From: Teretinema zuelzerae
Lineage (GTDB): Bacteria > Spirochaetota > Spirochaetia > Treponematales > Treponemataceae
Reading direction: 5' to 3'
Assembly (NCBI RefSeq): GCF_021021555.1
Contig: NZ_JAINWA010000003.1
Location: forward strand, 1,426,001-1,490,000
Length of the DNA: 64,000 nucleotides
The notes under the pieces were generated by a model that was not told where the DNA came from, made no database searches, and saw only the letters and a list, made by a program, of their open reading frames with translations. Position 1 is the stretch's first letter. Every line of letters begins with the position of its first letter. The translations under genes were made by a program, and so were the position numbers. This document shows positions 1 to 64,000 of the stretch, piece after piece.

Positions 1-786
1 TACGGCCATCAGAGGAAGAACCGCGAGCACCGTGCCGACCATCAGGCCTCCTCTGTCACCGTCCATTTGAAGAGACAGCTTGGTCAATGCGACCGGTATT
101 GTCGTCTTGTCGATGGTGGGCAGCATGATGAGCGCGCCCATGAAGTTGTTCCAGCTTCCGATGAAGGTGATGAGGCCGAGCACCGCGACGCCTGATTGGG
201 CCAGCGGAAACGCGATGCGCATCAAGATTACGAACTCGGTCAATCCGTCGATGCGCGCGGCGTCCAGCAGTTCGTTCGGAACAGAATCCTGCATGTACTG
301 CGTCATCATGAAGATTCCGAAGGCGTTCGCCATGCCCGGGATGATAAGCGCAAGCCAGGTGCCGTACCACTTTATCGAAACCATTATTTTAAAGAAGGGA
401 ATAATATTCAGGAACGAAGGAATAGCCATCGTGCTCATGATGAAAAGGAAGATCGCTTTCTTTCCCTTGAACTCGTATTTGGAAAGGGCGAAGCCTCCCA
501 TCGTACAGAAAAACACGACGGTCAGCGTGGCGAGCGAAGCGATGCCGACGCTGTTCATGAAATTAACGCCGAAGGGAATGTCCCGGAACAAGCGGCCGAG
601 ATTCACCATGAATGACGACTTAAAAAGTATATGCGGCGGATATCGGTACGTTTCCGTTCCGGGAACCGTCGCCAATACGAACATATAATAGAAAGGAAAC
701 GCGAAAAGCAGCGCGAAAAAAGACAACGCTCCGTAAAGGAATATCTTGGAAGCGGAAAAACCCTTATTCATCCTTGCAAAGGACAT
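1..786 (-). CDS. Carbohydrate ABC transporter permease, MalG type (3' end beyond window)
   Basis: Inner-membrane permease of a sugar ABC importer of the binding-protein-dependent family. The 262 codons visible include a first hydrophobic segment at residues 14-40, further membrane segments, and the cytoplasmic EAA-type loop (ELLDAARIDG, residues 172-181) that contacts the ATPase. The ATG at 786 follows GAGGTG at good spacing; an in-frame GTG two codons earlier is an alternative. It lies 68 bases downstream of the solute-binding protein gene, with a stem-loop between them. A MalF-type partner normally sits between these two genes and is absent here, so it must lie beyond the left edge or elsewhere. 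Family call is firm; the sugar is inferred only from the GH16 context. Confidence 0.85.
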   Translation of the reverse strand, partial: MSFARMNKGFSASKIFLYGALSFFALLFAFPFYYMFVLATVPGTETYRYPPHILFKSSFMVNLGRLFRDIPFGVNFMNSVGIASLATLTVVFFCTMGGFALSKYEFKGKKAIFLFIMSTMAIPSFLNIIPFFKIMVSIKWYGTWLALIIPGMANAFGIFMMTQYMQDSVPNELLDAARIDGLTEFVILMRIAFPLAQSGVAVLGLITFIGSWNNFMGALIMLPTIDKTTIPVALTKLSLQMDGDRGGLMVGTVLAVLPLMAV

Positions 787-823
787 ACTCACACCTCGAA
801 CGAAAGATTAAAGAAGAGGGAAA

Positions 824-843
824 GGAACCGGTCTCCCGGTTCC
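824..843 (-). other. Intercistronic stem-loop between binding protein and permease
   Basis: An 8-bp perfect stem (GGAACCGG / CCGGTTCC) with a 4-base loop sits between the binding-protein stop and the permease start. It lacks a U-run, so it is more likely an mRNA-stabilising or partial attenuation element that keeps binding-protein mRNA in excess of permease mRNA than a full terminator. Confidence 0.55.
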
Positions 844-854
844 CTTCAAAAAAG

Positions 855-2156
855 TCAGTCGATAAGAACGCTGATCTCGTTCAACGCGGTTGTATACGCC
901 TCGTCCGCGGATTTTCCGTTCACCAGAACGTCGGTTACCGCGTTGCCGAAAATGGCGAGAGCGGTAGCGTCGTATTCGGTTACGATGGCGGAAGGAATAT
1001 TCCTCGCGACGTCGGCGTAGATCTGGCGCACCTTCTGTCCGCCGAAGTAGGGAACCGGCTCGTTCATGACCGGATCGCTGAATACGGTCGTCAGAGCGGG
1101 AAAGGCGTCGATCGTCTTGAAGGTAAGAAGCTGCGCGCTCGGAGAGGTGGTCAGATACTTGAGCACTTCCCAGGCCGCTGCTTTCTGCTCCGCGGGGACG
1201 AATTCGGGAATGGCGAGATAGGTGCCGCCCTGGGAGGCGTACTGCTTTCCAGGGAGGTAGGTCACGCGCCAGTCTCCGGAGAGATCGGGGGCGACCCAGG
1301 TCTTGAGGCTTCCGCCCCACCAGGCGCCGTTCACGATCGCGCAGACGGTTCCGTCGGAGAAGGACTGGGTCCACGGTCCGCTCCAGCCGCCGAGATCGCC
1401 GTCGATTCCCGCGTTGCGGATGTCCTTGACGATCTTCAGCGCGGAGGTGAACTTTTCTTTCGGCTGAAGGGGCTGACCCTTCGCGTCGAACCAGCCGCCC
1501 TTTCCGCCGTTCAACGGCATCATGGCGACTTCGTTCGCATGAGGGATGGCGAACTGGTCGGGCTTGCCGTCTTTATTGCGGTCTTTAACCAGCTTCTTGC
1601 TCACCTGGATGAATTCGTTCCAATCCTTCAAGCCTTCGTAGGAAACGCCGGCGGCGTCGAGAAGGCTCTTTCGATAGAAGAGCACCGCGGGGGCGATATC
1701 GACGGGCATGGCGACAAGCTTGCCGTCCTTGGTAGTCGCGTTCGACATCGCGAAGGACACAAGATCTTTTCCCGCCGCGAGGCCGTTGAACGGAGCCGCC
1801 GCGAGATCCGAGAGTCCGCCGCCTTCCACGAATTTCGCTACGTAGCCGATTTCGAGCGACTCGATGTCGTTAGTCGCTTCGCCGGCCGCGAGAACGGTCG
1901 TCAGACGATTATGGTGGCCGCTGAAGTCGGAAGTCTGGAAGACGATCTTGATGTTCGGATATTTCTTTTTGAAATCCTCCGAATCGAAAACCGCTTTGTA
2001 CGCGGTTTCAAGGTCGCCGAAGGCTCCGATGCGGATTGTATACTGTTTAGATGAATCGTAGGGCGCCACTTTCGCGGCAGTCTCGGTGCCTCCGGCGGCG
2101 AAGGCCGCGGAGCCGATGCCCGCAAGGGCGGCTAACAGAATCAGCGCTTTTTTCAT
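855..2156 (-). CDS. Extracellular solute-binding protein, family 1 (sugar ABC importer)
   Basis: Predicted periplasmic sugar-binding protein of 433 residues that delivers ligand to the permease encoded next. It has a signal peptide (residues 1-20, ending AAFA) followed by AGG rather than a lipobox Cys. The body has the layout of family-1 binding proteins: an N-terminal beta-alpha domain with YTIRIGAFGD, a middle region with WNEFIQVSKKLV, and a C-terminal stretch with WEVLKYLTTSPSAQ typical of MalE-like proteins. GGAG seven bases before the ATG at 2156 supports the start. A 131-base gap separates it from the upstream lipoprotein gene. The substrate is not readable from sequence; beta-glucan oligosaccharides are the inference from the GH16 enzyme across the divergent promoter. 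Confidence 0.88.
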   Translation of the reverse strand: MKKALILLAALAGIGSAAFAAGGTETAAKVAPYDSSKQYTIRIGAFGDLETAYKAVFDSEDFKKKYPNIKIVFQTSDFSGHHNRLTTVLAAGEATNDIESLEIGYVAKFVEGGGLSDLAAAPFNGLAAGKDLVSFAMSNATTKDGKLVAMPVDIAPAVLFYRKSLLDAAGVSYEGLKDWNEFIQVSKKLVKDRNKDGKPDQFAIPHANEVAMMPLNGGKGGWFDAKGQPLQPKEKFTSALKIVKDIRNAGIDGDLGGWSGPWTQSFSDGTVCAIVNGAWWGGSLKTWVAPDLSGDWRVTYLPGKQYASQGGTYLAIPEFVPAEQKAAAWEVLKYLTTSPSAQLLTFKTIDAFPALTTVFSDPVMNEPVPYFGGQKVRQIYADVARNIPSAIVTEYDATALAIFGNAVTDVLVNGKSADEAYTTALNEISVLID

Positions 2157-2287
2157 GCAATGCTCCTCTAAATATCAGACGGACCGAATCCGTCCCTCTT
2201 TCAGCTTTCAGGACAAAATACAGGGCGCGATCCGGAAACAACCGTCCCCGAACCACGCCCCGGAAAGCTCTTGCTCAGCTTACAAAA

Positions 2288-2998
2288 TTACTCGCCGAAT
2301 GCCACGGAGATAAGAACATCGGTCAGAGCGGGATAGTTGGCGGCAGCAGCTTCGCGTTCAGCAGCAGTACCATCGACAACGTTCGGATTCCAGAGACCCA
2401 AGCCACTGAAAGCGCTTGTATCGATATTAGTGAAGTCGGCGAGGTTAATCGTATAGACAGTCCATCCGCCGGCTCCGGCCTTTGCCGGGTAGTCCAGGAT
2501 GTTCACTTCCGCAGCAGGAGCATTATCTCCGGTTCCAGTCCATTCAATCTTCAATCCGAAATAAGCGGTCTCGCCGAGATCGCCCTTGATCGCGACATAC
2601 GCCTTGGAGGCCGCGCTGATATCGCAGGTTGACCCGACCATTTTAAAGAACACTCCATTCCATCCGCCCCCGTCAGTTGTAAAGTTGACGCCTGTTCCGG
2701 TGGGGAAGAAACCGCCTTCTTGAATCTGAGTGTGAGTGTGCGGAATGTTCATTTTCAGACTCATAGCGCCTGAAGATGTACCGATTACCTCGTCGCCTGC
2801 ATTGACTACTTTCACGCTATCAGTTGTGAAGTCAGGACTGAAGGCTCCGGACCAGTTAATCTCATACAGCGCCGTACCGGAGAACTGATCGTCGCCCTCA
2901 TCTTCATCTCCGGAAGTGTCGCAAGCAGCGAATGAAAACACCAAAGAAAGAGCCAGGGCCATCTTCAGTACAGAAAGAATTGATTTTCTCTTCATCAT
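2288..2998 (-). CDS. Predicted carbohydrate-binding surface lipoprotein
   Basis: A 236-residue lipoprotein with a basic N-terminus, a hydrophobic segment and a lipobox SFAAC (Cys26), followed by an acidic linker. The rest is rich in Trp, Gly and Thr beta-strand stretches (for example GGGWNGVFFKM and YFGLKIEW) and looks like a jelly-roll carbohydrate-binding fold of the galactose-binding-like type; I do not recognise an exact family. GGAG stands upstream of the ATG-ATG pair at 2998/2995. It is the first gene of the leftward operon, directly behind the operator-covered promoter. A surface glycan-binding role is inference from fold and neighbours. Confidence 0.6.
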   Translation of the reverse strand: MMKRKSILSVLKMALALSLVFSFAACDTSGDEDEGDDQFSGTALYEINWSGAFSPDFTTDSVKVVNAGDEVIGTSSGAMSLKMNIPHTHTQIQEGGFFPTGTGVNFTTDGGGWNGVFFKMVGSTCDISAASKAYVAIKGDLGETAYFGLKIEWTGTGDNAPAAEVNILDYPAKAGAGGWTVYTINLADFTNIDTSAFSGLGLWNPNVVDGTAAEREAAAANYPALTDVLISVAFGE

Positions 2999-3032
2999 AA
3001 TAAACTCCTCACTTTTAGCCGTATCGGCCTAA

Positions 3033-3046
3033 TGTATACGCAATCA
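3033..3046 (-). promoter_or_regulatory. Operator-like palindrome 1 (overlaps -10 of leftward promoter)
   Basis: Read leftward this is TGATTGCGTATACA, sharing TG and CGTATACA with the site at 3053-3066 and with the site at 3369-3382. The CG centre lies 20 bases (two helical turns) from that of its neighbour, and the site overlaps the end of the leftward -10 box. CG-centred 14-mers bounded by TG and CA are the usual form of LacI-family operators. Confidence 0.55.
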
Positions 3047-3071
3047 TAGACCTGCAATCGTATACAGTCAA
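3043..3071 (-). promoter_or_regulatory. Promoter of the leftward lipoprotein/ABC operon
   Basis: Read leftward: -35 TTGACT (3066-3071), a 17-base spacer, then -10 TATGAT (3043-3048), each matching the sigma-70 consensus at five of six. It lies 45 bases before the ATG at 2998. One operator-like site fills the spacer and a second overlaps the -10, which implies repression by steric block. Confidence 0.75.
3053..3066 (+). promoter_or_regulatory. Operator-like palindrome 2 (inside spacer of leftward promoter)
   Basis: TGCAATCGTATACA, differing at one position from the site at 3369-3382 over the start point of the rightward promoter. It fits the LacI-family pattern of a CG-centred 14-mer bounded by TG and CA. 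Confidence 0.65.
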
Positions 3072-3316
3072 GTTTAAAAAACAAAAATTATTTTAAACTT
3101 TCAATTCAATCCTTTAGCAGCAATTATGACGAATTGCAATTTCCATCAAATTAGAGCACGCATTATATTGAGAGAAATAAATGATAGCGCAAACAAACGC
3201 ATTATTATTAATAAAAACGCTTGAATGTAAAATATAGCGACAAACAAGAAATCACTATCAATGTTCAATACTATCATCACGGAGATATAAAATCGCTTTT
3301 TACATTCAATGCGATT

Positions 3317-3330
3317 TAAATACGTATACT
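3317..3330 (+). promoter_or_regulatory. Weak operator-like site upstream of rightward -35
   Basis: TAAATACGTATACT keeps the CGTATAC core but not the outer TG and CA. It ends four bases before the rightward -35, with its centre 52 bases (about five helical turns) from the strong site at 3369-3382. It may be an auxiliary site or chance in AT-rich DNA. The rest of the AT-rich gap (3072-3316) shows nothing else I can support. Confidence 0.35.
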
Positions 3331-3333
3331 TTA

Positions 3334-3362
3334 TTGACATCCTATAAAACCCATGAGATTAT
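3334..3362 (+). promoter_or_regulatory. Promoter of the rightward CBM lipoprotein/barrel/GH16 genes
   Basis: Perfect -35 TTGACA (3334-3339), a 17-base spacer, and a weaker -10 GATTAT (3357-3362). Transcription would start near 3369, exactly where the strong operator-like 14-mer begins, giving a 5' leader of about 40 bases before the ATG at 3409. Confidence 0.65.
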
Positions 3363-3368
3363 ATTCTT

Positions 3369-3382
3369 TGCAAACGTATACA
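3369..3382 (+). promoter_or_regulatory. Operator-like palindrome at start point of rightward promoter
   Basis: TGCAAACGTATACA, 13 of 14 identical to the site at 3053-3066 on the other arm of the divergent region. It sits immediately downstream of the -10 box, a classic repressor position. Confidence 0.65.
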
Positions 3383-3408
3383 CGCAGTGTTTCAATAGGA
3401 GGAATATA

Positions 3409-4035
3409 ATGAAGAAACTGCAGAAGATGATGGTCGCCGCCATAGGCGCCGCGGCGGTACTGATAGCATCCGGATGCGCAAGCGCTCCGAAAGCAGCTGA
3501 AATGGTGTGGTCGGATAATATTCTCGTAAACGGCGATTTCGAGGCGGGCCAGGGAAACTGGACACCCTGGATCGACTCGGGATGGGGCGGAGCCGGAGAG
3601 GTAACCTGGGACAACGGAATCGCTACGCTCCGAATCGACGAAATGGGTGAGCAGCCCTGGGCCGTGGCCATGCACTATAAAAAAGTCACCTTCGAGAAAG
3701 GCGCCCGCTATGTTGCTCGCTTCAAAATGAAATCCGACATGGAACGCGTCGTGCGCTTCAGCATCGGAAACGGACTGGCCCCAGCGGACCCGCCCTACCT
3801 TGAGTACCAGGACATCGTGGTAGGAACCGATTGGCAGACCTACGAGTTCGAGTTCGTCATGAAATTCCGCACCAACAAGTTCGGCCGACTCGATTTCAAC
3901 TGCGCGTACAATCCCGGAATGTTCCTTCCCGAAGGACACGTATGGAAAGACGAAGCCAAGCTCAAAGCCACCGGAGCCGCGACCGTCTACATCGACGACG
4001 TAGAAGTCCGCAAGCTCGCGGCCGCTGCGGAATAA
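3409..4035 (+). CDS. CBM4/9-like carbohydrate-binding lipoprotein
   Basis: A 208-residue lipoprotein. Residues 1-22 form a signal peptide with lipobox IASGC (Cys23). The mature part reads as one carbohydrate-binding module of the CBM4/9 type: it opens with NGDFEAGQGNWTPW, has aromatic-rich strands through the middle (VRFSIGNGLAP, WQTYEFEF), and closes with the usual YIDDVEV strand. The same module, including NGDF at the start and YIDDV at the end, forms the N-terminal half of the GH16 enzyme two genes on. A strong AGGAGG precedes the ATG at 3409. First gene of the rightward operon; likely a surface glycan-binding protein handing substrate to the neighbouring barrel. Confidence 0.75.
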   Translation: MKKLQKMMVAAIGAAAVLIASGCASAPKAAEMVWSDNILVNGDFEAGQGNWTPWIDSGWGGAGEVTWDNGIATLRIDEMGEQPWAVAMHYKKVTFEKGARYVARFKMKSDMERVVRFSIGNGLAPADPPYLEYQDIVVGTDWQTYEFEFVMKFRTNKFGRLDFNCAYNPGMFLPEGHVWKDEAKLKATGAATVYIDDVEVRKLAAAAE

Positions 4036-4049
4036 TGAGGAGAGATCCG

Positions 4050-5489
4050 ATGAAAAAATATCTTACCTTTTTTACATTGGCGATTCTCGCGGGAAGCATG
4101 GCCTTCGCAGCGGAAACACTCTTCGATGAAAACCTGCCGACGCAGACAAAGAAAATATCCACGTCTATCGACTTCAAACCGAAGCTCGGCGTTGAATGGG
4201 GGTACGACTTCGATCGCAACCAATCAGGATTCAAGGAAATCGTTAACCTCGACCTTGAATGGGAAATCCTCCCCTACCAGGATTATACGAGCGATACAAG
4301 CGGCATCGAGTACGGCGATCCCTACGGGCTGGTGATGTTCTCCGGCGGACATCTCACGCTGAAAATTCAAGATGAAAGCGGAGATATGTCGGCCACCGCA
4401 GGATCCGCCAATAAAGTTCTTAATCCGGTATTCGCAATAAACTACGAAAAAATCTGGGGGAAAATCGTCTGGGATCCCTTCTACGTTCTTGTTGCAGCGA
4501 ATGAAAAGAATTTTTATACGAGACACACCGGATGGTCATTCGCTACCGCAAATTCGCGTCCAAGAGCGAACTGGGCGCATATCGGCTATCGCGTTCAAGG
4601 CTGGACATCGGACTTCAATGTCAGCGCGTGGGAGATTGCCGGATCAGGAGACATGGTTAATACAGCGGGAGGAGAGGCAGGACTCGGGTTGGGATTCGTC
4701 GGAAACACGACAGAAGCGCTTTTCATGGTTGCATCGCCTCTGAGCTGGGAATACATCAATGCCGCAAGTCCGGGCAACGTAGACAACAAGTACGACTTCG
4801 GCCTTTCGGCGGAATCAAATCCCGTTGGAGACCTGATGGTCAGAGGATCGGCGGTAACCGGAATCAACTACGACGTACTGCCGCTCGGTTTGAGCGGAGC
4901 CCTCGGGTACCGGTTCGACATCACCAATACGCTGGCGGTAATGCCGCATACCGCGATGGATGTCGCGTTCACGGGCACCGAAGACAAGCCGCTTGATTCA
5001 TGGACCACTGAAAATTCCTTCGGTTTCGACGTGATCTGGCCGGGATCGAACGGATGGGGAGACAATCCCCTTCTTGATATGGAAACCAACATTTTCGCCG
5101 GATTCACCCTGGACGGATCGATCGTCATGTCCAAAGGAGCCGATCCCTCAATAAACATGGTTGCATCCATGCACGAAGACAATTCAGGCGGACTCATTCA
5201 GAATCTCGGAACGACATTCATTTTCGAACTTGCAGATATCACCGGCGATAAACCGGTGAACACATTCGGCTTCTATGCCGACTACAACATCTGGAACCAG
5301 TTCAAACCTTACGGACGATTCCTAAAGACAAAGGATTCCAGCGTCAAGAAGAACATCACCGGAGAACTCGGCCTTGAAATGACGATGATCCCCAACACGG
5401 TGATTACCTTCATGTACAAGACCGAGGATCTGACCGCGATTTCCGAGAACAAGGGAATCCTGACGACATCCTTCATCGTAACGTTCTGA
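4050..5489 (+). CDS. Predicted outer-membrane beta-barrel protein
   Basis: A 479-residue protein with a signal peptide (residues 1-20, ending MAFA) and a body of alternating amphipathic strands rich in Trp, Tyr, Gly and Asn. It ends FIVTF; a C-terminal Phe is the usual signal for outer-membrane insertion. I do not recognise a named porin family. GAGGAG precedes the ATG at 4050, which lies 14 bases after the previous stop. Between a glycan-binding lipoprotein and a beta-glucanase, it may be the oligosaccharide channel of this locus, in a role like SusC but without TonB-dependent features (no plug domain visible and much too short). The transport role is inference. Confidence 0.6.
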   Translation: MKKYLTFFTLAILAGSMAFAAETLFDENLPTQTKKISTSIDFKPKLGVEWGYDFDRNQSGFKEIVNLDLEWEILPYQDYTSDTSGIEYGDPYGLVMFSGGHLTLKIQDESGDMSATAGSANKVLNPVFAINYEKIWGKIVWDPFYVLVAANEKNFYTRHTGWSFATANSRPRANWAHIGYRVQGWTSDFNVSAWEIAGSGDMVNTAGGEAGLGLGFVGNTTEALFMVASPLSWEYINAASPGNVDNKYDFGLSAESNPVGDLMVRGSAVTGINYDVLPLGLSGALGYRFDITNTLAVMPHTAMDVAFTGTEDKPLDSWTTENSFGFDVIWPGSNGWGDNPLLDMETNIFAGFTLDGSIVMSKGADPSINMVASMHEDNSGGLIQNLGTTFIFELADITGDKPVNTFGFYADYNIWNQFKPYGRFLKTKDSSVKKNITGELGLEMTMIPNTVITFMYKTEDLTAISENKGILTTSFIVTF

Positions 5490-5522
5490 TGCTGTAATCA
5501 GCGCAACACGGTTTAATTACAT

Positions 5523-5555
5523 GGGCTGCCGCTTCCCGAGGGCAGCCCTTTTTTT
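5523..5555 (+). terminator. Intrinsic terminator between barrel gene and GH16 gene
   Basis: GGGCTGCC (5523-5530) pairs perfectly with GGCAGCCC (5541-5548) across a 10-base loop, followed by seven Ts. It lies inside the apparent operon, so it either attenuates GH16 expression or gives the GH16 gene a separate, unseen promoter. Confidence 0.75.
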
Positions 5556-5619
5556 ACCCAGCGTTTTCTGCCGGCCTAAGAGACAGCCGCGGAAAACACG
5601 CACGCAACGGAGTAAACAC

Positions 5620-7113
5620 GTGAAACGAAAATCTATTTTATTTACCTGTCTGACGGCCGCGTCAGTTTTTTTTGCGTTGATGCCGATCGCCGGATGCGAT
5701 TTCGGGTCGAATACAACGGACACGGAAACCCCCGATCCGGACGACCCCGCAGATCCCGATCCCGAAGAACCAGTTGAAACAGAGCGGATTGAGAACGGAG
5801 ACTTCGCAGACGGTTTCGTCTTGCCGTGGTCCGCGTGGAACGGAGAGGGCGGTGCTTCGACGCAGACGGTAACCGGAGGAGAACTCGTGGTAACCGTGAC
5901 GGCGCCGGGCACTCAACCCTATTCCGTACAGATTTTCCAGGACGGCCTCTCGATTCCCGACGGCGAACAGACGGTTAGCTTCAGGGCGAAGGCGGCTGAA
6001 CCGAGGATGTTGAGAGTCCAGATCGGGAAGGGCTTGTCTGCCGATCCCTGGTTCGTCGAATTTATGCCCGTCAAATCATTCGATTTGACGATTGAATGGC
6101 AAGACTTCAGTTTCACCTTCAACAAAAGCAACTCAACCTATTCCGACGGGAAACTCGTATTCGAGCTGGGAACCATGACCGGCGAAGGAACCCTCGCGAC
6201 GGACATTTACATCGACGACGTAAGTCTCGTCAATCTCGACTCGGGAACGCCCGTTGAAACTCCCGGCGAATTCGTCTATCCCGCCGTCAACGCGGACTCC
6301 TGGACGCCCGGAGACGGCTGGACGCTCTCCTGGCAGGACGAGTTCAACGACGGCGCTTTCGATACCAATACATGGACCCGCCAGACCATGCTCAATCCGC
6401 CGAACAATGAATGGCAGCAGTACTTCGGCGGCACGTCGAACGACAACGCCTGCGAAGAGGACGGATATATGGTGCTGAAAGCCTCGATGAACGGAACAGC
6501 GCACGGAGACAATCAATACAAATCCGCTCGCGTAATTTCCAATCCGGGCGGGCAGGACGGCTCGTCCTCTGCCGAGGGAAAAACATTCCTCTACGGAAAA
6601 ATCGCGGCGCGAATCCAGCTCCCCTACGGCAAGGGAATCTGGCCCGCGTTCTGGATGCTCGGCGACAATATTAACGAAACCGGGGGGGACACGACCTGGC
6701 CTGAGTGCGGAGAGATCGATATTCTGGAGACGGGCGCCAAAGACGATCCCGCTTACGGACAGGGCACGACGCACGGAACCCTCCACCACGATCCGACAGT
6801 GGAAAACATCACCAACGACTGGAACAACCTGTATCTGCCGTCCGCCAAACACACGCTTCCCGGCGGAAAGTTTTTCGCCGAAAACTTCCACGTATTCGAG
6901 ATCGAATGGGATGAATCGAAGATTGTCTGGAAGCTCGACGGCGCGAAAATCGGAGAACAATCGATCAGCGAGGCCGGCCGCTCGGAATTCCATAAACCCT
7001 TCTACGTGCTGTTCAATATCGCGGTTGGAGGAGACTTCACTTCGACCCCGGACTCGACCACCCACTTCCCGCAATACATGTACATAGACTGGATCAGGCA
7101 CTATACAAAATAA
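5620..7113 (+). CDS. GH16 beta-1,3(4)-glucanase lipoprotein with N-terminal CBM4/9-like module
   Basis: A 497-residue secreted lipoprotein. GTG start at 5620 with GGAG seven bases upstream; any longer frame would run back through the terminator. Signal peptide with lipobox IAGC (Cys26), a Pro/Asp linker (38-55), a CBM4/9-like module from NGDF (about residue 59) to YIDDV (about 197-201), then a GH16 catalytic domain (about 225-497). The catalytic motif GEIDILE supplies nucleophile Glu365, Asp367 and acid/base Glu370, spaced as in laminarinases. GIWPAFWML upstream and the YIDWIRHY ending also fit that subgroup. It would cut beta-1,3- or mixed-linkage glucans at the cell surface. The enzyme family is firm; exact linkage preference is not. 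Confidence 0.92.
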   Translation: MKRKSILFTCLTAASVFFALMPIAGCDFGSNTTDTETPDPDDPADPDPEEPVETERIENGDFADGFVLPWSAWNGEGGASTQTVTGGELVVTVTAPGTQPYSVQIFQDGLSIPDGEQTVSFRAKAAEPRMLRVQIGKGLSADPWFVEFMPVKSFDLTIEWQDFSFTFNKSNSTYSDGKLVFELGTMTGEGTLATDIYIDDVSLVNLDSGTPVETPGEFVYPAVNADSWTPGDGWTLSWQDEFNDGAFDTNTWTRQTMLNPPNNEWQQYFGGTSNDNACEEDGYMVLKASMNGTAHGDNQYKSARVISNPGGQDGSSSAEGKTFLYGKIAARIQLPYGKGIWPAFWMLGDNINETGGDTTWPECGEIDILETGAKDDPAYGQGTTHGTLHHDPTVENITNDWNNLYLPSAKHTLPGGKFFAENFHVFEIEWDESKIVWKLDGAKIGEQSISEAGRSEFHKPFYVLFNIAVGGDFTSTPDSTTHFPQYMYIDWIRHYTK

Positions 7114-7122
7114 CGAAAAAAA

Positions 7123-7153
7123 GGCGGCCGGGATTTCCCGAGCCGCCTTTTTT
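7123..7153. terminator. Bidirectional terminator between GH16 and fabF genes
   Basis: GGCGGC (7123-7128) pairs with GCCGCC (7142-7147), extended by inner and outer pairs. Runs of A before and T after the stem let it stop both the rightward GH16 transcript and the leftward fatty-acid pair that converge here. Confidence 0.8.
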
Positions 7154-7193
7154 GTATGTGAAAGCTTCTATCGTATCGCGTTCTGTGATGTCC

Positions 7194-8432
7194 TTACGCC
7201 TTCCCGAACAACAGCGAGCAGTTCTGGCCGCCGAATCCGAAGGAATTTGAGAGTGCGTAGTCGAGCTTTCGCTCGCGAGCCGTTCCAGGAGTGTAGTCGA
7301 GGTCGCATTCGGGATCGGGGTTTTCAAGATTGATGGTCGGGGGAACGATGTTATCCCTGAGAGACAACACGCAGGCGATAGCTTCGATAGCTCCCGCAGC
7401 GCCGAGGGTATGGCCGATCATGGACTTGGTCGAGCTCACCGAAAGACTGTCCGCCGCGGATTCGAAGGCGAGGCGGATGGCGCGGGTTTCCGTCAGATCG
7501 TTCGCGTGGGTCGAGGTGCCGTGGGCGTTGATGTATCCGACCGCGTCGCGGGAAACTCCGCCGTCCCGCAAAGCCAACCGCATGGCTTGCGCGGCGAAGC
7601 GGCCTTCTGCATCGGGGATCGCGATGCTCTGGGCGTCGCAGGTCATGCCGAAGCCGGAGAACGCGCCGAGAATTTCCGCGCCCCGTTTCTTAGCGTGGGC
7701 GGCGCTTTCCAGCACCATGATCCCCGCCCCTTCGCCGATGACGAAGCCGTCGCGGTCGCGGTCGAAGGGCCGGCTCGCGCGGCAGGGATCGTCGTTGCGG
7801 GTAGAAAGGACGCCCATGCAGCCGTAAGAATCGACCACCATCGGAGTAACGGCGGCTTCGGTTCCGCCGGCGATGACTACGTCCGCGTATCCCGATTGAA
7901 TCATCATTTTCGCGATAGCCAGGTTATGGCCGCCGGTCGCGCAGGCGCTCAGGATGGCGAAGTTCGGCCCGGTGATTCCAAGATTGATCGCCACGGCGCA
8001 GGACGCCATATTGGCAATCGTCTTGGGAACCGAAAAGGGGTTTCCCTTTTGCGGGCCGTTGCGGATAAATGCCGGAAACTGCTCTTCCAGAACATCGTAC
8101 CCGCCGGCCGCCGAACCCACGAGGCATCCGATTCGCGAAGGATCCATCGAGGCGATGTCCAATCCTGCCTGGGCGACGGCTTCGATAGCCGCGTACACGG
8201 CGAACTGGGAGAAGCGCGCAAGCCGGCGCGACTGTTTTTTGGGTATGCGGACGTCCGGATCGAAAAGAGAAGCTTCGCAGGCAATCCTGCTATGAAACAG
8301 CGCGGAATCGAAGGAGCCGATGAGGCCGGCTCCCGAAACGCCCTTTTTACAGTTTTCCCAGAACGCATCAGTCGAACAGCCGAGCGCGGAAACCACGCCC
8401 ATGCCGGTTACGACAACGACTGTATCGTTCAT
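7194..8432 (-). CDS. fabF: Beta-ketoacyl-ACP synthase II (FabF-type)
   Basis: Cytosolic condensing enzyme of fatty-acid elongation, 412 residues, the normal FabF length. The thiolase-fold catalytic triad is complete: Cys164 in SACATGG, His304 in NAHGTSTHAND and His341 in IGHTLGAAGA. The C-terminus has the expected NSFGFGGQN loop. The ATG at 8432 overlaps the stop of the upstream flavoprotein gene by four bases (ATGA), so the two are translationally coupled. No acyl carrier protein or malonyl transferase gene is nearby, so this pair may serve a special acyl product rather than bulk synthesis; that last point is inference. Confidence 0.92.
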   Translation of the reverse strand: MNDTVVVVTGMGVVSALGCSTDAFWENCKKGVSGAGLIGSFDSALFHSRIACEASLFDPDVRIPKKQSRRLARFSQFAVYAAIEAVAQAGLDIASMDPSRIGCLVGSAAGGYDVLEEQFPAFIRNGPQKGNPFSVPKTIANMASCAVAINLGITGPNFAILSACATGGHNLAIAKMMIQSGYADVVIAGGTEAAVTPMVVDSYGCMGVLSTRNDDPCRASRPFDRDRDGFVIGEGAGIMVLESAAHAKKRGAEILGAFSGFGMTCDAQSIAIPDAEGRFAAQAMRLALRDGGVSRDAVGYINAHGTSTHANDLTETRAIRLAFESAADSLSVSSTKSMIGHTLGAAGAIEAIACVLSLRDNIVPPTINLENPDPECDLDYTPGTARERKLDYALSNSFGFGGQNCSLLFGKA

Positions 8433-9862
8433 TCCGCGGCCTTTGCCGGGCGCGCGCTCAGGAAGCGGACCACGTCCGCCGCAGTATAGTCGAAGCCCGC
8501 TTTGCGGATAAGCCGGCGCAGCGATTCAAGCTGGGAGCCGACGGTGAGCAGAGGCTTTTCCAGATAGCCGCCGGCGTACTTCATGCCGAGACCGACGTTC
8601 GCCATAAGCGCGTTGCACAGGCACCTCGCCTCGGACGATATGGAGCGGTCGCCGCCCTTTCGCGCGAAGGCTTCTTCTTTTTCAGCCGGGCAACGATAGC
8701 CTATCTTCCCCTCCGGGGTTTTATACAATTGTCGCAACAAGCCGATGTTGCAAACGCGGATGCGTTTAACCATTTCGACCTTCTCGGAGAGGGTTTCTCT
8801 GAGCACGGCGAATTTAAACGGATAACCGGTGGGAGACGCGAGAGGATGGGTAAAGACAGCCTCCTTCCCGGCGGCGACCGCCTCGAGAAAGCGCTTCTTG
8901 AGTTCGGGAAGAACGCCCGATTCCCGGCAAAAGGCGAAAAGGGTTCCCACCTGAATTCCCCAGGCTCCTTCGGATCCGGCCTTCTCCAGAGACTCTTCCA
9001 TGCTGTACGAACCGCCCAGCCAAAAGGGAATCGATAGGCCGACCATCTTTGCGTAGTCGACCGTGTCCTTCGGGCCGTACATAGGCTCTCCGTTTTCGTC
9101 CATCGAAAGCACACCACGGGGAGGAGCATTGTGGCCGCCGGCGAGATGGTTCTCCACCACGATGCCGTCTACCCTGCCCGTCGCGCGGGAAGCCATGGTC
9201 GCGGCCAGAATATAGGAAGAAACGATGGAGAGAAAATACGGCCGCTTCATCGTTTTCGGCGGATTTTCGAGGATAGAAGAAGGCTCGAAGCGCACGACAT
9301 GCCGCTCGCCTTTTTCCGCGCCTTCGATCTGAACGGAAATTTCTCCGCCTTCTCCGCGGGAGTACGAGTCGAGCAGGCCGGGAATCTCAAGAGGAATGCC
9401 CGCGCCCATCAATACATAATCGACTCCTGCAAGCATCGCTCCGTATATGGCGGCCGGATTGGGCAGCTGGATTTTTTCAAGGAAATTGATGCCGACGGCT
9501 CCGGAGTGTCCCTCTTTCGCCAGAAAAACTTCCACGAAGTTTCCCGCTGCCGTCAGCGCGTCGAGCGATGAATCGCCCAGGGTTCGCAGGGGAACCTGCT
9601 TGAAATCATGGGAGTCTTCCGTTCCTTCAGGGTTGAACCAGTCGGAAAGGATTCGCTCGGCCGTCCCGGCGTCCGGAAAGGCCGCGAGAGCCCTGCGCGC
9701 CGAGCCGTCGGTATCTCCCTGCTGAAGGCGCCGGGCAAGAACGATGTCGAGCGCAGTTCCCGAAACTACTCCAAGCGCGCCCTGGGAAGAAACCGCCTTC
9801 GCCAATTTCCAACTCGATACCGCGACTCCCATTCCGCCCTGAATAATCTTCGGGTGCTCCAT
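8429..9862 (-). CDS. Nitronate monooxygenase / FabK / PfaD-type flavoprotein
   Basis: A 477-residue FMN-dependent TIM-barrel protein. It starts with the family signature PKIIQGGMGVAVS, has VENHLAGGHNAPPRG (His244 in the place of the catalytic His of nitronate monooxygenase and FabK), and a flavin-phosphate region around WGIQVGTLFAF. It is much longer than FabK (about 310-320) and closer in length to PfaD-like trans-acting enoyl reductases. The four-base overlap with fabF argues for enoyl-ACP reduction partnering that ketosynthase rather than nitronate detoxification, but sequence alone does not decide. GAGG precedes the ATG at 9862. An inverted repeat just upstream may be its operator. Confidence 0.72.
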   Translation of the reverse strand: MEHPKIIQGGMGVAVSSWKLAKAVSSQGALGVVSGTALDIVLARRLQQGDTDGSARRALAAFPDAGTAERILSDWFNPEGTEDSHDFKQVPLRTLGDSSLDALTAAGNFVEVFLAKEGHSGAVGINFLEKIQLPNPAAIYGAMLAGVDYVLMGAGIPLEIPGLLDSYSRGEGGEISVQIEGAEKGERHVVRFEPSSILENPPKTMKRPYFLSIVSSYILAATMASRATGRVDGIVVENHLAGGHNAPPRGVLSMDENGEPMYGPKDTVDYAKMVGLSIPFWLGGSYSMEESLEKAGSEGAWGIQVGTLFAFCRESGVLPELKKRFLEAVAAGKEAVFTHPLASPTGYPFKFAVLRETLSEKVEMVKRIRVCNIGLLRQLYKTPEGKIGYRCPAEKEEAFARKGGDRSISSEARCLCNALMANVGLGMKYAGGYLEKPLLTVGSQLESLRRLIRKAGFDYTAADVVRFLSARPAKAAE

Positions 9863-9877
9863 TTATACCATCCTCTT

Positions 9878-9892
9878 TGACATAAAATGTCA
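9878..9892 (-). promoter_or_regulatory. Inverted repeat upstream of the flavoprotein-fabF pair
   Basis: TGACATAAAATGTCA: two 6-base arms around three bases, 16 bases before the start codon, between a candidate promoter and the ribosome-binding site. The size and position suit a dimeric repressor; no regulator gene is adjacent. Confidence 0.4.
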
Positions 9893-9966
9893 TATTGTCA
9901 TCATCGAATAGTACAACAGATCTCATGAGGGGTCAACCGAAGATGCATCTCATATCTTTCTACAGG

Positions 9967-10007
9967 AGGGGGAAGTCTCCCCCTGGCGCGCACTTCGGTT
10001 GCGCGCC
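9967..10007. repeat. Paired GC-rich hairpins at left edge of the decayed region
   Basis: Two back-to-back perfect stems: AGGGGGA/TCCCCCT (9967-9973 with 9978-9984) and GGCGCGC/GCGCGCC (9985-9991 with 10001-10007). Neither has a T-run. They resemble REP-type structures. The surrounding gap 9863-10124 otherwise holds only the operator-like repeat and one copy of a 24-base direct repeat. Confidence 0.5.
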
Positions 10008-10037
10008 ACCCCCTCTTTCACTATATCAATGACTTCC

Positions 10038-10061
10038 GCGCCGGGGATCGAAGCGGTATCC
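10038..10061 (+). repeat. Direct repeat copy A, left of the broken cyclase gene
   Basis: A 24-base sequence beginning GCGCCGGGGATCGAAG and ending GGTATCC, matching 12161-12184 at 23 of 24 positions. The two copies bracket the broken diguanylate cyclase gene. Confidence 0.7.
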
Positions 10062-10124
10062 GTAAGGCTCGTCTTTTTCGCAATTATTCGCTTCTTATAC
10101 GAAAAAAATAAACGGGAGGCTTCG

Positions 10125-12124
10125 ATGCGAAAAGCGAAGCTTTTTAGCGTATCTTTTTTACCCTTTCTCGTTACGTGCACCGGCATTGCGCTCGCCCTGA
10201 CAAGCCTTGCGCTGATGCTGTTTTCCAGCCGGGGCCAAAGTCTTGCCCTTTTCGGCGGGCCTTCGGAGTCGAACGAAGCAGAAAGCGCCGCCTTGACCTT
10301 TTTTCCCTATTATTCAGAAGGCGGAAAGGTCCGGTATCGGACCGACGAGGAAGGGCATCCGGTCCTGAGATTCGACGCGTCCGACTTCGGCGCCTCCTTG
10401 TGGGACGGTTTTGTTCTCGAATCGGCTGCAGCGGTTCCCCCGGACGCGATACTGCATATCTGATGGAGGTTTGCGGGAACGGCGGAACATCTCCAGGTCC
10501 ATTTCACCGATACGCCCCCGAGGGGCGAAAAGAAAGGCGAGGACTGGGGCCGCATACTTCCGACTCCGAACGAAGAATGGACCGACGTTGAAGCCCGGTT
10601 ATCCGATTTTTATCTGAACTCCTGGCAACCGGAAGGAGCGGCTAAGGACGGATTGATGACGACTCCCCTTTACGATCTTAATTTAATCCGGCCCCCGGAA
10701 CCGGCGCGCGGACCTGGTTTCCTGTCGGCGCGCCCAGGGTCGCTTTCGCGCTTGCCTCGGCGGCCTTTCTCGCGGATTACGCCGCAAATCCCCGGATATT
10801 TTCCGATACGGCGCCGCTCGTCTTCGCGGCCCTTCTCGCCGCTCCCGTTATTTTCGGCGATTTTCTCGGAGAAAACGCATCGGAAACACGAATCGCGTCC
10901 TATGGGCATGCGCCCTTCTTTCTCGTTTGGTTTTTCGCCCACGCGCATTCGAACGCGTCGGTCGCCGCAGTCTTCTTATTCGCCCTTGTTCCAAGCATTT
11001 TTAAGAGGGACAGAACGGCGCTCTCGATTATTTCAGGGGCGTCTGCGGTAGCGGCAATCGCAACGGCGGTCTTTGCCGGATCCGGACCGGAACAAAAGCG
11101 CTATGCGTCCGCGGTCTTCATAATCTGCGCGATATCGATCTTCTCCATAATGATCCAGGAATACATGAGACGGAGAAACAACGACGCCTCGCTCAGGCGG
11201 GCGCAAACCCTCTATACAGCCGTACTTTCCCATTCATCGGACTTTATATTCACCCTTTCCCCGCAGGGAGCAGTAACCAGCGTGAACCGCGCCCTGGAAA
11301 TCGTTTTAGGAAGACCGCGCGACTCGATCGCGGGCATGGCTTTCTCCGACTTCGTACATTCCGGCGCCGACTGCGGTTCGATAGTAGGAAGGAGCAATGC
11401 GGCTGATTCGACGGCTCACTACGACGCCTGCATCGGTTTTCCCGGCGGAAGCTGCAGGGAAGTCCAGTTGAGCGAAAACGCGATGGAGGAAGAGGGAATT
11501 ACGACGGGATACCTCGTAGTCGCGACCGACATTACGGAACGGAAAAAGCTCGAACAAGACCTGAAGGACGCCAACGCACGGCTTGAAGCCCTGGTACATC
11601 TTGACGGCTTAACGGGAATCGGGAACCGGCGCCATTTCGACCACAGGCTGAAGGAAGAATGGGATCGCTCGGTTCGGGCGGGAACGCCACTGTCGCTCAT
11701 CATTATCGACGCGGACTTTTTCAAAAAATACAACGACGCCTACGGCCATATCGCCGGCGACGCGTGCCTGACACTGCTCGCGCAAACCCTGGCGAACCAG
11801 CTGGAACGCTCGGGAGATACAATAGCCCGGTACGGCGGCGAGGAGTTCGCGGTAATCCTTCCGTTAACGGACGAAGCAGGAGCCCGAACGGTGGCGGAAC
11901 GGATGAGAGCCGCAGTCGAAAGGCTGAACCATCGCCATGAGGGCCAGGAGGATTCCTCGATACTGACGATCAGCCTCGGCCTTCATTCCCTTCGTCCGGT
12001 CTACGGACTTTCCAGGGAAACCAGCAAAGACCTGGTAATCGGGGCTGATAAAGCTCTCTACGAAGCCAAGCGGGCGGGAAGAAACCGCTTCTGCGCCTTC
12101 TCCGATCTGAAAGAAGAAAATTGA
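10125..12124 (+). pseudogene. Broken membrane PAS-GGDEF diguanylate cyclase gene
   Basis: Reading begins at ATG 10125 behind GGGAGG with an N-terminal membrane segment (residues 9-33) and an extracytoplasmic region. A TGA at 10461-10463 interrupts it, yet the same frame continues sensibly afterwards (AGTAEHLQVHFTDTPP and on) to about 10690. The frame then shifts at or near a run of five Cs (10692-10696); one missing base restores a frame with a multi-helix membrane region (10710-11150), a PAS domain and a GGDEF domain whose signature RYGGEEF is intact. The span of 2000 bases plus one would be 667 codons, consistent with a single lost base. The part from ATG 11150 could still be made as a PAS-GGDEF fragment. 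Two lesions 230 bases apart suggest genuine decay, but sequencing error is not excluded. Confidence 0.8.
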
Positions 12125-12160
12125 CGAAAAGAGGCACCAGAACGCGCTGTGGTCAATAGC

Positions 12161-12184
12161 GCGCCAGGGATCGAAGCGGTATCC
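12161..12184 (+). repeat. Direct repeat copy B, right of the broken cyclase gene
   Basis: Second copy of the 24-base repeat at 10038-10061, with a G-to-A change at position 6. It begins 37 bases after the cyclase stop codon. Confidence 0.7.
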
Positions 12185-12191
12185 TTGATGA

Positions 12192-12219
12192 GCATCGCGT
12201 GCGCTCGCGCATGCGATGC
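12192..12219. repeat. Imperfect hairpin after direct repeat B
   Basis: GCATCGCGTGCG pairs with CGCATGCGATGC with one non-Watson-Crick position and a CTCG loop. It has no T-run, so it is unlikely to be a terminator. Confidence 0.5.
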
Positions 12220-12246
12220 CCGGCAAGATACAAGCGGAGAGCCCGG

Positions 12247-12266
12247 CCGGCGGCGCAAGCCGCCGG
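12247..12266. repeat. GCAA-tetraloop hairpin
   Basis: CCGGCGGC-GCAA-GCCGCCGG, an 8-bp perfect stem with a GNRA tetraloop, in the non-coding stretch between the broken cyclase and the tRNA. No T-run follows. Confidence 0.5.
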
Positions 12267-12297
12267 GGCGCCCATGAAAAAGGACAGAATCCCGTAC

Positions 12298-12362
12298 GAC
12301 AGAAAAAAAAGACCTTACTGATGAATCAGTAAGGTCTTGGTATCTAGCAGGAGTAGGACTCG
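12298..12362 (-). repeat. Duplicated 3' end of tRNA-fMet plus terminator
   Basis: This 65-base stretch is identical, apart from one extra A in an A-run, to 12480-12543. It contains the last 18 bases of the tRNA (from the T-loop to the discriminator base) and the whole downstream terminator, whose 13-bp stem is at 12309-12321 with 12326-12338. The rest of the tRNA is missing. The 117 bases between the copies (12363-12479) contain no recognisable gene. Duplication of a tRNA 3' end is the usual trace of site-specific integration. Confidence 0.75.
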
Positions 12363-12484
12363 CCTTCCAGTCGCGCACGTCGTATGCGCTCCTTTCAGGC
12401 CGTCTCCAGTCGCTGGCGCCGCCTTCCCTGGCGGCTTTTCCTCCCGTTGGTCGGCGCGCCTTTCGTTTCGAGTCCTGTTGACAG

Positions 12485-12519
12485 AAAAAAAGACCTTACT
12501 GATGAATCAGTAAGGTCTT
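12485..12519 (-). terminator. Terminator of the initiator tRNA gene
   Basis: Read leftward: a perfect 13-bp stem (AAGACCTTACTGA with TCAGTAAGGTCTT) and a 4-base loop followed by a U-run, starting seven bases after the tRNA 3' end. Confidence 0.85.
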
Positions 12520-12525
12520 GGTATC

Positions 12526-12598
12526 TAGCAGGAGTAGGACTCGAACCTACGACCTCCGGGTTATGAGCCCGACGAGCTGCCAACTGCTCTATCCTGCG
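12526..12598 (-). tRNA. Initiator tRNA-fMet (CAU)
   Basis: A 73-base cloverleaf. The acceptor stem CGCAGGA pairs with TCCTGCT except at the first position (C1 against U72), the unpaired 1-72 position that marks bacterial initiators. The anticodon stem has three consecutive G-C pairs (GGG/CCC) around the loop CTCATAA with anticodon CAU, the second initiator hallmark. T-arm GTAGG-TTCGAGT-CCTAC, discriminator A73; CCA is not encoded. Confidence 0.95.
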
Positions 12599-12692
12599 TC
12601 GTTGTGGTGTTAAGGTACCAGTTATGACCGCTTTGGTCAATGCCGAATTACGTTTATTTACAGTTTTATGCGGTTTTTTGCGTTTTAGGGTG

Positions 12693-12733
12693 AAAAAAAC
12701 CCGGCAGGTAAAAGGAGGATAAACCCTGCCGGG
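12693..12733 (-). terminator. Intrinsic terminator of a leftward transcript
   Basis: Read leftward, CCCGGCAGG (12725-12733) pairs with CCTGCCGGG (12700-12708) across a 16-base loop, followed by seven Us. The loop carries a CCUCCUUUU tract. No leftward protein gene precedes it, which suggests a small RNA. Confidence 0.75.
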
Positions 12734-12800
12734 ATCGGGCCTCGAAGCCCTTGAAAAAAAAGGAGGCATATCCGGAACCGTGCTCATTCAGTCGCCTGAT
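12693..12800 (-). ncRNA. Candidate small RNA with two anti-Shine-Dalgarno tracts
   Basis: A leftward transcript ending at the terminator above would contain, 5' to 3', a GCCTCC tract followed by eight Us (12755-12768), a small hairpin (GGGC/GCCC, 12737-12750), then the terminator hairpin displaying UCCUCC in its loop. Both pyrimidine tracts are complementary to Shine-Dalgarno sequences, as in CU-rich sRNAs of other bacteria. The 5' end is a guess: I see no convincing promoter upstream. The rest of the non-coding gap 12599-12956 shows nothing else I can support. Confidence 0.4.
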
Positions 12801-12956
12801 ATACACACATAAAAATCGTACCGGTCTAAACGTTACATCATCGGACGCTGTTTTGCAAATTTTCCGCGCGATTCAAGAATTTTTTTAAGGCGGCCGGCTC
12901 TCCTTCGATCGCGTGTTTCGCTCATTCGCGGAGGATGCTCTGCCGATACTCATGGC

Positions 12957-14219
12957 ATGAGTGCTACACGTAGAATCCGCTTTGCATCCAGACGATTATC
13001 CGCGTTCCGCCCGGCGGCGGTTGCGCTGTTGTTCGCGCTTTCCGGCTTTCGGCTGGAAGCGGAGGTATTCCGGTTTCAATACAGCGAGGGAGACTCCTAT
13101 CGAATCAACTCCCTCGTGCAGGAAAAGGTGTACGTGAACCGCGCGATTTCGCACGCGGCGGAAATAACGAACCGGATCACCGTCCGGGTGTCCGACGTGC
13201 GCGAAAACGAGGGCAGGGTCTCGGCTTTTCACGACTGCGTTTTCCAGACGAGCGAGCGGACGACGAACAAGAGCTTCTCCTGGGGCCGGGAGTACCAAAG
13301 CGGCTTTCGCAGGGACGAGCTGGGCGTCTACGATATAGACGACAGCCACTTTATGCCGGTGGTCAGAAACGTTCCAACCTTTCCGGACGGCGACGTCCAG
13401 CCGGGCGAAACATGGAAGGGAACCGGAGAGGAGGCGCACGACCTCCGGGATCGGTTCGGCATCGAGACGCCCTTCCGCGCGCCGTTCGCCGTGACCTACA
13501 CCTATGTCGGGCCGACCGAACTTGAAGGAAAGAAGCTCCACCTGATCCGCGCCGAATACAGCATCTTTTTCGATACGCCGGCCGAACTGAGGGGCAAGGA
13601 GCGGACCGACGGAGACTACCCGGTGCTGACCATGGGGTATTCGAGGCAGCAGCTCTACTGGGACAACGAACAGGGATATCTCCCCTATTATAATGAAGAT
13701 TTCAGCATTCAATTGAAGCTGGCTTCCGGCACGGTGTACGAGTTCCGGGGAACGGCGGAGGCGACGGTTACGGAAATAAAGGCGATGAACCGGAAACAGA
13801 TAGTTCAGGAAATGAACGATGAAATCTCGAAGATGGGGCTTTCGAACGTCAGCGCCGAGGATACGCCGGAAGGAATCATGCTCAGCATCGAGAATATTCA
13901 GTTCGAGGCCGACTCCGCCCGGCTCATGGCCCAGGAAAAAGAGAAGATTCTCAGGATCGCGGCACTGCTCGAGCGCTACCCGGACAAGGAGCTCCTGATC
14001 AGCGGCCACACCGCGCTGGCGGGAACCGCCGCCGCGAGGCAGAAACTGTCCGAGGAACGGGCCGACGCGGTCGCGCGGTTTCTGGTAGAAAACGGAGTAC
14101 GCAGCGAATACAACGTGTACACCCGGGGCTTCGGCGCCGAAAAGCCGCTTGTTCCGAACACCTCGGAAGACAACAGGGCGCGCAACCGCCGGGTTGAAAT
14201 CACTATCCTGGAGAAATGA
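12957..14219 (+). CDS. OmpA-family envelope protein
   Basis: A 420-residue exported protein. A long signal region (hydrophobic core at residues 21-30, ending RLEAE) leads into a beta-rich N-terminal domain of unknown type. The last ~110 residues are an OmpA/Pal peptidoglycan-binding domain: IQFEADSARL, the SGHTALAGT loop, and the closing DNRARNRRVEITIL with the Asp and Arg that bind diaminopimelate. Probably an outer-membrane-associated protein tethered to peptidoglycan. There is no Shine-Dalgarno near the ATG at 12957; a GATACT box ends six bases before it. Gene stands alone. Confidence 0.8.
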   Translation: MSATRRIRFASRRLSAFRPAAVALLFALSGFRLEAEVFRFQYSEGDSYRINSLVQEKVYVNRAISHAAEITNRITVRVSDVRENEGRVSAFHDCVFQTSERTTNKSFSWGREYQSGFRRDELGVYDIDDSHFMPVVRNVPTFPDGDVQPGETWKGTGEEAHDLRDRFGIETPFRAPFAVTYTYVGPTELEGKKLHLIRAEYSIFFDTPAELRGKERTDGDYPVLTMGYSRQQLYWDNEQGYLPYYNEDFSIQLKLASGTVYEFRGTAEATVTEIKAMNRKQIVQEMNDEISKMGLSNVSAEDTPEGIMLSIENIQFEADSARLMAQEKEKILRIAALLERYPDKELLISGHTALAGTAAARQKLSEERADAVARFLVENGVRSEYNVYTRGFGAEKPLVPNTSEDNRARNRRVEITILEK

Positions 14220-14330
14220 CGTGAAGCTTGCAAACGTTGCAGTTTACTGCCGTGTAATGCATTTTGAAGGAGTCCGCAACCTTGCAAGTTTCGCGGATTA
14301 ATGGTATTTATTAACCCATCGGGGACACAC

Positions 14331-15593
14331 ATGACATATTCTGAACCAACGGAACTTGCCATTCTCGCCTGTCCGGGCGGCGAGAAGTTTGCAGATGAAA
14401 CCATAAAGCATTTGAATCATATCTATAGCCGCCGCTTTCGACAGAAAAGCGACGTTCTGGCGAAAAGATACGAAGTAGACCGGACGAATCTGGTCAAGGA
14501 CGTGAATTTTTATAACGACCTTCAGACTTCGGACATCTGCATCCGCGGGGATATCACCAAATACCGGGCCCCGGAATTCAAGATAAAGGCCCGTTTCACC
14601 TGGTTCATGAACGGCGAATTCAAAACTGAAATCCTTGACTGCATCCGCGGCAAGGATGTTTTTATTTTCCAGGACGTGGAAAATCATCAGGAAATCATCC
14701 TGAACGAGGGCAAGAACAAGCTCAAGTTTTCCATAAACGACCACATTATGAGCTTGCTGGTGACCATCGACGCGGTCCGGCACGCCGGAGCCCAGAGAAT
14801 CACCCTCGTCCTGCCCGTGTATCCCTACAGCCGCCAGCACAAGAAAAAAGGCCGAGAGGGACTCACCGCGAGCCTCTTGGGCCATTTGTACGAAAGCCTC
14901 GGCGTCAGCCAGATCATCACCCTCGACATTCATTCGCGCGAGATTGAAAACGCGTTTTACACAGCCCGCATCGAAAACCTTCACGCAAGCTATCAGATCA
15001 TCAGGGAACTTTCCAAAATAGTGGACCTTACCAGCGAAGAGGACGATTTCGTCGTCGTTTCGCCCGATACCGGCGCGGTCGACCGGAACAAGTTCTACGC
15101 GACGGGGCTCAAGCGGCCGCTCGCGATGCTCTATAAGGAGCGGGATTATTCGGTCGTCACCCAGGACGCGAAGGCGACGAACATCAAATCGGTAAAGCTG
15201 CTGGGAGACGTCAGGGGGAAGGTCGCCTTCCTCGCCGACGATATGCTCGGAACCGGCGGAACCCTCCTGAAAGCCATGGAGTTCCTCAAGGAACAGGGCG
15301 CGACCAAGGTGATAGCGGCCATCAGCCTCCCCTTCTTCACCGGCAACGCGATCGAACAATTCGACGAAGCCTATAAAAAGGGCAACTTCTTCCGGATCAT
15401 CGGAACGAACGCGGTATATCACGAAGAGCTGCTGACCAAGGAATGGTACATCAAGACGAACGTATCGGGCCTCTTCGCTCAGGTGATTTCGCGCATTCAT
15501 CACAATCAATCGCTCAGCGACCTGCTGGACAACCGCAATATTATCGAGAAGCTCGTCGTCAAGCAGGATAAGCCCGCCGAAGAACAGGAATAA
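14331..15593 (+). CDS. prs: Ribose-phosphate pyrophosphokinase-like protein
   Basis: Makes PRPP from ribose 5-phosphate and ATP, feeding nucleotide, His and Trp synthesis. This is the long form, 420 residues against about 315 for the standard enzyme. The catalytic stretch YPYSRQHKKK (from residue 164), the DIHS motif (199-202) and the PRPP-binding loop ADDMLGTGGT (about 302-311) are all present, the last in place of the more usual DDMIDTGGT. The start at 14331 has a weak GGGGA; an in-frame ATG at 14301 is possible. First gene of an operon with an FGGY kinase (one-base overlap) and a HAD phosphatase, consistent with handling pentose or sugar phosphates. Confidence 0.82.
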   Translation: MTYSEPTELAILACPGGEKFADETIKHLNHIYSRRFRQKSDVLAKRYEVDRTNLVKDVNFYNDLQTSDICIRGDITKYRAPEFKIKARFTWFMNGEFKTEILDCIRGKDVFIFQDVENHQEIILNEGKNKLKFSINDHIMSLLVTIDAVRHAGAQRITLVLPVYPYSRQHKKKGREGLTASLLGHLYESLGVSQIITLDIHSREIENAFYTARIENLHASYQIIRELSKIVDLTSEEDDFVVVSPDTGAVDRNKFYATGLKRPLAMLYKERDYSVVTQDAKATNIKSVKLLGDVRGKVAFLADDMLGTGGTLLKAMEFLKEQGATKVIAAISLPFFTGNAIEQFDEAYKKGNFFRIIGTNAVYHEELLTKEWYIKTNVSGLFAQVISRIHHNQSLSDLLDNRNIIEKLVVKQDKPAEEQE

Positions 15594-16855
15594 TGAACCG
15601 AACCGTATTCGCCGTCGACATCGGGACGTCTTCGCTCAAAGCGGCTCTGATAGACAGCTTCGGCGAAGTTCTCGCGGCGGCGCGCGTACGCTTTCCGCGT
15701 GCGCAGCGAACCGGCGAGCACTGGGAAAACGCCCTTTCTTCCGCATGGGCGGCCGTTCATTCCCAGCTCGGCGATTTCACACCGAACGCCGTTTCCGTAT
15801 CCGGCAACGGACCGACCCTCGCGAGCGTTTCGCAGGACGGACGCGCGTCGGCGGTTTTGTTATGGAACGATCCCGTTTCCCCGATTCCCGCAGAATCCGG
15901 CGCCGGAAAAACTCCCTCGCTGTTCATACCCCGCATTCAAGCCTTCCAATCGCTGTATCCCCGGGAATTTTCAGAGGCGTCGAGCCTTCTTTCCGGCCCC
16001 GAATACATCGTCTGGAGGCTGACCGGCAGCCCGGTTACGATTCTCCCGGATCCGCGCTATGAAAAAGCATACTGGACCGCCGGGGATCTAAGCGCTACAG
16101 GATTGTCCGGCGTTCCGCTCGCGCCCTTCCTGCTGGCGGGACAGAGATTCGGACTCACGAACGGAACAGCGGGAATACCGGCTGGCATTCCCGTGACCGG
16201 CTGCGGACCGGACTTTACCGCGGCCCTTCTGGGAACCGGAACCATCGAACCCGGAACGGCCTGCGACCGGGCGGGAACCAGCGAAGGCCTTAATCTGTGC
16301 CTCGGCGAACCGATTTCAGCCGAAGCGGTGAGAACGCTGCCGGGCGCGGTTCCCGGAGTTTGGAACGCATCGTACATTCTCAGCGAGACCGGAGCCATTT
16401 TTCACACCTGGAGGCGGGACAACGGACTCGCCGCAATGCAGTACCCCGAACTCATGAAACAGATCGAGCAAAGCCCGATAGTTCCGGAGCATCAGGGAAT
16501 CCTTCATCCCGGGAGAAAGGTAGTCGAGGAAATCGGATTCGCCGTGCGCCGGGGGATCGAGACGCTGAACGCTATCGCCGGGAAAGACCTGGTATGGCGG
16601 CTTTCGGGCGGACAAGCGCGAAACGAGATCTGGAACCGGATGAAGGCCGACATTACCGGCGCCCGATTCGCCCTCACGCGCACGCCGGACGGAGAGCTCA
16701 TGGGCGACGCGATCGCCGGCTTCGCCATGCTCGGAGAGTACGCTTCGATGGAAGAAGCCGCGCGCGCGATGGTGCGGATAGACAAAATATACGAACCCGA
16801 TCCTGAAAACCACCTGCTTTATACGGAGAAGTACCGCACGCATGCGCATTTATAA
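15593..16855 (+). CDS. FGGY-family carbohydrate kinase (xylulokinase-like)
   Basis: ATP-dependent sugar kinase, 420 residues, shorter than the 480-510 typical of xylulokinase. The N-terminal phosphate-binding loop VDIGTSSLKAAL (residues 8-19), the GNGPTLAS segment, the central GCGPDFTAALLGTG and the late LSGGQARNEIWNRMKAD follow the FGGY order. The start codon shares a base with the preceding stop (TAATGA), implying coupled translation. Substrate is unknown; xylulose or another pentulose is a reasonable guess given prs upstream and the xylose-type importer convergent downstream. Confidence 0.78.
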   Translation: MNRTVFAVDIGTSSLKAALIDSFGEVLAAARVRFPRAQRTGEHWENALSSAWAAVHSQLGDFTPNAVSVSGNGPTLASVSQDGRASAVLLWNDPVSPIPAESGAGKTPSLFIPRIQAFQSLYPREFSEASSLLSGPEYIVWRLTGSPVTILPDPRYEKAYWTAGDLSATGLSGVPLAPFLLAGQRFGLTNGTAGIPAGIPVTGCGPDFTAALLGTGTIEPGTACDRAGTSEGLNLCLGEPISAEAVRTLPGAVPGVWNASYILSETGAIFHTWRRDNGLAAMQYPELMKQIEQSPIVPEHQGILHPGRKVVEEIGFAVRRGIETLNAIAGKDLVWRLSGGQARNEIWNRMKADITGARFALTRTPDGELMGDAIAGFAMLGEYASMEEAARAMVRIDKIYEPDPENHLLYTEKYRTHAHL

Positions 16856-17498
16856 AATTCCCGAACAGATCTCCTGCATCATTTTCGATATCGATTCCAC
16901 GTTGTACACCCACGGAGAATACGCCCGCGAACAGGTCGATATACAGATCCGCCGCTTCGCTGATCTGCGGGGAATGTCTGCCGAGGAGGGCCGTACGCTG
17001 GTAGCGGACTTCCGCGCCGAATACGAGAGGACGAACGGTAAAAAAATCAGCCTCGGCAACGCGCTCACTCACTTCGGCATCCCAATAGAGGAGAGCATCC
17101 GATGGAGGGAAGAGCTCATCGATCCGGGCCTTTTTCTGGTCCGCGACCTCAGGCTCCGGCGGACGCTGGAACAGCTCGGCGGCTCGTGCTACCTTGCCGC
17201 GGTGACCAACAATCCCGTAAAGCCGGCCCGGGCCACGCTCGAAGCCCTGCAGGTGCAAGACCTCTTTAAAACGCTCATCGGACTGGACACGACGAAGGTG
17301 TCGAAACCGCATGCGAAGCCCTTTCTCATGGCCGCCGAGGCCGCCGGCGCCGAGCCTGAACGCTGTTTATCAGTCGGAGACCGGTACGATATCGACATCG
17401 CCCTTCCGCTCGAGCTGGGGATGGGCGGAATCCTGGTGGACGGAGTCGAGGACGTGTACGGCATCCCCGATCTGCTGCCGCGGCGGGAAAGCCGATAA
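16842..17498 (+). CDS. HAD-superfamily sugar-phosphate hydrolase
   Basis: A 218-residue cytosolic phosphatase with all four HAD motifs: FDIDSTLY (nucleophile Asp16, Asp18), VTNNP, a lysine in the KVSKPHAKPF stretch, and SVGDRYDIDI with the metal-binding acids. A helical cap lies between motifs I and II, as in the phosphoglycolate-phosphatase/pyrimidine-nucleotidase group. It overlaps the kinase gene by 14 bases and is last in the operon. Substrate not identifiable; a sugar phosphate or nucleotide fits the context. Confidence 0.8.
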   Translation: MRIYKIPEQISCIIFDIDSTLYTHGEYAREQVDIQIRRFADLRGMSAEEGRTLVADFRAEYERTNGKKISLGNALTHFGIPIEESIRWREELIDPGLFLVRDLRLRRTLEQLGGSCYLAAVTNNPVKPARATLEALQVQDLFKTLIGLDTTKVSKPHAKPFLMAAEAAGAEPERCLSVGDRYDIDIALPLELGMGGILVDGVEDVYGIPDLLPRRESR

Positions 17499-17537
17499 AA
17501 AAAGCCGAAGCCCGATGAACCGGACTTCGGCTTTTTT
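17498..17537. terminator. Bidirectional terminator between HAD and permease genes
   Basis: GCCGAAG (17504-17510) pairs with CTTCGGC (17525-17531), with A-run before and T-run after. It serves the rightward prs operon and the leftward sugar ABC operon, which converge here. Confidence 0.85.
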
Positions 17538-17549
17538 GCATGCCGTTAT

Positions 17550-18707
17550 TTAGATTTTCACCCTGCGCGACTGCACGTCGAAGAGAACCGCCGCGACGAG
17601 GACCAGGCCGCGGACGATGTACTGATACGAAATGCCGACGCCGAGCAGGTTCATGCCGTTCGACAGCGACGACATGACGATGGCTCCGATGATCGTACCG
17701 GTTACCTTGCCGACGCCGCCTGAGGCGGAAACGCCGCCAACGTAAGCCGACGCGATCGCGTCGAGCTCGAAGCCGACGCCCGCGGTGGTCGTCGCGGACT
17801 GAAGCCTCGCGGTGTAGAGAATGCCGGCGAGGGCCGACAGAGTGCTCATCGAAGCAAACACGAAGAAGGTAACCGCGTTCACCTTGATTCCGCTCAGCTC
17901 GGCCGCCTCGGAGTTGCCGCCGACCGCATACACATGCCGGCCGAGAACGGTGTTGTTCATGAAGAAGTGATAGATAGCCACGACCACGATGACGATGACG
18001 ACGGTCCAGGAGATTCCGTTGTACTGGGCGAGCTGCCAGCAGAAATACAGAATCAGCGCGGAGATGAACACCAGTTTTCCGATGAACATGTCCATGGTCT
18101 GGATTTCGAAATTGTACTTTTTCTTCTGGCTGCGGTTCCTGAATTCCCCGACGACGAAGAGCGCGATAGCGGCGACACCGATTGCCAGCGTAAGCAGATG
18201 CAGGTTTTCTCCCTTGAACGGATCCGGGATGAAGCCGTTGCCGAGCGCGTTGAAGAACTTGCTGTTAACGATGATCGTTCCGCTTCCTTCGGTGATGCGC
18301 AGAAGCGCTCCGCGGAAGATGAACATGCTTGCCAGGGACGCGACGAACGAAGGAACGCCCATCGAAGCGACCAGCCATCCGTGATACATGCCGATGAGGC
18401 AGCCTACCGCGACCGTTATCAACAGAACCAGCGGCATCGGCGCGCCTACGCGCATCAGCATCGCGGCGATCGCGCCAAGGAATCCCGCCACGAATCCGAC
18501 CGAAAGGTCGATATGCTTGATGATCAGGACCAGCGTCATTCCGACGGCGAGAACCGCGACATAGCCGGTTTGATCGAACAGATTGCTGAGATTGCGGGGG
18601 GACATGAAAATGCCGCCCGAAAGAATGGTGAACAACACCATGATGACCATGAGCGCGATATACATACCGTAGTCGCGCGCGTTTTGCTTCAGCTCCCGAA
18701 TATTCAT
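17550..18707 (-). CDS. Sugar ABC transporter permease (XylH/GguB/MmsB-like)
   Basis: A 385-residue inner-membrane permease of the monosaccharide (RbsC/XylH) family with about ten hydrophobic segments. Typical elements are the MSPRNLSNLFDQTGYVAVLA start, the LVLIIKHIDLSVGFVAG helix and the conserved GGVSASGGVGKVTGTIIGA loop near the C-terminus. It is last in the binding protein-ATPase-permease operon, with a 15-base gap after the ATPase gene. The length and order match xylose or multiple-sugar importers, consistent with the XylF-like binding protein. Confidence 0.88.
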   Translation of the reverse strand: MNIRELKQNARDYGMYIALMVIMVLFTILSGGIFMSPRNLSNLFDQTGYVAVLAVGMTLVLIIKHIDLSVGFVAGFLGAIAAMLMRVGAPMPLVLLITVAVGCLIGMYHGWLVASMGVPSFVASLASMFIFRGALLRITEGSGTIIVNSKFFNALGNGFIPDPFKGENLHLLTLAIGVAAIALFVVGEFRNRSQKKKYNFEIQTMDMFIGKLVFISALILYFCWQLAQYNGISWTVVIVIVVVAIYHFFMNNTVLGRHVYAVGGNSEAAELSGIKVNAVTFFVFASMSTLSALAGILYTARLQSATTTAGVGFELDAIASAYVGGVSASGGVGKVTGTIIGAIVMSSLSNGMNLLGVGISYQYIVRGLVLVAAVLFDVQSRRVKI

Positions 18708-18722
18708 ATTGTCCTCCTCTCC

Positions 18723-20237
18723 TTACACCGTTGCCATCTTCATGATTTTTTCCTGCGTGGCTTCCTCGCCGGACACTTCTCCGGTTATCTTGCCTTCGCA
18801 CACTACGTATATCCGGTCGCTCATTCCGAGAATCTCCGGAAGTTCGGAAGAGATCATGATGATGCTCAGGCCTTCCTCCACCAAGCGGTTCATGATGGTG
18901 TAGATCTCGTACTTCGCGCCGACGTCGATGCCGCGCGTCGGTTCGTCGAGTATCAGAATGTCCGGATCCACCAGCAGCCACTTCCCGAGAGAGACCTTCT
19001 GCTGGTTTCCTCCGGAAAGCTTGCGGACCTTCGATTCGATCGACGGAGTCTTGATCTTCAGGTTCTTGCGGTATTCCTCGGCGACGCGGATCTCTTCGTT
19101 TTTATTGATGACGAAGCGAGACACGAGCTCCTTGAGGCTCGCGATGGAGAGGTTCTGCTTCACGTCCTGATCGAGAATCAATCCGTCTTTTTTGCGGTCT
19201 TCGGACACGTAGGCGATTCCGGCCTTGATCGCATCCAGCGGATGCTTGATCTCGGTCTTCTTTCCGTCTACGAAGAGCTCTCCTGAAACCTTGTAGTGCT
19301 TCGGGTTTCCGAACACGCTCAGCGCGAATTCGGTCCGTCCGGCTCCCATCAGGCCCGCTATTCCGAGAATCTCTCCCTTTCGCACGTTGATGTTCATATC
19401 GGTGAGAATCTGGCGGCTTACCGAGTAATCGTAGGCGGTCCAGTTCTTTACTTCGAAGCGGACATCGCCGATCGCTTTGTTCTGCCGCTTGGGATAGATG
19501 TTTTCGATTTCGCGGCCGACCATGTTTTTGATGATGAGCTCTTCGCTCAGTTCGGCGCGGCCGAAGGTGTTCACCGTCTTTCCGTCGCGGAGGACGGTGA
19601 CTGTGTCGGCGATCTTCATCACTTCCTTCAGCTTATGGGAAATCATGATGCAGGTGACTCCCTGCTTTTTCAGCTCGAGAATCAGGTTCAGCAGGTTGTC
19701 GCTGTCGTCTTCGTTCAGGGCGGCAGTCGGCTCGTCGAGGATGAGCAGGCGGACATCCTTGCTCAGAGCCTTGGCGATTTCTATCAGCTGCTGTTTTCCG
19801 ACGCCGAGGCTGCGGATCTTCGCGCTGGGGTCAACGTCGAGGCCGACCTTTTCCAGCTGGAGCTTCGCTTTTCTGATCGTCTCGTTCCAGTCGATGAGAC
19901 GTCCTTTCCGTTGTTCATTTCCGAGATATATATTCTCGTACACCGATAGATCGGGGACGAGGGCGAGTTCTTGATAAATGATCGCGAGGCCTGCGTGTTC
20001 GCTGTCGCGGATGGAATTATATTGTTGAACCTTACCGTCCAGAACGATGTCGCCGGAATACGTGCCGTGCGGATACACGCCGCTGAGAACCTTCATGAGC
20101 GTCGATTTTCCCGCTCCGTTCTCTCCGACCAGAAAGTGGATTTCCCCTTCTTCTACCTTAAAGGTGACGTCGTCAAGCGCCTTGACTCCCGGGAATTCCT
20201 TCGTAATATGAGACATTTCCAGAATGGTTTTACCCAT
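18723..20237 (-). CDS. Sugar ABC transporter ATP-binding protein (duplicated ABC domains)
   Basis: A 504-residue cytoplasmic ATPase with two fused ABC domains, typical of ribose/xylose-family importers. The first half has Walker A GENGAGKST (residues 38-46) and LILDEPTAAL; the second has the usual degenerate loop (GLMGAGRTE), a good LSGGNQQK signature and LILDEPTRGID. The start is taken at 20237 because GGAGG lies right before it; an in-frame start ten codons earlier would place the ribosome site inside the gene. A U-tailed stem-loop separates it from the binding-protein gene. Confidence 0.9.
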   Translation of the reverse strand: MGKTILEMSHITKEFPGVKALDDVTFKVEEGEIHFLVGENGAGKSTLMKVLSGVYPHGTYSGDIVLDGKVQQYNSIRDSEHAGLAIIYQELALVPDLSVYENIYLGNEQRKGRLIDWNETIRKAKLQLEKVGLDVDPSAKIRSLGVGKQQLIEIAKALSKDVRLLILDEPTAALNEDDSDNLLNLILELKKQGVTCIMISHKLKEVMKIADTVTVLRDGKTVNTFGRAELSEELIIKNMVGREIENIYPKRQNKAIGDVRFEVKNWTAYDYSVSRQILTDMNINVRKGEILGIAGLMGAGRTEFALSVFGNPKHYKVSGELFVDGKKTEIKHPLDAIKAGIAYVSEDRKKDGLILDQDVKQNLSIASLKELVSRFVINKNEEIRVAEEYRKNLKIKTPSIESKVRKLSGGNQQKVSLGKWLLVDPDILILDEPTRGIDVGAKYEIYTIMNRLVEEGLSIIMISSELPEILGMSDRIYVVCEGKITGEVSGEEATQEKIMKMATV

Positions 20238-20250
20238 CTTTTCCTCCAAA

Positions 20251-20310
20251 AAAAAGAAAACAGACAAGGGCCGGCTTTCACCTGGAGGAGAAGACGGCCG
20301 CTTGTCTGTT
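20251..20310 (-). terminator. Attenuator between binding-protein and ATPase genes
   Basis: Read leftward: AACAGACAAG pairs with CTTGTCTGTT (20301-20310 with 20259-20268), with an inner five-pair GC helix, followed by a U-rich tail interrupted by one C. It lies in the 87-base gap and should let most transcripts stop after the binding-protein gene, raising its dose over ATPase and permease. Confidence 0.7.
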
Positions 20311-20324
20311 AGAAACCTGGTTGG

Positions 20325-21431
20325 TTAGAGTCCGGTGAAATCGGAAGCGGGATAGTAGCCTGAATCGATCAGGGCAGCTTTCACGTTCTTCTGGTCGACG
20401 GTTACGACTTCGGTCTGCTTCGCGGCGACCTGCTTCTTGCCGTTGTCGTAGGAACCGGTGGTCACGGGAGTCTTTCCTGCGAGAACGTCGGTTGCCATTT
20501 TAACGGAGTCGCGGACGAGGGTGCGGACGTCCTTGAAAACGGTCATGGACTGCTTTCCGTCGATGATGTACTGGACGGAAGCTTTCTCGGCATCCTGTCC
20601 GGTTACGAAGAACTTGGAAACATCCTTGTCCTTGGCGAATTCGTCCGCGATGGCGCGGGCGGTTCCGTCGTTCGGAGCGAGGATGAAGCAAACGCCCTTG
20701 TCGGCGGCTGTCGCGCTGGTAAGGTTGTCGGCTGCTTTCTTTTTCGCTACGTCGAAGTTCCAGTCGGTGGTGACCTGTCCGATGATCTTGGCCATTTCAG
20801 CGCGGGTAAGATCTTTCTTTCCCTTGAGAGCGAGAGCTTCGGCGGAGTTCTTGATCACGAGGGTGCCGTCGGCGATCTTAGGCTGGAGAACTTCCCAAGC
20901 GCCCTGGAAGAACAGGAATGCGTTGTTGTCGGAAGCGGCGCCGGCATACAGGTACAGGGGATTGGAAGCCTTGCCTGCTCCGAGGTTGTTCAGAAGGTAC
21001 TGAGCCTGTGCGCGGCCTACGGATACGGAGTCGAAGGTGACATAGTAGTCTACCGCGGTTGTATCGGTGATGAGGCGGTCGTAGGAAATAACGGTTACGC
21101 CTTCTTTCTTGGCGGCTTCAGCGGCTGCGGCCGCGGCGGTTCCGTCCTGCGGGCAAATGATAAGAACCTTGATTCCCTTGGTGAGAAGGGTTTCTACGTT
21201 CTGCTTTTCCTTTCCGGAATCGCCCTGGCTGAACAGAAGCTCGACGTTCGCCTGGCCTTTGAGAGCTTCAAGGAAGCGGGCTTCGTCCTGAACCCAGCGG
21301 GGCTCGTCTTTTGTGGGAAGTACGATACCGACGTCTACCTTTGCCTTCTGCTGGCTACCGCCTGCGAACGCAACGGACGCAACCATCAGAAGCGCTGTCG
21401 CGGCGACGATGACTTTAGAAAATTTTTTCAT
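20325..21431 (-). CDS. Periplasmic xylose-type sugar-binding protein
   Basis: A 368-residue binding protein of the XylF/ChvE type (periplasmic-binding fold class I). Signal peptide at residues 1-23 ending AFAGG, no lipobox Cys. The mature start VDVGIVLPTKDEPRW, the VISYDRLI strand and the repeated FVTGQDAEKASVQYIIDG region match the family, and the predicted ligand-contacting residues (Trp, Arg, Asp, Asn-Asp) are at the usual places. A strong AAGGAGG precedes the ATG at 21431. It heads the transporter operon; the 210-base gap upstream (21432-21641) contains its presumed promoter, which I cannot place with confidence. Confidence 0.86.
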   Translation of the reverse strand: MKKFSKVIVAATALLMVASVAFAGGSQQKAKVDVGIVLPTKDEPRWVQDEARFLEALKGQANVELLFSQGDSGKEKQNVETLLTKGIKVLIICPQDGTAAAAAAEAAKKEGVTVISYDRLITDTTAVDYYVTFDSVSVGRAQAQYLLNNLGAGKASNPLYLYAGAASDNNAFLFFQGAWEVLQPKIADGTLVIKNSAEALALKGKKDLTRAEMAKIIGQVTTDWNFDVAKKKAADNLTSATAADKGVCFILAPNDGTARAIADEFAKDKDVSKFFVTGQDAEKASVQYIIDGKQSMTVFKDVRTLVRDSVKMATDVLAGKTPVTTGSYDNGKKQVAAKQTEVVTVDQKNVKAALIDSGYYPASDFTGL

Positions 21432-21641
21432 GAATTCCTCCTTACGAACTTTGGAAACTAGATTTCCCTGATAGAATCCTAACAGTCAAAGGGGGATTGA
21501 AACAAAGAAGCTTCTGGGGATTATTGCAAAGTGAAGAAGATTTTGGCAGGAAGGAAGATCAGAAGGGCCGAACGACCGGTAAAATATTGTGGTCAAAAAA
21601 ACACTGCTCCGAAAACGCCGTATATTCGATCCTGAAATGCG

Positions 21642-22694
21642 TTATTGATGCTCGGGAGGACGTTTGTTCGCAGGAATATTCCGGTAAATCTCGTTCGCGG
21701 AATGAAAACCCGATCGAATAATGATTTCGTCGATATTATCCCTGTTCACCTCGACCGGCTGAAACCACATAACGGGAACGTCCTGAACCCCGTCGAATAT
21801 GCTGTCTGAAGGGGCGGTAAAGGAACCGTCTGCAAGGGCGACTGCCTGCACGGCAGCCTCCCGGGCGAGCGCTGAAATCGGCTTATACACGGTAGCGAGC
21901 TGGGAGCCTTCTACCACGTACTGGCAGGCGGCGATATCGGCGTCCTGGCCGACTACCGGTATTTCTCCCGCGAGCCGCCATTCGGACAAGGCCCTGATCG
22001 CGCCGCCGGCAAGCCCGTCGTTTCCGCACACTATCGCGTCGATGGCCTTTCCCTGCTCGAGCAGGGCGGACACCTGTTCGAAGGCGAGGTCGTAGCTCCA
22101 GTTCTCTGCGTGAAAATCAAGCAGATGGAAGATTCCCGGATATTGCACGAATACGGACCGCAAGCCTTCCTGAACCAGCGTCACGTTATAGTCGGATTTC
22201 GGGCCGTAAATAAACACGTAATTCCCGGCGGGAGCTTCCCGGATGATCGCCGACGCCATGATACGGCCGACTTCCATGCTGTTGACGCTGATATAGAGGT
22301 CAACTCCTGCGTTGCGTATCAGCCGGTCGTAGGAAATCACCTTGATGCCCCGCGAGCGGGCTTTTTGAACAGATTCGGCGAGCATTTCCGCGTTCTGGGG
22401 GATTATCACCAGCACGTCGACGCCCTTGTCGATGAGATACTTAACCTGAGCGACCTGAGCCGAGGGATTATTCGCCGCGTTCTGGAATATGACGTCGGCT
22501 CCGAGCGAGGACGCGGTGGACACAAAGACGTCCCGGTCGCGGATCCAGCGCTCCACGATCAGCGAGTCGAGGGAAAAGCCGATGGTCACCCGTTTCGGTT
22601 CCTGCGGGATTCCGGCGGGCTCGGGAGCCTTGCGCTCGGAGCAGCCGGAGAAAAAAAGAACGGCGGCGCACAGCGCGGAGCAGGCGTGCTTCAC
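21642..22694 (-). CDS. XylF-like sugar-binding lipoprotein (sensor partner)
   Basis: A 350-residue lipoprotein with lipobox FFSGC (Cys18) and a class-I periplasmic-binding fold clearly related to the transporter binding protein downstream: both share VISYDRLI, the VGQDAD strand and the repeated hinge segments. Its start overlaps the stop of the AraC-type response regulator gene by four bases, so it belongs to the sensory operon rather than the transporter. Such lipoproteins often present sugar to a membrane kinase. The role as sensor partner is inference; it could also be a second uptake binding protein. Confidence 0.78.
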   Translation of the reverse strand: MKHACSALCAAVLFFSGCSERKAPEPAGIPQEPKRVTIGFSLDSLIVERWIRDRDVFVSTASSLGADVIFQNAANNPSAQVAQVKYLIDKGVDVLVIIPQNAEMLAESVQKARSRGIKVISYDRLIRNAGVDLYISVNSMEVGRIMASAIIREAPAGNYVFIYGPKSDYNVTLVQEGLRSVFVQYPGIFHLLDFHAENWSYDLAFEQVSALLEQGKAIDAIVCGNDGLAGGAIRALSEWRLAGEIPVVGQDADIAACQYVVEGSQLATVYKPISALAREAAVQAVALADGSFTAPSDSIFDGVQDVPVMWFQPVEVNRDNIDEIIIRSGFHSANEIYRNIPANKRPPEHQ

Positions 22695-24256
22695 AGCGTT
22701 TCCCTGTATTCCGTCGGGGTGAGCCCCACGATTTTCTTGAAAAGCTTGCTGAAATAATTCGGATCCGCGTAGCCTGAATCGGCGCTGATTTCCTTAATGC
22801 TCCTGGAATGGTCGCGCAGCAGATCCTTCGCCTTCTGAACCCTTGCCATCGTGACGTATTCGATGAAGTTCTCCCCGGTTTCCTCTTTAAAAAGCTTGCT
22901 GAAATAAAACGGACTGATCTCGACCCGGCGAGAAATCTCCTCCAGGGAGATGTCGCGGGACAGATTATCGTTGATGATGGTGCAGGCCTTGATGATGATG
23001 GGGCTCATCCTGCTCTGCTTGTGTTCTATTATCACGCCGATGCATTCGTCTATCGAGGACAGTACCAGTTTTTCAAGGGCGAACACGTCCTCGATCGATT
23101 CAATCTGCTTCCAGGAATCCTTCCATACGGAAAATCCGCCGAACCGGCTCTGAACCTGCCTCGTTTGATGGCGGACAAGAGAAAGAAGCTCGAACAGCTT
23201 TCCTTTTTCTACCGACATATCGCCGGGAAACTGCTGATGGAGCCAGGAACAGATGGAAGCGAATAAACTGTGTACGCTCTGGAGGTCTCCGGCCAGCGCG
23301 CGGTCCAGGAGCTTCTTTTCCGCGTCCGCCGGATAGCCGCCGCCGCTCTGCTGGGCGGCGCAATCCATGCTGTACACGACGGCGTTCGGATCGTCGGTGC
23401 TGATAAGAGCCTTCAGAGATTCGTTGTAGGCCGAAAGGGAGCGGGCAAGGGACGGTTCGACCGGGCCGACTCCGATTTTCACCTTATGGCCGAGCCGTGT
23501 GGTGATGCGCGAATGCAGGGTTCGGACGAAGGAGCGAATTTCGACCTGGGCTTCCTGTTCGGAAAGGCTCCTGTCTACGGTGACGAACACCACGATGCGG
23601 TTTCTCATAAGCGGACCGATGATGCAGGAGGCGGCCGAGGAGATGATATCCCTCAGCGTAAGATAGGTCTGGGAACGCGCTCCGTCCTGCAGGTCCGCGA
23701 CCTCGAAGGTCAGGAAGTAATACAGGGGATCCTTGATGTTGAAAAAATCGAGGTAGGACTCGATGTCGCCCGTCTTGTCCGAGGGGAAAATAAGGGAATA
23801 GATGAAATCGCTTTCCACGATGTTGACGACGGAGTCCAGCTTTTCCCTGATCTGAATTTCCGAGAGCTGCTTTCTGCGCTGAATATCAACCTGCGAAAGG
23901 GCGTTCCTCATAGTCTCGGCGATGCGACCGCGGTTCACCGGCTTGGAAAGATACTCGTACACGCCGAGGTTCACCGCCTGCTGGGCGTATTCGAAGCGGT
24001 CGAAGGCGGTAAGGACGATGATCAGCATCGCGGGGCTGAAGCTTTTAATGCTCTTGATAGCCTCGATGCCGTTCAATCCCGGCATATTGATGTCCATGAA
24101 GGCGATGTCGATCTTGTTGTTCTGGCAAATCTCCACGGCGTCTCCCCCGGATCGCGCGCTGAAAAATTCCAGCTGGCCGGGGAAATTGCGCTCTAAGATG
24201 AAGCCGAGTGAATCAATGACTATCTGTTCATCGTCCGCAAGCAGAACTCTATACAT
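22691..24256 (-). CDS. AraC-family two-component response regulator
   Basis: A 521-residue regulator. The receiver domain (1-125) has the acidic pair in LLADDEQ, phospho-acceptor Asp55 in FMDINMPG and Lys106 in YLSKPVN. A long linker of about 280 residues follows, then two AraC-type helix-turn-helix motifs at the C-terminus (SPFYFSKLFKEETGENF and YFSKLFKKIVGLTP). It overlaps the kinase gene by eight bases and the lipoprotein gene by four. Typical of YesN/LytS sugar-sensing pairs that activate neighbouring sugar ABC operons, so the transporter at 17550-21431 is the likely target. Confidence 0.9.
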   Translation of the reverse strand: MYRVLLADDEQIVIDSLGFILERNFPGQLEFFSARSGGDAVEICQNNKIDIAFMDINMPGLNGIEAIKSIKSFSPAMLIIVLTAFDRFEYAQQAVNLGVYEYLSKPVNRGRIAETMRNALSQVDIQRRKQLSEIQIREKLDSVVNIVESDFIYSLIFPSDKTGDIESYLDFFNIKDPLYYFLTFEVADLQDGARSQTYLTLRDIISSAASCIIGPLMRNRIVVFVTVDRSLSEQEAQVEIRSFVRTLHSRITTRLGHKVKIGVGPVEPSLARSLSAYNESLKALISTDDPNAVVYSMDCAAQQSGGGYPADAEKKLLDRALAGDLQSVHSLFASICSWLHQQFPGDMSVEKGKLFELLSLVRHQTRQVQSRFGGFSVWKDSWKQIESIEDVFALEKLVLSSIDECIGVIIEHKQSRMSPIIIKACTIINDNLSRDISLEEISRRVEISPFYFSKLFKEETGENFIEYVTMARVQKAKDLLRDHSRSIKEISADSGYADPNYFSKLFKKIVGLTPTEYRETL

Positions 24257-25733
24257 TCCGAATCCTTATGGAAAAGGTTGTGCCCGGTTCAGGAGCATTG
24301 TTCCGGATATCGATGATGTCCGGCTGGTCGAAAAAGACGCGAAGCCGGGTGATGACGTTAATCATGCCGATTCCCACCGAAGGCGGCTGGTCGCTCCCGA
24401 GAGGCTCCCCTTCGTAAAAGTAGGAACCATGCAGAAGACGATCCCGCGTCGAGCCTTCGATTCCTCTCCCGTTGTCCGAAACGTCAATGTACAGAATACC
24501 ATCTTCCCGAAATACCCGCAACGTAATTGTTCCGCCGGATTTCATGTCGCCGATGCCGTGCTTGATCGAGTTCTCGACCAAGGGCTGCAGCACCATGCTG
24601 GGAATGGGGATGTCGCGGGTGTCGCATTCGATGCTCTTTATATACGAGACGCGGTCGGCGAAGCGCACCTTCATGATGTACATGTAGTTGTCCACCAGCG
24701 CGATTTCTTCGTCCAGCATGCTGTCCTTGTCCATGTTCTGGATGTTGTAGCGGAAGAAATCGGCGGTTTTTTCGATGAAGGTGCAGGTGTCGTCGGCTCC
24801 TTCCATCATGGCGAGCTGGGCTCCGGCGTTCAGGGTATTGAAGAGGAAGTGCGGATTGATCTGCGACTGGAGAGTTTTGAGCTGGGCGTCCTTGTACAGC
24901 TCTCGCATCTCCATCTCCTGCCTTCGCAGGCGGTTTTCTATCTCGGCCTTCGTCTTGATCGTGTCTATGTACTCGCGGATGCTGACCGTCATGCGGTCGA
25001 AGGCGCGGCAAATGTTGCCCACCTCGTCCTGGGATTGGATGCCCAGCAAGTCTACGTCGAAATGCCCCTCGGCGACTTCGTTTGCCGCGCGGGAAAGCTC
25101 CACCAGAGGGCCGGTGATCCGGTCGATGAGAATGTACACCATCAGGAAATTCACCGCGATGACCAGCAGCAGAATCGCGATGCTCAGGATTTCGATCGTC
25201 TGCATTTCGCGGATGAGCCGGTTGTAGCCCGAAATATTCCGCCTGAAATAGCGGGCGTTCAAGTCGTTTACCGAGTCGGAAAGATAATCGTACACCCGGA
25301 GGGCGGCGGCGTAGTTGCGCGTATATTCCTGGACATTGTTGCCGCGCCGGGCGTAGACCGCCTTGTCCGCGTATTCCAGGAAGGACTCCATCAGCCGCTT
25401 CACCTTGTATTCAAGCAGCAGAATGGGATCGGAGGACAGGGTCACATTGAACTGAAGCGCGAGAGTGTCGAGCCGTCCTCTCCAGCCATAATAGTTTTCG
25501 ATGCTTTCGAAGGTGCGCAAGCTGATGTACTTTTCCATGCTCGATTCGACGGCGCCGAGGGCGGTTTGGAATTCGTCGAGATCGATATTCGTCTGGTACG
25601 CGTTGGTGATGGAGACGGCGATCGCGTTGAAGCTGAGGAAGCTGTACATGATGATGATGCCCATCAGCGCCGCGGTCAAAAAAAACGAGTACAGAAGACG
25701 GGCGCGGATGCTGGAGCTCCTGCGCGCCCTCAT
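24249..25733 (-). CDS. LytS/YesM-type sensor histidine kinase
   Basis: A 494-residue membrane kinase. Two transmembrane segments (about 12-36 and 181-202) enclose an extracytoplasmic helical domain; a HAMP linker follows (about 203-256). The phospho-acceptor is His295 in INPHFLFNTLN, the signature of the His_kinase family, followed by the ATPase domain with VLQPLVENSIKHGI and DNGRGI. The four-base overlap with the upstream sensor gene and eight-base overlap with the regulator gene make a tight signalling unit. The ligand is presumably presented by the adjacent binding-protein-like sensors. Confidence 0.9.
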   Translation of the reverse strand: MRARRSSSIRARLLYSFFLTAALMGIIIMYSFLSFNAIAVSITNAYQTNIDLDEFQTALGAVESSMEKYISLRTFESIENYYGWRGRLDTLALQFNVTLSSDPILLLEYKVKRLMESFLEYADKAVYARRGNNVQEYTRNYAAALRVYDYLSDSVNDLNARYFRRNISGYNRLIREMQTIEILSIAILLLVIAVNFLMVYILIDRITGPLVELSRAANEVAEGHFDVDLLGIQSQDEVGNICRAFDRMTVSIREYIDTIKTKAEIENRLRRQEMEMRELYKDAQLKTLQSQINPHFLFNTLNAGAQLAMMEGADDTCTFIEKTADFFRYNIQNMDKDSMLDEEIALVDNYMYIMKVRFADRVSYIKSIECDTRDIPIPSMVLQPLVENSIKHGIGDMKSGGTITLRVFREDGILYIDVSDNGRGIEGSTRDRLLHGSYFYEGEPLGSDQPPSVGIGMINVITRLRVFFDQPDIIDIRNNAPEPGTTFSIRIRNV

Positions 25734-26722
25734 TGACGGCTCCTCTCGAGAGAGTCGGCGGTTATCACGTGCAGGTCGGTGATGACGAAGTCGTTGGAAT
25801 GGCCGGTTTCAAGGTATTCGAGCATCGCGTCGGCGGCTTTCCGGCCCATCTGCCGGGCGTCTACCGCGACTACGGCCTGGATGATTCCCTTTCTGACGTA
25901 ATCAAGAATCTCGCGGCTTTCCCGGAAGGCGATGATGGAAATGCGGGAGCTTTGATTGAGCTCGATGACGGCTTGCGTGGCAAGGACGGTGTCCTCCGCG
26001 GTCAAACACAGGATTACGTCCAGATCAGGATCGTTGAGGATGCGGTGGCGCAGGAATTCGTCCCGGCTCATGTCCTTCATGGAGTTCCGGTCCAGAGCCG
26101 TCACTCTGATCTCCGGATAGGAGGACACCGCGTCCTGGATGGCGGACAGCATGATGCTCTCCGACGACCGTACGGATTCCTCGTCCAGAAGCACCAGGGC
26201 GTGGCCGGTCGCGCCTCCGCAGGTGTATACGAGGCCGCCGAGCAGGTTGCCGAGGGCGTAGCGCGAAACGCCGACGAAGGATTGGCGGTTCGCGGGAAAG
26301 GCGTCGTTTTCAAGCGATATGACGGGAATGCCCCGGAGAGCGGCTATTTCCAGAGCCTGAAGGGATTCCTCGCGATCGTCCACAAAAGCGAGGATTCCGT
26401 TCGGGCGGGCGGCGACCGCGTATTGGAGATATTCGTCGGTATCTTTTCTGTCGGCGTCCAGGGCAGGCCCGACGAGCTCCACCACCGCGTCCCGCTCCGA
26501 GCAGATTTCAAGCGCGCCGGCGAAAACCTCCTGCCAGAACGGCGAATCGATCCGCTCTCCTATCATGACGAGGTGCCAGCGCATGGGCTCTCCCGGATCG
26601 ATTTTTCCGATGGCCGCGGCGCCGGAAGCGACTCTCAGCAGCAGAAAGGACGAATAGAGGATGAGCCAGAAGGTGGCGATGAGAAGCACTATGAACAGGA
26701 CGGTGGAACGCCGTACGCGCAT
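25730..26722 (-). CDS. Membrane-anchored sugar-binding sensor protein
   Basis: A 330-residue protein with an N-terminal membrane anchor (about residues 8-30) and a LacI/RbsB-like class-I binding fold facing outside, including LVMIGERIDSPFW, GIPVISLEND and a hinge segment VVAVDARQMGRKAADAM. Most residues match the sensing, not transport, kind of binding protein: it stays tethered and sits upstream of, and overlapping, the histidine kinase gene. The start is taken at ATG 26722, two bases after the stop of the upstream gene. Ligand unknown. Confidence 0.75.
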   Translation of the reverse strand: MRVRRSTVLFIVLLIATFWLILYSSFLLLRVASGAAAIGKIDPGEPMRWHLVMIGERIDSPFWQEVFAGALEICSERDAVVELVGPALDADRKDTDEYLQYAVAARPNGILAFVDDREESLQALEIAALRGIPVISLENDAFPANRQSFVGVSRYALGNLLGGLVYTCGGATGHALVLLDEESVRSSESIMLSAIQDAVSSYPEIRVTALDRNSMKDMSRDEFLRHRILNDPDLDVILCLTAEDTVLATQAVIELNQSSRISIIAFRESREILDYVRKGIIQAVVAVDARQMGRKAADAMLEYLETGHSNDFVITDLHVITADSLERSRQ

Positions 26723-26724
26723 GG

Positions 26725-28323
26725 TCAGTCGAACTCCAGAAAATCGATAAAAAGGGCGTTGAAGCGCTCGTTTCCGCCCAGCGGAACGGGGACGCTTTTT
26801 TCCAGTATAGCATTGAATCGATCGGCCGGGTTGTCTCCGATTGCGGCAAGCCTCGCGCCGCTCAGGGACGCGTTGCCGGCAGGAATTATTCTGCCGCGGC
26901 ACTCGCGGGGAATCAGAGAAACGCGGAGGGCGGACTCTTCCTTTAAAAATGTCCCGAAGCCGCCGGCGAGATAGACGCGCTCAAGATCTGCGGCTGAGAG
27001 GCCGGCTTCTTCAAGCAAGATTCCGATCCCCGCGCGGACCGCGGCCCGGGCGAGCTGAAGCTCCCGGACGTCCCCGGAGGACAGGGACAGAGCAGAGCCG
27101 CCGCCCAACAAAACTCCGCCGGCGCAGGCGGGAGCGAGGGAGCCGTCGGGGCGCACCAGGCCGGCGTCGAGGGCGCAGGCGAGAAAATCGACGAGGCCCG
27201 AGCCGCAAAGCCCCGGCGGAGGAGGAAGTTCCGCGCCGGCGGGAAAAGAGCCCGCCCGTTTCCACGCGAAGCGGCTCCCATCCAGGCGCACCTCCGCGAC
27301 AGATTCGGGAACGGCCGCGACGCCGCAGGAAATACGCCCTCCCTCGAACGCCGGTCCCGCCGCCGCGGACGCGCAGAGAAAGCGGCCGCCGGAGGCCAGA
27401 ACCATTTCCGCATTCGTTCCCAGATCGAGAAACAGAGAGGGAGGACCGTCCGGGTCGAGCCCGGCGGCTGCAAGTCCCGCGACGATGTCCCCGCCGATAA
27501 AGGCTGAAAGGCAGGGAACAAAAGTAACGGCGCAGTCCTCGGCATATTCCGAAGGAAGGCCGGGAAATAGCGCGCGGGCGGGAAGATCGGGAAAGGAGAG
27601 GGCCGCGGGAACAAAGGGAGAAACGCCCAGACCCCGGGCGTCGAGGCCGAGCAGGATGTGAGTCATCGCGGTATTCGCCGCAATCCCTATTTTCACGATT
27701 CCGCCTTCGGCCACATCGATTTTTTGCAGCAGGCGGCCGAAGGATTTTTCAAGATCCGCGGCGAGGGATGCCTTCATCGAAGCGGCGGCATCGACTCCTT
27801 CCCCTCCCGCCCGGGAGAGCGCTTCGATGCGGGAAAGCACGTCGGCGCCCCATTTCCGCTGAGGATTCACGAAAGAATCCGAAGCGATCGGCTTGCGGGC
27901 GCCTCTATCAAGCAATTCTGTAACGATAGTCGTCGTTCCGACATCGACCGCGACGGCAAAACGGGAAATTTCCGGCAGCTCGGATTCAGCGGACGCTGCT
28001 CTGTCCCCATCAGGTTCGGGGCACCCCGATCTCAGGGCCATGTCGGCTATGCCGGACTCGTCGATTTCCGGAATTTCGACAGCGAAACGCCCGGCCGGTA
28101 CGCACAGGCAGGAAAGGCGCCACCCGGAGGCAAGCTCCTCTGCCGAGAAGCGCTGAAGATCGGCGGAGGAAGGAGGCGGCAGGGCCGATGACCCGGCAAG
28201 TTTGACGCGGCATGACCCGCATACGCCGGCGCCGCCGCAGCGGGCAGGAGGCGCATCAGGGCCGAGCAGGGCGCGAAGCGTCGAGCGGCCGTCGCCGTCT
28301 ATGAAAAGGGTCTTCGATTTCAC
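26725..28323 (-). CDS. Ferredoxin-ASKHA protein, RACo-like (DUF4445 type)
   Basis: A 532-residue protein. The N-terminus holds a plant-type [2Fe-2S] site with Cys29, Cys35, Cys38 and a distal Cys72/74. After a linker comes an ASKHA actin-fold ATPase with VAVDVGTTTIVTEL, LFLDLGTNAEMVL and VYLAGGFGTFL. This is the layout of RACo proteins, which reduce the cobalt of corrinoid proteins in an ATP-driven step. No corrinoid protein or methyltransferase is in the window. It overlaps the PrsW-like gene by four bases and runs two bases short of the sugar-sensor start, so co-expression with sugar sensing is evident but unexplained. Confidence 0.82.
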   Translation of the reverse strand: MKSKTLFIDGDGRSTLRALLGPDAPPARCGGAGVCGSCRVKLAGSSALPPPSSADLQRFSAEELASGWRLSCLCVPAGRFAVEIPEIDESGIADMALRSGCPEPDGDRAASAESELPEISRFAVAVDVGTTTIVTELLDRGARKPIASDSFVNPQRKWGADVLSRIEALSRAGGEGVDAAASMKASLAADLEKSFGRLLQKIDVAEGGIVKIGIAANTAMTHILLGLDARGLGVSPFVPAALSFPDLPARALFPGLPSEYAEDCAVTFVPCLSAFIGGDIVAGLAAAGLDPDGPPSLFLDLGTNAEMVLASGGRFLCASAAAGPAFEGGRISCGVAAVPESVAEVRLDGSRFAWKRAGSFPAGAELPPPPGLCGSGLVDFLACALDAGLVRPDGSLAPACAGGVLLGGGSALSLSSGDVRELQLARAAVRAGIGILLEEAGLSAADLERVYLAGGFGTFLKEESALRVSLIPRECRGRIIPAGNASLSGARLAAIGDNPADRFNAILEKSVPVPLGGNERFNALFIDFLEFD

Positions 28324-28973
28324 TCGCCGATCTCCCGATCAAGGCCGCCAGAGGCAGAGACCCTGCGCGCGCGAAATGCGGCGAGCCAGGCGAGCATAAT
28401 GAGAAAAAGCTGAAACGCCAAAGCCGCGCGGCCGAACCCGGCAGCGAAGGAATAGGCTCCGTGGATGGAAACCGCCGCGGCGAAGCAAAGAAGGCCGGGC
28501 GTTTTTCCGGGAGACAGGGCGCGCGAGGCAAGGAGACCGCAGGCGATATGAAGGGGAAGAGCGGTGAACAGCCGTATAAGCTCGACTCCCGGATACAAAA
28601 GACCGTAGGCAAGGGTTTCAAACGCGGCGAAAGAGGAAGAAACCAACAGAGCCGCGGTCCAGGGATTCTCGTCCCTTCGGCGTCCGCGGCTGCCTGATGC
28701 CCGTAGAACGACGTAAAGCCCGAACAACTTGCAGGTTTCTTCTATAAATGAAGCGGTAATAAAGGCGCGGAAAAAGGGAGAGCTGATACCTGAAACGGCA
28801 GGACCGAAAGAAGAGAGAGCGCTTTGCAGCAGGGATGCCGCGGCAACCATGGCGAGAGCCGCGAGAACGCCGCCGATTCCCCGGGACAGGCTCATCAGAT
28901 TCCGACTTCTCAGAACGGCGATAATCAGGAATACAGGGAAAAAGACAGCAAGGAAGAGAATGAAAACGGCCAT
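28320..28973 (-). CDS. PrsW-like intramembrane metalloprotease
   Basis: A 217-residue polytopic membrane protein with about seven hydrophobic segments. It has the PrsW/CPBP-type sites: the EExxK motif at Glu78-Glu79-x-x-Lys82 in a membrane helix, Glu119 in FAAFETLAY, and His142 and His171 in later helices, together able to bind zinc. PrsW cleaves an anti-sigma factor in other bacteria; the substrate here is unknown. First gene of the leftward sensory operon, overlapping the RACo-like gene by four bases. Confidence 0.65.
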   Translation of the reverse strand: MAVFILFLAVFFPVFLIIAVLRSRNLMSLSRGIGGVLAALAMVAAASLLQSALSSFGPAVSGISSPFFRAFITASFIEETCKLFGLYVVLRASGSRGRRRDENPWTAALLVSSSFAAFETLAYGLLYPGVELIRLFTALPLHIACGLLASRALSPGKTPGLLCFAAAVSIHGAYSFAAGFGRAALAFQLFLIMLAWLAAFRARRVSASGGLDREIGE

Positions 28974-29038
28974 AATTAAAAAAAGGATATCCGGTGAATC
29001 TCTTTATTACAAGCTGTTTTTACGGTATAGTCCACGCG

Positions 29039-29575
29039 ATGAAAGACTACGCCCACATCGTCCTGATGGGAATGAAGCATACCGGAAAAAGCACCGTCGG
29101 CGCCCTGCTTGCGGAGAAACTCGGCCGCTCGTTCCGGGACGCAGACACGGTGATTGCCGAACTCGCAGGCCTTTCTCCCCGCGCCCTCTACGACCAGGGA
29201 GGAGCCGACCTCATGCAAAAATGGGAGACCGAGGCTTGCCGCGAGCTGGCGAAAACGGCAGAAGCGCTGGTTATCGCGACCGGCGGAGGCCTTTCGGACA
29301 ATGCGGATGCCGCCGAAATCCTTTCCGGGCGGAGTTTGATGATCTGGCTGGATACGCCGTTTCACCTCCTTTTTTCCCGGATCGCAGCGAGCGCGGAACG
29401 GGACGGACGGCTTCCCAAATTCCTGGAAGGCCCGAATCCCGAACTCCTGTTTCAGGAACTTTTTTCCCGACGTTCGGGAATCTATGCTACAATGGCTGAT
29501 GTGGTAATACATACGGGGGCACGGATGCCGCCGGAGATCGTCAACGAAATAATGGATTATATCAGCAATGAGTAG
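29039..29575 (+). CDS. aroK: Shikimate kinase
   Basis: Phosphorylates shikimate at the 3-OH in aromatic amino-acid synthesis; 178 residues, standard length. P-loop GMKHTGKST (residues 11-19), the shikimate-binding DAD segment in FRDADTVIAE, the GGGL loop (ATGGGLSDN) and a lid region are all present. The start is taken at 29039, where a TATAGT -10 box ends seven bases upstream, implying a leaderless message. An in-frame GTG at 28994 with AGGA upstream would add 15 unconserved residues. The gene's last eight bases overlap the next reading frame. Confidence 0.87.
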   Translation: MKDYAHIVLMGMKHTGKSTVGALLAEKLGRSFRDADTVIAELAGLSPRALYDQGGADLMQKWETEACRELAKTAEALVIATGGGLSDNADAAEILSGRSLMIWLDTPFHLLFSRIAASAERDGRLPKFLEGPNPELLFQELFSRRSGIYATMADVVIHTGARMPPEIVNEIMDYISNE

Positions 29576-31679
29576 AGAGAGCATTTTTATAGTCGAAGAC
29601 GAGCGGATTATTGCAATGGATTTGCAGCATCGGCTTGAACGCATGGGCTACAGGGTGTGCGGCTCGGCCTCGGACGCGAACGCGGCCATCCTGGGAATCA
29701 GGGACTTGAAGCCCGATCTCGTTCTCATGGACATCGTTCTCCAGGGGCCTATAGACGGAATCGAAATCGCCCTGACAATTAAAAACGAACTCCGGATACC
29801 GGTAATATTCCTTTCAGCCTATACCGACAACGCAACGATCGATCGTGCCAAAGAAGCCGGTCCGATGGGCTTCATCCTGAAGCCGTTCAAAGAGCGGGAG
29901 CTCGCGACCGTCATCGAAATGGCTCTCTTCAAAAGCCGCGCGGACAACCGCATCAGGGAGAACGAACAGCTTTTTTCCGCGATATTAAAATCCACCACCG
30001 ACGCGATACTCGTCGTGGATCAAGAGAAGCGCATCGTATTTCTCAACCCGGAAGCCCAGGAAATTCTGGAGACGACGGAAGAAGACGCGCGGACAAAGCG
30101 GGTCGAAGATTTCTTCACTCTATCTGAAATGGAATCGGGAGAACCCTTTCCCCTGCCTACTCTCTCGGAAAACCGCAAAGTCCTGAAAATCAGGAATCTC
30201 CGCCTCACCAACCGGAACAACAATTCCTATGTCGTCGAAATGACCCTGAACCACGAACTTTCCCCGGAAAGCGGTGCGAAAGGTTCGCAATCCGACGGTT
30301 CTGCGGGAGGAACATCCATTCTCTCGTTCAAGGACATCTCGCGGCTTCATGAAATGACGGACGCTATCAAGTACCAAAGCAGCCACGACACGCTCACCGG
30401 TCTTTTGAACCGGAACGAGATCGCGCTTCGCCTCAACGAAGCGATTTCCAGCCCCGGAGCAAGGGCGAAGCCCGCGGAAGTCCTGTTCATCGATATCGAC
30501 CATTTCAGGGTCGTAAACGATTCCTGCGGAACCCAGGCCGGCGACCGGCTGCTTCAGGAAACAGCCCAGCGGATCAGGGCCTTCATGGGCGCGCAGGATT
30601 ACGCCGCTCGCTGCAGCGGAGACGATTTCATACTCGTCCACTTTCCCGATCCGGATAACCCTGAACGCTTGGGATCGGTCGCGCGCGACACCGTCGACAT
30701 CGCGCAAGGCCTCATCATGGAAACGCGAAAAGACCTTTTCAGATGGAACGGAAAGGAATATCCGATCAGCCTGAGCATCGCAATCGTTCCCCTCGACGGA
30801 ACATTCCATACCGAACACGACGTCATGATCGCCGGAACGCAGACGGTGTACAACACCCACGAATCCGGAGGAAACCACTATTCGGTGTTCTCCCAGGGAT
30901 CTACCCAGATTAAGGCGCGCGCATCGATCAGCGAATGGATCACGCGCATTCACGAAGCGCTCCGGGAAAACCGCTTCCGCCTCTTTTACCAGCCGATTCT
31001 CCCCCTCGAAGCGACGAACACGCAGCACAAACTGGAGATTCTCATCAGGATGATCGGAGTCGACGGCGAGATAATCCAGCCGGGCGAGTTCATACCGATC
31101 GCCGAACATTACAATCTCATGCCCGCGATCGACCGATGGGTAATCAGGGAAAGCTTCGCCGCCGTCGCGAGAATCCAGAAAGCAAACGGACCGCTGGCGA
31201 AGTCGATCTTCTGCATCAACCTGTCGGGATCGTCCCTTCTGGACGAAAGCATCATCGGCTACATCATGGAAAACGCGGAGGAAACGGGAGTATCCCCGGA
31301 GTGCATCTGCCTGGAAGTCACTGAGACCAGCGCGATATTGAATCTCGGTTCGGCGTCCCGCTTCATCACCATGCTCAAGGAACAGGGTTTCACCTTCGCC
31401 CTCGACGATTTCGGCTCGGGATTTTCATCCTTCAACTATCTCAAGAATCTGCCGGTCGACTATCTCAAGATCGACGGCTGCTTCATCCGCAACATGGACA
31501 GGGACGAGGTGGACTACACGATGGTCCAGGCCATTTCCAGCATGTGCAAGGTTTTGGGGTTGAAGACGATCGGAGAATTCGCGGAAAACGACACCATCAT
31601 CGGACAGCTCAGGACTATCGGCGTGGACTACGCCCAGGGATACGGCATTTCAAAGCCGGTGCCCCTGGAAGAAGCCTGA
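29568..31679 (+). CDS. Response regulator with PAS, degenerate GGDEF and EAL domains
   Basis: A 703-residue c-di-GMP-signalling protein. Receiver domain (5-120; Asp55), PAS (about 131-245), a GGDEF domain whose signature is SGDDF (350-354) instead of GG[D/E]EF, so probably inactive or GTP-sensing, and a C-terminal EAL domain (about 455-700) with EILIR (490-494), CINLSG, CLEVTET, DDFGSG, YLKIDG and DYAQGYG. All metal and substrate residues appear present, so phosphodiesterase activity is likely, driven by phosphorylation of the receiver. The start overlaps the aroK stop, giving an odd but tight pairing with a metabolic gene. No partner kinase is adjacent. Confidence 0.85.
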   Translation: MSRESIFIVEDERIIAMDLQHRLERMGYRVCGSASDANAAILGIRDLKPDLVLMDIVLQGPIDGIEIALTIKNELRIPVIFLSAYTDNATIDRAKEAGPMGFILKPFKERELATVIEMALFKSRADNRIRENEQLFSAILKSTTDAILVVDQEKRIVFLNPEAQEILETTEEDARTKRVEDFFTLSEMESGEPFPLPTLSENRKVLKIRNLRLTNRNNNSYVVEMTLNHELSPESGAKGSQSDGSAGGTSILSFKDISRLHEMTDAIKYQSSHDTLTGLLNRNEIALRLNEAISSPGARAKPAEVLFIDIDHFRVVNDSCGTQAGDRLLQETAQRIRAFMGAQDYAARCSGDDFILVHFPDPDNPERLGSVARDTVDIAQGLIMETRKDLFRWNGKEYPISLSIAIVPLDGTFHTEHDVMIAGTQTVYNTHESGGNHYSVFSQGSTQIKARASISEWITRIHEALRENRFRLFYQPILPLEATNTQHKLEILIRMIGVDGEIIQPGEFIPIAEHYNLMPAIDRWVIRESFAAVARIQKANGPLAKSIFCINLSGSSLLDESIIGYIMENAEETGVSPECICLEVTETSAILNLGSASRFITMLKEQGFTFALDDFGSGFSSFNYLKNLPVDYLKIDGCFIRNMDRDEVDYTMVQAISSMCKVLGLKTIGEFAENDTIIGQLRTIGVDYAQGYGISKPVPLEEA

Positions 31680-31698
31680 AAATCCGGCAACGCCTGCA

Positions 31699-32784
31699 TC
31701 AATCTCCCAGACAGGTTCCCACATCCCGCGCCGTTTCGATCATGCGGTGATCGACCGGGACCGATTTAATCCGGTTCGCGACGTTCTCTAGCGGCACCCC
31801 GACAAGGCGATTATCCTGAAGGGCGACCATCTTTCCGTAATTGCCCTCGGCAAGCATGTTCGCCGCGGCCGTTCCGAACTGGGACGCGAGAACGCGGTCG
31901 AAGGCTACGGGAGTGCCTCCCCGCTGCAGGTATCCCAGAACCGTAACCCTTGATTCAAGACCGGTCGCGTCCTGGATTTCGCGCGCGACGCGGTATCCGA
32001 TCGAGCCGGACATCTGCTCGCGGGCCTTTTTGAAAGCTTTTTTATCAAGCCGCGACTCCTCCACCGAGCGGGCGCCTTCGGCGACCACGACGATGGAAAA
32101 GGTCTTTCCCGCCCGTCCGCGGTTTTCCAGATGGCGGGCGATGCTCTCGATGTCGTAGGGAATCTCGGGCAAGAGGACGACGTCTCCGCCGCCGGCTACT
32201 CCGGAATACAAACTCAGCCAGCCGGCTTTATGTCCCATCACCTCGATGACCATCACCCGGTTATGGCTGGAAGCGGTCGAATGCAGGCGGTCGATGGCGT
32301 CGGTTGCGACGGTGAGGGCGGTGTGAAAGCCGAAGGTGATGTCGGTTTCCACGATGTCGTTGTCGATCGTCTTGGGAAGGCCGATTACATTGAGGCCTTC
32401 CTTCGCCAGCAGAGAGGCGGTCGTGTTCGTGCCGTTTCCGCCGAGCGTTACAAGGCAGTCGAGCTTGTTTTTCTTGTACGTGTCGATGATCATTTCAACG
32501 GCGCAGGGGCCGGTTCCCTCGCACCAGTTTTTGTCTTTGAACGGTTTTTCACGCGAAGTTCCCAGAATGGTGCCCCCCTGGGCGAGAATGCCTGAAAATT
32601 CGGAGGGATTCAGGACGCGGGACTTGTTCTCGATTAAACCGCGGTACCCATGCTCGAAACCGATGACCTTCATGCCGTAAATATCGATGGCGGTCCGGCA
32701 CACGCCCCTGATGGCGGCGTTCAAACCCGGAGCGTCTCCGCCCGATGTCAAGATACCGCATATTTTGGTCACTGATTTTTGCAT
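31699..32784 (-). CDS. pfkA: 6-phosphofructokinase
   Basis: Glycolytic fructose 6-phosphate kinase, 361 residues. The substrate-binding motif is PKTIDND (137-143), and the phosphate donor site reads GGNGT (115-119). A Gly in the fourth place predicts ATP as donor rather than pyrophosphate (which needs GGDD/GGED), while the Lys in PKTIDND is the group III variant seen in actinobacterial ATP-PFKs (GGEGT). Asn in place of Asp/Glu at the third position of the motif is unusual. The start at 32784 has GGGGGA eight bases upstream. It converges on the EAL gene and is divergent from the DUF4015-type gene across 87 bases. Confidence 0.88.
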   Translation of the reverse strand: MQKSVTKICGILTSGGDAPGLNAAIRGVCRTAIDIYGMKVIGFEHGYRGLIENKSRVLNPSEFSGILAQGGTILGTSREKPFKDKNWCEGTGPCAVEMIIDTYKKNKLDCLVTLGGNGTNTTASLLAKEGLNVIGLPKTIDNDIVETDITFGFHTALTVATDAIDRLHSTASSHNRVMVIEVMGHKAGWLSLYSGVAGGGDVVLLPEIPYDIESIARHLENRGRAGKTFSIVVVAEGARSVEESRLDKKAFKKAREQMSGSIGYRVAREIQDATGLESRVTVLGYLQRGGTPVAFDRVLASQFGTAAANMLAEGNYGKMVALQDNRLVGVPLENVANRIKSVPVDHRMIETARDVGTCLGD

Positions 32785-32871
32785 CCGACGTTCCCCCTTG
32801 GTTCCAGTCACAGCGTAAACCGGATCGCAGGCTTTTTCAATACGAAAATATCTGGTATCCTCTTTACCGAT

Positions 32872-35049
32872 ATGAAATTACCCCGCCCCTTCCTGACCGC
32901 AGCCGCGACTGCGGCTCTTGCCCTGTTGGTATCCGCCCCCCTTCACGCCCGGACAGAATTTCTGGCCGGAACAGTTTCGGGACTCTACCGTCTCGCCGCA
33001 AGCCAGGCAGTCAGCCTGTGGAAAGGCGGCGAGGTGCGGAAAATCATGAAAACCCCGGACGCATGGTACATCCTTACCTCCGCCGGAGTATTCCGCAGCG
33101 CCGATCTTGCCGCGTTCGAAGAACGGAACTCGGGCCTCCCCGTGAAAACGATAAAAATTCCCGGACCCGAAGGAAAAACCTTCGCCCGGGAAGTGCAGGA
33201 GCTCAAGGACCTTGAAATCCATCCGCTCAAGCCCGAGATTATGGTCACCGCGACCAAGGACGCCGTGTATCTGACGAGAGACGGCGGACTGAACTGGAAA
33301 AGCCTCGGGCTCAGCGCCGCTACCGCAGGCGCAAAGGCAGTCGCCGTCGGAGATTTTACGAATTCCGCCGGAGTCCCCGCGCTTACGGTGTTCATGTCTC
33401 ATCCGATCTACGGAATTTCCTGGAAATATCCCGACTCGGGATCAGCGGCATGGACGGACATGAACGGCGGGCTCGAGAAAGTCCCCACGATCAAATGGCC
33501 GGACGAAGTCTCCGACCTCGCCGTCGTCGTCCAAAACGGAAAAACGGTTCTCTACGCGTCTCAAACCTTCATGCCCCGGTTGTACCGCCTCGACTGGACG
33601 GCGCGCAGCTTCGTCCAAATATGGAAGGGCGCCGCTCCCGCCGACACCGTGGACGGCCTATCGGTCACTCCGCAGGGAATCGTCTTTTCCGCTCCGTCAG
33701 GAATCAGGGAATTCAGGCAAGCAGGGGAGCCGTTCTCTCAAGGCTCGGCGTCCGCAGGAACAGCGGAACAGCTTCCGCTCTGGGACCCCCAGCTGATGCT
33801 CGCCCCGGAACAGCTCCTTTCCGCGTGGATTGCGGAATCCTGGACCGGAGGCAGGGGCCCCGTCTCGCTCAGCGAACTCTGGCTCCGTCAGCCCGAACAG
33901 GTGATTACCCCCCACTGGAAGACGGCGAACGGAAAAAAGGGAAACTATCTTCCCGTTCATCAGGTCGTCTCGTCCGACGGCTACGACGCCCATCTCAAAA
34001 CGCTGAAGGACAACGGGCTGAACATGCTCGTCGTCGATATGAAGGACGATATCGGAACCCTGCGGTACGACGCGAAGGACCCGCTCGTACTTAAAAAGGC
34101 GCGCGTAGGCAGGGGAATCCAGCTTGAGCCCTTTACCGCGAAGGCGAAGGAAAACGGCATATGGCTCGTCGCGCGCATCGTCGTGTTCAAGGACAAGTCG
34201 CTCGCGTCCTGGGGCGGCCAGCGCTATGCGGTGTGGGATTCCAAGGAAAACAAGCCCTGGCAGGGATACGAAAACATCGTCAAGAAAATTCCCGCTTCGG
34301 CCGACGGAAGCGAAGCTGAAAAAACGGAAACAGTCCGCAAATATTACGAAGAATACTGGGTGGACCCCTACAGCGAAGAAGTGTGGGAATACAACGTCGC
34401 CGTCGCAAAGGAGCTGATCGAGCGGGGCTTCGACGAAATCCAGTTCGACTATATCCGCTTCCCGACCGACGGAATAAATCTTTCGCAGGCGGGATACCGA
34501 TGGCAGGACAAGGGCATGGACAAGGAAAGCGCCCTTATGTCGTTCCTGTCCTACGCAAGGAAGGAGATAAACGCTCCCGTTTCAATCGATATTTACGGAG
34601 CGAACGGATGGTACCGCACCGGCGCGCGAACCGGGCAGGACGTCGAGCTGCTCGCGCGCTACGTGGACATCATCTGCCCCATGTTCTATCCCAGCCACTT
34701 CGAGCAGGGCTTTCTCGCCCAGTCTCCAGCGGAGGAACGGCCGTACAGGATCTACTACTACGGCTCCTACCGCAATACGATCATTGCGCGAAAACACGCC
34801 ATCGTCCGCCCCTGGGCGCAGGCCTTCTACCTGAACGTATCCTACGACCGCGCATGGTACAATCAGGATTACGTGCAACGCCAGGTGTTCGGAACGCGGG
34901 ACTCGGTCGACCGCGGCTACATGTACTGGAACAACTCCGGCCGCTACGGGGACCTCAGGCCGGACATCTCGGCCGAAACAAGCTATCCCTGGCCGAGCCC
35001 CGAGGCCGCGTTCAGCAAGGGCAGGGCGATTTTCTCGAATCCGAAATAG
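32872..35049 (+). CDS. Exported DUF4015-type putative glycoside hydrolase with beta-propeller N-terminus
   Basis: A 725-residue secreted protein with a signal peptide (residues 1-28). The N-terminal ~320 residues include BNR/sortilin-like repeats (for example YLTRDGGLNWKSL), suggesting a beta-propeller. From about residue 365 follows the DUF4015 glycoside-hydrolase-like TIM barrel: NMLVVDMKDDIGTLRYD, WLVARIVVFKDKSLA and FDEIQFDYIRFP, with the acidic residues on strand ends expected of a hydrolase. Substrate unknown; the fold is known from other spirochaetes and Gram-positives. A TATCCT -10 box ends ten bases before the ATG. Followed nine bases later by the PAP2 gene. Confidence 0.75.
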   Translation: MKLPRPFLTAAATAALALLVSAPLHARTEFLAGTVSGLYRLAASQAVSLWKGGEVRKIMKTPDAWYILTSAGVFRSADLAAFEERNSGLPVKTIKIPGPEGKTFAREVQELKDLEIHPLKPEIMVTATKDAVYLTRDGGLNWKSLGLSAATAGAKAVAVGDFTNSAGVPALTVFMSHPIYGISWKYPDSGSAAWTDMNGGLEKVPTIKWPDEVSDLAVVVQNGKTVLYASQTFMPRLYRLDWTARSFVQIWKGAAPADTVDGLSVTPQGIVFSAPSGIREFRQAGEPFSQGSASAGTAEQLPLWDPQLMLAPEQLLSAWIAESWTGGRGPVSLSELWLRQPEQVITPHWKTANGKKGNYLPVHQVVSSDGYDAHLKTLKDNGLNMLVVDMKDDIGTLRYDAKDPLVLKKARVGRGIQLEPFTAKAKENGIWLVARIVVFKDKSLASWGGQRYAVWDSKENKPWQGYENIVKKIPASADGSEAEKTETVRKYYEEYWVDPYSEEVWEYNVAVAKELIERGFDEIQFDYIRFPTDGINLSQAGYRWQDKGMDKESALMSFLSYARKEINAPVSIDIYGANGWYRTGARTGQDVELLARYVDIICPMFYPSHFEQGFLAQSPAEERPYRIYYYGSYRNTIIARKHAIVRPWAQAFYLNVSYDRAWYNQDYVQRQVFGTRDSVDRGYMYWNNSGRYGDLRPDISAETSYPWPSPEAAFSKGRAIFSNPK

Positions 35050-35058
35050 GAGACGCGC

Positions 35059-36135
35059 ATGGAACCGTCGATCATAAGCGCCGCCGACCCGCTGTCGAGC
35101 GCGGCCTCAGCAGCCCTTCATCCCGTTCATGAATGGGGAATATCAGTTATTCGAGCCGTTCAGGAATTCGGCGGACGGCCGCTTGAACTGATCGCCGAGG
35201 CGTTTTCCTTCGTCGGCGGACCGGCTGTATATATTCTGATAATCGCCGCGCTCTATTGGTGCGTCGACGAACGCAAAGGATACGCGGCGGGCCTCGTGCT
35301 CTTCGTCTCCAACGGCGTCAACATCGCCTTAAAAGAATCCTTCCGCGTTCCCCGGCCGTTTTCCCATGATCCTTCGATAAAACTGATCGATGAAACCGGC
35401 TGGTCGACGCCTTCCGGCCATTCGCAAAATTCCGCGGCCTTTTGGCCCTTTCTTGTTTTTTCCCCGAAGCGTAAATCGGCGGGAACCGAAACCGCTGCCG
35501 GCACAGCCCTTCCGGACGGCGTAAAGCGCGCGGGACTCCCGCCCGTCGCCGGTGTTCTCGCGGCAGTCGGTCTCCCTCTTCTGATCGGCCTAAGCAGGAT
35601 CGGTCTCGGGGTGCACTACCCCACCGACGTGCTCGCAGGCTGGCTGGCAGGAGCCGCGATATCTGCGGCTGCCCTCTTCGCAGTTCCGGCGCTAAGGCGC
35701 AACCCCGCAGCGCTCCGCCTTGCAGACGCGCTCGCCCGAAGCGCCGCTCGTTCGGGAAAGTCGATGCGGAGCTTCCGGCTCTCATTCGCCGCGGCCGCAG
35801 CACTTCTGCTCAACGCCTTTTCCGCCGGAGACGCCTCGATGGGCGGCATGATTTTCGGCTTCGCGGCCGGGCGGATACTGCTCACCGATACCGGAAAAAC
35901 AGGAGCCCGCTTCACCGCCGCGGAGGGAAGCTTCGCGAAAAAAACAGTCCGGTTCGCTTTGGGGCTCGCCGGACTCGGTTGCATCTATGTCGGATTAAAA
36001 TTCGTTTTCCCCGGCGAAGGAAGCCGCTGGTACAGCCTCTTCCGTTTCGTCCGCTACGGACTCGCCGGAACGTGGGCGACCTGGGCCGCCCCGCGCCTTT
36101 TTATTTTGACCGGTCTTTCACGAACCGATCGATGA
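35059..36135 (+). CDS. PAP2-family membrane phosphatase
   Basis: A 358-residue polytopic membrane protein of the phosphatidic-acid-phosphatase 2 superfamily. The three active-site motifs are present: KESFRVPRP, PSGHSQ and SRIGLGVHYPTD, the last two holding the catalytic His residues. The long C-terminal region adds further membrane helices, as in undecaprenyl- or lipid-phosphate phosphatases of spirochaetes. It might act in polyprenyl-phosphate recycling alongside the UppP elsewhere in this window. Its 3' end overlaps the 3' end of galU on the other strand by 35 bases. Confidence 0.82.
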   Translation: MEPSIISAADPLSSAASAALHPVHEWGISVIRAVQEFGGRPLELIAEAFSFVGGPAVYILIIAALYWCVDERKGYAAGLVLFVSNGVNIALKESFRVPRPFSHDPSIKLIDETGWSTPSGHSQNSAAFWPFLVFSPKRKSAGTETAAGTALPDGVKRAGLPPVAGVLAAVGLPLLIGLSRIGLGVHYPTDVLAGWLAGAAISAAALFAVPALRRNPAALRLADALARSAARSGKSMRSFRLSFAAAAALLLNAFSAGDASMGGMIFGFAAGRILLTDTGKTGARFTAAEGSFAKKTVRFALGLAGLGCIYVGLKFVFPGEGSRWYSLFRFVRYGLAGTWATWAAPRLFILTGLSRTDR

Positions 36136-36967
36136 CGGCGCGCAGCTCGGGCTGGGTATCGGCGTAGCGGAGAACCGCGTCGAGATATCCCGCCGGCTCG
36201 CCGGTATCGAGCCGGTCGCCCTCTGTTCTGCAATACACGACCTTTCCGGCGGCCATCAGCTTGTTCAGGGCGTATACATGAAAGTACTCGCCCGGCGTCT
36301 TTCCCGCCTTTTCAGCCTCGGCGACATGAAGAGCCCAGCCTTCGGCGAGATGCTCGAAAAACTCCGGAGCGTACAAATACCGTCCGATCGAAACCTCATG
36401 GCTCGGCTCTTTGCCGGGCGCCGGTTTTTCGACTATGCCGTTCACATGCTTTCCGTCGGCGGCGATCGACAGGACTCCGTAGCGGGACACGTCGCCGCTT
36501 TCGTGCATCGATGCCATCACCGAGCATCCGGTGAGTTCCCAGGTCTTTATCAGCTGGGCCGCGAGGGGAACATTTCCCATGTGCAGATCGTCCGGATACG
36601 CGACGACGCAGGCGTCCTTACCGATCCATTCCTTGACCTGAAGCAGAGCGTGGCCGGTGCCCATCATTTTCTGCTGGCGAACGAAGGCGATATTCGCTTT
36701 CGGCGGCTCGATAGCCTCGAGCTGCCTGGTTTTTCCTTCGCGGAGGAAGACGGACTCGAGCTCGACCTCGCGGTCGAAATAATCTTCCATCATTTTCTTT
36801 CTGCGGGAAGAAATAATGACGATGTCGGTAATTCCCGAGTTGACGAATTCATCGATGATGAATTGAATCGAGGGAATGGTGACGAGGGGAAGCATTTCCT
36901 TCGGGATGGTTTTCGTTACCGGGAGAAACCGGGTGCCGTAACCTGCGGCTACAATAATTCCTTTCAT
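36101..36967 (-). CDS. galU: UTP-glucose-1-phosphate uridylyltransferase
   Basis: Makes UDP-glucose for glycolipid and glycan synthesis; 288 residues, usual size. Nucleotide-binding start MKGIIVAAGYGTRFLPVTK, the KEMLP motif, FIIDEFVNSGI, and a late EKPAPG segment are those of GalU. The ATG at 36967 has no Shine-Dalgarno; TAGAAT (36975-36980) ends seven bases upstream, as for the divergent mnmE 47 bases away. Confidence 0.93.
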   Translation of the reverse strand: MKGIIVAAGYGTRFLPVTKTIPKEMLPLVTIPSIQFIIDEFVNSGITDIVIISSRRKKMMEDYFDREVELESVFLREGKTRQLEAIEPPKANIAFVRQQKMMGTGHALLQVKEWIGKDACVVAYPDDLHMGNVPLAAQLIKTWELTGCSVMASMHESGDVSRYGVLSIAADGKHVNGIVEKPAPGKEPSHEVSIGRYLYAPEFFEHLAEGWALHVAEAEKAGKTPGEYFHVYALNKLMAAGKVVYCRTEGDRLDTGEPAGYLDAVLRYADTQPELRAVIDRFVKDRSK

Positions 36968-37014
36968 ACCGGCGATTCTATCATCCCCCGCACCATTTCT
37001 GCTATACTTTTTCC

Positions 37015-38427
37015 ATGAAGCCATCTGAATACGCATTGCATGATCCGATCGCGGCGATCGCCACGGCCCTTGTTCCCTCAGCCCTCGGCATTGTCCGCAC
37101 GTCGGGCGCGGGCTCTATCGAACTCGCCGCCGCGGCGTTTTCCCGGTCCGAAGCCCTTCTCAAGGCGGAGGGAAACACCCTTGTCCACGGCTGGATTCTC
37201 GCCGAGGACGGCAGCAGGATCGACGAAGTAATGGCGGCCGTGTACCGCGCGCCTCGAAGCTTCACCGGCGAGGATTCCGTGGAATTCACCGGCCACGGCG
37301 GCCCGGCGGCGGTTCTCGAAATATACAAACGCCTCCTTCAAGCGGGATTCCGCGGAGCCGAACGGGGAGAGTTCACCTTCCGCTCCTTCGTCCACGGCAA
37401 ATGCGATTTGACCCGGGCGGAAGCCGTGAGGGAAATCATCGAGGCCAGAACCGGCGGCGCGCGAGGCCGCGCGGCAGGAAGGCTTTCAGGATCGCTCGAG
37501 CGGGAAATCGAAGAAGCGCGGAAGATCATCCTCTCGGCCCTCGCGGCCATAGAGGTGGAAATCGAATATCCCGAAGACGAAGAAACGACGGCGGGAGCAT
37601 GGGATCCCGCATTGACGACGGCCGCCCTCGAGAAGCTGAAAATTCTTGAATCGACCTGGAGTTCCGAACGCTTGTACCGCGAAGGAGCCCGTGTCGTGAT
37701 CGCCGGAAAAACGAACGCAGGCAAATCGAGCCTTTTCAACGCCCTCTTGAAAGAAGAACGGGCGATTGTTTCAGATATACACGGCACAACGCGCGACTGG
37801 CTCGAATCCGGCAGCGACTTCGCCGGAATCCCGGTAAACCTCTACGACACCGCGGGCATCCGCCATACCGCCGACGCGGTCGAAGCGGAAGGCGTGCAGC
37901 GTTCGCTCAATCTCGCGTCCGAAGCGGATGTTCTCATATACCTCGTCGACAGCACTGCCGGCATGACGGCAGAAGACCGGGCTCTTCTGAACGAGGGCAT
38001 CCAGGGCGACGCGACCGGATCGAAGGCGCCGGTTGTAATCGCGTGGAACAAGGCCGACAAGCCGGGAACCCTGGCGCCTCCGGAACCGGGGTCTCTCGGA
38101 GCCGAAACGCTGGTGCAAATCAGCGCGAAGACGGGAACCGGGATTTCGGACCTGGTACGCGCGGCGGCTGGGATATTGATGGAAAAGGCCGGAGGAGCGA
38201 CGAGGACGAACAGCGCCGCACTGGGAAGCGAACGGCAGAAAGCCGCCGTGCATTCAGCGGTTCTTGCGCTCGATCACGCGTTCAGGGCGGCGGAACAGGG
38301 ATTTCCGATGGATGCGATCGCCCAGGATCTGGAAGACGCGCTCGGAGCGCTCGGAGAAATCACCGGCGAAACGACGCCGGCCGATATTCTCGATGAAGTG
38401 TTTTCAGGATTTTGCGTCGGAAAATAG
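37015..38427 (+). CDS. mnmE: tRNA modification GTPase MnmE (TrmE)
   Basis: With MnmG it installs the 5-carboxymethylaminomethyl group on wobble uridine 34 of tRNAs; 470 residues. N-terminal folate-binding domain (about 1-120), helical domain, a G-domain inserted from about residue 220 with P-loop AGKTNAGKSS, DIHGTTRDW switch, DTAGI and NKAD, and the C-terminal catalytic CVGK ending. A TATACT -10 box ends six bases before the ATG and there is no Shine-Dalgarno, so the message is likely leaderless. Confidence 0.95.
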   Translation: MKPSEYALHDPIAAIATALVPSALGIVRTSGAGSIELAAAAFSRSEALLKAEGNTLVHGWILAEDGSRIDEVMAAVYRAPRSFTGEDSVEFTGHGGPAAVLEIYKRLLQAGFRGAERGEFTFRSFVHGKCDLTRAEAVREIIEARTGGARGRAAGRLSGSLEREIEEARKIILSALAAIEVEIEYPEDEETTAGAWDPALTTAALEKLKILESTWSSERLYREGARVVIAGKTNAGKSSLFNALLKEERAIVSDIHGTTRDWLESGSDFAGIPVNLYDTAGIRHTADAVEAEGVQRSLNLASEADVLIYLVDSTAGMTAEDRALLNEGIQGDATGSKAPVVIAWNKADKPGTLAPPEPGSLGAETLVQISAKTGTGISDLVRAAAGILMEKAGGATRTNSAALGSERQKAAVHSAVLALDHAFRAAEQGFPMDAIAQDLEDALGALGEITGETTPADILDEVFSGFCVGK

Positions 38428-38444
38428 GCGCTGTCCCCGGACGG

Positions 38445-39089
38445 TCAGAACTTTCCGAACAGGGGCCGGGAACCGGACTTTATCCAGCGGGCTCCGCCCC
38501 GTTCCGGCGCGGCGGACACGAGCCGCTCGGCCAGCCATTCGGCGTCTTCCGCAGGATTTTCGCCTTCCAGGCGGACGAGCAGCGTTTGCAGGCCGCCCTT
38601 CGCCGAAGCGCCGAACGCCTCGGCGGTCTCCTCCGCAAGACGGCAGAACGCCGCTTCCAGCATCGCAGCCGCCTTCGCCTTGGAGGGAGAAGAGCCGGCT
38701 CTCTGTACGAACACCAGCTTTCCCCGGTTCTGCGCGCGCAGATGCTCTTCCATAACGGCAGAAAGAAGAAAAAGGCCCCTGTTCCATTCTTCAAGGAAGG
38801 CGGCGGATTCCTCCAGCGATACGCGGGCGCAGGAATCTTCGGTTTCAGGGCCGTCGTACACGAACACGACGCTGTCTACTGATTCGCAGCGGTTTTTCAT
38901 CGATACGCTCACCGTTCGCGCGGAAAGAAGCGAGAGACGGTTCCAAAGAATCGTCCCCGGAGCGGGGCTTTCATGCACATGCGCCGCCGAGGCCGTCAAA
39001 AAGGCCTCGCCTCCCCGGGAGCGGAGACTCTCGGCCAACCGCAAGGAAAAAGAGCTTGAACTGTCGGATATCAGGGCTGAATGGCTCAT
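38445..39089 (-). CDS. Unrecognised protein with degenerate SDR-like features
   Basis: I do not recognise this 214-residue protein. Its start (ALISDSSSSFSLRLAESL) and helix-strand order resemble a short-chain dehydrogenase with a damaged nucleotide-binding loop: the Gly-rich TGxxxGxG motif is replaced by serines, and there is no YxxxK. A strand KLVFVQRAGSS and following helix fit the region after the usual catalytic Ser. It may have lost catalysis and kept the fold. A TATACT box ends eight bases before the ATG. It stands alone between mnmE and the hybrid kinase. Confidence 0.5.
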   Translation of the reverse strand: MSHSALISDSSSSFSLRLAESLRSRGGEAFLTASAAHVHESPAPGTILWNRLSLLSARTVSVSMKNRCESVDSVVFVYDGPETEDSCARVSLEESAAFLEEWNRGLFLLSAVMEEHLRAQNRGKLVFVQRAGSSPSKAKAAAMLEAAFCRLAEETAEAFGASAKGGLQTLLVRLEGENPAEDAEWLAERLVSAAPERGGARWIKSGSRPLFGKF

Positions 39090-39116
39090 ACAGTTTCAGT
39101 ATACCGGCTTCTTGAA

Positions 39117-41663
39117 TCAGGTTACAAGCACATTCGACAAAGCCGTCCGCAATTCTTCAAGCGTATACGGTTTTTGAATCACTCCGCAAAAACCGTAGTC
39201 CTTGAAACGCGCCAATACCGGGTCGTCTGAATATCCCGACGAGATGAAAAGGAGGGCGTCCGGATCGAGTGCGCGGATTTCCCGGGCGCAGTCGGAACCG
39301 CTCATGCCGTGCGGCACCACCTGGTCCAGGACGCAGAAGGCGAACGGCTTCTCGGCCTTAACCGCCTGCCGATACAGGGCGAGCGCCTGCTCTCCGCTTC
39401 TCGACTGAGTTACTTCGTACCCGAGGGACCCGAGCATACCCGCGGCGGTTTCCAACACCATGGCGTCGTCGTCCATGAGCAGAACCCGGGTTCCGTCCAG
39501 AACAGCATGGGGATTATGGGAAGAATCGCCGTCGACAAAGTCTGGATCCGCCGGAACGATTATGTTGAATACCGCTCCGTCCGGAGCCGATTCCGCCCAG
39601 ACCGAGCCTTTGTGGTTCTGGATGACGGAAAACACGATGGAAAGCCCCATGCCGGTGCCCTTTTCCTTCGTAGTGAAAAACGGATCGAAAATATGCGGCT
39701 TGATCTCGTCCGGAATTCCCGGCCCCTGGTCCTTTACCTGAATCTTCACGTACGTGTCTCGCGGAAGAGGCAAAGAATCGGTTCCGAGGGGGCACCGGTG
39801 CGGCGAGGTTTCGCGAAGATCCAGATTCTCGGCGCTAATCTCGATGATTCCCTTGCGGTCCATCGCCTCTACCGCGTTGCCGACCAGATTCGCGATCACC
39901 TGTCCGAACTGGATGCGGTCTACGCGGACAGCCCAAACATCCTGCGGTATATCGAAGAGGCATGCGACAGCCGTGTCGGACACCGCGAGCATGGAGGAAT
40001 CGACGATGAGGGAGCGCAGGGGGCATACGCTGATGACCGGAGTCCCTCCCCGGGAAAAGGCCAGTAGCTGGCGGGTCATTTCGCGGGCCCGAAGGCACGC
40101 GTACTCCGCTTTTTCTATCGGAGAACGGGCGTTGACCTCGCTCACCCGCATTTTCGCCAAACCGATGTGGCCGAGAATGACCGCGAGAATGTTGTTGAAA
40201 TCGTGGGCGATTCCGCCGGCAAGCACTCCGATCGTTTCGACCTTCTGCTTCCGGGTCAGAGCTTCGCGCATCTGTTCCTGCTGGGTCACATCGGTGACGG
40301 AAAGCAGCATGCGGCGGCTCTGGTTCAAATCGAAGGAAACGGCCGAGAGGCGGCATTTCCGCACAATCTTTCCGGGAATGGCGATGCGCGCCGAAAATTC
40401 GGGAACCGAGCCTTCCATAAGGACCTTTTCCACGAGAGACGGGATGTTCATCCCGTCCATCTCCAGTCCGATGCCCTGCAGATTGCGCCCCACGAGAGAA
40501 TGGGTGGGGGTTTCCAGAATCTCTTCGATGGCCGGGTTCGCGTCGGTAATTGTGCTCGAATCCAGATCGACTATCAAAATGCCCGAGGGATTGAAAATGA
40601 ACATCCGCGAAAACTTTCTTTCCGACAAGGCCAATCCCCGCGCCGCGTATTCGCGATCGGAGATTTCCTTCATGAGCTGCCGGGTAATACGCATATCGGT
40701 GGCGGAAATGACGTAGCCGGTCCGGCGCTTGCGCAGATCCACCAGGGAAACAACCCGCAGGTCGACCGGAATTTCCTCGCCGGATTCGGTTGTAAGCCAG
40801 GCGTCGATGGACGGGCTTCGCACCGAGCCGGTTTCAGAATCCCGCCAGCAATACCGGATGAGCCACTGCATTCTGCGGGACGCGCTCAGTTCCGGGTGGA
40901 TGATCAGCTCCTCAATGCCGCTGCCGCGGACCCGCAGCGAGCTGAATCCGCTGAGCTGATATCCCCGACGGTTCATCCGCGTCACATGGCCGGTGGAGTC
41001 CAGAATCAGGACAATATCGAAGACGTTGTCCATGATGACCAGATTGTCCTGGCCGGTTATTTCCTCCAGCAGATGAAGCATATTGACGATGATGTGCAAA
41101 ACCAGATACCAGAGAGAAAGAACCCACAGCAAGCCGGCGAAGGATCTGAAGAAGCTGATGACCAGGCCGAGCGAAAAGGCGGAAAAAACCATCAGGATCC
41201 ATTCCGCGTCGCGCCGTGCGCGGAAATCGCTCGCGGAACGCACCCATTTTAGCAGCATCCAGAACGTTCCGACCGCGGAAAGAGTTCCGAACACCAGACT
41301 CACGCCTATTTTACCGATATGGCCGGGAGCCAGCAGAGTCAACAGGGTGATTACGACCGGAAATGAAGGAGCGTACTTGAAAAAGCGCACTCTCGGGCTG
41401 GAAGTCAAGTCCAGAAGGAAGGAAAAATAGAATACCACGCTCGTCCAGCATAGCAATACCATTAACGGAAAGAGCCAAGCCGAATGAGGGTTTCCCGGAG
41501 AGAAGGCAAAGAGGGAAGCCGCGACGCTCGGAATTATGGATAACCCGAACGCCCCGAGACGATAATGCACGGAAAGCTTGTTCGGACGCGCCAGATTATA
41601 GGCCGCGCAAACGGCTATCAGCACAAGGCTCAACGCCGCGTTCAACAAAAACCAGTTATCCAT
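39117..41663 (-). CDS. Hybrid sensor histidine kinase with 7TM input and C-terminal receiver
   Basis: An 848-residue hybrid kinase. About seven hydrophobic helices occupy residues 5-205 (7TM sensor type). Two PAS domains follow (about 205-330 and 345-460), then a HisKA domain with acceptor His487 in AGGIAHDFNNIL, an ATPase domain ending with TGMGLSIVF, and a receiver domain (about 728-845) with acidic LLMDDDA, phospho-acceptor Asp in CVLDQVVP and Lys in VIQKPYT. The output partner is not adjacent. AGAGGT precedes the ATG at 41663. Confidence 0.88.
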   Translation of the reverse strand: MDNWFLLNAALSLVLIAVCAAYNLARPNKLSVHYRLGAFGLSIIPSVAASLFAFSPGNPHSAWLFPLMVLLCWTSVVFYFSFLLDLTSSPRVRFFKYAPSFPVVITLLTLLAPGHIGKIGVSLVFGTLSAVGTFWMLLKWVRSASDFRARRDAEWILMVFSAFSLGLVISFFRSFAGLLWVLSLWYLVLHIIVNMLHLLEEITGQDNLVIMDNVFDIVLILDSTGHVTRMNRRGYQLSGFSSLRVRGSGIEELIIHPELSASRRMQWLIRYCWRDSETGSVRSPSIDAWLTTESGEEIPVDLRVVSLVDLRKRRTGYVISATDMRITRQLMKEISDREYAARGLALSERKFSRMFIFNPSGILIVDLDSSTITDANPAIEEILETPTHSLVGRNLQGIGLEMDGMNIPSLVEKVLMEGSVPEFSARIAIPGKIVRKCRLSAVSFDLNQSRRMLLSVTDVTQQEQMREALTRKQKVETIGVLAGGIAHDFNNILAVILGHIGLAKMRVSEVNARSPIEKAEYACLRAREMTRQLLAFSRGGTPVISVCPLRSLIVDSSMLAVSDTAVACLFDIPQDVWAVRVDRIQFGQVIANLVGNAVEAMDRKGIIEISAENLDLRETSPHRCPLGTDSLPLPRDTYVKIQVKDQGPGIPDEIKPHIFDPFFTTKEKGTGMGLSIVFSVIQNHKGSVWAESAPDGAVFNIIVPADPDFVDGDSSHNPHAVLDGTRVLLMDDDAMVLETAAGMLGSLGYEVTQSRSGEQALALYRQAVKAEKPFAFCVLDQVVPHGMSGSDCAREIRALDPDALLFISSGYSDDPVLARFKDYGFCGVIQKPYTLEELRTALSNVLVT

Positions 41664-41679
41664 ACGAACCTCTTCTGAG

Positions 41680-41708
41680 TTGACGGGACTCTGAGCATTG
41701 GGTATCCT
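41680..41708 (+). promoter_or_regulatory. Promoter of the cation symporter gene
   Basis: -35 TTGACG (41680-41685), 17-base spacer, -10 TATCCT (41703-41708). The -10 ends six bases before the ATG at 41715, so the start point should fall on or next to the A of the start codon. Confidence 0.65.
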
Positions 41709-41714
41709 TCACCA

Positions 41715-42944
41715 ATGAAAATCTGGATAAAATACGCGGCGGGCATCCTGATCGGCATTCTGTTCGCTCTTGTCGCTCCGTCGGAAACACCTTCGTTCGT
41801 TGAAACAATAGACATCATCACATCCATGGTTGTTCAATTCGGCAGATACAGTCTGTATCCCTTGTTGTTTTTCAGCTTTGCCGTCGCCGTATACGAACTG
41901 CGCGAAAGCAAGTCGCTCTTCCGCCTCGGCGCCATCACAGCCGGAGTTATCAGTATATCCTCAATATTCCTCGCAGTCATTGGACTTTTTGCGGTTTTAG
42001 CGCGCAATCCCTCTCGAATTCCCATATTCGTGGAAGCTACCGGCGAGATTGAAAAAATAGGAGTCGCGAACAGCCTCCTCCAGCTCTTCCCCTCGAGCGC
42101 CTTCGAAGCGCTGGCAAACGGAGCCTTCATTCTGCCCCTGTGCATCTTCGCGGGTTTCGCCGGCGCGGGCGCGACGGTTGACAAAAACACTTCTAAACCC
42201 GCGATGACAATGTTCGACTCGCTTTCCCGCATCTCCTACGCCGTCATGACATTCTTCGTCGATATCCTTTCGGTCGGAATGATAGCCCTGGGCGTGAACT
42301 GGATGATCCAATACCGAAGCATGCTCGCGTCGAGAGTTTACTGGGACTTCATCCTCCTGCTGCTCGTATGCCTTTTCGCCGTCGGCCTTGTGCTCTACCC
42401 CCTGATCCTCAGACTCGTCTGCGGGAAGATCAATCCCTACCGCGTGCTGTACGCCGGAATCGCGCCGGTCATCGCGGCCTTCTTCTCCGGGGACGCGACA
42501 ATGACTCTTCCGGTCCTCCTGCGCCACGCGAACGAAAGCATGGGAGTGCGCCGCCGCGTCACTTCCGTCACCCTGCCGCTCTTCTCGGTATTCGCCCGTG
42601 GAGGAACCGCGCTCACCGTAATCATCAGCTTCGTCGTCATTCTCAAGTCCTATTCCAGCCTCGGCATAGCGGCCGCGGACATGCTCTGGATACTGATAGC
42701 CGCGACGATCCTTTCTTTTTTCCTGGGACGCTTTTCGAGCGGGGGAGCATACATAGCCCTCGCGGCTCTCTGCTCCCTGTACGGAAGAGGCCTCGAAAGC
42801 GGATACCTTATTCTGAAACCCGCGGCCTTTTTCATCGGCTCGGTAGCCGCCGCTCTGGACGCCCTGACGGCGATTACCGGAAGCTATATCATCGCGAAAA
42901 AGACCGACGTTCTCCATCACCGCGACCTGAGATTCTACATCTAG
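41715..42944 (+). CDS. Dicarboxylate/amino acid:cation symporter (DAACS family), divergent
   Basis: A 409-residue secondary transporter of the GltP/DctA fold, with eight or more membrane segments and the two hairpin loops. The Ser-rich hairpin is poorly kept, and the Asn-Met-Asp-Gly-Thr motif that binds sodium and substrate in most members reads FARGGTA here, so ion coupling or substrate may differ. Family recognised from SGDATMTLPVLLRHANESM and from overall topology. No Shine-Dalgarno; leaderless start predicted. Confidence 0.75.
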   Translation: MKIWIKYAAGILIGILFALVAPSETPSFVETIDIITSMVVQFGRYSLYPLLFFSFAVAVYELRESKSLFRLGAITAGVISISSIFLAVIGLFAVLARNPSRIPIFVEATGEIEKIGVANSLLQLFPSSAFEALANGAFILPLCIFAGFAGAGATVDKNTSKPAMTMFDSLSRISYAVMTFFVDILSVGMIALGVNWMIQYRSMLASRVYWDFILLLLVCLFAVGLVLYPLILRLVCGKINPYRVLYAGIAPVIAAFFSGDATMTLPVLLRHANESMGVRRRVTSVTLPLFSVFARGGTALTVIISFVVILKSYSSLGIAAADMLWILIAATILSFFLGRFSSGGAYIALAALCSLYGRGLESGYLILKPAAFFIGSVAAALDALTAITGSYIIAKKTDVLHHRDLRFYI

Positions 42945-43008
42945 CGGCCGGCCGAAGAGAGTTCGGCCGCGGGTCGGTCCCCGCCGCGCCGCTTTAACGC
43001 CGGCAGGC

Positions 43009-43037
43009 TTGATTCCCGGGCCTCGCGGCGTTATCCT
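43009..43037 (+). promoter_or_regulatory. Promoter of cheD
   Basis: -35 TTGATT (43009-43014), 17-base spacer, -10 TATCCT (43032-43037), ending six bases before the ATG at 43044. Same -10 and same distance as the symporter promoter. Confidence 0.65.
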
Positions 43038-43043
43038 TAATGC

Positions 43044-43661
43044 ATGACCCGCCCCAAACTCGAATTTACCGATGCTCCCGACATTCCCCGAGTCACGCTG
43101 AACCCCGGAATGTTCTACGTCACAGCGAAGACTGAGCTCATCACCACCCTGCTGGGCTCCTGCGTATCCGTATGCCTCCAGGACAAGGAAGCGGGAATTT
43201 CCGGCATGAACCACTTTCTTCTCGCGAACCAGCGGTATGCCCGCAACATGCCCGCCAGCGTAACGGAAGCAGGCCGGTACGGAATTCACGCGATGGAAGT
43301 GCTCATCAACAGCATGATTCAAAAGGGCGCGAAGCGAAGCAGGCTCAGGGCGAAGGCATTCGGAGGCGGCAACGTCATCAAGGCGTTCGCGAACGACAAC
43401 TTCAACTGCGTTGGAGAGGTTAACAGCCGTTTTGTGAAAGAATTCCTGGAAACGGAAAAGATTCCGATAGACGCGGAAGATCTGGGAGGGACTGACGGCA
43501 GGGTTATCGCGTTCAGAACTGACACCTTCAAGGTGTACCGAAGGTTCATCCAGAAAAGCGCTTCCATCGAGATCGAAAAAGACGAACACAGCCTGTGGGA
43601 AAAAGAAATCAAACACCGGGACGCGGAAAAGGACGACAGCTCGGTCATCCTCTTCAACTGA
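43044..43661 (+). CDS. cheD: Chemoreceptor glutamine deamidase CheD
   Basis: Deamidates glutamines in chemoreceptors and binds CheC in chemotaxis adaptation; 205 residues. The catalytic Cys40 lies in TTLLGSCVSVC, His57 17 residues later in GMNHFLL, and Thr34 six residues before the Cys, matching the Thr-Cys-His arrangement of CheD. The C-terminal ~45 residues are a charged extension. It is not next to other chemotaxis genes. No Shine-Dalgarno; leaderless start predicted. Confidence 0.9.
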   Translation: MTRPKLEFTDAPDIPRVTLNPGMFYVTAKTELITTLLGSCVSVCLQDKEAGISGMNHFLLANQRYARNMPASVTEAGRYGIHAMEVLINSMIQKGAKRSRLRAKAFGGGNVIKAFANDNFNCVGEVNSRFVKEFLETEKIPIDAEDLGGTDGRVIAFRTDTFKVYRRFIQKSASIEIEKDEHSLWEKEIKHRDAEKDDSSVILFN

Positions 43662-43666
43662 CCCCG

Positions 43667-46519
43667 CTATTTTCCGGGAATATGGATTACCTCGCGGGGC
43701 TTTGAACCGTTTGCAGGACCGACGATCCCGCGCTCCTCCATCTCCTCCACCAGGCGCGCGGCGCGGTTGTATCCGATTTTCAGCTTTCGCTGAATGTAGG
43801 ACGCGCTCGCCTTCCCCGCCAACACAACGATTTCCAGCGCCTTGTCGTAGAGGGGATCGTCCCCTTCGGAAAAGAGGCTCGCGTCGATATCGCCTTCTTC
43901 GTCGTCCTCGACGAAGATTTCTTCGTCTATATAATCGGGTTCCCCGAGCGTTTTCACGAATTCGACCACATGCTCGACTTCTTCCTCGGAGACGAAGGCT
44001 CCCTGAATGCGGACAGGGAAGGGATCGGTCGCGCTCGCGTAGAGCATGTCTCCCCGCCCCAGCAGCTTTTCCGCTCCGACCTGATCGATGATGATGCGGC
44101 TGTCCATCTTGGACGCGACCATGAAGGCGATGCGGGTGGGAATATTCGCCTTGATCAGTCCGGTGATGACGTCGATAGAGGGGCGCTGGGTCGCGAGAAC
44201 CAGGTGGATGCCGACGGCGCGGCTCATGGCGCACAGGCGGGCCACCGTGGATTCAAGCTCCTTGCCGGTGGTCGCCATGAGGTCAGCGAATTCGTCGATG
44301 ATGACCACGATGTAGGGCAGCCGCTCGGTCGCGATGTTGCGCTCGCGGATTCTGCGGTTATAGCTTTTAATGTCGCGCACCCCCATGCCGTCGAGCATGG
44401 CGTAGCGGCGCTCCATTTCGCACAGGCAGTATTGCAGGGCCTGGAAGGCCTTTTTCGGCTCGGTGATGACCGGCGAAAGAATATGGCCGATGTCGTTGTA
44501 GAGCTTGAGTTCGACGATCTTCGGATCGATGAGCAGCAGCTTTACTTCCTCCGGAGAGCGTTTGTACAAAATGGACAGAATGATCGAGTTTACGCAGACG
44601 GACTTTCCCGAACCGGTGGATCCCGCGATCAAGAGGTGCGGAGTGGAAGCAAGATCCAAAAGCTGGGCCTCGCCGGAAATATCCTTGCCCAGAACCACCG
44701 GAATTTCCATCTTCTTCGCGGAAGGCGTATCCGTTTCGATCAACTCGCGGAAGCTGACGATGGCGCGCTTTACGTTCGGAACCTCGATCCCGACCGCGTG
44801 CTTGCCCGGGATGGGTGCGACGATGCGGACGCTCGAAGCCGCGAGCCTGAGCGCGATATTGTCCTGAAGGCCGACGATGCGTGAGAGTTTCACGCCGGGA
44901 GCCGGTAAAATCTCGAACATCGTGATGACCGGCCCCTTCCTGATTCCGGTGACGTCTGCCTGTATCCTGAACTCGTTCAGCGTATCTTTCAGGGCGGCTG
45001 CCGCCCGGCGGGTCGCGTCGTCGATGATCCAGTACTCCCCGTCGGGGTAGGAGGTGAGAATCTCTACCGGAACCCGATAGGAAGCTCCGGCTTTATGCGC
45101 GGGAGGAGAAGAGAATTCCTCGGGAAGGGAGATAGCCGGAGATTCGGCCGCTTCTTCGAACAAAACGTCGTCGATGAAATCGTCGACAAGGTCTTCGTCG
45201 ACGAGATCCTCATCAACCAGGTCCTCATCGACCAGATCCTCGTCTGCCATGTCGTCGTCGCTTATTTCTTCGTCGGCAAGATACGGATCGGGCAGATCGG
45301 CTTCGTTGTCCGCGGCGAATTCGGGTTCGTCGTCGGGCTGATCGGTTTCGTCGAAATTTTCGCCGGGAATCGGGTCGCCCTGCAGGGGCGCTTCATTTTC
45401 CCCGGCGGAAAATTCTTCGTGAACCGGTTCGGAGACGAACTCGTCGGCCAGCTCTTCGTCGGGCAGGATATCGTCAGAGAGGACGTCAAGATCTTCGATT
45501 GTGCTCGTGACCGCGTGCCTGCTGAAGTCCACATAGACCGGCGATTCGATTTCCTTTTTTACGACCGCGGCGGTCGGCGCTTCGGCGGTCAGTGATTCGG
45601 AGGTCGGCGCTTCGGAGGAAGCAGGGACGGAAGGGGCAGGCTGGGTTGCCCGCGAGACAGTTTCGGATGCGGGCCCTGAAGGCATTCGCGATTCAGGAGA
45701 GGATTCCGCCTGAGGCGGGATCGATTCTACTTCAGGGGCGATGCCGGCTTCTTCCTCCGCCTCCGCGATGGTTTTCATGAGGGGGTCTTCAAACGAGGGC
45801 TTTCCTGCGTTCACGTCGGGGAAGCTGAAATCGTCGTCCAGGGAAGCCATGGAATTTTCGGTTTCGTTCTCTTCCGAAACCACTTCTATCCCGTACAAAG
45901 CTTCCGGCGAGGCGAGAACGTCTTCTCCATCCGCTGTTGCAGGAACCGGCGAGGCGAGCGGATCGGAGAGCGTGGAAGCGCGCGGTCGCGCATAATCCGG
46001 TTCTTCCGTGCTCCGGCCGCTGTCCTGCGGTGTTTCGCCGGCATGATTCGATTTCGAACCAGCGCCGTTTTTGGACAAAAGTAGATCGGCGATATGGATG
46101 GACGCGAGGATTTCGCCGAATACCGCGAAAAGCGCGGTAAGGACGATCCCTATGTGGGCCCCGGACAGAAGGATCGAGCCGGCGAGGAGAACGGACGCTT
46201 TTCCGTAGAGGGCTTCAGCCAGGGCGACAGTGAAAAATGGAACGGGAAACGAGGCGAAGAGCACGCCGGCGCGGAGCGACCACCCCGGCACGAACAGCGC
46301 AATGGCGGCTCCGAGAAGAAAGGCGGGAACGAGGAAGGACGAATAGCCGTAGCCCGCAAGGAGAATTTCTCCCGGCAAAAGCAGCCAGCCGGCCGAACCG
46401 TCCAGAGGAAAAAGAACGAACAGAAGGGAGGCGCACAACAGAGCCGCCGCGGCTATAAAGACTGTTCCGAGCGCAACCAGGACGATCCGTCTGCCGTCGT
46501 TTGTTTCATCATTTTGCAT
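43667..46519 (-). CDS. ftsK: DNA translocase FtsK/SpoIIIE
   Basis: A 950-residue septal DNA pump. About four membrane helices lie in residues 10-140, then a long acidic, Pro/Glu/Asp-rich linker (about 150-490) that includes a tandem DEDLV repeat near residues 420-445. The motor has Walker A GSTGSGKS (about residue 630), Walker B VVIIDEFADL, and the C-terminal winged-helix gamma domain (ASYIQRKLKIGYNRAARLVE) that reads polar DNA sequences. Last gene of the leftward envelope operon; it converges on cheD with a five-base gap. Confidence 0.93.
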   Translation of the reverse strand: MQNDETNDGRRIVLVALGTVFIAAAALLCASLLFVLFPLDGSAGWLLLPGEILLAGYGYSSFLVPAFLLGAAIALFVPGWSLRAGVLFASFPVPFFTVALAEALYGKASVLLAGSILLSGAHIGIVLTALFAVFGEILASIHIADLLLSKNGAGSKSNHAGETPQDSGRSTEEPDYARPRASTLSDPLASPVPATADGEDVLASPEALYGIEVVSEENETENSMASLDDDFSFPDVNAGKPSFEDPLMKTIAEAEEEAGIAPEVESIPPQAESSPESRMPSGPASETVSRATQPAPSVPASSEAPTSESLTAEAPTAAVVKKEIESPVYVDFSRHAVTSTIEDLDVLSDDILPDEELADEFVSEPVHEEFSAGENEAPLQGDPIPGENFDETDQPDDEPEFAADNEADLPDPYLADEEISDDDMADEDLVDEDLVDEDLVDEDLVDDFIDDVLFEEAAESPAISLPEEFSSPPAHKAGASYRVPVEILTSYPDGEYWIIDDATRRAAAALKDTLNEFRIQADVTGIRKGPVITMFEILPAPGVKLSRIVGLQDNIALRLAASSVRIVAPIPGKHAVGIEVPNVKRAIVSFRELIETDTPSAKKMEIPVVLGKDISGEAQLLDLASTPHLLIAGSTGSGKSVCVNSIILSILYKRSPEEVKLLLIDPKIVELKLYNDIGHILSPVITEPKKAFQALQYCLCEMERRYAMLDGMGVRDIKSYNRRIRERNIATERLPYIVVIIDEFADLMATTGKELESTVARLCAMSRAVGIHLVLATQRPSIDVITGLIKANIPTRIAFMVASKMDSRIIIDQVGAEKLLGRGDMLYASATDPFPVRIQGAFVSEEEVEHVVEFVKTLGEPDYIDEEIFVEDDEEGDIDASLFSEGDDPLYDKALEIVVLAGKASASYIQRKLKIGYNRAARLVEEMEERGIVGPANGSKPREVIHIPGK

Positions 46520-46584
46520 CGCTATACTCCCGCAAGGTGTCTCACTCGATCAAATCGGAACGCACGGAGAAACGAGGCGAACCG

Positions 46585-47388
46585 TTAGACAAGCGTAAAA
46601 TAAACGGCCAGCGAAATTCCCATGGGCACCAGGTAGAAGGCGAACCAGCCCAGCCTGCCCCGATTTATCAGGGCTAAAAGGAATTTCAGGGATGCCAGGC
46701 CTACCACAAAGGAAGACAGCATCCCCGCCGCCAGTGAAACGGCGGAAACCGTTCCCATGAGAGTATCGGCATCTTTTACCTCGAGGATAAATGCCGCGAG
46801 TATCGCCGGGATCGCTAAAAGGAAAGAAAATTCCCCCGCCTTTTTCCGGTCGATTCCGCACAGGAGGGCGGCGGATATCGTGCTGCCGGAGCGGGAAATG
46901 CCGGGAATCACGCCGATTCCCTGCGCCGCGCCGATTATGAGGCCCTGAAGGATGCCGGGCTCGGCGGGAGCCTTTTTAGACTGATACCGGCCGGAAAAAA
47001 ACAATACAAGGCCGGTGCAGACGAGGGCGCAGGAAATCCAGAAGGGCGGAAGCGTTTCCACCACATCCTTGATCGAAAAGCCGATAACCGCGGTTACAAG
47101 GGTCGCCGTAATAAGGGCAAGGATCAGCCGGCCTTCCGCCTTGTCTGATTCGAGCGGCTTCCGCGCGGCGTAGCGCCAGACGGTCAGCAGGAGTTCGGCG
47201 ATTCTCCGGCGGAACACGACCAGGACCGCGAAGAGAGTCGCCAGATGGAGGCAGACGTCGAAAAGGAGAGGAACCTCCGAAAGGTTCATGAAATGGGCGG
47301 CCAGGGCGAGATGGCCGGAGCTTGAGACGGGCAAAAACTCGGCAATGCCCTGCAGGGCGCCCAGAAAAACAGCCTGTAAAATAGTCAT
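46585..47388 (-). CDS. uppP: Undecaprenyl-diphosphatase
   Basis: A 267-residue membrane enzyme that recycles undecaprenyl pyrophosphate for wall synthesis. The two active-site regions are present: GIAEFLPVSSSGHL (residues 14-27) and PGISRSGST, in a polytopic background of about eight helices. The ATG at 47388 has GGAG nine bases upstream and lies 19 bases after the stop of the transglycosylase gene. It fits the operon theme of wall metabolism and division. Confidence 0.94.
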   Translation of the reverse strand: MTILQAVFLGALQGIAEFLPVSSSGHLALAAHFMNLSEVPLLFDVCLHLATLFAVLVVFRRRIAELLLTVWRYAARKPLESDKAEGRLILALITATLVTAVIGFSIKDVVETLPPFWISCALVCTGLVLFFSGRYQSKKAPAEPGILQGLIIGAAQGIGVIPGISRSGSTISAALLCGIDRKKAGEFSFLLAIPAILAAFILEVKDADTLMGTVSAVSLAAGMLSSFVVGLASLKFLLALINRGRLGWFAFYLVPMGISLAVYFTLV

Positions 47389-47407
47389 GGAAGGATTCTC
47401 CGGTGGT

Positions 47408-49444
47408 TCAGAATATGTCGCGGACAGCCTGTCCGGCGTTTTTTTGATTGTAAAGATACCCGTAAACAGCCGAGGCCGCAAGCACCTTCCGGCCGTAATC
47501 GCGCGTTTCGGCAAAGGGGAGGCTTTCAAGAAAGAGATCGGGCGGAAGGGTTCCCGAAATGCGAACCCATGAGCGCAGGCGGGAAATTCCCGCGTTGTAC
47601 GCGAAAAGGGCGTGCATGATGTTTCCGTCGAGGCGGCCGATCAGTTCGTCCAGATAAAAGGCGCCGAATCTGATGTTCGTCGCGGGATCGGAAAGGTCGT
47701 AGTCGGCGACTTTCAGCTTGCGCGCGACGTCCCCGGCGGTTCCGGCCATCAGTTGCGTTAAGCCCTGAGCTCCGGCGCCGGATGAAACCGCGGGCCGGAA
47801 GAAGCTTTCCGTGCGGATAAGGCCGTACAGGAGAGCGGAATCGACTTTCTCGGTCCGGGCGGCCTCCACCAGGTCGAGCCAGGGCCGGGGATAAATAAAC
47901 GAGAGATCCTCCCGGGTGATTTCGCGATCGGCAGGACGGACGGATTCGAGAACCAGCAGAGCCGCGTCGTCGTAGCGGCCCGCCTCCGAAAGGCCTTCCG
48001 CAAGCTCGCGCGCGTATTCCGGAGAGAGGGATGGAAAGCGTTTGTGCGCCATGGGCAGAACCAGCTCGGGTAGCTTCCATTCGATGAGCGAACGGAAGAC
48101 GGCCATCCACTCCTCCTGCCGCTCCGCAAGATCGCCGGAAAAAGAGGTTTTTTTCCGGACGACCGCCCCTTCGGGGTTCTCCAGGGGAATTCCCAGGGCG
48201 TCGGCCGCAAGAAGCCGGTAATAGAGTGTTGTATGATCCCGCTCCCATACCGCGCGCAGAAGCCGCTCTTCTTCCTCCGGAGGCAAAACGCCTGAGCGTG
48301 CAAGAAGATAATCGAAGCGAACCTGCGTGTCTCCGTCGGCATACGGGCCTGTTTTTTCGGCCAATTCGCGGAGGGATTTCCAGTCGCCGGCACGTACGAG
48401 TTCAGCGGTAAAGGAAGCGAGAAGATTCGAGAAGGCCGGAGAATCGGTCCACAGGGGAGCGGCAAGGACGAAATCCGAGAGCCGTTCGGCGCGGGATTGA
48501 GTGCGGCCGAAATCGAGCCGATACCAGAGGGCGCTGTCCCTGTCGGCTGCGCTGTCCGCATAGGCATGGGCCTTGTCCATGAATTCCCGCGAGCGCGCCC
48601 CGCCGGTTTTTTCTTCGAGCCTCGCGGCGTAAAAATACAACACATGGGAGGCTTCCCGGAAGTCGCTTTGGGCGAGCGCGGCGCAGCGGCCGGCTGCGGA
48701 AAGAAGGAGATCGCGGGCAAGAGCGGCGTCCGGAGCTCCCCTGAAGGCCGCGTTTCCCAGATCGGAAAGAACGGCGCGGGGCAGGGCGGCGTCGACGCCG
48801 GCGGGAAGGTTTTCCAACACCGGGCGGGCAATCGTCCAGGCAGGCCCGTAGTCGCGCTCTGCCATGGCGATCCGCAAGCGAAGCAGCTCTGTCCAGGATC
48901 CCTCTATACCCGGCTTTTCAAGCGCAGTGCGGGCCGCGGAGAGCAGATCCCGATCCAGCGGCCGCGAAAGCACCCAGAGTACGCCTTCCGGCACATCGGA
49001 ATATCTTCCCGAGACGAACAAGAGCCTTTCGCGCTCGGCGGCGAGAGAAGCAGCCTGCAATTCGGGAAACGAGCCGTCGGTCGAGGGGGAGCGCAACGCG
49101 CTTTCCGCTATCTCCAGCCGATCCTCGATCGCGCCGGAAGCGAGAATCGAGGACAGAGCCAGGCTCCTCCAGGGTTCAGGCGATTTTTGCGCGGCAAGCC
49201 GGAAGAAGGCGCGCGCCTCGTCTACCCTTCCCGCTTTTTGGAGATGGGAGGCGAACAACCAGGCGGCGCCCGGAGACGACTTCAAGATACGGGAATACCG
49301 CGCGGGAGGAATTTCGTCAAACCAGGAGAAATCTCCCTTCGAGAGCGAGTCTGCGATTGAATCAAAGGATTTTCCCCACGCGCCCTCCGGAACGGAGGCG
49401 GGAGAGCAGGAAATCAGGAGCGACAGGAACGCTGAAATGAACAT
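47408..49444 (-). CDS. SLT-type lytic transglycosylase lipoprotein
   Basis: A 678-residue protein with an N-terminal signal and lipobox LLISC (Cys13), an alpha-helical superhelical body (about 30-520) like Slt70, and a C-terminal SLT domain. The catalytic Glu is in YGLIRTESFF (about residue 544), followed by SGAGAQGLTQLM and FAYNAG, the standard SLT signatures. It would cleave peptidoglycan between MurNAc and GlcNAc with anhydro-ring formation. Start at 49444, 19 bases after the LysM gene. Confidence 0.88.
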   Translation of the reverse strand: MFISAFLSLLISCSPASVPEGAWGKSFDSIADSLSKGDFSWFDEIPPARYSRILKSSPGAAWLFASHLQKAGRVDEARAFFRLAAQKSPEPWRSLALSSILASGAIEDRLEIAESALRSPSTDGSFPELQAASLAAERERLLFVSGRYSDVPEGVLWVLSRPLDRDLLSAARTALEKPGIEGSWTELLRLRIAMAERDYGPAWTIARPVLENLPAGVDAALPRAVLSDLGNAAFRGAPDAALARDLLLSAAGRCAALAQSDFREASHVLYFYAARLEEKTGGARSREFMDKAHAYADSAADRDSALWYRLDFGRTQSRAERLSDFVLAAPLWTDSPAFSNLLASFTAELVRAGDWKSLRELAEKTGPYADGDTQVRFDYLLARSGVLPPEEEERLLRAVWERDHTTLYYRLLAADALGIPLENPEGAVVRKKTSFSGDLAERQEEWMAVFRSLIEWKLPELVLPMAHKRFPSLSPEYARELAEGLSEAGRYDDAALLVLESVRPADREITREDLSFIYPRPWLDLVEAARTEKVDSALLYGLIRTESFFRPAVSSGAGAQGLTQLMAGTAGDVARKLKVADYDLSDPATNIRFGAFYLDELIGRLDGNIMHALFAYNAGISRLRSWVRISGTLPPDLFLESLPFAETRDYGRKVLAASAVYGYLYNQKNAGQAVRDIF

Positions 49445-49463
49445 CCAGCGTCCCTGCGGTCCG

Positions 49464-50432
49464 TTACTTCGGCGGAATGGTAAGATAGGTTCCAGAAATA
49501 ATCAGGTTCGGATTCTTGATCTTATTGTACGTTGAAATTTTCTTGTACAACCAGGGATTTCGGTAATAGGTCTCCGCGAGATCCCACAGGGTATCGCCCC
49601 ACTTGATCTTGTAGCGGATTTCCTTGGCCTCGGGAGCGGGTTCAGGCTGAACGGGAACGACTACCGGCTCTTCCGATACGACGGCGACAGGCTCTTCCTG
49701 GGCAACCTCTACGGGAGGAGGCGTCTGAACCTCTGGAAGAGGTTCCGGTTCGACGGGCGTTTCCACGACCGGAACCACGGGAGCCTCGACGGTTACCGGC
49801 GCCGAACGCGCCGATTCCTGAAGGGTTCTATTCAAGAGCATCACGCGCGCTGAGACGAAAAGCGCGAGAACCAGAGCGAGTACGCCGATCGCGAGGATGA
49901 GGACGCACAGCCATGCGGGCATGAAGATGCCGTTTCGTTTTTCTTCTTCTTGTGTCATTTCGTATAATCCCTCCGGAGCGGTTCCGGGAACCGCGCCTTC
50001 TGTCACTACATACCGATGATCCGGATCCTCGCCGAGCGGGAGGTCGGAATTTATCGGGGTCAAGTCAAAATCGGGCAAATTGTAGAGCGAATCCTTATCG
50101 AGAGTTTCAAGGGAAACAGTGAGAACCTGCCGGGTGTTCGAATCGAGATCCACGGCTTCGGCGGAAAGCTCGTTGTCCTCGTCGAGTGCGAGAGTCAGTT
50201 CGATGGTGGGCTCGCCGGAAGGCTTCTGAGCGATATCTTCGATCATCAGAGTGCCAACATATTCGGCTTCGGAGATATCCTCCGAGGATGAACGGAACAG
50301 ATTGATTTGAACGCTCGTCTGATCGTCGCGCACAGTGGTCAGATCAAGCGCTTTCCGGGCAGGGATTCCTTCTTCAAGAACAGGGAAGAACTTGCTGTCC
50401 GCCAGTTTAATACCAATAGACGCAGCTGCCAT
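49464..50432 (-). CDS. Membrane protein fusing an Hsp70-like peptide-binding domain to LysM
   Basis: A 322-residue protein. Residues about 4-110 resemble the beta-sandwich substrate-binding domain of DnaK/Hsp70: GIKLADSKFFPVLEEG, DDQTSVQINLF and the ELTLALDEDNELSAEAVD strand pair match that domain in order, without any ATPase domain. One membrane helix follows (about 171-195), a Pro/Val/Glu-rich linker, and a C-terminal LysM domain (about 272-320; KIKWGDTLWDLAETYY) that binds peptidoglycan. The start at 50432 has GAGG upstream. By orientation the Hsp70-like part is cytoplasmic and LysM outside. It heads the wall operon; coupling of cytoplasmic state to wall is inference. Confidence 0.7.
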   Translation of the reverse strand: MAAASIGIKLADSKFFPVLEEGIPARKALDLTTVRDDQTSVQINLFRSSSEDISEAEYVGTLMIEDIAQKPSGEPTIELTLALDEDNELSAEAVDLDSNTRQVLTVSLETLDKDSLYNLPDFDLTPINSDLPLGEDPDHRYVVTEGAVPGTAPEGLYEMTQEEEKRNGIFMPAWLCVLILAIGVLALVLALFVSARVMLLNRTLQESARSAPVTVEAPVVPVVETPVEPEPLPEVQTPPPVEVAQEEPVAVVSEEPVVVPVQPEPAPEAKEIRYKIKWGDTLWDLAETYYRNPWLYKKISTYNKIKNPNLIISGTYLTIPPK

Positions 50433-50466
50433 GGCCGTACCTCTTTTTATCAATCTCTTACTATTT

Positions 50467-50496
50467 ACTGTAGTATGCCGGCAAGGCTCTTGTCAA
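50467..50496 (-). promoter_or_regulatory. Promoter of the LysM-SLT-uppP-ftsK operon
   Basis: Read leftward: -35 TTGACA (50491-50496), an 18-base spacer, -10 TACAGT (50467-50472). The predicted start leaves a leader of roughly 28 bases with a ribosome-binding site. Confidence 0.6.
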
Positions 50497-50505
50497 CGCA
50501 GATTG

Positions 50506-50534
50506 TTGACAGCCCTTTGGATGCCAATCATAAT
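50506..50534 (+). promoter_or_regulatory. Promoter of the TPR protein gene
   Basis: Perfect -35 TTGACA (50506-50511), 17-base spacer, -10 CATAAT (50529-50534). The -10 ends nine bases before the ATG at 50544 with no Shine-Dalgarno, so the leader would be two or three bases at most. It is divergent from, and only nine bases away from, the -35 of the wall operon promoter. Confidence 0.75.
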
Positions 50535-50543
50535 GTACTATAT

Positions 50544-51908
50544 ATGAATCAAGGCATCACAATTCTGACGATAATAATCGTTCTCGCCCTGTCCGTTCTT
50601 CTTCTTTCGCTGTTAACCAGGAAAAAAGACGCCAAGGGCCCGAAAAAACCCAGGCAAAAGGATCGCTCGACGATTATCCGCGACGCTACGCGACGTCTGA
50701 GCCAGAATCCCAGAGATCCTGAGGGTCTTTCAGCGATGGGATCGATTCACTACCAGGATCAGAATTGGGAAAAAGCCTACGCCGCCTACGAAATACTCGT
50801 GGACCTCTCTTCCGGGCATCCGAAGCTGGACGAGTTCGAGTGCGCGCTCAGGTTCGGCGTTTCCGCGATTAAAACCAACCGCCTGCAGGAAGCCACCAAG
50901 GGATTCCTCCTCGCAAGAAAGCTCAAGCCGAATCATTTCGAAGTAAATTACAACCTCGGCTACATCTGCTACATGCAGAAGGATTACGAAAAGGCCGTGC
51001 CTTTTCTGAAGCAGTCTCTTCTCGCCGATACCGAAAACATTCTGGCCCAGCGCTACATGGGTTTCGCCCTGCATAAAAGCCACCGATACCGGGACGCCCT
51101 CGCGTATCTTAAAAAAGCGCTCGATCTCCAGCCGGACGACAAGGACGCCCTCTTCGCGATGGCCGAATGCTTGTTCGAATCGGGAGCCCTGGACCGCGCG
51201 CTGAAGATATTCAGCCACCTCAGGCCCGATCCGGTGCTCGGCCCGCAGTCCGCTCTCTATTCGGGCATTATTCACGCCCAGACGAACCAGGCAGAAAAAG
51301 CCGTCACCGACTTTGAAATCGGCCTCAAGCACGAGAACATCCCGCAAGACATCCAGAACGACCTCCGCTACAAGCTCGCGGTTACCTGCATCAAGCTGCA
51401 GGATATCGGAAAGGCGCTCGGAGTTCTCAAAGACATCCAGAAGACGACTCCGGGATACAAGGACGTGCCGGCCCTCATCGTGCGCTATCAGGAGCTGAAC
51501 CAGAACAAGAACCTCCAGGTGTTCCTGTTGGCCGTGCAAAGCGAATTCATCGCCCTGTGCAGAAAGATAGTCGTCCAGTTCTTCCCGGGAGCGAAGGTGA
51601 AAATCACCGACATTTCGATGTTCGCGGACTATGCCGACATAGTCGCCGAAATCGATACGCCGAAATGGTCTGATGTGGTAATTTTCCGCTTTTTCAGGTC
51701 TCAGGGAGCGGTGGGAGAACTCCTGCTCCGCGACTTCCACGGCCGCATCAAGGACCTCAAGGCAGGAAAGGGCATCTGCCTTTCAGCCGGGGTGTTCACC
51801 GAGGAATCGCGGCGATTTACCGAAGGGAGGCCCGTGGACCTCTACGACAAGGACAGATTGAACAAAATTCTTAATTCAGTGGATTCAGGGATGGCCTTGA
51901 AGGTATAA
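50544..51908 (+). CDS. TPR-repeat membrane protein with Mrr-like C-terminus
   Basis: A 454-residue protein anchored by one N-terminal helix (about 5-22). Residues about 50-325 form at least seven tetratricopeptide repeats (for example NYNLGYICYMQKDYEKAVPF). The C-terminal ~100 residues resemble the Mrr-type restriction-endonuclease-like fold: the KAGKGICLSAGVFTEESRRF strand-turn and the YDKDRLNKIL ending are typical, but the catalytic Asp-(Glu/Gln)-x-Lys set is not evident. It may bind nucleic acid or simply be a fold relic. Its end overlaps rsmG on the other strand by 38 bases. Confidence 0.7.
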   Translation: MNQGITILTIIIVLALSVLLLSLLTRKKDAKGPKKPRQKDRSTIIRDATRRLSQNPRDPEGLSAMGSIHYQDQNWEKAYAAYEILVDLSSGHPKLDEFECALRFGVSAIKTNRLQEATKGFLLARKLKPNHFEVNYNLGYICYMQKDYEKAVPFLKQSLLADTENILAQRYMGFALHKSHRYRDALAYLKKALDLQPDDKDALFAMAECLFESGALDRALKIFSHLRPDPVLGPQSALYSGIIHAQTNQAEKAVTDFEIGLKHENIPQDIQNDLRYKLAVTCIKLQDIGKALGVLKDIQKTTPGYKDVPALIVRYQELNQNKNLQVFLLAVQSEFIALCRKIVVQFFPGAKVKITDISMFADYADIVAEIDTPKWSDVVIFRFFRSQGAVGELLLRDFHGRIKDLKAGKGICLSAGVFTEESRRFTEGRPVDLYDKDRLNKILNSVDSGMALKV

Positions 51909-52671
51909 CGACCAGATTCCGCTCTTCATGCTCCAGGAAAGGCGCCGCAACAGGATGGACAGACCATCCTTCGGCGTCTTTTTCTATTTGAGACATTTCT
52001 TCGCGTATTTTTTCCTTTCGAGCCTTCCACGCGGCAAGGCAGCCTCCCGCGCGCACAAGGGCAAGCAAGGAACGAAGCATCGGCCGCTCGAGCGGGCGGA
52101 AAGCCCGGAACGCGACCACCTGATACGCCGCCGCCGGAGCGTTCTCCACCTCGGCGTTCAGTACTTCGACATTCTTGAGGCCGAGCACCGCGCGGCAGTT
52201 TTCAAGAAAGGCGCATCTCTTGCTCATCCGCTCGACCAGAGACACCCGTACATCAGGGAAAAGCATGGCGAGCGGAATGCCCGGGAAACCGGCCCCGGAA
52301 CCCACATCGGCGAGGTTCGGCGGCGCCGATGCATCGGCCGCTTCGAGCGGTCTCCGCAGCAGATCGGCTATATACTTCCACGGCGCAAGGCTATCGAGAA
52401 TATGGCGCACGACAAGGTCGCACCTGCCCTCCTCCGTTCCCGGCGCCGCTCCGACCAGATCGAACACGGAATTGAAAAGTTCAAGCTCCCTGATGTACGA
52501 CTGTATGAGCGGAATAAGCGTATTGCTCCCGCGGATAGTCCCTAGCCGTGGATCGGAAGAATCATCTTCCGCGATTCCCAGCATGGAAAGGCCCCGCGAC
52601 AGCAGCTCGGCGGACGGATGCGGAAAAACCGGCAAAGGCCGGTCTTTCCGCGCGGCAGGCTTTTTAACCAT
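51871..52671 (-). CDS. rsmG: 16S rRNA (guanine-527-N7) methyltransferase
   Basis: Methylates G527 of 16S rRNA using SAM; 266 residues, slightly longer than E. coli RsmG. SAM-binding loop LADVGSGAGFPGIPLA, VERMSKRCAFL and the VVAFRAFRPL segment are those of RsmG/GidB. Its ATG shares a base with the tex stop (TAATG), so the two are translationally coupled. Confidence 0.9.
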   Translation of the reverse strand: MVKKPAARKDRPLPVFPHPSAELLSRGLSMLGIAEDDSSDPRLGTIRGSNTLIPLIQSYIRELELFNSVFDLVGAAPGTEEGRCDLVVRHILDSLAPWKYIADLLRRPLEAADASAPPNLADVGSGAGFPGIPLAMLFPDVRVSLVERMSKRCAFLENCRAVLGLKNVEVLNAEVENAPAAAYQVVAFRAFRPLERPMLRSLLALVRAGGCLAAWKARKEKIREEMSQIEKDAEGWSVHPVAAPFLEHEERNLVVIPSRPSLNPLN

Positions 52672-55115
52672 TATTTCTTGCGGTCCTTCAATAAGGCGGC
52701 GAAGGGATTGTACGTCATGCCGTCGTCGTTCTGCGCGGCAGGCGCGCCCTTGTCGGGGCGACCGCCGCGGTAGCCCTGAGCCGGGCGGTCGTCGCGGGAA
52801 GAAGCTCCGCGGCCCGAGTATCCGCCTGCGGGAGAGCCCTGCGCGCCGCCGTCGGCCTTTTTCGCTACCAGGACGCGGCGGGCGCCGTCTGCGCCTGCCG
52901 GGCGGGGAGCGGACGCGTCCCTGCCGCCCTCGCGGGAAGGCGAAGCGGAACCGTTTTTGCCGGCGCCCGCGGTCTTGCAGCTCAGGCTGATGCGCCTGCG
53001 GTCCAGATCGAGCCCGATGATACGGCATTCCTTCACATCGCCGACCTTCACCACTTCCATCGGATCCTTGACGAAATGATCGCTCATCTCCGAAAGATGG
53101 AGAAGCGCGGTTTCCTTGAGGCCGATATCCACGAATGCGCCGAAATCGACGACGTTCTTGATCTTGCCGGTGACCGTCATGCCCTCTTTCAAGTCCTCGA
53201 AAGAAAGCACTCCCTTCTGCATGATCGGCTTCGGATAGCCGTCGCGGGGATCGCGGTTCGGTTTTTTCAGCTCGTCTATGATATCCGCGACTGTCTGGTC
53301 GCCGAGCTTGAATTTTTCCTTGAGCTCTGAACGAATCTCGCGGGCGACCTCGTCCTTTCGCTGTACGATCTCGTACACCACGCGGGCGGCGTCGTAGTTC
53401 TCGGGATGCACCCAGCTATTGTCCAGGGGATCGGCGCTCTCCGGAATCTTGAGGAAGCCGGCGCACTGCTCGAAGCTCTTCGGTCCCATTCCCGGCACCT
53501 TCATCAAATCCTGGCGGCTCGTGATCTTGCCGGTGGACTCGCGGTAGGCCACGATCTTTTTAGCGAGCGACCCGTTGATTCCCGACACGTACTTGAGCAG
53601 CGAGAAGCTTGCGGTGTTCAGGTTCACGCCGACGTTGTTGACGACCGAGCCGACGACCTCGTCGAGCGTTTCAGACAGTTTTTTCTGGTTCACGTCGTGC
53701 TGATAGAGGCCTACTCCGATCGACTTCGGATCGATTTTAACGAGCTCCGCCAGGGGATCCTGGAGGCGGCGGCCGATGGAAATGGCTCCGCGGATGGTCA
53801 AATCGAGTTCCGGGAATTCCTCGCGCGCGATGTCGCTCGCCGAATACACCGAAGCTCCGTCCTCGTCCACGACAGTATACAAAACGGAGGGGCAGTGCTC
53901 GTTGATCACCTTGGACACGATCTCCTGCACCTCCCTGGTTCCGGTGCCGTTTCCGATCGCGACCAGCTGGACATCGAACTCCTTGATCGCGCGGAGAATC
54001 GCCGCCTCGGCCTCGGCGGGCTTATGCTGGTAAATCATGAAATAGCCCAGATACTTGCCGGTGGAATCGAGGGCGGCGCACTTGGTGCCGGTCCTGATTC
54101 CCGGGTCCACGCCGAGAATACGGGTTCCCTTGATCGGCTGCTGCATGAGCAGGTTCTTCAGGTTCTCGCTGAACACGCTGATTCCGTGATCGTCCGCCTG
54201 CTCCGAAAGATCAGAGCGAATTTCGCGCACGACGGCGGGAGACAGGATGCGGACGAGTCCGTCGGCGACCGCTTCCTTATGATACCGGTTGTTGATCGCG
54301 TATTTTTCTTCGACAATCTCGATAGCCGAATCCACGTCCACGTCGATCTTCACGTCGAGCGCCTTGTCTCGCTCTCCGCGGTTGATCGCGAGCACTCGGT
54401 GCGGCTTGATCTGGTTGAGCGGCTCCTTATAATCCCAATACATCTGATAGACGCTGGTCTTCTGGGCATTTTCGTCGCCCACGCCGGTTACCACGAACTG
54501 GCCGCTCTTCATGTGCCAGGAGCGCACGTCGGCGCGGTTTTCCGGGTCCTGCGCCACGCGTTCGGCGATGATGTCCATCGCCCCGTGGATCGCCTCTTCC
54601 GCGGAACCTACGGACAATTCGGCGTTCTCTTCGTCGGTCTTCACATACGACTTGGCGGCGGCTTCCACAGCTGCCGCGTCCTCTTTTTCCATAAGGTCGG
54701 CCAGCGGCTCCAAGCCTCGCTCGATCGCGAGCATTCCGCGGGTTTTCTTCTTCTTTTTGAAGGGGGCCCAGAGGTCTTCAAGCTCCGTGAGGGTGGAAGC
54801 CTTCATCACGTTGTTGTACAACAGGTCGGACAGCTTTCCCTGGCCGAAAATGCCTTTCACGATCTCGATGCGCCGGGTTTCAAGATTCTGATAGCTCTTG
54901 AACAGGTGATCGCAATCCCGAACCTGGACCTCGTCCAGCGAACCGTGCCGCTCCTTGCGGTAGCGGGAAATAAAGGGGATTGTGCATCCTTCGGCGACGA
55001 GCGAAACGACTGCGGAAACCTGCGCGGGCTGAATCTTCAGCTCTTCGGCGATCCGCTTCAAAAGGGCAACCTCGTTCACGACGAGGGCGTCAATCTGTTC
55101 CTGGGTAAATTCCAT
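52671..55115 (-). CDS. tex: Tex-family S1 RNA-binding transcription accessory protein
   Basis: An 814-residue nucleic-acid-binding protein related to eukaryotic Spt6. Tex N-terminal HtH region, YqgF-like RNase H fold with ILGVDPGIRTGTKCA, helix-hairpin-helix repeats (MKVPGMGPKSFEQC region) and an S1 domain (about 642-708) starting GMTVTGKIKNVVDFGAFVDI. The tail after the S1 domain (about 710-814) is an added low-complexity Gly/Arg/Ala-rich region of about 100 residues, likely disordered and nucleic-acid binding. TATTAT ends eight bases before the ATG, with no Shine-Dalgarno. Confidence 0.92.
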   Translation of the reverse strand: MEFTQEQIDALVVNEVALLKRIAEELKIQPAQVSAVVSLVAEGCTIPFISRYRKERHGSLDEVQVRDCDHLFKSYQNLETRRIEIVKGIFGQGKLSDLLYNNVMKASTLTELEDLWAPFKKKKKTRGMLAIERGLEPLADLMEKEDAAAVEAAAKSYVKTDEENAELSVGSAEEAIHGAMDIIAERVAQDPENRADVRSWHMKSGQFVVTGVGDENAQKTSVYQMYWDYKEPLNQIKPHRVLAINRGERDKALDVKIDVDVDSAIEIVEEKYAINNRYHKEAVADGLVRILSPAVVREIRSDLSEQADDHGISVFSENLKNLLMQQPIKGTRILGVDPGIRTGTKCAALDSTGKYLGYFMIYQHKPAEAEAAILRAIKEFDVQLVAIGNGTGTREVQEIVSKVINEHCPSVLYTVVDEDGASVYSASDIAREEFPELDLTIRGAISIGRRLQDPLAELVKIDPKSIGVGLYQHDVNQKKLSETLDEVVGSVVNNVGVNLNTASFSLLKYVSGINGSLAKKIVAYRESTGKITSRQDLMKVPGMGPKSFEQCAGFLKIPESADPLDNSWVHPENYDAARVVYEIVQRKDEVAREIRSELKEKFKLGDQTVADIIDELKKPNRDPRDGYPKPIMQKGVLSFEDLKEGMTVTGKIKNVVDFGAFVDIGLKETALLHLSEMSDHFVKDPMEVVKVGDVKECRIIGLDLDRRRISLSCKTAGAGKNGSASPSREGGRDASAPRPAGADGARRVLVAKKADGGAQGSPAGGYSGRGASSRDDRPAQGYRGGRPDKGAPAAQNDDGMTYNPFAALLKDRKK

Positions 55116-55241
55116 AATCCCGAATAATACCGCAAAAAGGAGGAGGGGGGCAAGAAGAATTCGATGCGGCTTCCGTAAAACGAACGGGCCGCTCTACAGA
55201 GCGGTCGAAAAGCCCGCGTGCCCGCCCTGTCTGCATCCGTC

Positions 55242-55273
55242 TTTCACTATACCTACCGGTAGGTATAGTGAAA
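55242..55273. repeat. Perfect 32-base palindrome
   Basis: Two 16-base arms meeting with no spacer: the left arm is TTTCACTATACCTACC and the right arm is its exact reverse complement. It lies in the 254-base gap (55116-55369) between the lipoprotein operon terminator and the tex promoter, beside a second small stem (CCGCTCT/AGAGCGG near 55189). The rest of that gap shows nothing further. Confidence 0.85.
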
Positions 55274-55300
55274 TCCGTATTCCGCCACCCCCTGGAGCGC

Positions 55301-55325
55301 AAAAAAAGCCGCCGGAAAGGCGGCT
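55301..55325 (-). terminator. Terminator of the surface-lipoprotein operon
   Basis: Read leftward: GCCGCC pairs with GGCGGC across a short loop and is followed by seven Us. It lies 45 bases past the last lipoprotein gene. Confidence 0.85.
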
Positions 55326-55369
55326 CCTTCGAGCGGCCCTCCCGACGGCGATTATGCCGATCGGCTACA

Positions 55370-58177
55370 TCAATTCGGCATCCATATGTTCGGGAACTGC
55401 CCTTCCGCCGTATTTCCGGTGCAAGACGCATTGAAGGATCCGTAACTATCGGTCAAACTGCCGGCATCTTCGAAATACGCTCCGCCGCCTTCCAGTCCCG
55501 CGGTATTCTCAGTGATCGAATACGAATCCGAAGTCAGCACGGACAGCGTTCCTCCCGTCTCGACGAATACCCCGCCTCCGTACGCGGAAACGGTATTCCC
55601 GGCAATAGACGCCGCACCGGAAATCGACATTGAGTTTTGCGCGGTTACATAGACTCCGCCGCCGTTGAGGGCAGAATTATCGTCTCCTGTCGTTGAAGAG
55701 CCGATATTTCCGGACAGTAAATTAAGCGTCGACGATGAAAAACTCGCCGAATCATACTCCAGATATACCGCGCCGCCGTTCCCGTTGGGAGCTGAACAGC
55801 CTTTAATGCCGCCGCCTGACAACATCGCAGTTCCGCCTTTCACCAGCAAACCGCCCCCGTTCCCGGCAGTATTGCTGTTGTTCCGTACAAACGCGCCCGT
55901 ATTAAGCGACACTGTGCCGTTAAACATGACGGAAACCAGAGGATAGGCAGATGAAGTTTGAACTGCGGAACCGATAAATACATCCGACAGATTCAGATAT
56001 CCGTTGCCGGAAACGGTAATGAGCGAACCTGTTAAAGTCCCGTTCGGATATATCGTGCGAGGGGTCAGGGGATTTAGCGAGTTGATGGATACCGTGCGGG
56101 CAACAGTGAGCGGGCTAGAGACCGGGATGTCCTCAACCAGGTAGATCGTGTACACGTTAACGGCATTCAAGGCGTCTTCCAGCGAACAGGGGTAATCTTC
56201 GCTGGAGCCGTCGCCTATGCGGGTAGAGGCGACATAGGCTTCATACGAGGAAATCCAGCTTCCGTACAGCGCAAAGTTCTCTGTTCCGGCTGTCGCCGCG
56301 GTATTACTGGCGAAGTACGGCAAAGAAGCCGAATATCCGTACAACGAGGACCCGGCGGCCAGATACACGCCTCCGCCTTCTCCGGTTGCGGTATTGCCGG
56401 AAATCGCGTCGCCGGGATTCATCTGAAGATAGAGGTTAGCGCCGGAAGCCGCGTAGACCGCGCCGCCGTTCGCCGCGGTACAACCGGTGATAGACCCGCC
56501 ATTGACGGTCATATTTCCTCCGGACAGGTACACAGCGCCGCCGTTGCCGGACGTGTTGGTCGAATTTCGTATCAGCGAGTCCGACAAGAGCCCGAACGAA
56601 GCGCCCGATGACACGCTGACCAAGCTCGCCGTGCGGCTCAATCCAGCACCGTCGAGGATGACGTTCGTCATCATAAGCGACGGATAATTATATGTTACGG
56701 GATCCTGCGCGACAGTCAGGAAGGGAGAGGTTGTTCCGGTATACGTAATCACCGCCCTCGAGTCTTCCGCATAATTCGTCAGCATCGAAAGAATAGTGGC
56801 GTTTGCGCTGAGGGCATAGGAAGCCGAAGTCGTCACGGATTCGGTCAGGTATATCATAACCATGCCGCTGGTTTCGGTGGATAAGGCGGCTGAGGCAAGC
56901 GCGGAGTCGAGCGTACAGAGATTTGCTATATCGGATCCGCTTCCATCGCCCTTCGCGGCCGCTCCGACATAGTAATACACCGTCAAATTCGGAGCGAGAT
57001 ATTCATCGCTCAAATTGAGAACTCCGGTATCGTTAGAAGATACCAGGCGCATATATCCGAACATATATGCGCTTTCGAAGCTATAATCGCCGTAGGACGC
57101 TTTGATGACTGAATAGTCCGATACGGAGGACACATCGACGATCGAAGAGAGAGAGTCGTCCTTATCGATCAGAGCCGCGACGAAATACGGCGTGTTCTTC
57201 TGAGTCGCGTAAGGGGCGCCTGTTCCCGGAACTATCAATGAAACAGAGCCGGCTCCCATCGCGTCCAGAGTCGCTACCCCGACGGCATCAGGAACGAGGC
57301 TGGCGATATCCGGGCCGGATTGGCCGGACTGCCAGGCTAAATACGAATCGCGGGAAAGGACCTTCACGAATAAACGCTTCCCCCCGATCGAAGTTGCCGT
57401 TTCGTTCGGCATATACACGGCAGTGCCGCTTCCGCCCGCCAAACCGAAAAGCCCTTTCGTGATTCTATCGTCGTAAATCTTTACGATCGTGTCGGGGATG
57501 AACGGACGATACGAACCGCTGACCGAATCCAGATATCTCGCTTCCAACCTATAGTCCCCGCTGGCAAGACTGGTATTGTACAGGGAAACATAGGGGTTTC
57601 CGGAGGGATCTGTCATGGCCGACGGCGTAGGAATCTCTACAGCTGTTCCGGTATCGATACTGGTCAGGGTAATGGACCATTCAGTCAGCGAAGGATCGAA
57701 CGGCAGATTATAGGCAGCGATTTCAAAGGAACCGGTTCCTCCGACGGTCCGAGTCGGCGTTACGGTTACAGGCACCGTATTCACGCCGGTAGTTAAATCC
57801 AAAGTAACCGCGTACGGCCCATGCTGACGGCCCTCGTAATCCATGCAGGTCACGGAGATTATATAGGCAATATCCGGGGCAATCTCATCGAAGACAAACT
57901 CCGAAAGCGGCGTACCGTACCGGGTATAGGATTCCATAGTATTTAACGCAACCGTCAATTTCACTTCTACGGAGGAAATATCCTTGGCCAGCATTACCGG
58001 CCTGATAGACCGTCCGCTCGTCTCAGCGGAAGCGAAGTCTATTTTCACCGCTACTGTTTTTCCGTCGTTGCCGGCCTGGACGCTTTCCGTCTTCCCGTCA
58101 AGAACAGGATTGAAGCAGGAGACCAATGAAAACAGCACGGTAAGGGGAAGAAAACGCGATACATTGAGTATTCTCAT
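55370..58177 (-). CDS. Large surface lipoprotein with Pmp-like beta-helix repeats
   Basis: A 935-residue lipoprotein (lipobox SLVSC, Cys21). An N-terminal beta-sandwich region (about 40-245) is paralogous to that of the lipoprotein at 60372-62921. A ~110-residue module around SIGGKRLFVKV (nt about 57080-57430) is shared with the two neighbours upstream. The C-terminal ~550 residues form a right-handed beta-helix of the polymorphic-membrane-protein style, with repeated GGAVYLS and SGNTA turns. It lacks an autotransporter barrel, so it is likely tethered by lipid. Nine bases separate it from the preceding gene; it ends the operon before the terminator. Confidence 0.7.
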   Translation of the reverse strand: MRILNVSRFLPLTVLFSLVSCFNPVLDGKTESVQAGNDGKTVAVKIDFASAETSGRSIRPVMLAKDISSVEVKLTVALNTMESYTRYGTPLSEFVFDEIAPDIAYIISVTCMDYEGRQHGPYAVTLDLTTGVNTVPVTVTPTRTVGGTGSFEIAAYNLPFDPSLTEWSITLTSIDTGTAVEIPTPSAMTDPSGNPYVSLYNTSLASGDYRLEARYLDSVSGSYRPFIPDTIVKIYDDRITKGLFGLAGGSGTAVYMPNETATSIGGKRLFVKVLSRDSYLAWQSGQSGPDIASLVPDAVGVATLDAMGAGSVSLIVPGTGAPYATQKNTPYFVAALIDKDDSLSSIVDVSSVSDYSVIKASYGDYSFESAYMFGYMRLVSSNDTGVLNLSDEYLAPNLTVYYYVGAAAKGDGSGSDIANLCTLDSALASAALSTETSGMVMIYLTESVTTSASYALSANATILSMLTNYAEDSRAVITYTGTTSPFLTVAQDPVTYNYPSLMMTNVILDGAGLSRTASLVSVSSGASFGLLSDSLIRNSTNTSGNGGAVYLSGGNMTVNGGSITGCTAANGGAVYAASGANLYLQMNPGDAISGNTATGEGGGVYLAAGSSLYGYSASLPYFASNTAATAGTENFALYGSWISSYEAYVASTRIGDGSSEDYPCSLEDALNAVNVYTIYLVEDIPVSSPLTVARTVSINSLNPLTPRTIYPNGTLTGSLITVSGNGYLNLSDVFIGSAVQTSSAYPLVSVMFNGTVSLNTGAFVRNNSNTAGNGGGLLVKGGTAMLSGGGIKGCSAPNGNGGAVYLEYDSASFSSSTLNLLSGNIGSSTTGDDNSALNGGGVYVTAQNSMSISGAASIAGNTVSAYGGGVFVETGGTLSVLTSDSYSITENTAGLEGGGAYFEDAGSLTDSYGSFNASCTGNTAEGQFPNIWMPN

Positions 58178-58186
58178 ACGAGTCTC

Positions 58187-60289
58187 CTAATTCGTCAGAG
58201 TAAAGGGAATATACGCCGAGAACCACTCTGTCCCGTCGTATGCTTCCAATGTCAGGTAATTCGCCGATCCGGCGTTGATCCAGCCTGGATACGCGGAAGG
58301 AACGATAGAACAGACATTCGTCGTCTGAGCTTCCAACAGATTACCGTTCAATTTCCACACATACGAGGCATATCCCGCAGGCGCCGTTGCCGCGAGGGTT
58401 TCCGACTGGGCCAACGTCGCCGAGGAAGGACTCAGAACAGGATCTCCCGCTTCATCGAAGGTTATCGAGAGAGCCACATCAACGGAAGGCACAAACAGAG
58501 TCAACATCTCAGGAGATAACCAAACCCGGCCATTCTCGTCGGCCGTCACAGTCAGCATCGATTCCTTGAAAAACTCATAATCTCCCTCATCGGGATCCAA
58601 TTTAGTCGTATCCGAGAAAAGAACTGAAATATCGGTTATCGAGGAAAAATCGTCATCCATATCGAGGAAACCGCCGATTGCGTACTGTACGTTCGGCGCG
58701 AGAAGCAGGGGCGTAAACAAATTGTCGGCAAACGAATAGAGCATTGCGGAGCCGTTTCCGTTCGCGTCGAGGTCCATGAAGCCGGCATGAGACATTGTAC
58801 CTTCCATAGGTTCCGAATACGGTAAAAGCCAGAAAACCAGCCGGCCTCCGGCTAATGATGCGTTTCCCTTGAACGTAACTGACGAGCTCAGCATAAAGTC
58901 GGAAAGGCCGACGGGGATGACGCCGGATGAATCGGGCGTTTTCAGTATCATGCCGTTCATTTCGCTATCGGTAACCCAATCTCCGATCATCGGTTCAAAC
59001 GATGAATAATCGCCGTTCAACGCTATGAAATCCTGCAGAGTCATAGAATCGAAACGGCCGGCCATGTCGACCATAGCAGAAAGATAGTAGCTTTTGGCAG
59101 GGTCTATTACAGCTGGCGAACCGGTAAGCGCGTCGAACAGGGGGATGGATGCGGTGCCGTCCAAGGCTACCGCTGCGAAACCGATCGACAGCGTATCGGT
59201 CGGCAACTGTCCCGTGTAATCTTCCGGGAGAGACGCGAGCCACGTTTCGAAGACGGATTGTTCAATGGCGGAAACATAGACCTTCTTTCCAACCCAGTCA
59301 GGGCTGCCGGAAACCAGCATCGAACCGGATGCCGGAACATCGGTCGAAGTCAAATCGATTGTGATGCGCATATCGCCTGAATACTCGACATATAGATAGA
59401 AGGGTGAGCCGTCGGCGCTAATGCCGAATTTATCGATGCGGGAGGCGGTAACGCTTTCCAGCGCGGAAGAAGAGGTGTTTATCGAACCCAGCATCTTTCC
59501 GTCGAAACCGTAAACAGCTGTAAACCCGACCGAGCACGACGCTCCGACTACTTCGGGATTCGGCGCAAAGGTAATTTCCGCCTGGGCAGTCTCCGGCTTG
59601 ACGGAATACAAGCCCTCCAGGCGGTAAAACTCTCTGGCGAGCGAAGGCGCGGAGGCGGTAATAGATGAAGCATCGGGATAAAAGATTGAACGGTCTTCGG
59701 ATATGACGGGGATCAGCGTTTGGGCGAGTTTCGTGGTTTCTCCGGCAATCAGAGAAAACGAGCCGGCGGCGCCGAAGGATACTCTGCCAGCGAACAAGTC
59801 GGAAAGACCGTCCATTATCAGTTGAATTTCTTCAGATATATCGGGCTCCGTTTCCTTATCCGCAGAAGCCGCGAGAATAGCTCCCATGATTTCATCGCTT
59901 GAGAATACATCCTTTGCGGTGATTGTTTCTCCGGCGTATGTAAAGGATTTCGTCAAATCCAGCGCCGAGGAAGCATGCAAAAGAATTGCGCCTTTGTAGG
60001 CGCCGGCAGGAAGTTCCTGGGTAGTAAATTCTTTCCCGAAAGCTACTTTATATGGACCGTAAAACCTGGCGACCGATTCAGCAGGACCTCCTAAGGTTTT
60101 TATGTAGAGGAAGCCGTCTCCCCGGGCTATGGCACGGTCGTTTGCCGCCGGGGCGGGACCGAGACGGACGGAGACAACCGGAAGATTGGACTTCCAGGAG
60201 GGCTCCAGGCCGAACTGGCACGAAATAAAGAACAACGGGACAACACAAAGGAATAAAGCCGCATGGGCATATTTAGTAACGTTCCTCAT
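58187..60289 (-). CDS. Surface lipoprotein with two copies of the GKK-type module and Ig-like end
   Basis: A 700-residue lipoprotein (lipobox FFISC, Cys24). ATG 60289 has GAGGT upstream; a GTG three codons earlier is less likely. The centre holds two tandem copies of the shared ~100-residue module: one opening near WVGKKVYVSAIEQ (nt about 59000-59330) and one near SLAGGRLVFWLLP (nt about 58560-58890), each with a DGxxS-type strand, a YxxxAxxDxD pair and an SDY/GDY ending. The last ~70 residues form an Ig-like domain (SYVWKLNGNLLEAQTT) paralogous to the end of the lipoprotein at 62957-64000. No enzymatic domain seen. Confidence 0.65.
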   Translation of the reverse strand: MRNVTKYAHAALFLCVVPLFFISCQFGLEPSWKSNLPVVSVRLGPAPAANDRAIARGDGFLYIKTLGGPAESVARFYGPYKVAFGKEFTTQELPAGAYKGAILLHASSALDLTKSFTYAGETITAKDVFSSDEIMGAILAASADKETEPDISEEIQLIMDGLSDLFAGRVSFGAAGSFSLIAGETTKLAQTLIPVISEDRSIFYPDASSITASAPSLAREFYRLEGLYSVKPETAQAEITFAPNPEVVGASCSVGFTAVYGFDGKMLGSINTSSSALESVTASRIDKFGISADGSPFYLYVEYSGDMRITIDLTSTDVPASGSMLVSGSPDWVGKKVYVSAIEQSVFETWLASLPEDYTGQLPTDTLSIGFAAVALDGTASIPLFDALTGSPAVIDPAKSYYLSAMVDMAGRFDSMTLQDFIALNGDYSSFEPMIGDWVTDSEMNGMILKTPDSSGVIPVGLSDFMLSSSVTFKGNASLAGGRLVFWLLPYSEPMEGTMSHAGFMDLDANGNGSAMLYSFADNLFTPLLLAPNVQYAIGGFLDMDDDFSSITDISVLFSDTTKLDPDEGDYEFFKESMLTVTADENGRVWLSPEMLTLFVPSVDVALSITFDEAGDPVLSPSSATLAQSETLAATAPAGYASYVWKLNGNLLEAQTTNVCSIVPSAYPGWINAGSANYLTLEAYDGTEWFSAYIPFTLTN

Positions 60290-60371
60290 GGTACACACCT
60301 CGCTACCGTAAGTATACTTCAGATTTTACTCTGTAACAGAGGAGAAAAGGGAATACCATGTAAAAACGTAT

Positions 60372-62921
60372 CTATATCGGCAGCCACTGAGCGTACAGGG
60401 GCTTGTCCGTCAAAACATTGACGGTGTCGAATATCCAGGTTTCCGTATATTGAAAGTCGTCGTACCAACCGTCGAAGACATATCCGGGATTCGATACGAC
60501 GACCGGAGCGACGGCAAACCCGTTCATCGGAACCAGCTGGCAGAGATCCGGCTGATATACCATATCGATATAGAAAGAAACAATGTTGCCCCAAGAAACA
60601 GTACTGTACTGACCCGCGATATCGGAAATATTGTTCGCGAAATACCGTAAAACGGGAGTTCTGTCCTCGGTCACGACTCCGTTGATCGATACTGAGGGAA
60701 GCGTCTGCGCGTCGTACAGGCCGCCGGCCGTCTGATATGCGTAATTTTCGTTTACGCAGAAATCGCTGAGGTCCGACTGGAAATCTACCGGCGAAAGGGA
60801 GTATATCGCTCCGCCGAGAGTAGCCCGATTGCCCAAAATCTGAGTATTCGGCCCTGAAAGCGACAGAGACGACGAAGCGTCTACATACACGCCACCCCCG
60901 TTTCCCAGGGTTTCGCAACTCGATATCGACGAATCCACGATTTTGACGCGGCCGCCGCCCACAATGCGGATGGCAAGCCCGTCGACGATATTCGAACCGG
61001 AAAGCAAAGATTGGATCGAGGAATTATTCCGCAACGAACAGGACGCCCCGTTTTCGACCAGTAAATACGGATAGGCCATATCGATCTGGTCCGACCACAT
61101 CGATATGGATGAAAGGGTTAAATCCGCTCCTGCGCCGCTCACCCTGATGGTCGAATCCGCGAAGCCCGTGCTGGACCGACGCAGTTCGGTAGCATATGTC
61201 GACCAGAGCGCAACCCGGCCGTTGACGATCAAGGGCGCGGAAAGAGACAACATAGTCATTCCGATGCTGATAAAGGACGGAGTTTCTACGGAAGCGGCGA
61301 TCGCGTCGGCGAGATACGCTTCTTCATAGATATTATAGACGCGGGCGACCTTCGGAAAAGCAAAGGCGGCGGTGTTCGTCGCGTCGCAAAGCGTTTCCAG
61401 CAGAGCCAGGGCGTTAACCGTTGCGACGGCGCCGGGGTCGAGAGCGACGGCCCCTCCCGCCGATGAAGAGCTGTTTCCGGAAAACGAAATCGACGGGAGT
61501 TCGGAAAGCTCAAGAATTGCGCCCGAACTCAGCCATATTCCGCCCCCGGAAGACGATGAACAGTTCCTGACGGAACCCGATTCAAGATAGACCAGGCCCG
61601 CATTCGCGGAAACTCCGCCTCCATAGGATTCAATAGAAGAACAGTTTGTAATATCTCCGCCGAGCATTTTTACAACCGCGGAAGAGTCCATAACATTAAT
61701 TCCGCCCACATTTCCCTGGTTGCCGGTGATTACGGATCCGGGACGAAGTTCGAGAACGCCGTAATTTATTGAAACGAGGCCGTTCATTGCTGAATAGACA
61801 ACCCCGCCGGACTCTGCGGCAACCTCCACATTCTCCAAGGCGACGGTTATCGGAGAGATTTGATTCCCCACGACAAAAAGAGATGTCTCCATATTCATTC
61901 CCAGGGAGATTTTCTCCGTGCCGGTCAGGCCGGACACGACCATCGGAGACATCAGGTATACCGTATTGCCGAGAACAATGGAATCAAGAAGAATAATGCG
62001 GGCAGGGCGGGCCTGAGTCGCGAGAGGATTGTCGCGCGCGTAGGTAACCGCGGTCTCGAATAAAACGGGAGCGTTCGGCAATACCCCGGAAGAAGCTTCC
62101 CCGCCGTTGGACGACACATAGTAGCGCACGGCGGATGAATACAGCTGTTCTGTATTATACGAGATCGGCGCACCCGAGACAGTGCCGGAAACGCACCCGT
62201 CGTAAATCTCCACGAGAGCGTCGTCGCCGAGGGCGATCCGGCTGCCCAAGCCCGCGACGTACGCTGAAACGGACAGAAGGTAGGTGCCGGACGGGATATT
62301 TCCCCAATTTAAGCTGAACGATCCCGATATCGAGTCCCAGGTCCACGGCTCGGAGCCCTGAACCCACGGATAGGGCTCAAGACCGCCGGAAACAACGCGA
62401 TATAAATCGGGAGAAACAGAGGAGAGCCCGCCGGGATCGGAAAACGTTATATCAAGGATCAGAGATCCGGTTTGTCCGGCCGTTCTGATTCTGTTCACGG
62501 AAACCGACAGATTATTCGTTCCGGGGAGCGGAGTTAAAGAAGCGTATCCCGAGGCAGTCGCCAAGGTTCCGGAATACAGGACGACCGAGAAGGTGTACGG
62601 AACCATCGGTTCAAGATCGGCGAACTCCATAACCGAGCCCGGGATCGCTTCCTGCACTGAGACTACAGCGCCGAGGGAGTCGCGGACAGTCGCTTCGAGC
62701 GTGGTCCACGAGACTGCCGAAAGCGCCGGAGGCCTCAAAACACGGACGGCAGACGACGGAGATTCTCCGCCCGATGCCGAATCCGCCAGCGCGATTTTAA
62801 CGACAGCCCTGCCGGCTGCGGGAACGACTGCCGATTCGAGATAGGCGCCGAAGCAGGACGAGAAAACCAGCGCGGCGGCAGCCAATGCGGATATGAATAA
62901 CGCGTTCATCGTTTTTTTCAT
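60372..62921 (-). CDS. Surface lipoprotein with beta-helix and C-terminal InlB-like repeat
   Basis: An 849-residue lipoprotein (lipobox FSSC, Cys23). The N-terminal ~240 residues are paralogous to the beginning of the lipoprotein at 55370-58177 (both with the RTxGxTGSxxxxI strand and an EIYDG/KIYDD turn). The middle is a beta-helix with GGGVSANAG- and SGNSSSS-type turns. The C-terminus carries an InlB B-repeat-like segment (GYVFDGWYDD to LYAQWLPI). GAGGAG precedes the ATG at 62921; the gene lies 35 bases after the previous stop and 82 bases before the next start. Confidence 0.7.
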   Translation of the reverse strand: MKKTMNALFISALAAAALVFSSCFGAYLESAVVPAAGRAVVKIALADSASGGESPSSAVRVLRPPALSAVSWTTLEATVRDSLGAVVSVQEAIPGSVMEFADLEPMVPYTFSVVLYSGTLATASGYASLTPLPGTNNLSVSVNRIRTAGQTGSLILDITFSDPGGLSSVSPDLYRVVSGGLEPYPWVQGSEPWTWDSISGSFSLNWGNIPSGTYLLSVSAYVAGLGSRIALGDDALVEIYDGCVSGTVSGAPISYNTEQLYSSAVRYYVSSNGGEASSGVLPNAPVLFETAVTYARDNPLATQARPARIILLDSIVLGNTVYLMSPMVVSGLTGTEKISLGMNMETSLFVVGNQISPITVALENVEVAAESGGVVYSAMNGLVSINYGVLELRPGSVITGNQGNVGGINVMDSSAVVKMLGGDITNCSSIESYGGGVSANAGLVYLESGSVRNCSSSSGGGIWLSSGAILELSELPSISFSGNSSSSAGGAVALDPGAVATVNALALLETLCDATNTAAFAFPKVARVYNIYEEAYLADAIAASVETPSFISIGMTMLSLSAPLIVNGRVALWSTYATELRRSSTGFADSTIRVSGAGADLTLSSISMWSDQIDMAYPYLLVENGASCSLRNNSSIQSLLSGSNIVDGLAIRIVGGGRVKIVDSSISSCETLGNGGGVYVDASSSLSLSGPNTQILGNRATLGGAIYSLSPVDFQSDLSDFCVNENYAYQTAGGLYDAQTLPSVSINGVVTEDRTPVLRYFANNISDIAGQYSTVSWGNIVSFYIDMVYQPDLCQLVPMNGFAVAPVVVSNPGYVFDGWYDDFQYTETWIFDTVNVLTDKPLYAQWLPI

Positions 62922-62956
62922 TTTTCACTCCTCCTCAGGTCACGCGGACCCGGGTT

Positions 62957-64000
62957 CTACGGCAACAGAGTAAAGGGCAACACGCCAACGGACGCCTCGC
63001 TAGAGGAATTTACGGCGGTCAGGATGATTTCGTTTACGCCGCTATTCAAAAGTCCGGGATAGGTCGCCAGGGAGAGCACGCAGGTTTGGGTTGTTCCGAT
63101 TACCGTTCCGTTCAACGTCCACAGCCAGCTCGTAAATCCGGCCGGACCGGCGAGGGTGGTAGGAGCGGTAACGGAAATCTCGCTCGGACCGGTAATGGTC
63201 AGCACGGCAGGATCGATCTCGCTTACAGAAAAGGCGATAGATACCGGTTCGACCGGGACGGCGGTCCACACAGCCCACAAGGCGATGTCGACTCCCGGCG
63301 CGCCTGTATATACAGACTTATATGTTGCGTCCGCAGGATACGCGGCAATTCCGGCCGCGGCGTTCGCGGCGGTCGTAGCCCATCCGGCAAACAGGAAGCC
63401 GTCTTTCATATATGCGGTATCCGTAACCGGATCGATAGGATAGATAAGCAGGGTTTCTCCCTGAACCGGAACGCTCAGATGATAAAAAGCCGAGGAAGAC
63501 CCGGCCTCCGGATAACAAAGGAAGGACGAGACGAATCCGGCTTGAGAAGCGTCCACCGAAACGGCAAGATCCCCGCTAACAGAAGAGACTTCAGGGCTCA
63601 TCCAGATGCTGGAGCCGGCAAGATAGTCGTCAGTCCAGGAGCTGAGCGTTTCGAGAGAAAGATCGGCAGGCCACAGACCCGAGGCATCGATCAGAAGGGT
63701 GACGTTATAGGTTTCAGCGTCCACAGGAATCCAGAATTCGCCCGGGGCGATTTTTTGATAGACGGAAAGAAGGAGGGAGCCGTCCGTCCCGACTACGCCA
63801 AACCCCGCTCCGCCCGTCAAATCGCCTTCCGGCGCCGTTGTCGGCGAAACATCGACGATGACCTTCTTACCGATGTACGCCGACGCGCCGGCGAGGGTAA
63901 TCCGCGCCGAAGCTGTCGGGTCGACAGGATCCACAGGGTCGACAGGATCCACAGGGTCGACAGGATCTACAGCCGGAACCTGCGTTGCATCCAGGCGGAA
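62957..64000 (-). CDS. Surface lipoprotein-type protein, N-terminus beyond window
   Basis: The C-terminal 347 codons of a larger protein; the frame is open to the window's right edge. It starts here with a VDP repeat linker coded by three 18-base tandem repeats, then the shared module (AYIGKKVIVDV, nt about 63660-63910), an InlB-like segment (DGFLFAGW, ALWAVW), and a final Ig-like domain (SWLWTLNGTVIGTTQT) matching the end of the lipoprotein at 58187-60289. Being first in this operon as seen, with the same domains, it is probably also a lipoprotein, though its N-terminus is not visible. Confidence 0.6.
   Translation of the reverse strand, partial: FRLDATQVPAVDPVDPVDPVDPVDPVDPTASARITLAGASAYIGKKVIVDVSPTTAPEGDLTGGAGFGVVGTDGSLLLSVYQKIAPGEFWIPVDAETYNVTLLIDASGLWPADLSLETLSSWTDDYLAGSSIWMSPEVSSVSGDLAVSVDASQAGFVSSFLCYPEAGSSSAFYHLSVPVQGETLLIYPIDPVTDTAYMKDGFLFAGWATTAANAAAGIAAYPADATYKSVYTGAPGVDIALWAVWTAVPVEPVSIAFSVSEIDPAVLTITGPSEISVTAPTTLAGPAGFTSWLWTLNGTVIGTTQTCVLSLATYPGLLNSGVNEIILTAVNSSSEASVGVLPFTLLP
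63921..63974 (+). repeat. Three 18-base tandem repeats coding a Val-Asp-Pro linker
   Basis: Two exact copies of TCGACAGGATCCACAGGG and a third with three changes (63921-63938, 63939-63956, 63957-63974). On the coding strand each unit gives two VDP triplets, a linker that could expand or contract by slippage in steps of six residues without shifting the frame. Confidence 0.85.

Follow-up and report, generated by a model that had tools for sequence, protein, structure and literature searches.

A predicted beta-1,3-glucan utilisation locus with a remote Msp/Tpr-type barrel in a spirochaete

Introduction

By which route do large sugars cross the outer membrane of polysaccharide-eating spirochaetes without SusCD? 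No answer is described in the literature searched. The window analysed here, a stretch of 64,000 nucleotides (C3:1426001-1490000) from a spirochaete genome of 3.62 Mb, opens on a gene cluster that bears on this question. We read this cluster, with reasonable confidence, as a complete beta-1,3-glucan utilisation locus; its barrel belongs to a branch of the Msp/Tpr superfamily that would be matched to substrate in several glycan loci, with a partner lipoprotein that is swapped according to the glycan.

Gene content and extent of the locus

The first-pass annotation placed a glycan-uptake locus at 1-7113. The genes it named are present, but the extent is too short, as the window edge hides half of the locus. 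The full gene order is GH16a, LacI, GH16b, GH17, GH3, MalF, MalG, the binding protein and the lipoprotein at 2288-2998, followed divergently by the CBM4_9 lipoprotein, the barrel and GH16c (Table 1). The first six of these genes, identified by Pfam, lie upstream of window base 1 in L001 (C3:1412001-1432000), which extends the reading by 14 kb. GH16a and GH16b are lipoproteins; the GH17 protein is a lipoprotein with an Ig-like domain. With two GH16 genes, LacI, GH17, GH3 and a second permease upstream, the cluster can be taken as a complete laminarin-type beta-1,3-glucan locus. It begins about 8.8 kb before the window and ends at window position 7113. Past GH16c lie FabF and a nitronate-monooxygenase-like gene, both ordinary.

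Table 1. Features of the locus, in window positions unless L001 is given
Feature	Position	Strand	Evidence
MalF, GH3, GH17, GH16b, LacI and GH16a, beyond MalG	L001:13937-5172		Pfam
MalG-type ABC sugar permease, truncated by the edge of the window (its end is some 60 bases further upstream, at L001:13941)	1-792	-	Pfam BPD_transp_1, 4.6e-16
ABC sugar-binding protein, MalE type	855-2156	-	SBP_bac_1, 1.2e-22
Lipoprotein of unknown family, first gene of the importer operon	2288-2998	-	Lipobox FAAC
Two CGTATAC operator-like sites (3034-3040, 3059-3065) around the importer-operon promoter	3034-3065	-	
Two CGTATAC operator-like sites (3323-3329, 3375-3381) either side of the TTGACA promoter of the CBM-lipoprotein-barrel operon	3323-3381	+	
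Lipoprotein consisting of a single CBM4_9 module	3409-4035	+	Pfam, E 1.8e-14
Outer-membrane barrel protein, 479 aa, with signal peptide and C-terminal ...FIVTF	4050-5489	+	hhalign chain to Msp, tree, context
Terminator-like hairpin and T run between the barrel and GH16 genes	5523-5556	+	
GH16c lipoprotein, predicted endo-beta-1,3-glucanase, motif EIDILE	5620-7113	+	Pfam CBM4_9 5.2e-10, GH16 1.6e-15
GH16c modules: CBM4_9	~5788-6171		
GH16c modules: GH16	~6553-7095		

The GTG at 5620 is preferred as the start of GH16c. An ATG at 5521 is less likely because it precedes the hairpin and T run between the two genes; the hairpin itself is modest (z -1.9).

Three other features were seen in the same stretches of DNA. 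Between GH17 and GH3 there are four near-identical, G+C-rich 125-base tandem repeats (L001:10491-10994, some 3 kb before the window). Further along the window, an exact 59-base duplication (12304-12362 and 12485-12543, 181 bases apart) takes in the 3' end of a tRNA-Met gene on the minus strand (12526-12598) together with the hairpin that follows; this may mark an integration site. At 55370-62921 there are three consecutive large lipoprotein-like genes (935, 703 and 849 aa), which possibly encode surface proteins. Repeated 'GGGVY...GNTA' motifs of the parallel beta-helix kind are present in two of them, and two match no Pfam family.

Importer and lipoproteins

An inner-membrane ABC importer had been proposed and is borne out: the locus encodes a binding protein and two permeases, MalF lying upstream, which together make an importer of the MalEFG type. 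PDB relatives of the binding protein are sugar ABC binding proteins, including Lin1841 (5ysb) and a cellobiose-binding protein (8bfy). The locus contains no ATPase gene. A MalK homologue with 54% identity to E. coli MalK is encoded at C3:452373, and the importer is probably powered by a shared MalK-type ATPase of this kind.

Two CBM-type lipoproteins were annotated in the first pass. This is correct for the one at 3409-4035, which has a 75% identical counterpart in the same place in G002, a genome of the same genus (public record QKDA01000128, Spirochaetales MAG SZUA-438); judging from its module, it is likely a surface beta-glucan-binding protein. It is not supported for the lipoprotein at 2288-2998, which has no relative in Pfam, NCBIfam or PDB and no homologue by tblastn in nine relative neighbourhoods (L012-L020). 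A single-sequence AlphaFold model of this protein is unreliable (pLDDT 43).

GH16c is a lipid-anchored enzyme, as had been stated, and it does share a CBM4/9 module with the stand-alone lipoprotein: Pfam finds the module in both, and the two copies are homologous (28% identity, E 4e-13). The further proposal that these modules evolved as a set is not supported, because in G002 the CBM lipoprotein, the barrel and the ABC genes are kept, while the 20 kb covered there yielded no GH16.

Enzymes and substrate

A set of GH16, GH17 and GH3 beta-1,3-glucanases beside a transporter is what distinguishes a laminarin utilisation locus, and such a set is found here. All three GH16 proteins contain the ExDxxE motif, which is of the laminarinase type in this family. 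The nearest solved relatives of GH16b and GH16c are Thermotoga laminarinases (4dfs/3azx for GH16c, E 7e-40), and the GH16c CBM is related to the CBM of laminarinase 16A (1gui, 1.6e-12). For the GH17 protein, the nearest solved relative is FbGH17A (6fcg, E 5e-31), which was solved as a laminarinase of marine Formosa; the combination of GH16, GH17 and GH3 marks the laminarin PULs of Formosa (PMC6246565). Beta-1,3-glucan or laminarin is likely the substrate on the strength of these similarities.

Laminarin and mixed-linkage glucan had both been suggested at the outset. Many laminarinase-type GH16 enzymes cut mixed-linkage glucan too, and the best NCBIfam match of GH16 is an endo-1,3-1,4-beta-glycanase, though far under the cut-off. 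A mixed-linkage (beta-1,3/1,4) glucan in place of pure beta-1,3-glucan is nevertheless improbable: the nearest solved relative of the GH17 protein is a laminarinase requiring consecutive beta-1,3 bonds, the ExDxxE motif is common to the three GH16 proteins, and the syntenic locus of G002 adds a GH64 beta-1,3-glucanase. Laminarin as the likely substrate is upheld by three GH16 genes, GH17 and GH3 here and by GH64 in G002; for mixed-linkage glucan, which is possible, the locus contains nothing specific.

At 62% identity, the GH16a domain and the catalytic domain of GH16c are probably products of a duplication. The genome contains eight GH16 genes, five of them outside the locus; the locus therefore need not be the sole beta-glucan locus of the genome.

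Barrel family

The barrel matches no Pfam family, MOSP included. Against the NCBIfam Msp model NF033926 it scores 19.6 bits (cut-off 200; E 3.5e-4) over its N-terminal part, which leaves it outside the Msp family proper. A profile of the barrel family finds no match in PDB, and an AlphaFold model from a two-sequence alignment has a pLDDT of 29.6. No weight is placed on a simple score of beta-strand alternation, because it separated the known porins OmpF and LamB poorly from soluble proteins.

The family can be assigned through an intermediate group. Profiles were aligned with hhalign for nine relatives of the barrel (A1), for intermediate barrels (A5), most of which adjoin Rnf or unrelated housekeeping genes, and for bona fide Msp proteins (A4). 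A1 aligns with A5 over the whole length (99.4%, E 8e-22), as does A5 with A4 (98.9%, E 2e-17); A1 and A4 align directly over the C-terminal half (96.0%). All controls (OmpF/OmpC/PhoE, LamB, reversed and shuffled) remain below 3%. Sequence homology to porins of the LamB and OmpF types is accordingly not seen (0.1% and 1.3%, respectively). By profile comparison, then, the barrel is a remote, diverged member of the Msp/Tpr porin superfamily, in place of the unrecognised family of the first-pass annotation. The C-terminal domain of Tpr forms trimeric porins while its N-terminal domain is periplasmic (PMC8407342). Given this homology and the gene context, the barrel is likely a porin for glucan oligosaccharides.

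The barrel is present as a single copy in its genome, and none was found on plasmids. One 1.1 Mb genome in the family of the source genome is rich in Tpr-like genes, and on that account the family is taken to be that of Treponema.

Related loci in other spirochaetes

Relatives were collected by barrel sequence alone; gene context played no part. A relative is found in 20 of 195 genomes of the family, most of which lack it, and in 16 of 393 genomes across the phylum. The first-pass annotation had called for a synteny search for barrel-GH16 pairs, and neighbourhoods that join barrel and glycanase genes do occur in other spirochaete genomes; the host being itself a spirochaete, the description as a spirochaete system is apt.

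The neighbourhoods differ in the glycan enzymes they contain. The beta-1,3-glucan type is found in the source genome and in G002 only, where GH17, GH3, MalF, MalG, the binding protein, the CBM lipoprotein, the barrel and LacI are all kept. Mannan-type loci contain GH5-CBM27, GH26, GH130 and a mannan-type binding lipoprotein. GH65-type loci contain GH65 pairs together with a GH99/WbsX-like enzyme and extend to a genome of another family (G239, 2,472,645 bp). Two of the tandem-barrel loci adjoin GH74, recognised by sequence as Pfam gives BNR repeats, and one of these also has GH5 and GH31; these are of the xyloglucan type.

L015, L016, L050, L051 and L101 share a conserved spirochaete locus in which two genes of the GH65 phosphorylase type accompany a GH99/WbsX-like enzyme. 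Most of these also have a beta-phosphoglucomutase-like gene; the glycan is not obvious.

MalF and MalG lie within 10 kb of the barrel in 13 of 14 untruncated core loci, and also in the G239 locus. With 17-19 MalF genes per genome, such proximity is expected by chance in about 10-13% of cases; the binomial chance of 13/14 is about 4e-11, for loci that fall into three clades and are not independent. No ABC importer adjoins the tandem or xyloglucan-type relatives or the Msp-like relatives, so linkage between barrel and importer is not universal in the superfamily. In most core loci the gene immediately preceding the barrel encodes a lipoprotein; from one locus type to another, the families of these lipoproteins are unrelated or hardly related.

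In a maximum-likelihood tree of 38 barrels, each locus type forms one clade (support for the mannan clade, 83/84; the glucan clade has two members, and the tandem label is architectural since only two tandem members have GH74). The tree requires four label changes, which is the minimum, compared with a mean of 21.1 for shuffled labels; none of 200 shuffles is as low. In genomes with barrels of several types (two in G014, three in G002), barrels group by type and not by genome. The Msp branches are long, so the position of Msp and the root region are unsure.

These data also bear on a rival reading in which the barrel, an Msp-type porin for general use, would lie in the locus by chance and have no substrate preference, and oligosaccharides would enter by any porin. 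Msp is a pore-forming adhesin for which no sugar preference is known (PMC8407342), and members of the superfamily also adjoin Rnf genes, where there is no sugar context. We regard a general porin as an unlikely explanation, as the barrel is a patchily distributed, single-copy gene in an operon with a substrate-type lipoprotein, and its tree sorts by locus type.

Regulation

The promoter of the importer operon (lipoprotein-SBP-MalG-MalF) is TTGACT/TATGAT at 3071-3043. CGTATAC sites adjoin both divergent promoters and are also found in the upstream regions of GH16a/LacI and GH16b. Six of the eight sites in the locus are intergenic, compared with 12% intergenic sequence (P 7e-5), and the syntenic intergenic region of G002 contains the motif as well. 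Genome-wide there are 534 sites and 175 for the reversed control, about a threefold excess that may reflect an operator used widely in this genome. Since the motif is so common, it may serve several LacI paralogues, and its assignment to the local LacI is provisional.

Proposed mechanism

Laminarin-type beta-1,3-glucan would be bound at the cell surface by the CBM4_9 lipoprotein and the CBM-GH16 lipoprotein, and cleaved to oligosaccharides by the GH16 enzymes. The oligosaccharides would cross the outer membrane through the barrel by facilitated diffusion, without TonB. Trimming, at the cell surface or in the periplasm, could fall to the lipoprotein GH17 and GH3 enzymes; import would then proceed through the binding protein and MalF/MalG, probably with the shared ATPase. 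The local LacI presumably represses the divergent promoters through CGTATAC until sugar is present.

The CBM lipoprotein might instead act as a lid in a tight complex with the barrel, giving an independently evolved, SusCD-like gated importer. The lipoprotein gene that immediately precedes the barrel in most core loci, of a family unrelated from one glycan type to the next, agrees with this, but such a complex seems doubtful: the locus has no TonB-dependent receptor or SusD, there is no sign of energy coupling, and the CBM lipoprotein and the barrel of G002 are separated by a second lipoprotein.

Facilitated diffusion through a substrate-matched barrel is the preferred reading. A broader reading can be put forward tentatively. 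Spirochaetes may have evolved a modular gate for glycan capture from the Msp/Tpr superfamily, in which a substrate-specific barrel and an interchangeable lipoprotein that binds the glycan act as a unit, independently of TonB. This gate would be used in loci for beta-1,3-glucan, mannan and xyloglucan and in GH65-type loci, and would mostly feed ABC importers. If this is true, the Msp/Tpr porins of pathogenic treponemes are relatives of nutrient-specific channels.

A barrel tree sorted by neighbouring glycan enzymes provides a concrete candidate for the outer-membrane step and predictions of substrate that can be tested. The Msp/Tpr porins, familiar chiefly from oral and syphilis treponemes, also become part of a larger group in which the remaining members resemble nutrient channels; the substrate preference of Msp/Tpr pores thus becomes a direct question. 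In the literature searched, which excluded most subscription papers, no description was found of PUL, porin and laminarin combinations in spirochaetes. The parts are of known kinds; that search gave no account of spirochaetal glycan loci whose outer-membrane stage is an Msp-superfamily barrel with swapped glycan-binding lipoproteins.

Comparison with known systems

The locus was initially likened to Sus systems, with the remark that SusC/D is missing. The remark is accurate: SusD_RagB is absent from the whole genome, neither SusC nor SusD is in the locus, and the sole TonB-dependent receptor of the genome is 0.87 Mb away. The model is less suitable than MalEFG plus LamB, the nearest working analogue, which has the same divergent layout. 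As in E. coli malEFG / malK-lamB, the binding protein and two permeases are transcribed one way and the porin the other, and uptake here, too, would be ABC-driven without TonB. In contrast to the E. coli maltose regulon, the spirochaete locus has no ATPase gene, includes a CBM lipoprotein and lipid-anchored glycanases, and has LacI in place of MalT; LamB is not homologous to the barrel.

The locus shares with the laminarin PUL of Bacteroidota (Formosa) the GH16/GH17/GH3 set, a GH17 homologous to FbGH17A and a glycan-binding lipoprotein; it differs in having an ABC importer and an Msp-type barrel and no TonB-dependent receptor or SusC/SusD pair. Thermotoga laminarinase Lam16A contains related GH16 and CBM4 modules, while GH16c is lipid-anchored and has another locus setting. 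The treponemal Msp/Tpr (MOSP) porins are homologous along the barrel via the intermediate group. Unlike them, this barrel falls under the NF033926 cut-off, has no MOSP match in Pfam and is located in a glycan locus.

Follow-up and report, generated by a model that had tools for sequence, protein, structure and literature searches.

Several described systems resemble parts of the locus studied here. The FimV/HubP proteins contain a periplasmic LysM domain, one membrane region, an acidic cytoplasmic stretch, and an interaction domain, and they are linked to flagella (PMC12918733). In Borrelia burgdorferi, transglycosylase activity is needed for the passage of the hook through the wall, and bb0258 adjoins bb0259 (PMC8517470). 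In the work on the Borrelia collar, an unassigned density remains near the inner membrane (PMC11750108).

In our study, a stretch of 64,000 nucleotides of Teretinema zuelzerae (the window) was found to contain a gene on the reverse strand, from nucleotide 49464–50432. The open reading frame encodes 322 amino acids from an ATG, and the coordinates given in the original prediction agreed exactly with the frame. An AAGAGG-like site was present just 5' of the ATG, and an alternative in-frame TTG would add seven amino acids at the N-terminus. The protein contained an Hsp70 substrate-binding β-sandwich at residues 3–108 (50109–50426, reverse strand, as are all its parts), as found by Pfam, phmmer, AlphaFold2, and Foldseek. 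This was followed by an acidic linker of low confidence at residues 109–170 (49923–50108), recognised from the predicted structure and the composition, and by the core of a single membrane helix at residues 175–193 (49854–49910), recognised by hydropathy. A Pro/Val/Glu-rich linker of low pLDDT, taken as periplasmic, was present at residues 211–271 (49620–49802), and a LysM domain, presumed to bind peptidoglycan, at residues 274–320 (49473–49613). Elsewhere in the window, a frame from nucleotide 55370–58177 encoded a 935-amino-acid protein with GG-containing repeats and a lipoprotein-like start, possibly an outer-surface β-helix protein.

The Pfam HSP70 profile (PF00012) matched residues 6–109 with an E-value of 2.5e-9 and 36.4 bits (cut-off 20.6), covering positions 394–499 of the 599 in the profile, and the NCBIfam dnaK model matched residues 22–109 with an E-value of 6e-10, covering positions 408–495 of 596. 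The phmmer matches in the PDB were the substrate-binding domains of mitochondrial Hsp70 and DnaK, with a best E-value of 7e-7. The AlphaFold2 model, built with 25 sequences, contained eight strands at residues 5–107 with a pLDDT of mostly 81–93, one helix at residues 173–210, and a LysM-like strand-helix-helix-strand order at residues 272–319. All 50 chains among the Foldseek matches listed for this model were of the DnaK/Hsp70 type, and alignment of the model by VIA-align with DnaK 396–503 (4r5l) gave a Z of 16.1 and an rmsd of 1.7 over 106 residues. No Hsp70 ATPase domain was found, as the HSP70 match was restricted to profile positions 394–499 and the protein begins at the sandwich. No helical lid (SBD-α) was found in the model, where residues 115–165 were unstructured with a pLDDT below 50 for most. 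The LysM domain matched PF01476 above the cut-off (residues 274–320, E-value 9e-7), and its GDTLW motif was invariant in 25 of 25 alignment rows. The genome itself contained one gene of this type; a second match lay within a 658-amino-acid frame and was taken as the true DnaK. An Hsp70-type peptide-binding sandwich without an ATPase had been predicted from the letters alone, and the profile searches and the fold match to DnaK bear this out; the structure prediction and DnaK search, proposed with it as a check, gave an Hsp70-like N-terminus (Z about 16, rmsd 1.7). By computation, then, the cytoplasmic end of the protein has the Hsp70 SBD-β fold with a conserved peptide groove and with neither ATPase nor lid.

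The conservation of the groove was studied at 11 DnaK pocket positions, which were mapped to the family through the structural alignment with DnaK 396–503. Of these DnaK residues, M404, A429, and V436 are also named in PMC8215388. In 41 representatives with less than 60% identity, the mean entropy of the pocket positions was 0.97 against 2.20 for the other positions of the domain, and none of 20,000 random draws was as low. Within residues 5–46 alone, the pocket entropy was 0.97 against 1.88 elsewhere (p 0.00085). No other part of the sandwich is as well conserved as the pocket positions. The arch of the groove differed from that of DnaK in the same 41 representatives, where position 404 was Ala (88%) and position 429 was Val or Ala. 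This difference, together with a degenerate Borrelia version, would fit a structural scaffold in which the sandwich no longer binds peptides and serves as a protein–protein module or an oligomer unit. We regard such a scaffold as improbable, since a discarded pocket is not expected to be the most conserved part of its domain, and eukaryotic cytosolic Hsp70s likewise contain Ala at 404 (PMC8215388).

The relatives were spread over the class Spirochaetia and three families outside it. All 40 of 40 relatives matched at E≤1e-3, the weakest ones through DnaK-like frames only. The anatomy was counted in 138 relatives after removal of three DnaK frames (L002, L177, and L185). The linker between the sandwich and the helix ranged from 38 to 670 amino acids, with a median D+E content of 30% and K+R content of 5%; in the window protein the acidic cytoplasmic stretch contained 22% D+E. 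LysM was present in 126 of the 138 relatives having a membrane helix; one member scored as LysM-free (L105) was found to carry LysM in a second frame, so that the LysM-free members are 11. LysM was missing in the Borrelia-type proteins (L139 and L140), in family f17, in one genome each of families f35 (G087) and f31 (G066), and in one of the two copies of G046 (family f12). In the latter genome, a short LysM-free copy lay beside the transglycosylase and a complete SBD-TM-LysM copy elsewhere (L149 and L150). In the Borrelia-type protein the sandwich was degenerate and the acidic linker long, the membrane helix stood at the C-terminus, and there was no LysM. LysM, which belongs to the architecture of the original prediction, is not constant, since Borrelia and several other lineages carry sandwich and helix without it; the constant part is the sandwich, the acidic linker, and the membrane helix.

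The orientation in the membrane was judged from the charges beside the helix. With flanks of 10 residues in 38 representatives, K+R was higher on the N-terminal side in 25, equal in 12, and lower in 1. With flanks of 15 residues in all 138 sequences the signal was weak (N-terminal side higher in 61, equal in 39, lower in 38), and the flanks of the window protein tie (2 against 2). Reading of the sequences found no N-terminal signal ahead of the sandwich and linker, which together make up roughly at least 150 residues. The ligands of LysM are located outside the cytoplasm. On these three grounds we take the sandwich to be in the cytoplasm and LysM outside, and the inside-to-outside topology that had been proposed is supported by the charges of the 38 representatives. 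On our best reading, the product is a bitopic tether in the inner membrane whose peptide pocket works without ATP.

The next gene (47408–49444, reverse strand) encoded a flagellar assembly lytic transglycosylase of the BB0259 type (NF047373, 657.5 bits, cut-off 234). It was followed on the same strand by an undecaprenyl-diphosphatase of the UppP/BacA type (46585–47388; PF02673, E-value 2.3e-70) and by FtsK with its alpha, motor, and gamma domains (43667–46519). The linker of this FtsK contained several copies of a tandem acidic DEDLV-like repeat. On the forward strand (50544–51908), a profile search showed that a conserved, divergently oriented neighbour encodes a membrane-anchored TPR protein of 454 amino acids with a C-terminal Mrr_cat-like domain. 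A contig search confirmed 127 related stretches, of which 80 were kept for counting adjacency. The transglycosylase was directly downstream in 79 of the 80 by a strict rule, and the 80th (L010) failed this rule only through an overlapping, mechanically assigned start of a reading frame. Among 20 loci chosen across families, one of which (L199) is cut by the contig end on the transglycosylase side, 12 had the transglycosylase as the adjacent gene and 14 had the divergent TPR gene adjacent. UppP and FtsK followed the transglycosylase in the window as well as in several families, from which the whole block (TPR gene, sandwich gene, transglycosylase, UppP, FtsK) looks old; it was also found outside the class in family f73 (L205) and in a Borrelia-type locus (L139). 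Unlike the transglycosylase, UppP and FtsK did not adjoin the sandwich gene in most related loci. In family f16 (L189 and L190), the gene was followed directly by FtsK with no transglycosylase at the locus, and in two genomes of this family (G050 and G110) the transglycosylase had a weak match or none genome-wide, though FliF was present. In family f30, the transglycosylase and the TPR gene lay side by side and the sandwich gene was missing in five of five inspected loci (L141, L142, L145, L147, and L148), which offers a natural deletion for comparison. The gene had been placed at the head of a wall operon; FtsK, UppP, and the transglycosylase do adjoin, and the transglycosylase is of the flagellar type, which is more specific than a general wall function.

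The distribution of the gene was examined in 394 genomes of the class, with FliF, FlhA, and the transglycosylase as flagellar markers. The presence calls rest on E-values (about 1e-14), and 23 doubtful or distant genomes were inspected again; regions were read individually in 14 and 20 cases, and the other genomes were classed by E-value. One genome (G117) was set to negative, its match being DnaK, and one (G213) to positive, with only the membrane-LysM half visible, beside the transglycosylase. The gene was found in 210 of the 394 genomes, namely in 201 of 281 FliF-positive and 9 of 113 FliF-negative ones. The latter nine carriers count as flagellate, eight by FlhA and G225 by the transglycosylase. 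Two near-complete genomes (G027 and G375) contained FlhA and the transglycosylase with no FliF match, through an assembly gap or a diverged FliF. None of the 101 genomes judged non-flagellate, defined by no FliF and no strong transglycosylase match, contained the gene, and FlhA was absent in all 15 checked among them. As 91 of these 101 belonged to one family (f13) and the other 10 to f7, f8, and f22, the independent losses are few. The Fisher value of the co-occurrence (4e-33), which ignores shared descent, was not used. In family f3, three genomes (G032, G035, and G038) lacked the gene, FliF, and FlhA, and two (G026 and G029) had all three; in f7, f8, and f22, all 10 genomes lacked FliF, FlhA, and the sandwich gene. 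The gene was not present in all flagellated relatives, with 80 of the 281 FliF-positive class genomes having no recognised copy; these included 36 of the Borrelia type (the reduced form was present in both that were inspected) and 24 of family f30. Outside the class, it was found only in families f47, f60, and f73, in eight genomes of the phylum sample, all with FliF. The phylum-wide co-occurrence has no power, since FliF was present in 63 of 64 genomes tested, 55 of the 56 non-carriers included; the sole genome without FliF (G455) had a match to the LysM part only and was excluded from the eight carriers. The taxonomic survey, suggested earlier as a check, thus gave a gene spread across Spirochaetia and three outside families, which tracks flagellation and, within the sample, occurs in flagellated spirochetes only.

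The adjacency of the transglycosylase and the presence only in flagellated relatives point to a probable role in building or placing the internal flagella. The original prediction had named a division or wall-synthesis partner. On that view the tether would be a wall-growth or division factor, joining peptidoglycan to a cytoplasmic protein of division or wall synthesis, and non-flagellate spirochetes would have lost it through a change of wall or shape and not of flagella. UppP and FtsK in the block of the window and several families fit it, as do the loci of family f16 where FtsK directly follows the sandwich gene with no transglycosylase. Family f13, the main non-flagellate family, is presumably Sphaerochaeta-like, and we take its walls to be unusual, which would also agree. 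Against it, the adjacent gene is the transglycosylase in 79 of 80 loci and not UppP or FtsK in most, and the three genomes of f3 and all 10 of f7, f8, and f22 lack the gene together with FliF and FlhA. We therefore consider a wall-growth or division role rather unlikely and a flagellar partner likelier, as the adjacent enzyme is of the BB0259 type and the gene tracks flagellation. The f30 and other FliF-positive genomes without the gene count against a universal flagellar role. UppP and FtsK in the same block, the f16 loci, and the second copy away from the transglycosylase in f12 count against the flagellar reading itself.

The divergent TPR protein contained an N-terminal membrane helix in addition to its Mrr_cat-like domain. 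It was found in 18 of 20 flagellate genomes tested and in none of 41 non-flagellate ones; the count leaves out a partial match in G045, and G048 had no match. Many flagellate genomes also contained a second, weaker TPR paralogue. A structure search gave solely TPR folds among the matches listed, and a comparison of the tails by eye gave nothing clear as a motif present only alongside the sandwich gene. The neighbour is a possible undescribed flagella-linked protein. Since it, too, is conserved beside the sandwich gene and no non-flagellate genome tested contains it, we regard it as the first candidate partner.

The explanation we prefer, to which we give a little less than an even chance, is a membrane–wall tether with an ATP-independent peptide pocket serving the assembly or placement of the periplasmic flagella, where the flagellar role is what we infer from the neighbourhood and distribution. 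A flagellar protein of the cytoplasm or inner membrane would be held in the groove by a short hydrophobic segment, the first candidate being the divergent membrane-anchored TPR protein. Binding would be a simple equilibrium with no ATP-driven lid, and a groove that binds by equilibrium is better suited to tethering than to folding. LysM would fix the complex of groove and partner to peptidoglycan, and this link may align the basal body, as it forms, with the transglycosylase that makes the opening in the wall for the rod and hook, and/or keep the motor positioned close to the cell pole. The fold and pocket of a chaperone and the linkage to flagella would also be expected of a membrane-bound holdase, which would use LysM to fix its position and would keep export substrates or other flagellar subunits extended for a time close to the export gate. 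Such a holdase seems distinctly improbable to us, as there is no ATPase or lid for the release of a client and the need for a wall anchor is hard to explain; the LysM-free members are neutral on this point. Within the tether explanation, the protein may work like a FimV/HubP landmark with the peptide groove replacing the TPR domain. In its fullest form, which we think unlikely to be right, the protein would be the landmark by which many spirochetes place and anchor their periplasmic flagella. It would have evolved independently as a counterpart of FimV/HubP: a flagellar partner, recruited by the orphaned, ATP-independent Hsp70 groove, would be pinned by LysM to the wall at the point where the paired transglycosylase opens it.

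A genome of the Treponema pallidum type contained the full architecture, followed by the flagellar transglycosylase and then MnmG, which we take to be TP0044. From the gene order, which gives the locus number, TPASS_0042 is the probable T. pallidum orthologue. It has been listed as 'Peptidoglycan binding (LysM domain)' in PMC5951579, so that only its LysM was annotated. TP0048, guessed as the orthologue from its position, was rejected because it has been published as a bactofilin/CcmA, and the reported TP0048–FliS links (PMC2386257) are therefore irrelevant to the sandwich protein. FlcC (BB0624) was likewise rejected: a Sec signal is predicted for it (PMC11750108), and the locus calls for a different number. 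Searches by name for BB0260/BB0261 gave no relevant paper, and no functional study of a spirochete protein with LysM and Hsp70/DnaK parts, or of TP0042, was found in literature that barely covered subscription journals, where one may exist. Within this coverage, the statement that the architecture has no described function stands. If an Hsp70 peptide groove has been kept for a long evolutionary time with no ATPase attached, a well-studied chaperone fold has been put to an unusual use. The lineages of the syphilis and Lyme spirochetes contain the protein, complete or reduced, beside an enzyme that Borrelia has been shown to require for the assembly of its flagella, and the fixing and placement of the internal flagella of spirochetes becomes testable through one gene.

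In comparison with the known systems, the sandwich is like the SBD-β of Hsp70/DnaK in fold (Z 16, rmsd 1.7, 106 residues) and in the kind and place of its pocket residues, whereas the window protein lacks the nucleotide-binding domain and the lid, and its sandwich is joined to a membrane helix and LysM. The genes are ordered as at the Borrelia BB0259 locus, where the sandwich gene takes the position of BB0260 (a number we infer from the order); in Borrelia, however, the sandwich is degenerate, the membrane helix is C-terminal, and LysM is missing. The Borrelia collar proteins FlcA–FlcD and FlbB are likewise spirochete-specific flagellar parts; however, FlcC is predicted to carry a Sec signal, and no named collar gene is present at this locus. 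As in FimV/HubP, the window protein contains LysM, one membrane pass, an acidic stretch, and a terminal cytoplasmic interaction domain, although its LysM is C-terminal, which reverses the order, and an Hsp70 substrate-binding domain stands in place of the TPR/FimV domain. Pfam and NCBIfam gave no match to the FimV family or to TPR in the window protein, and a TPR protein is encoded by its neighbour. We read the likeness to FimV/HubP as one of similar working and not of kinship.
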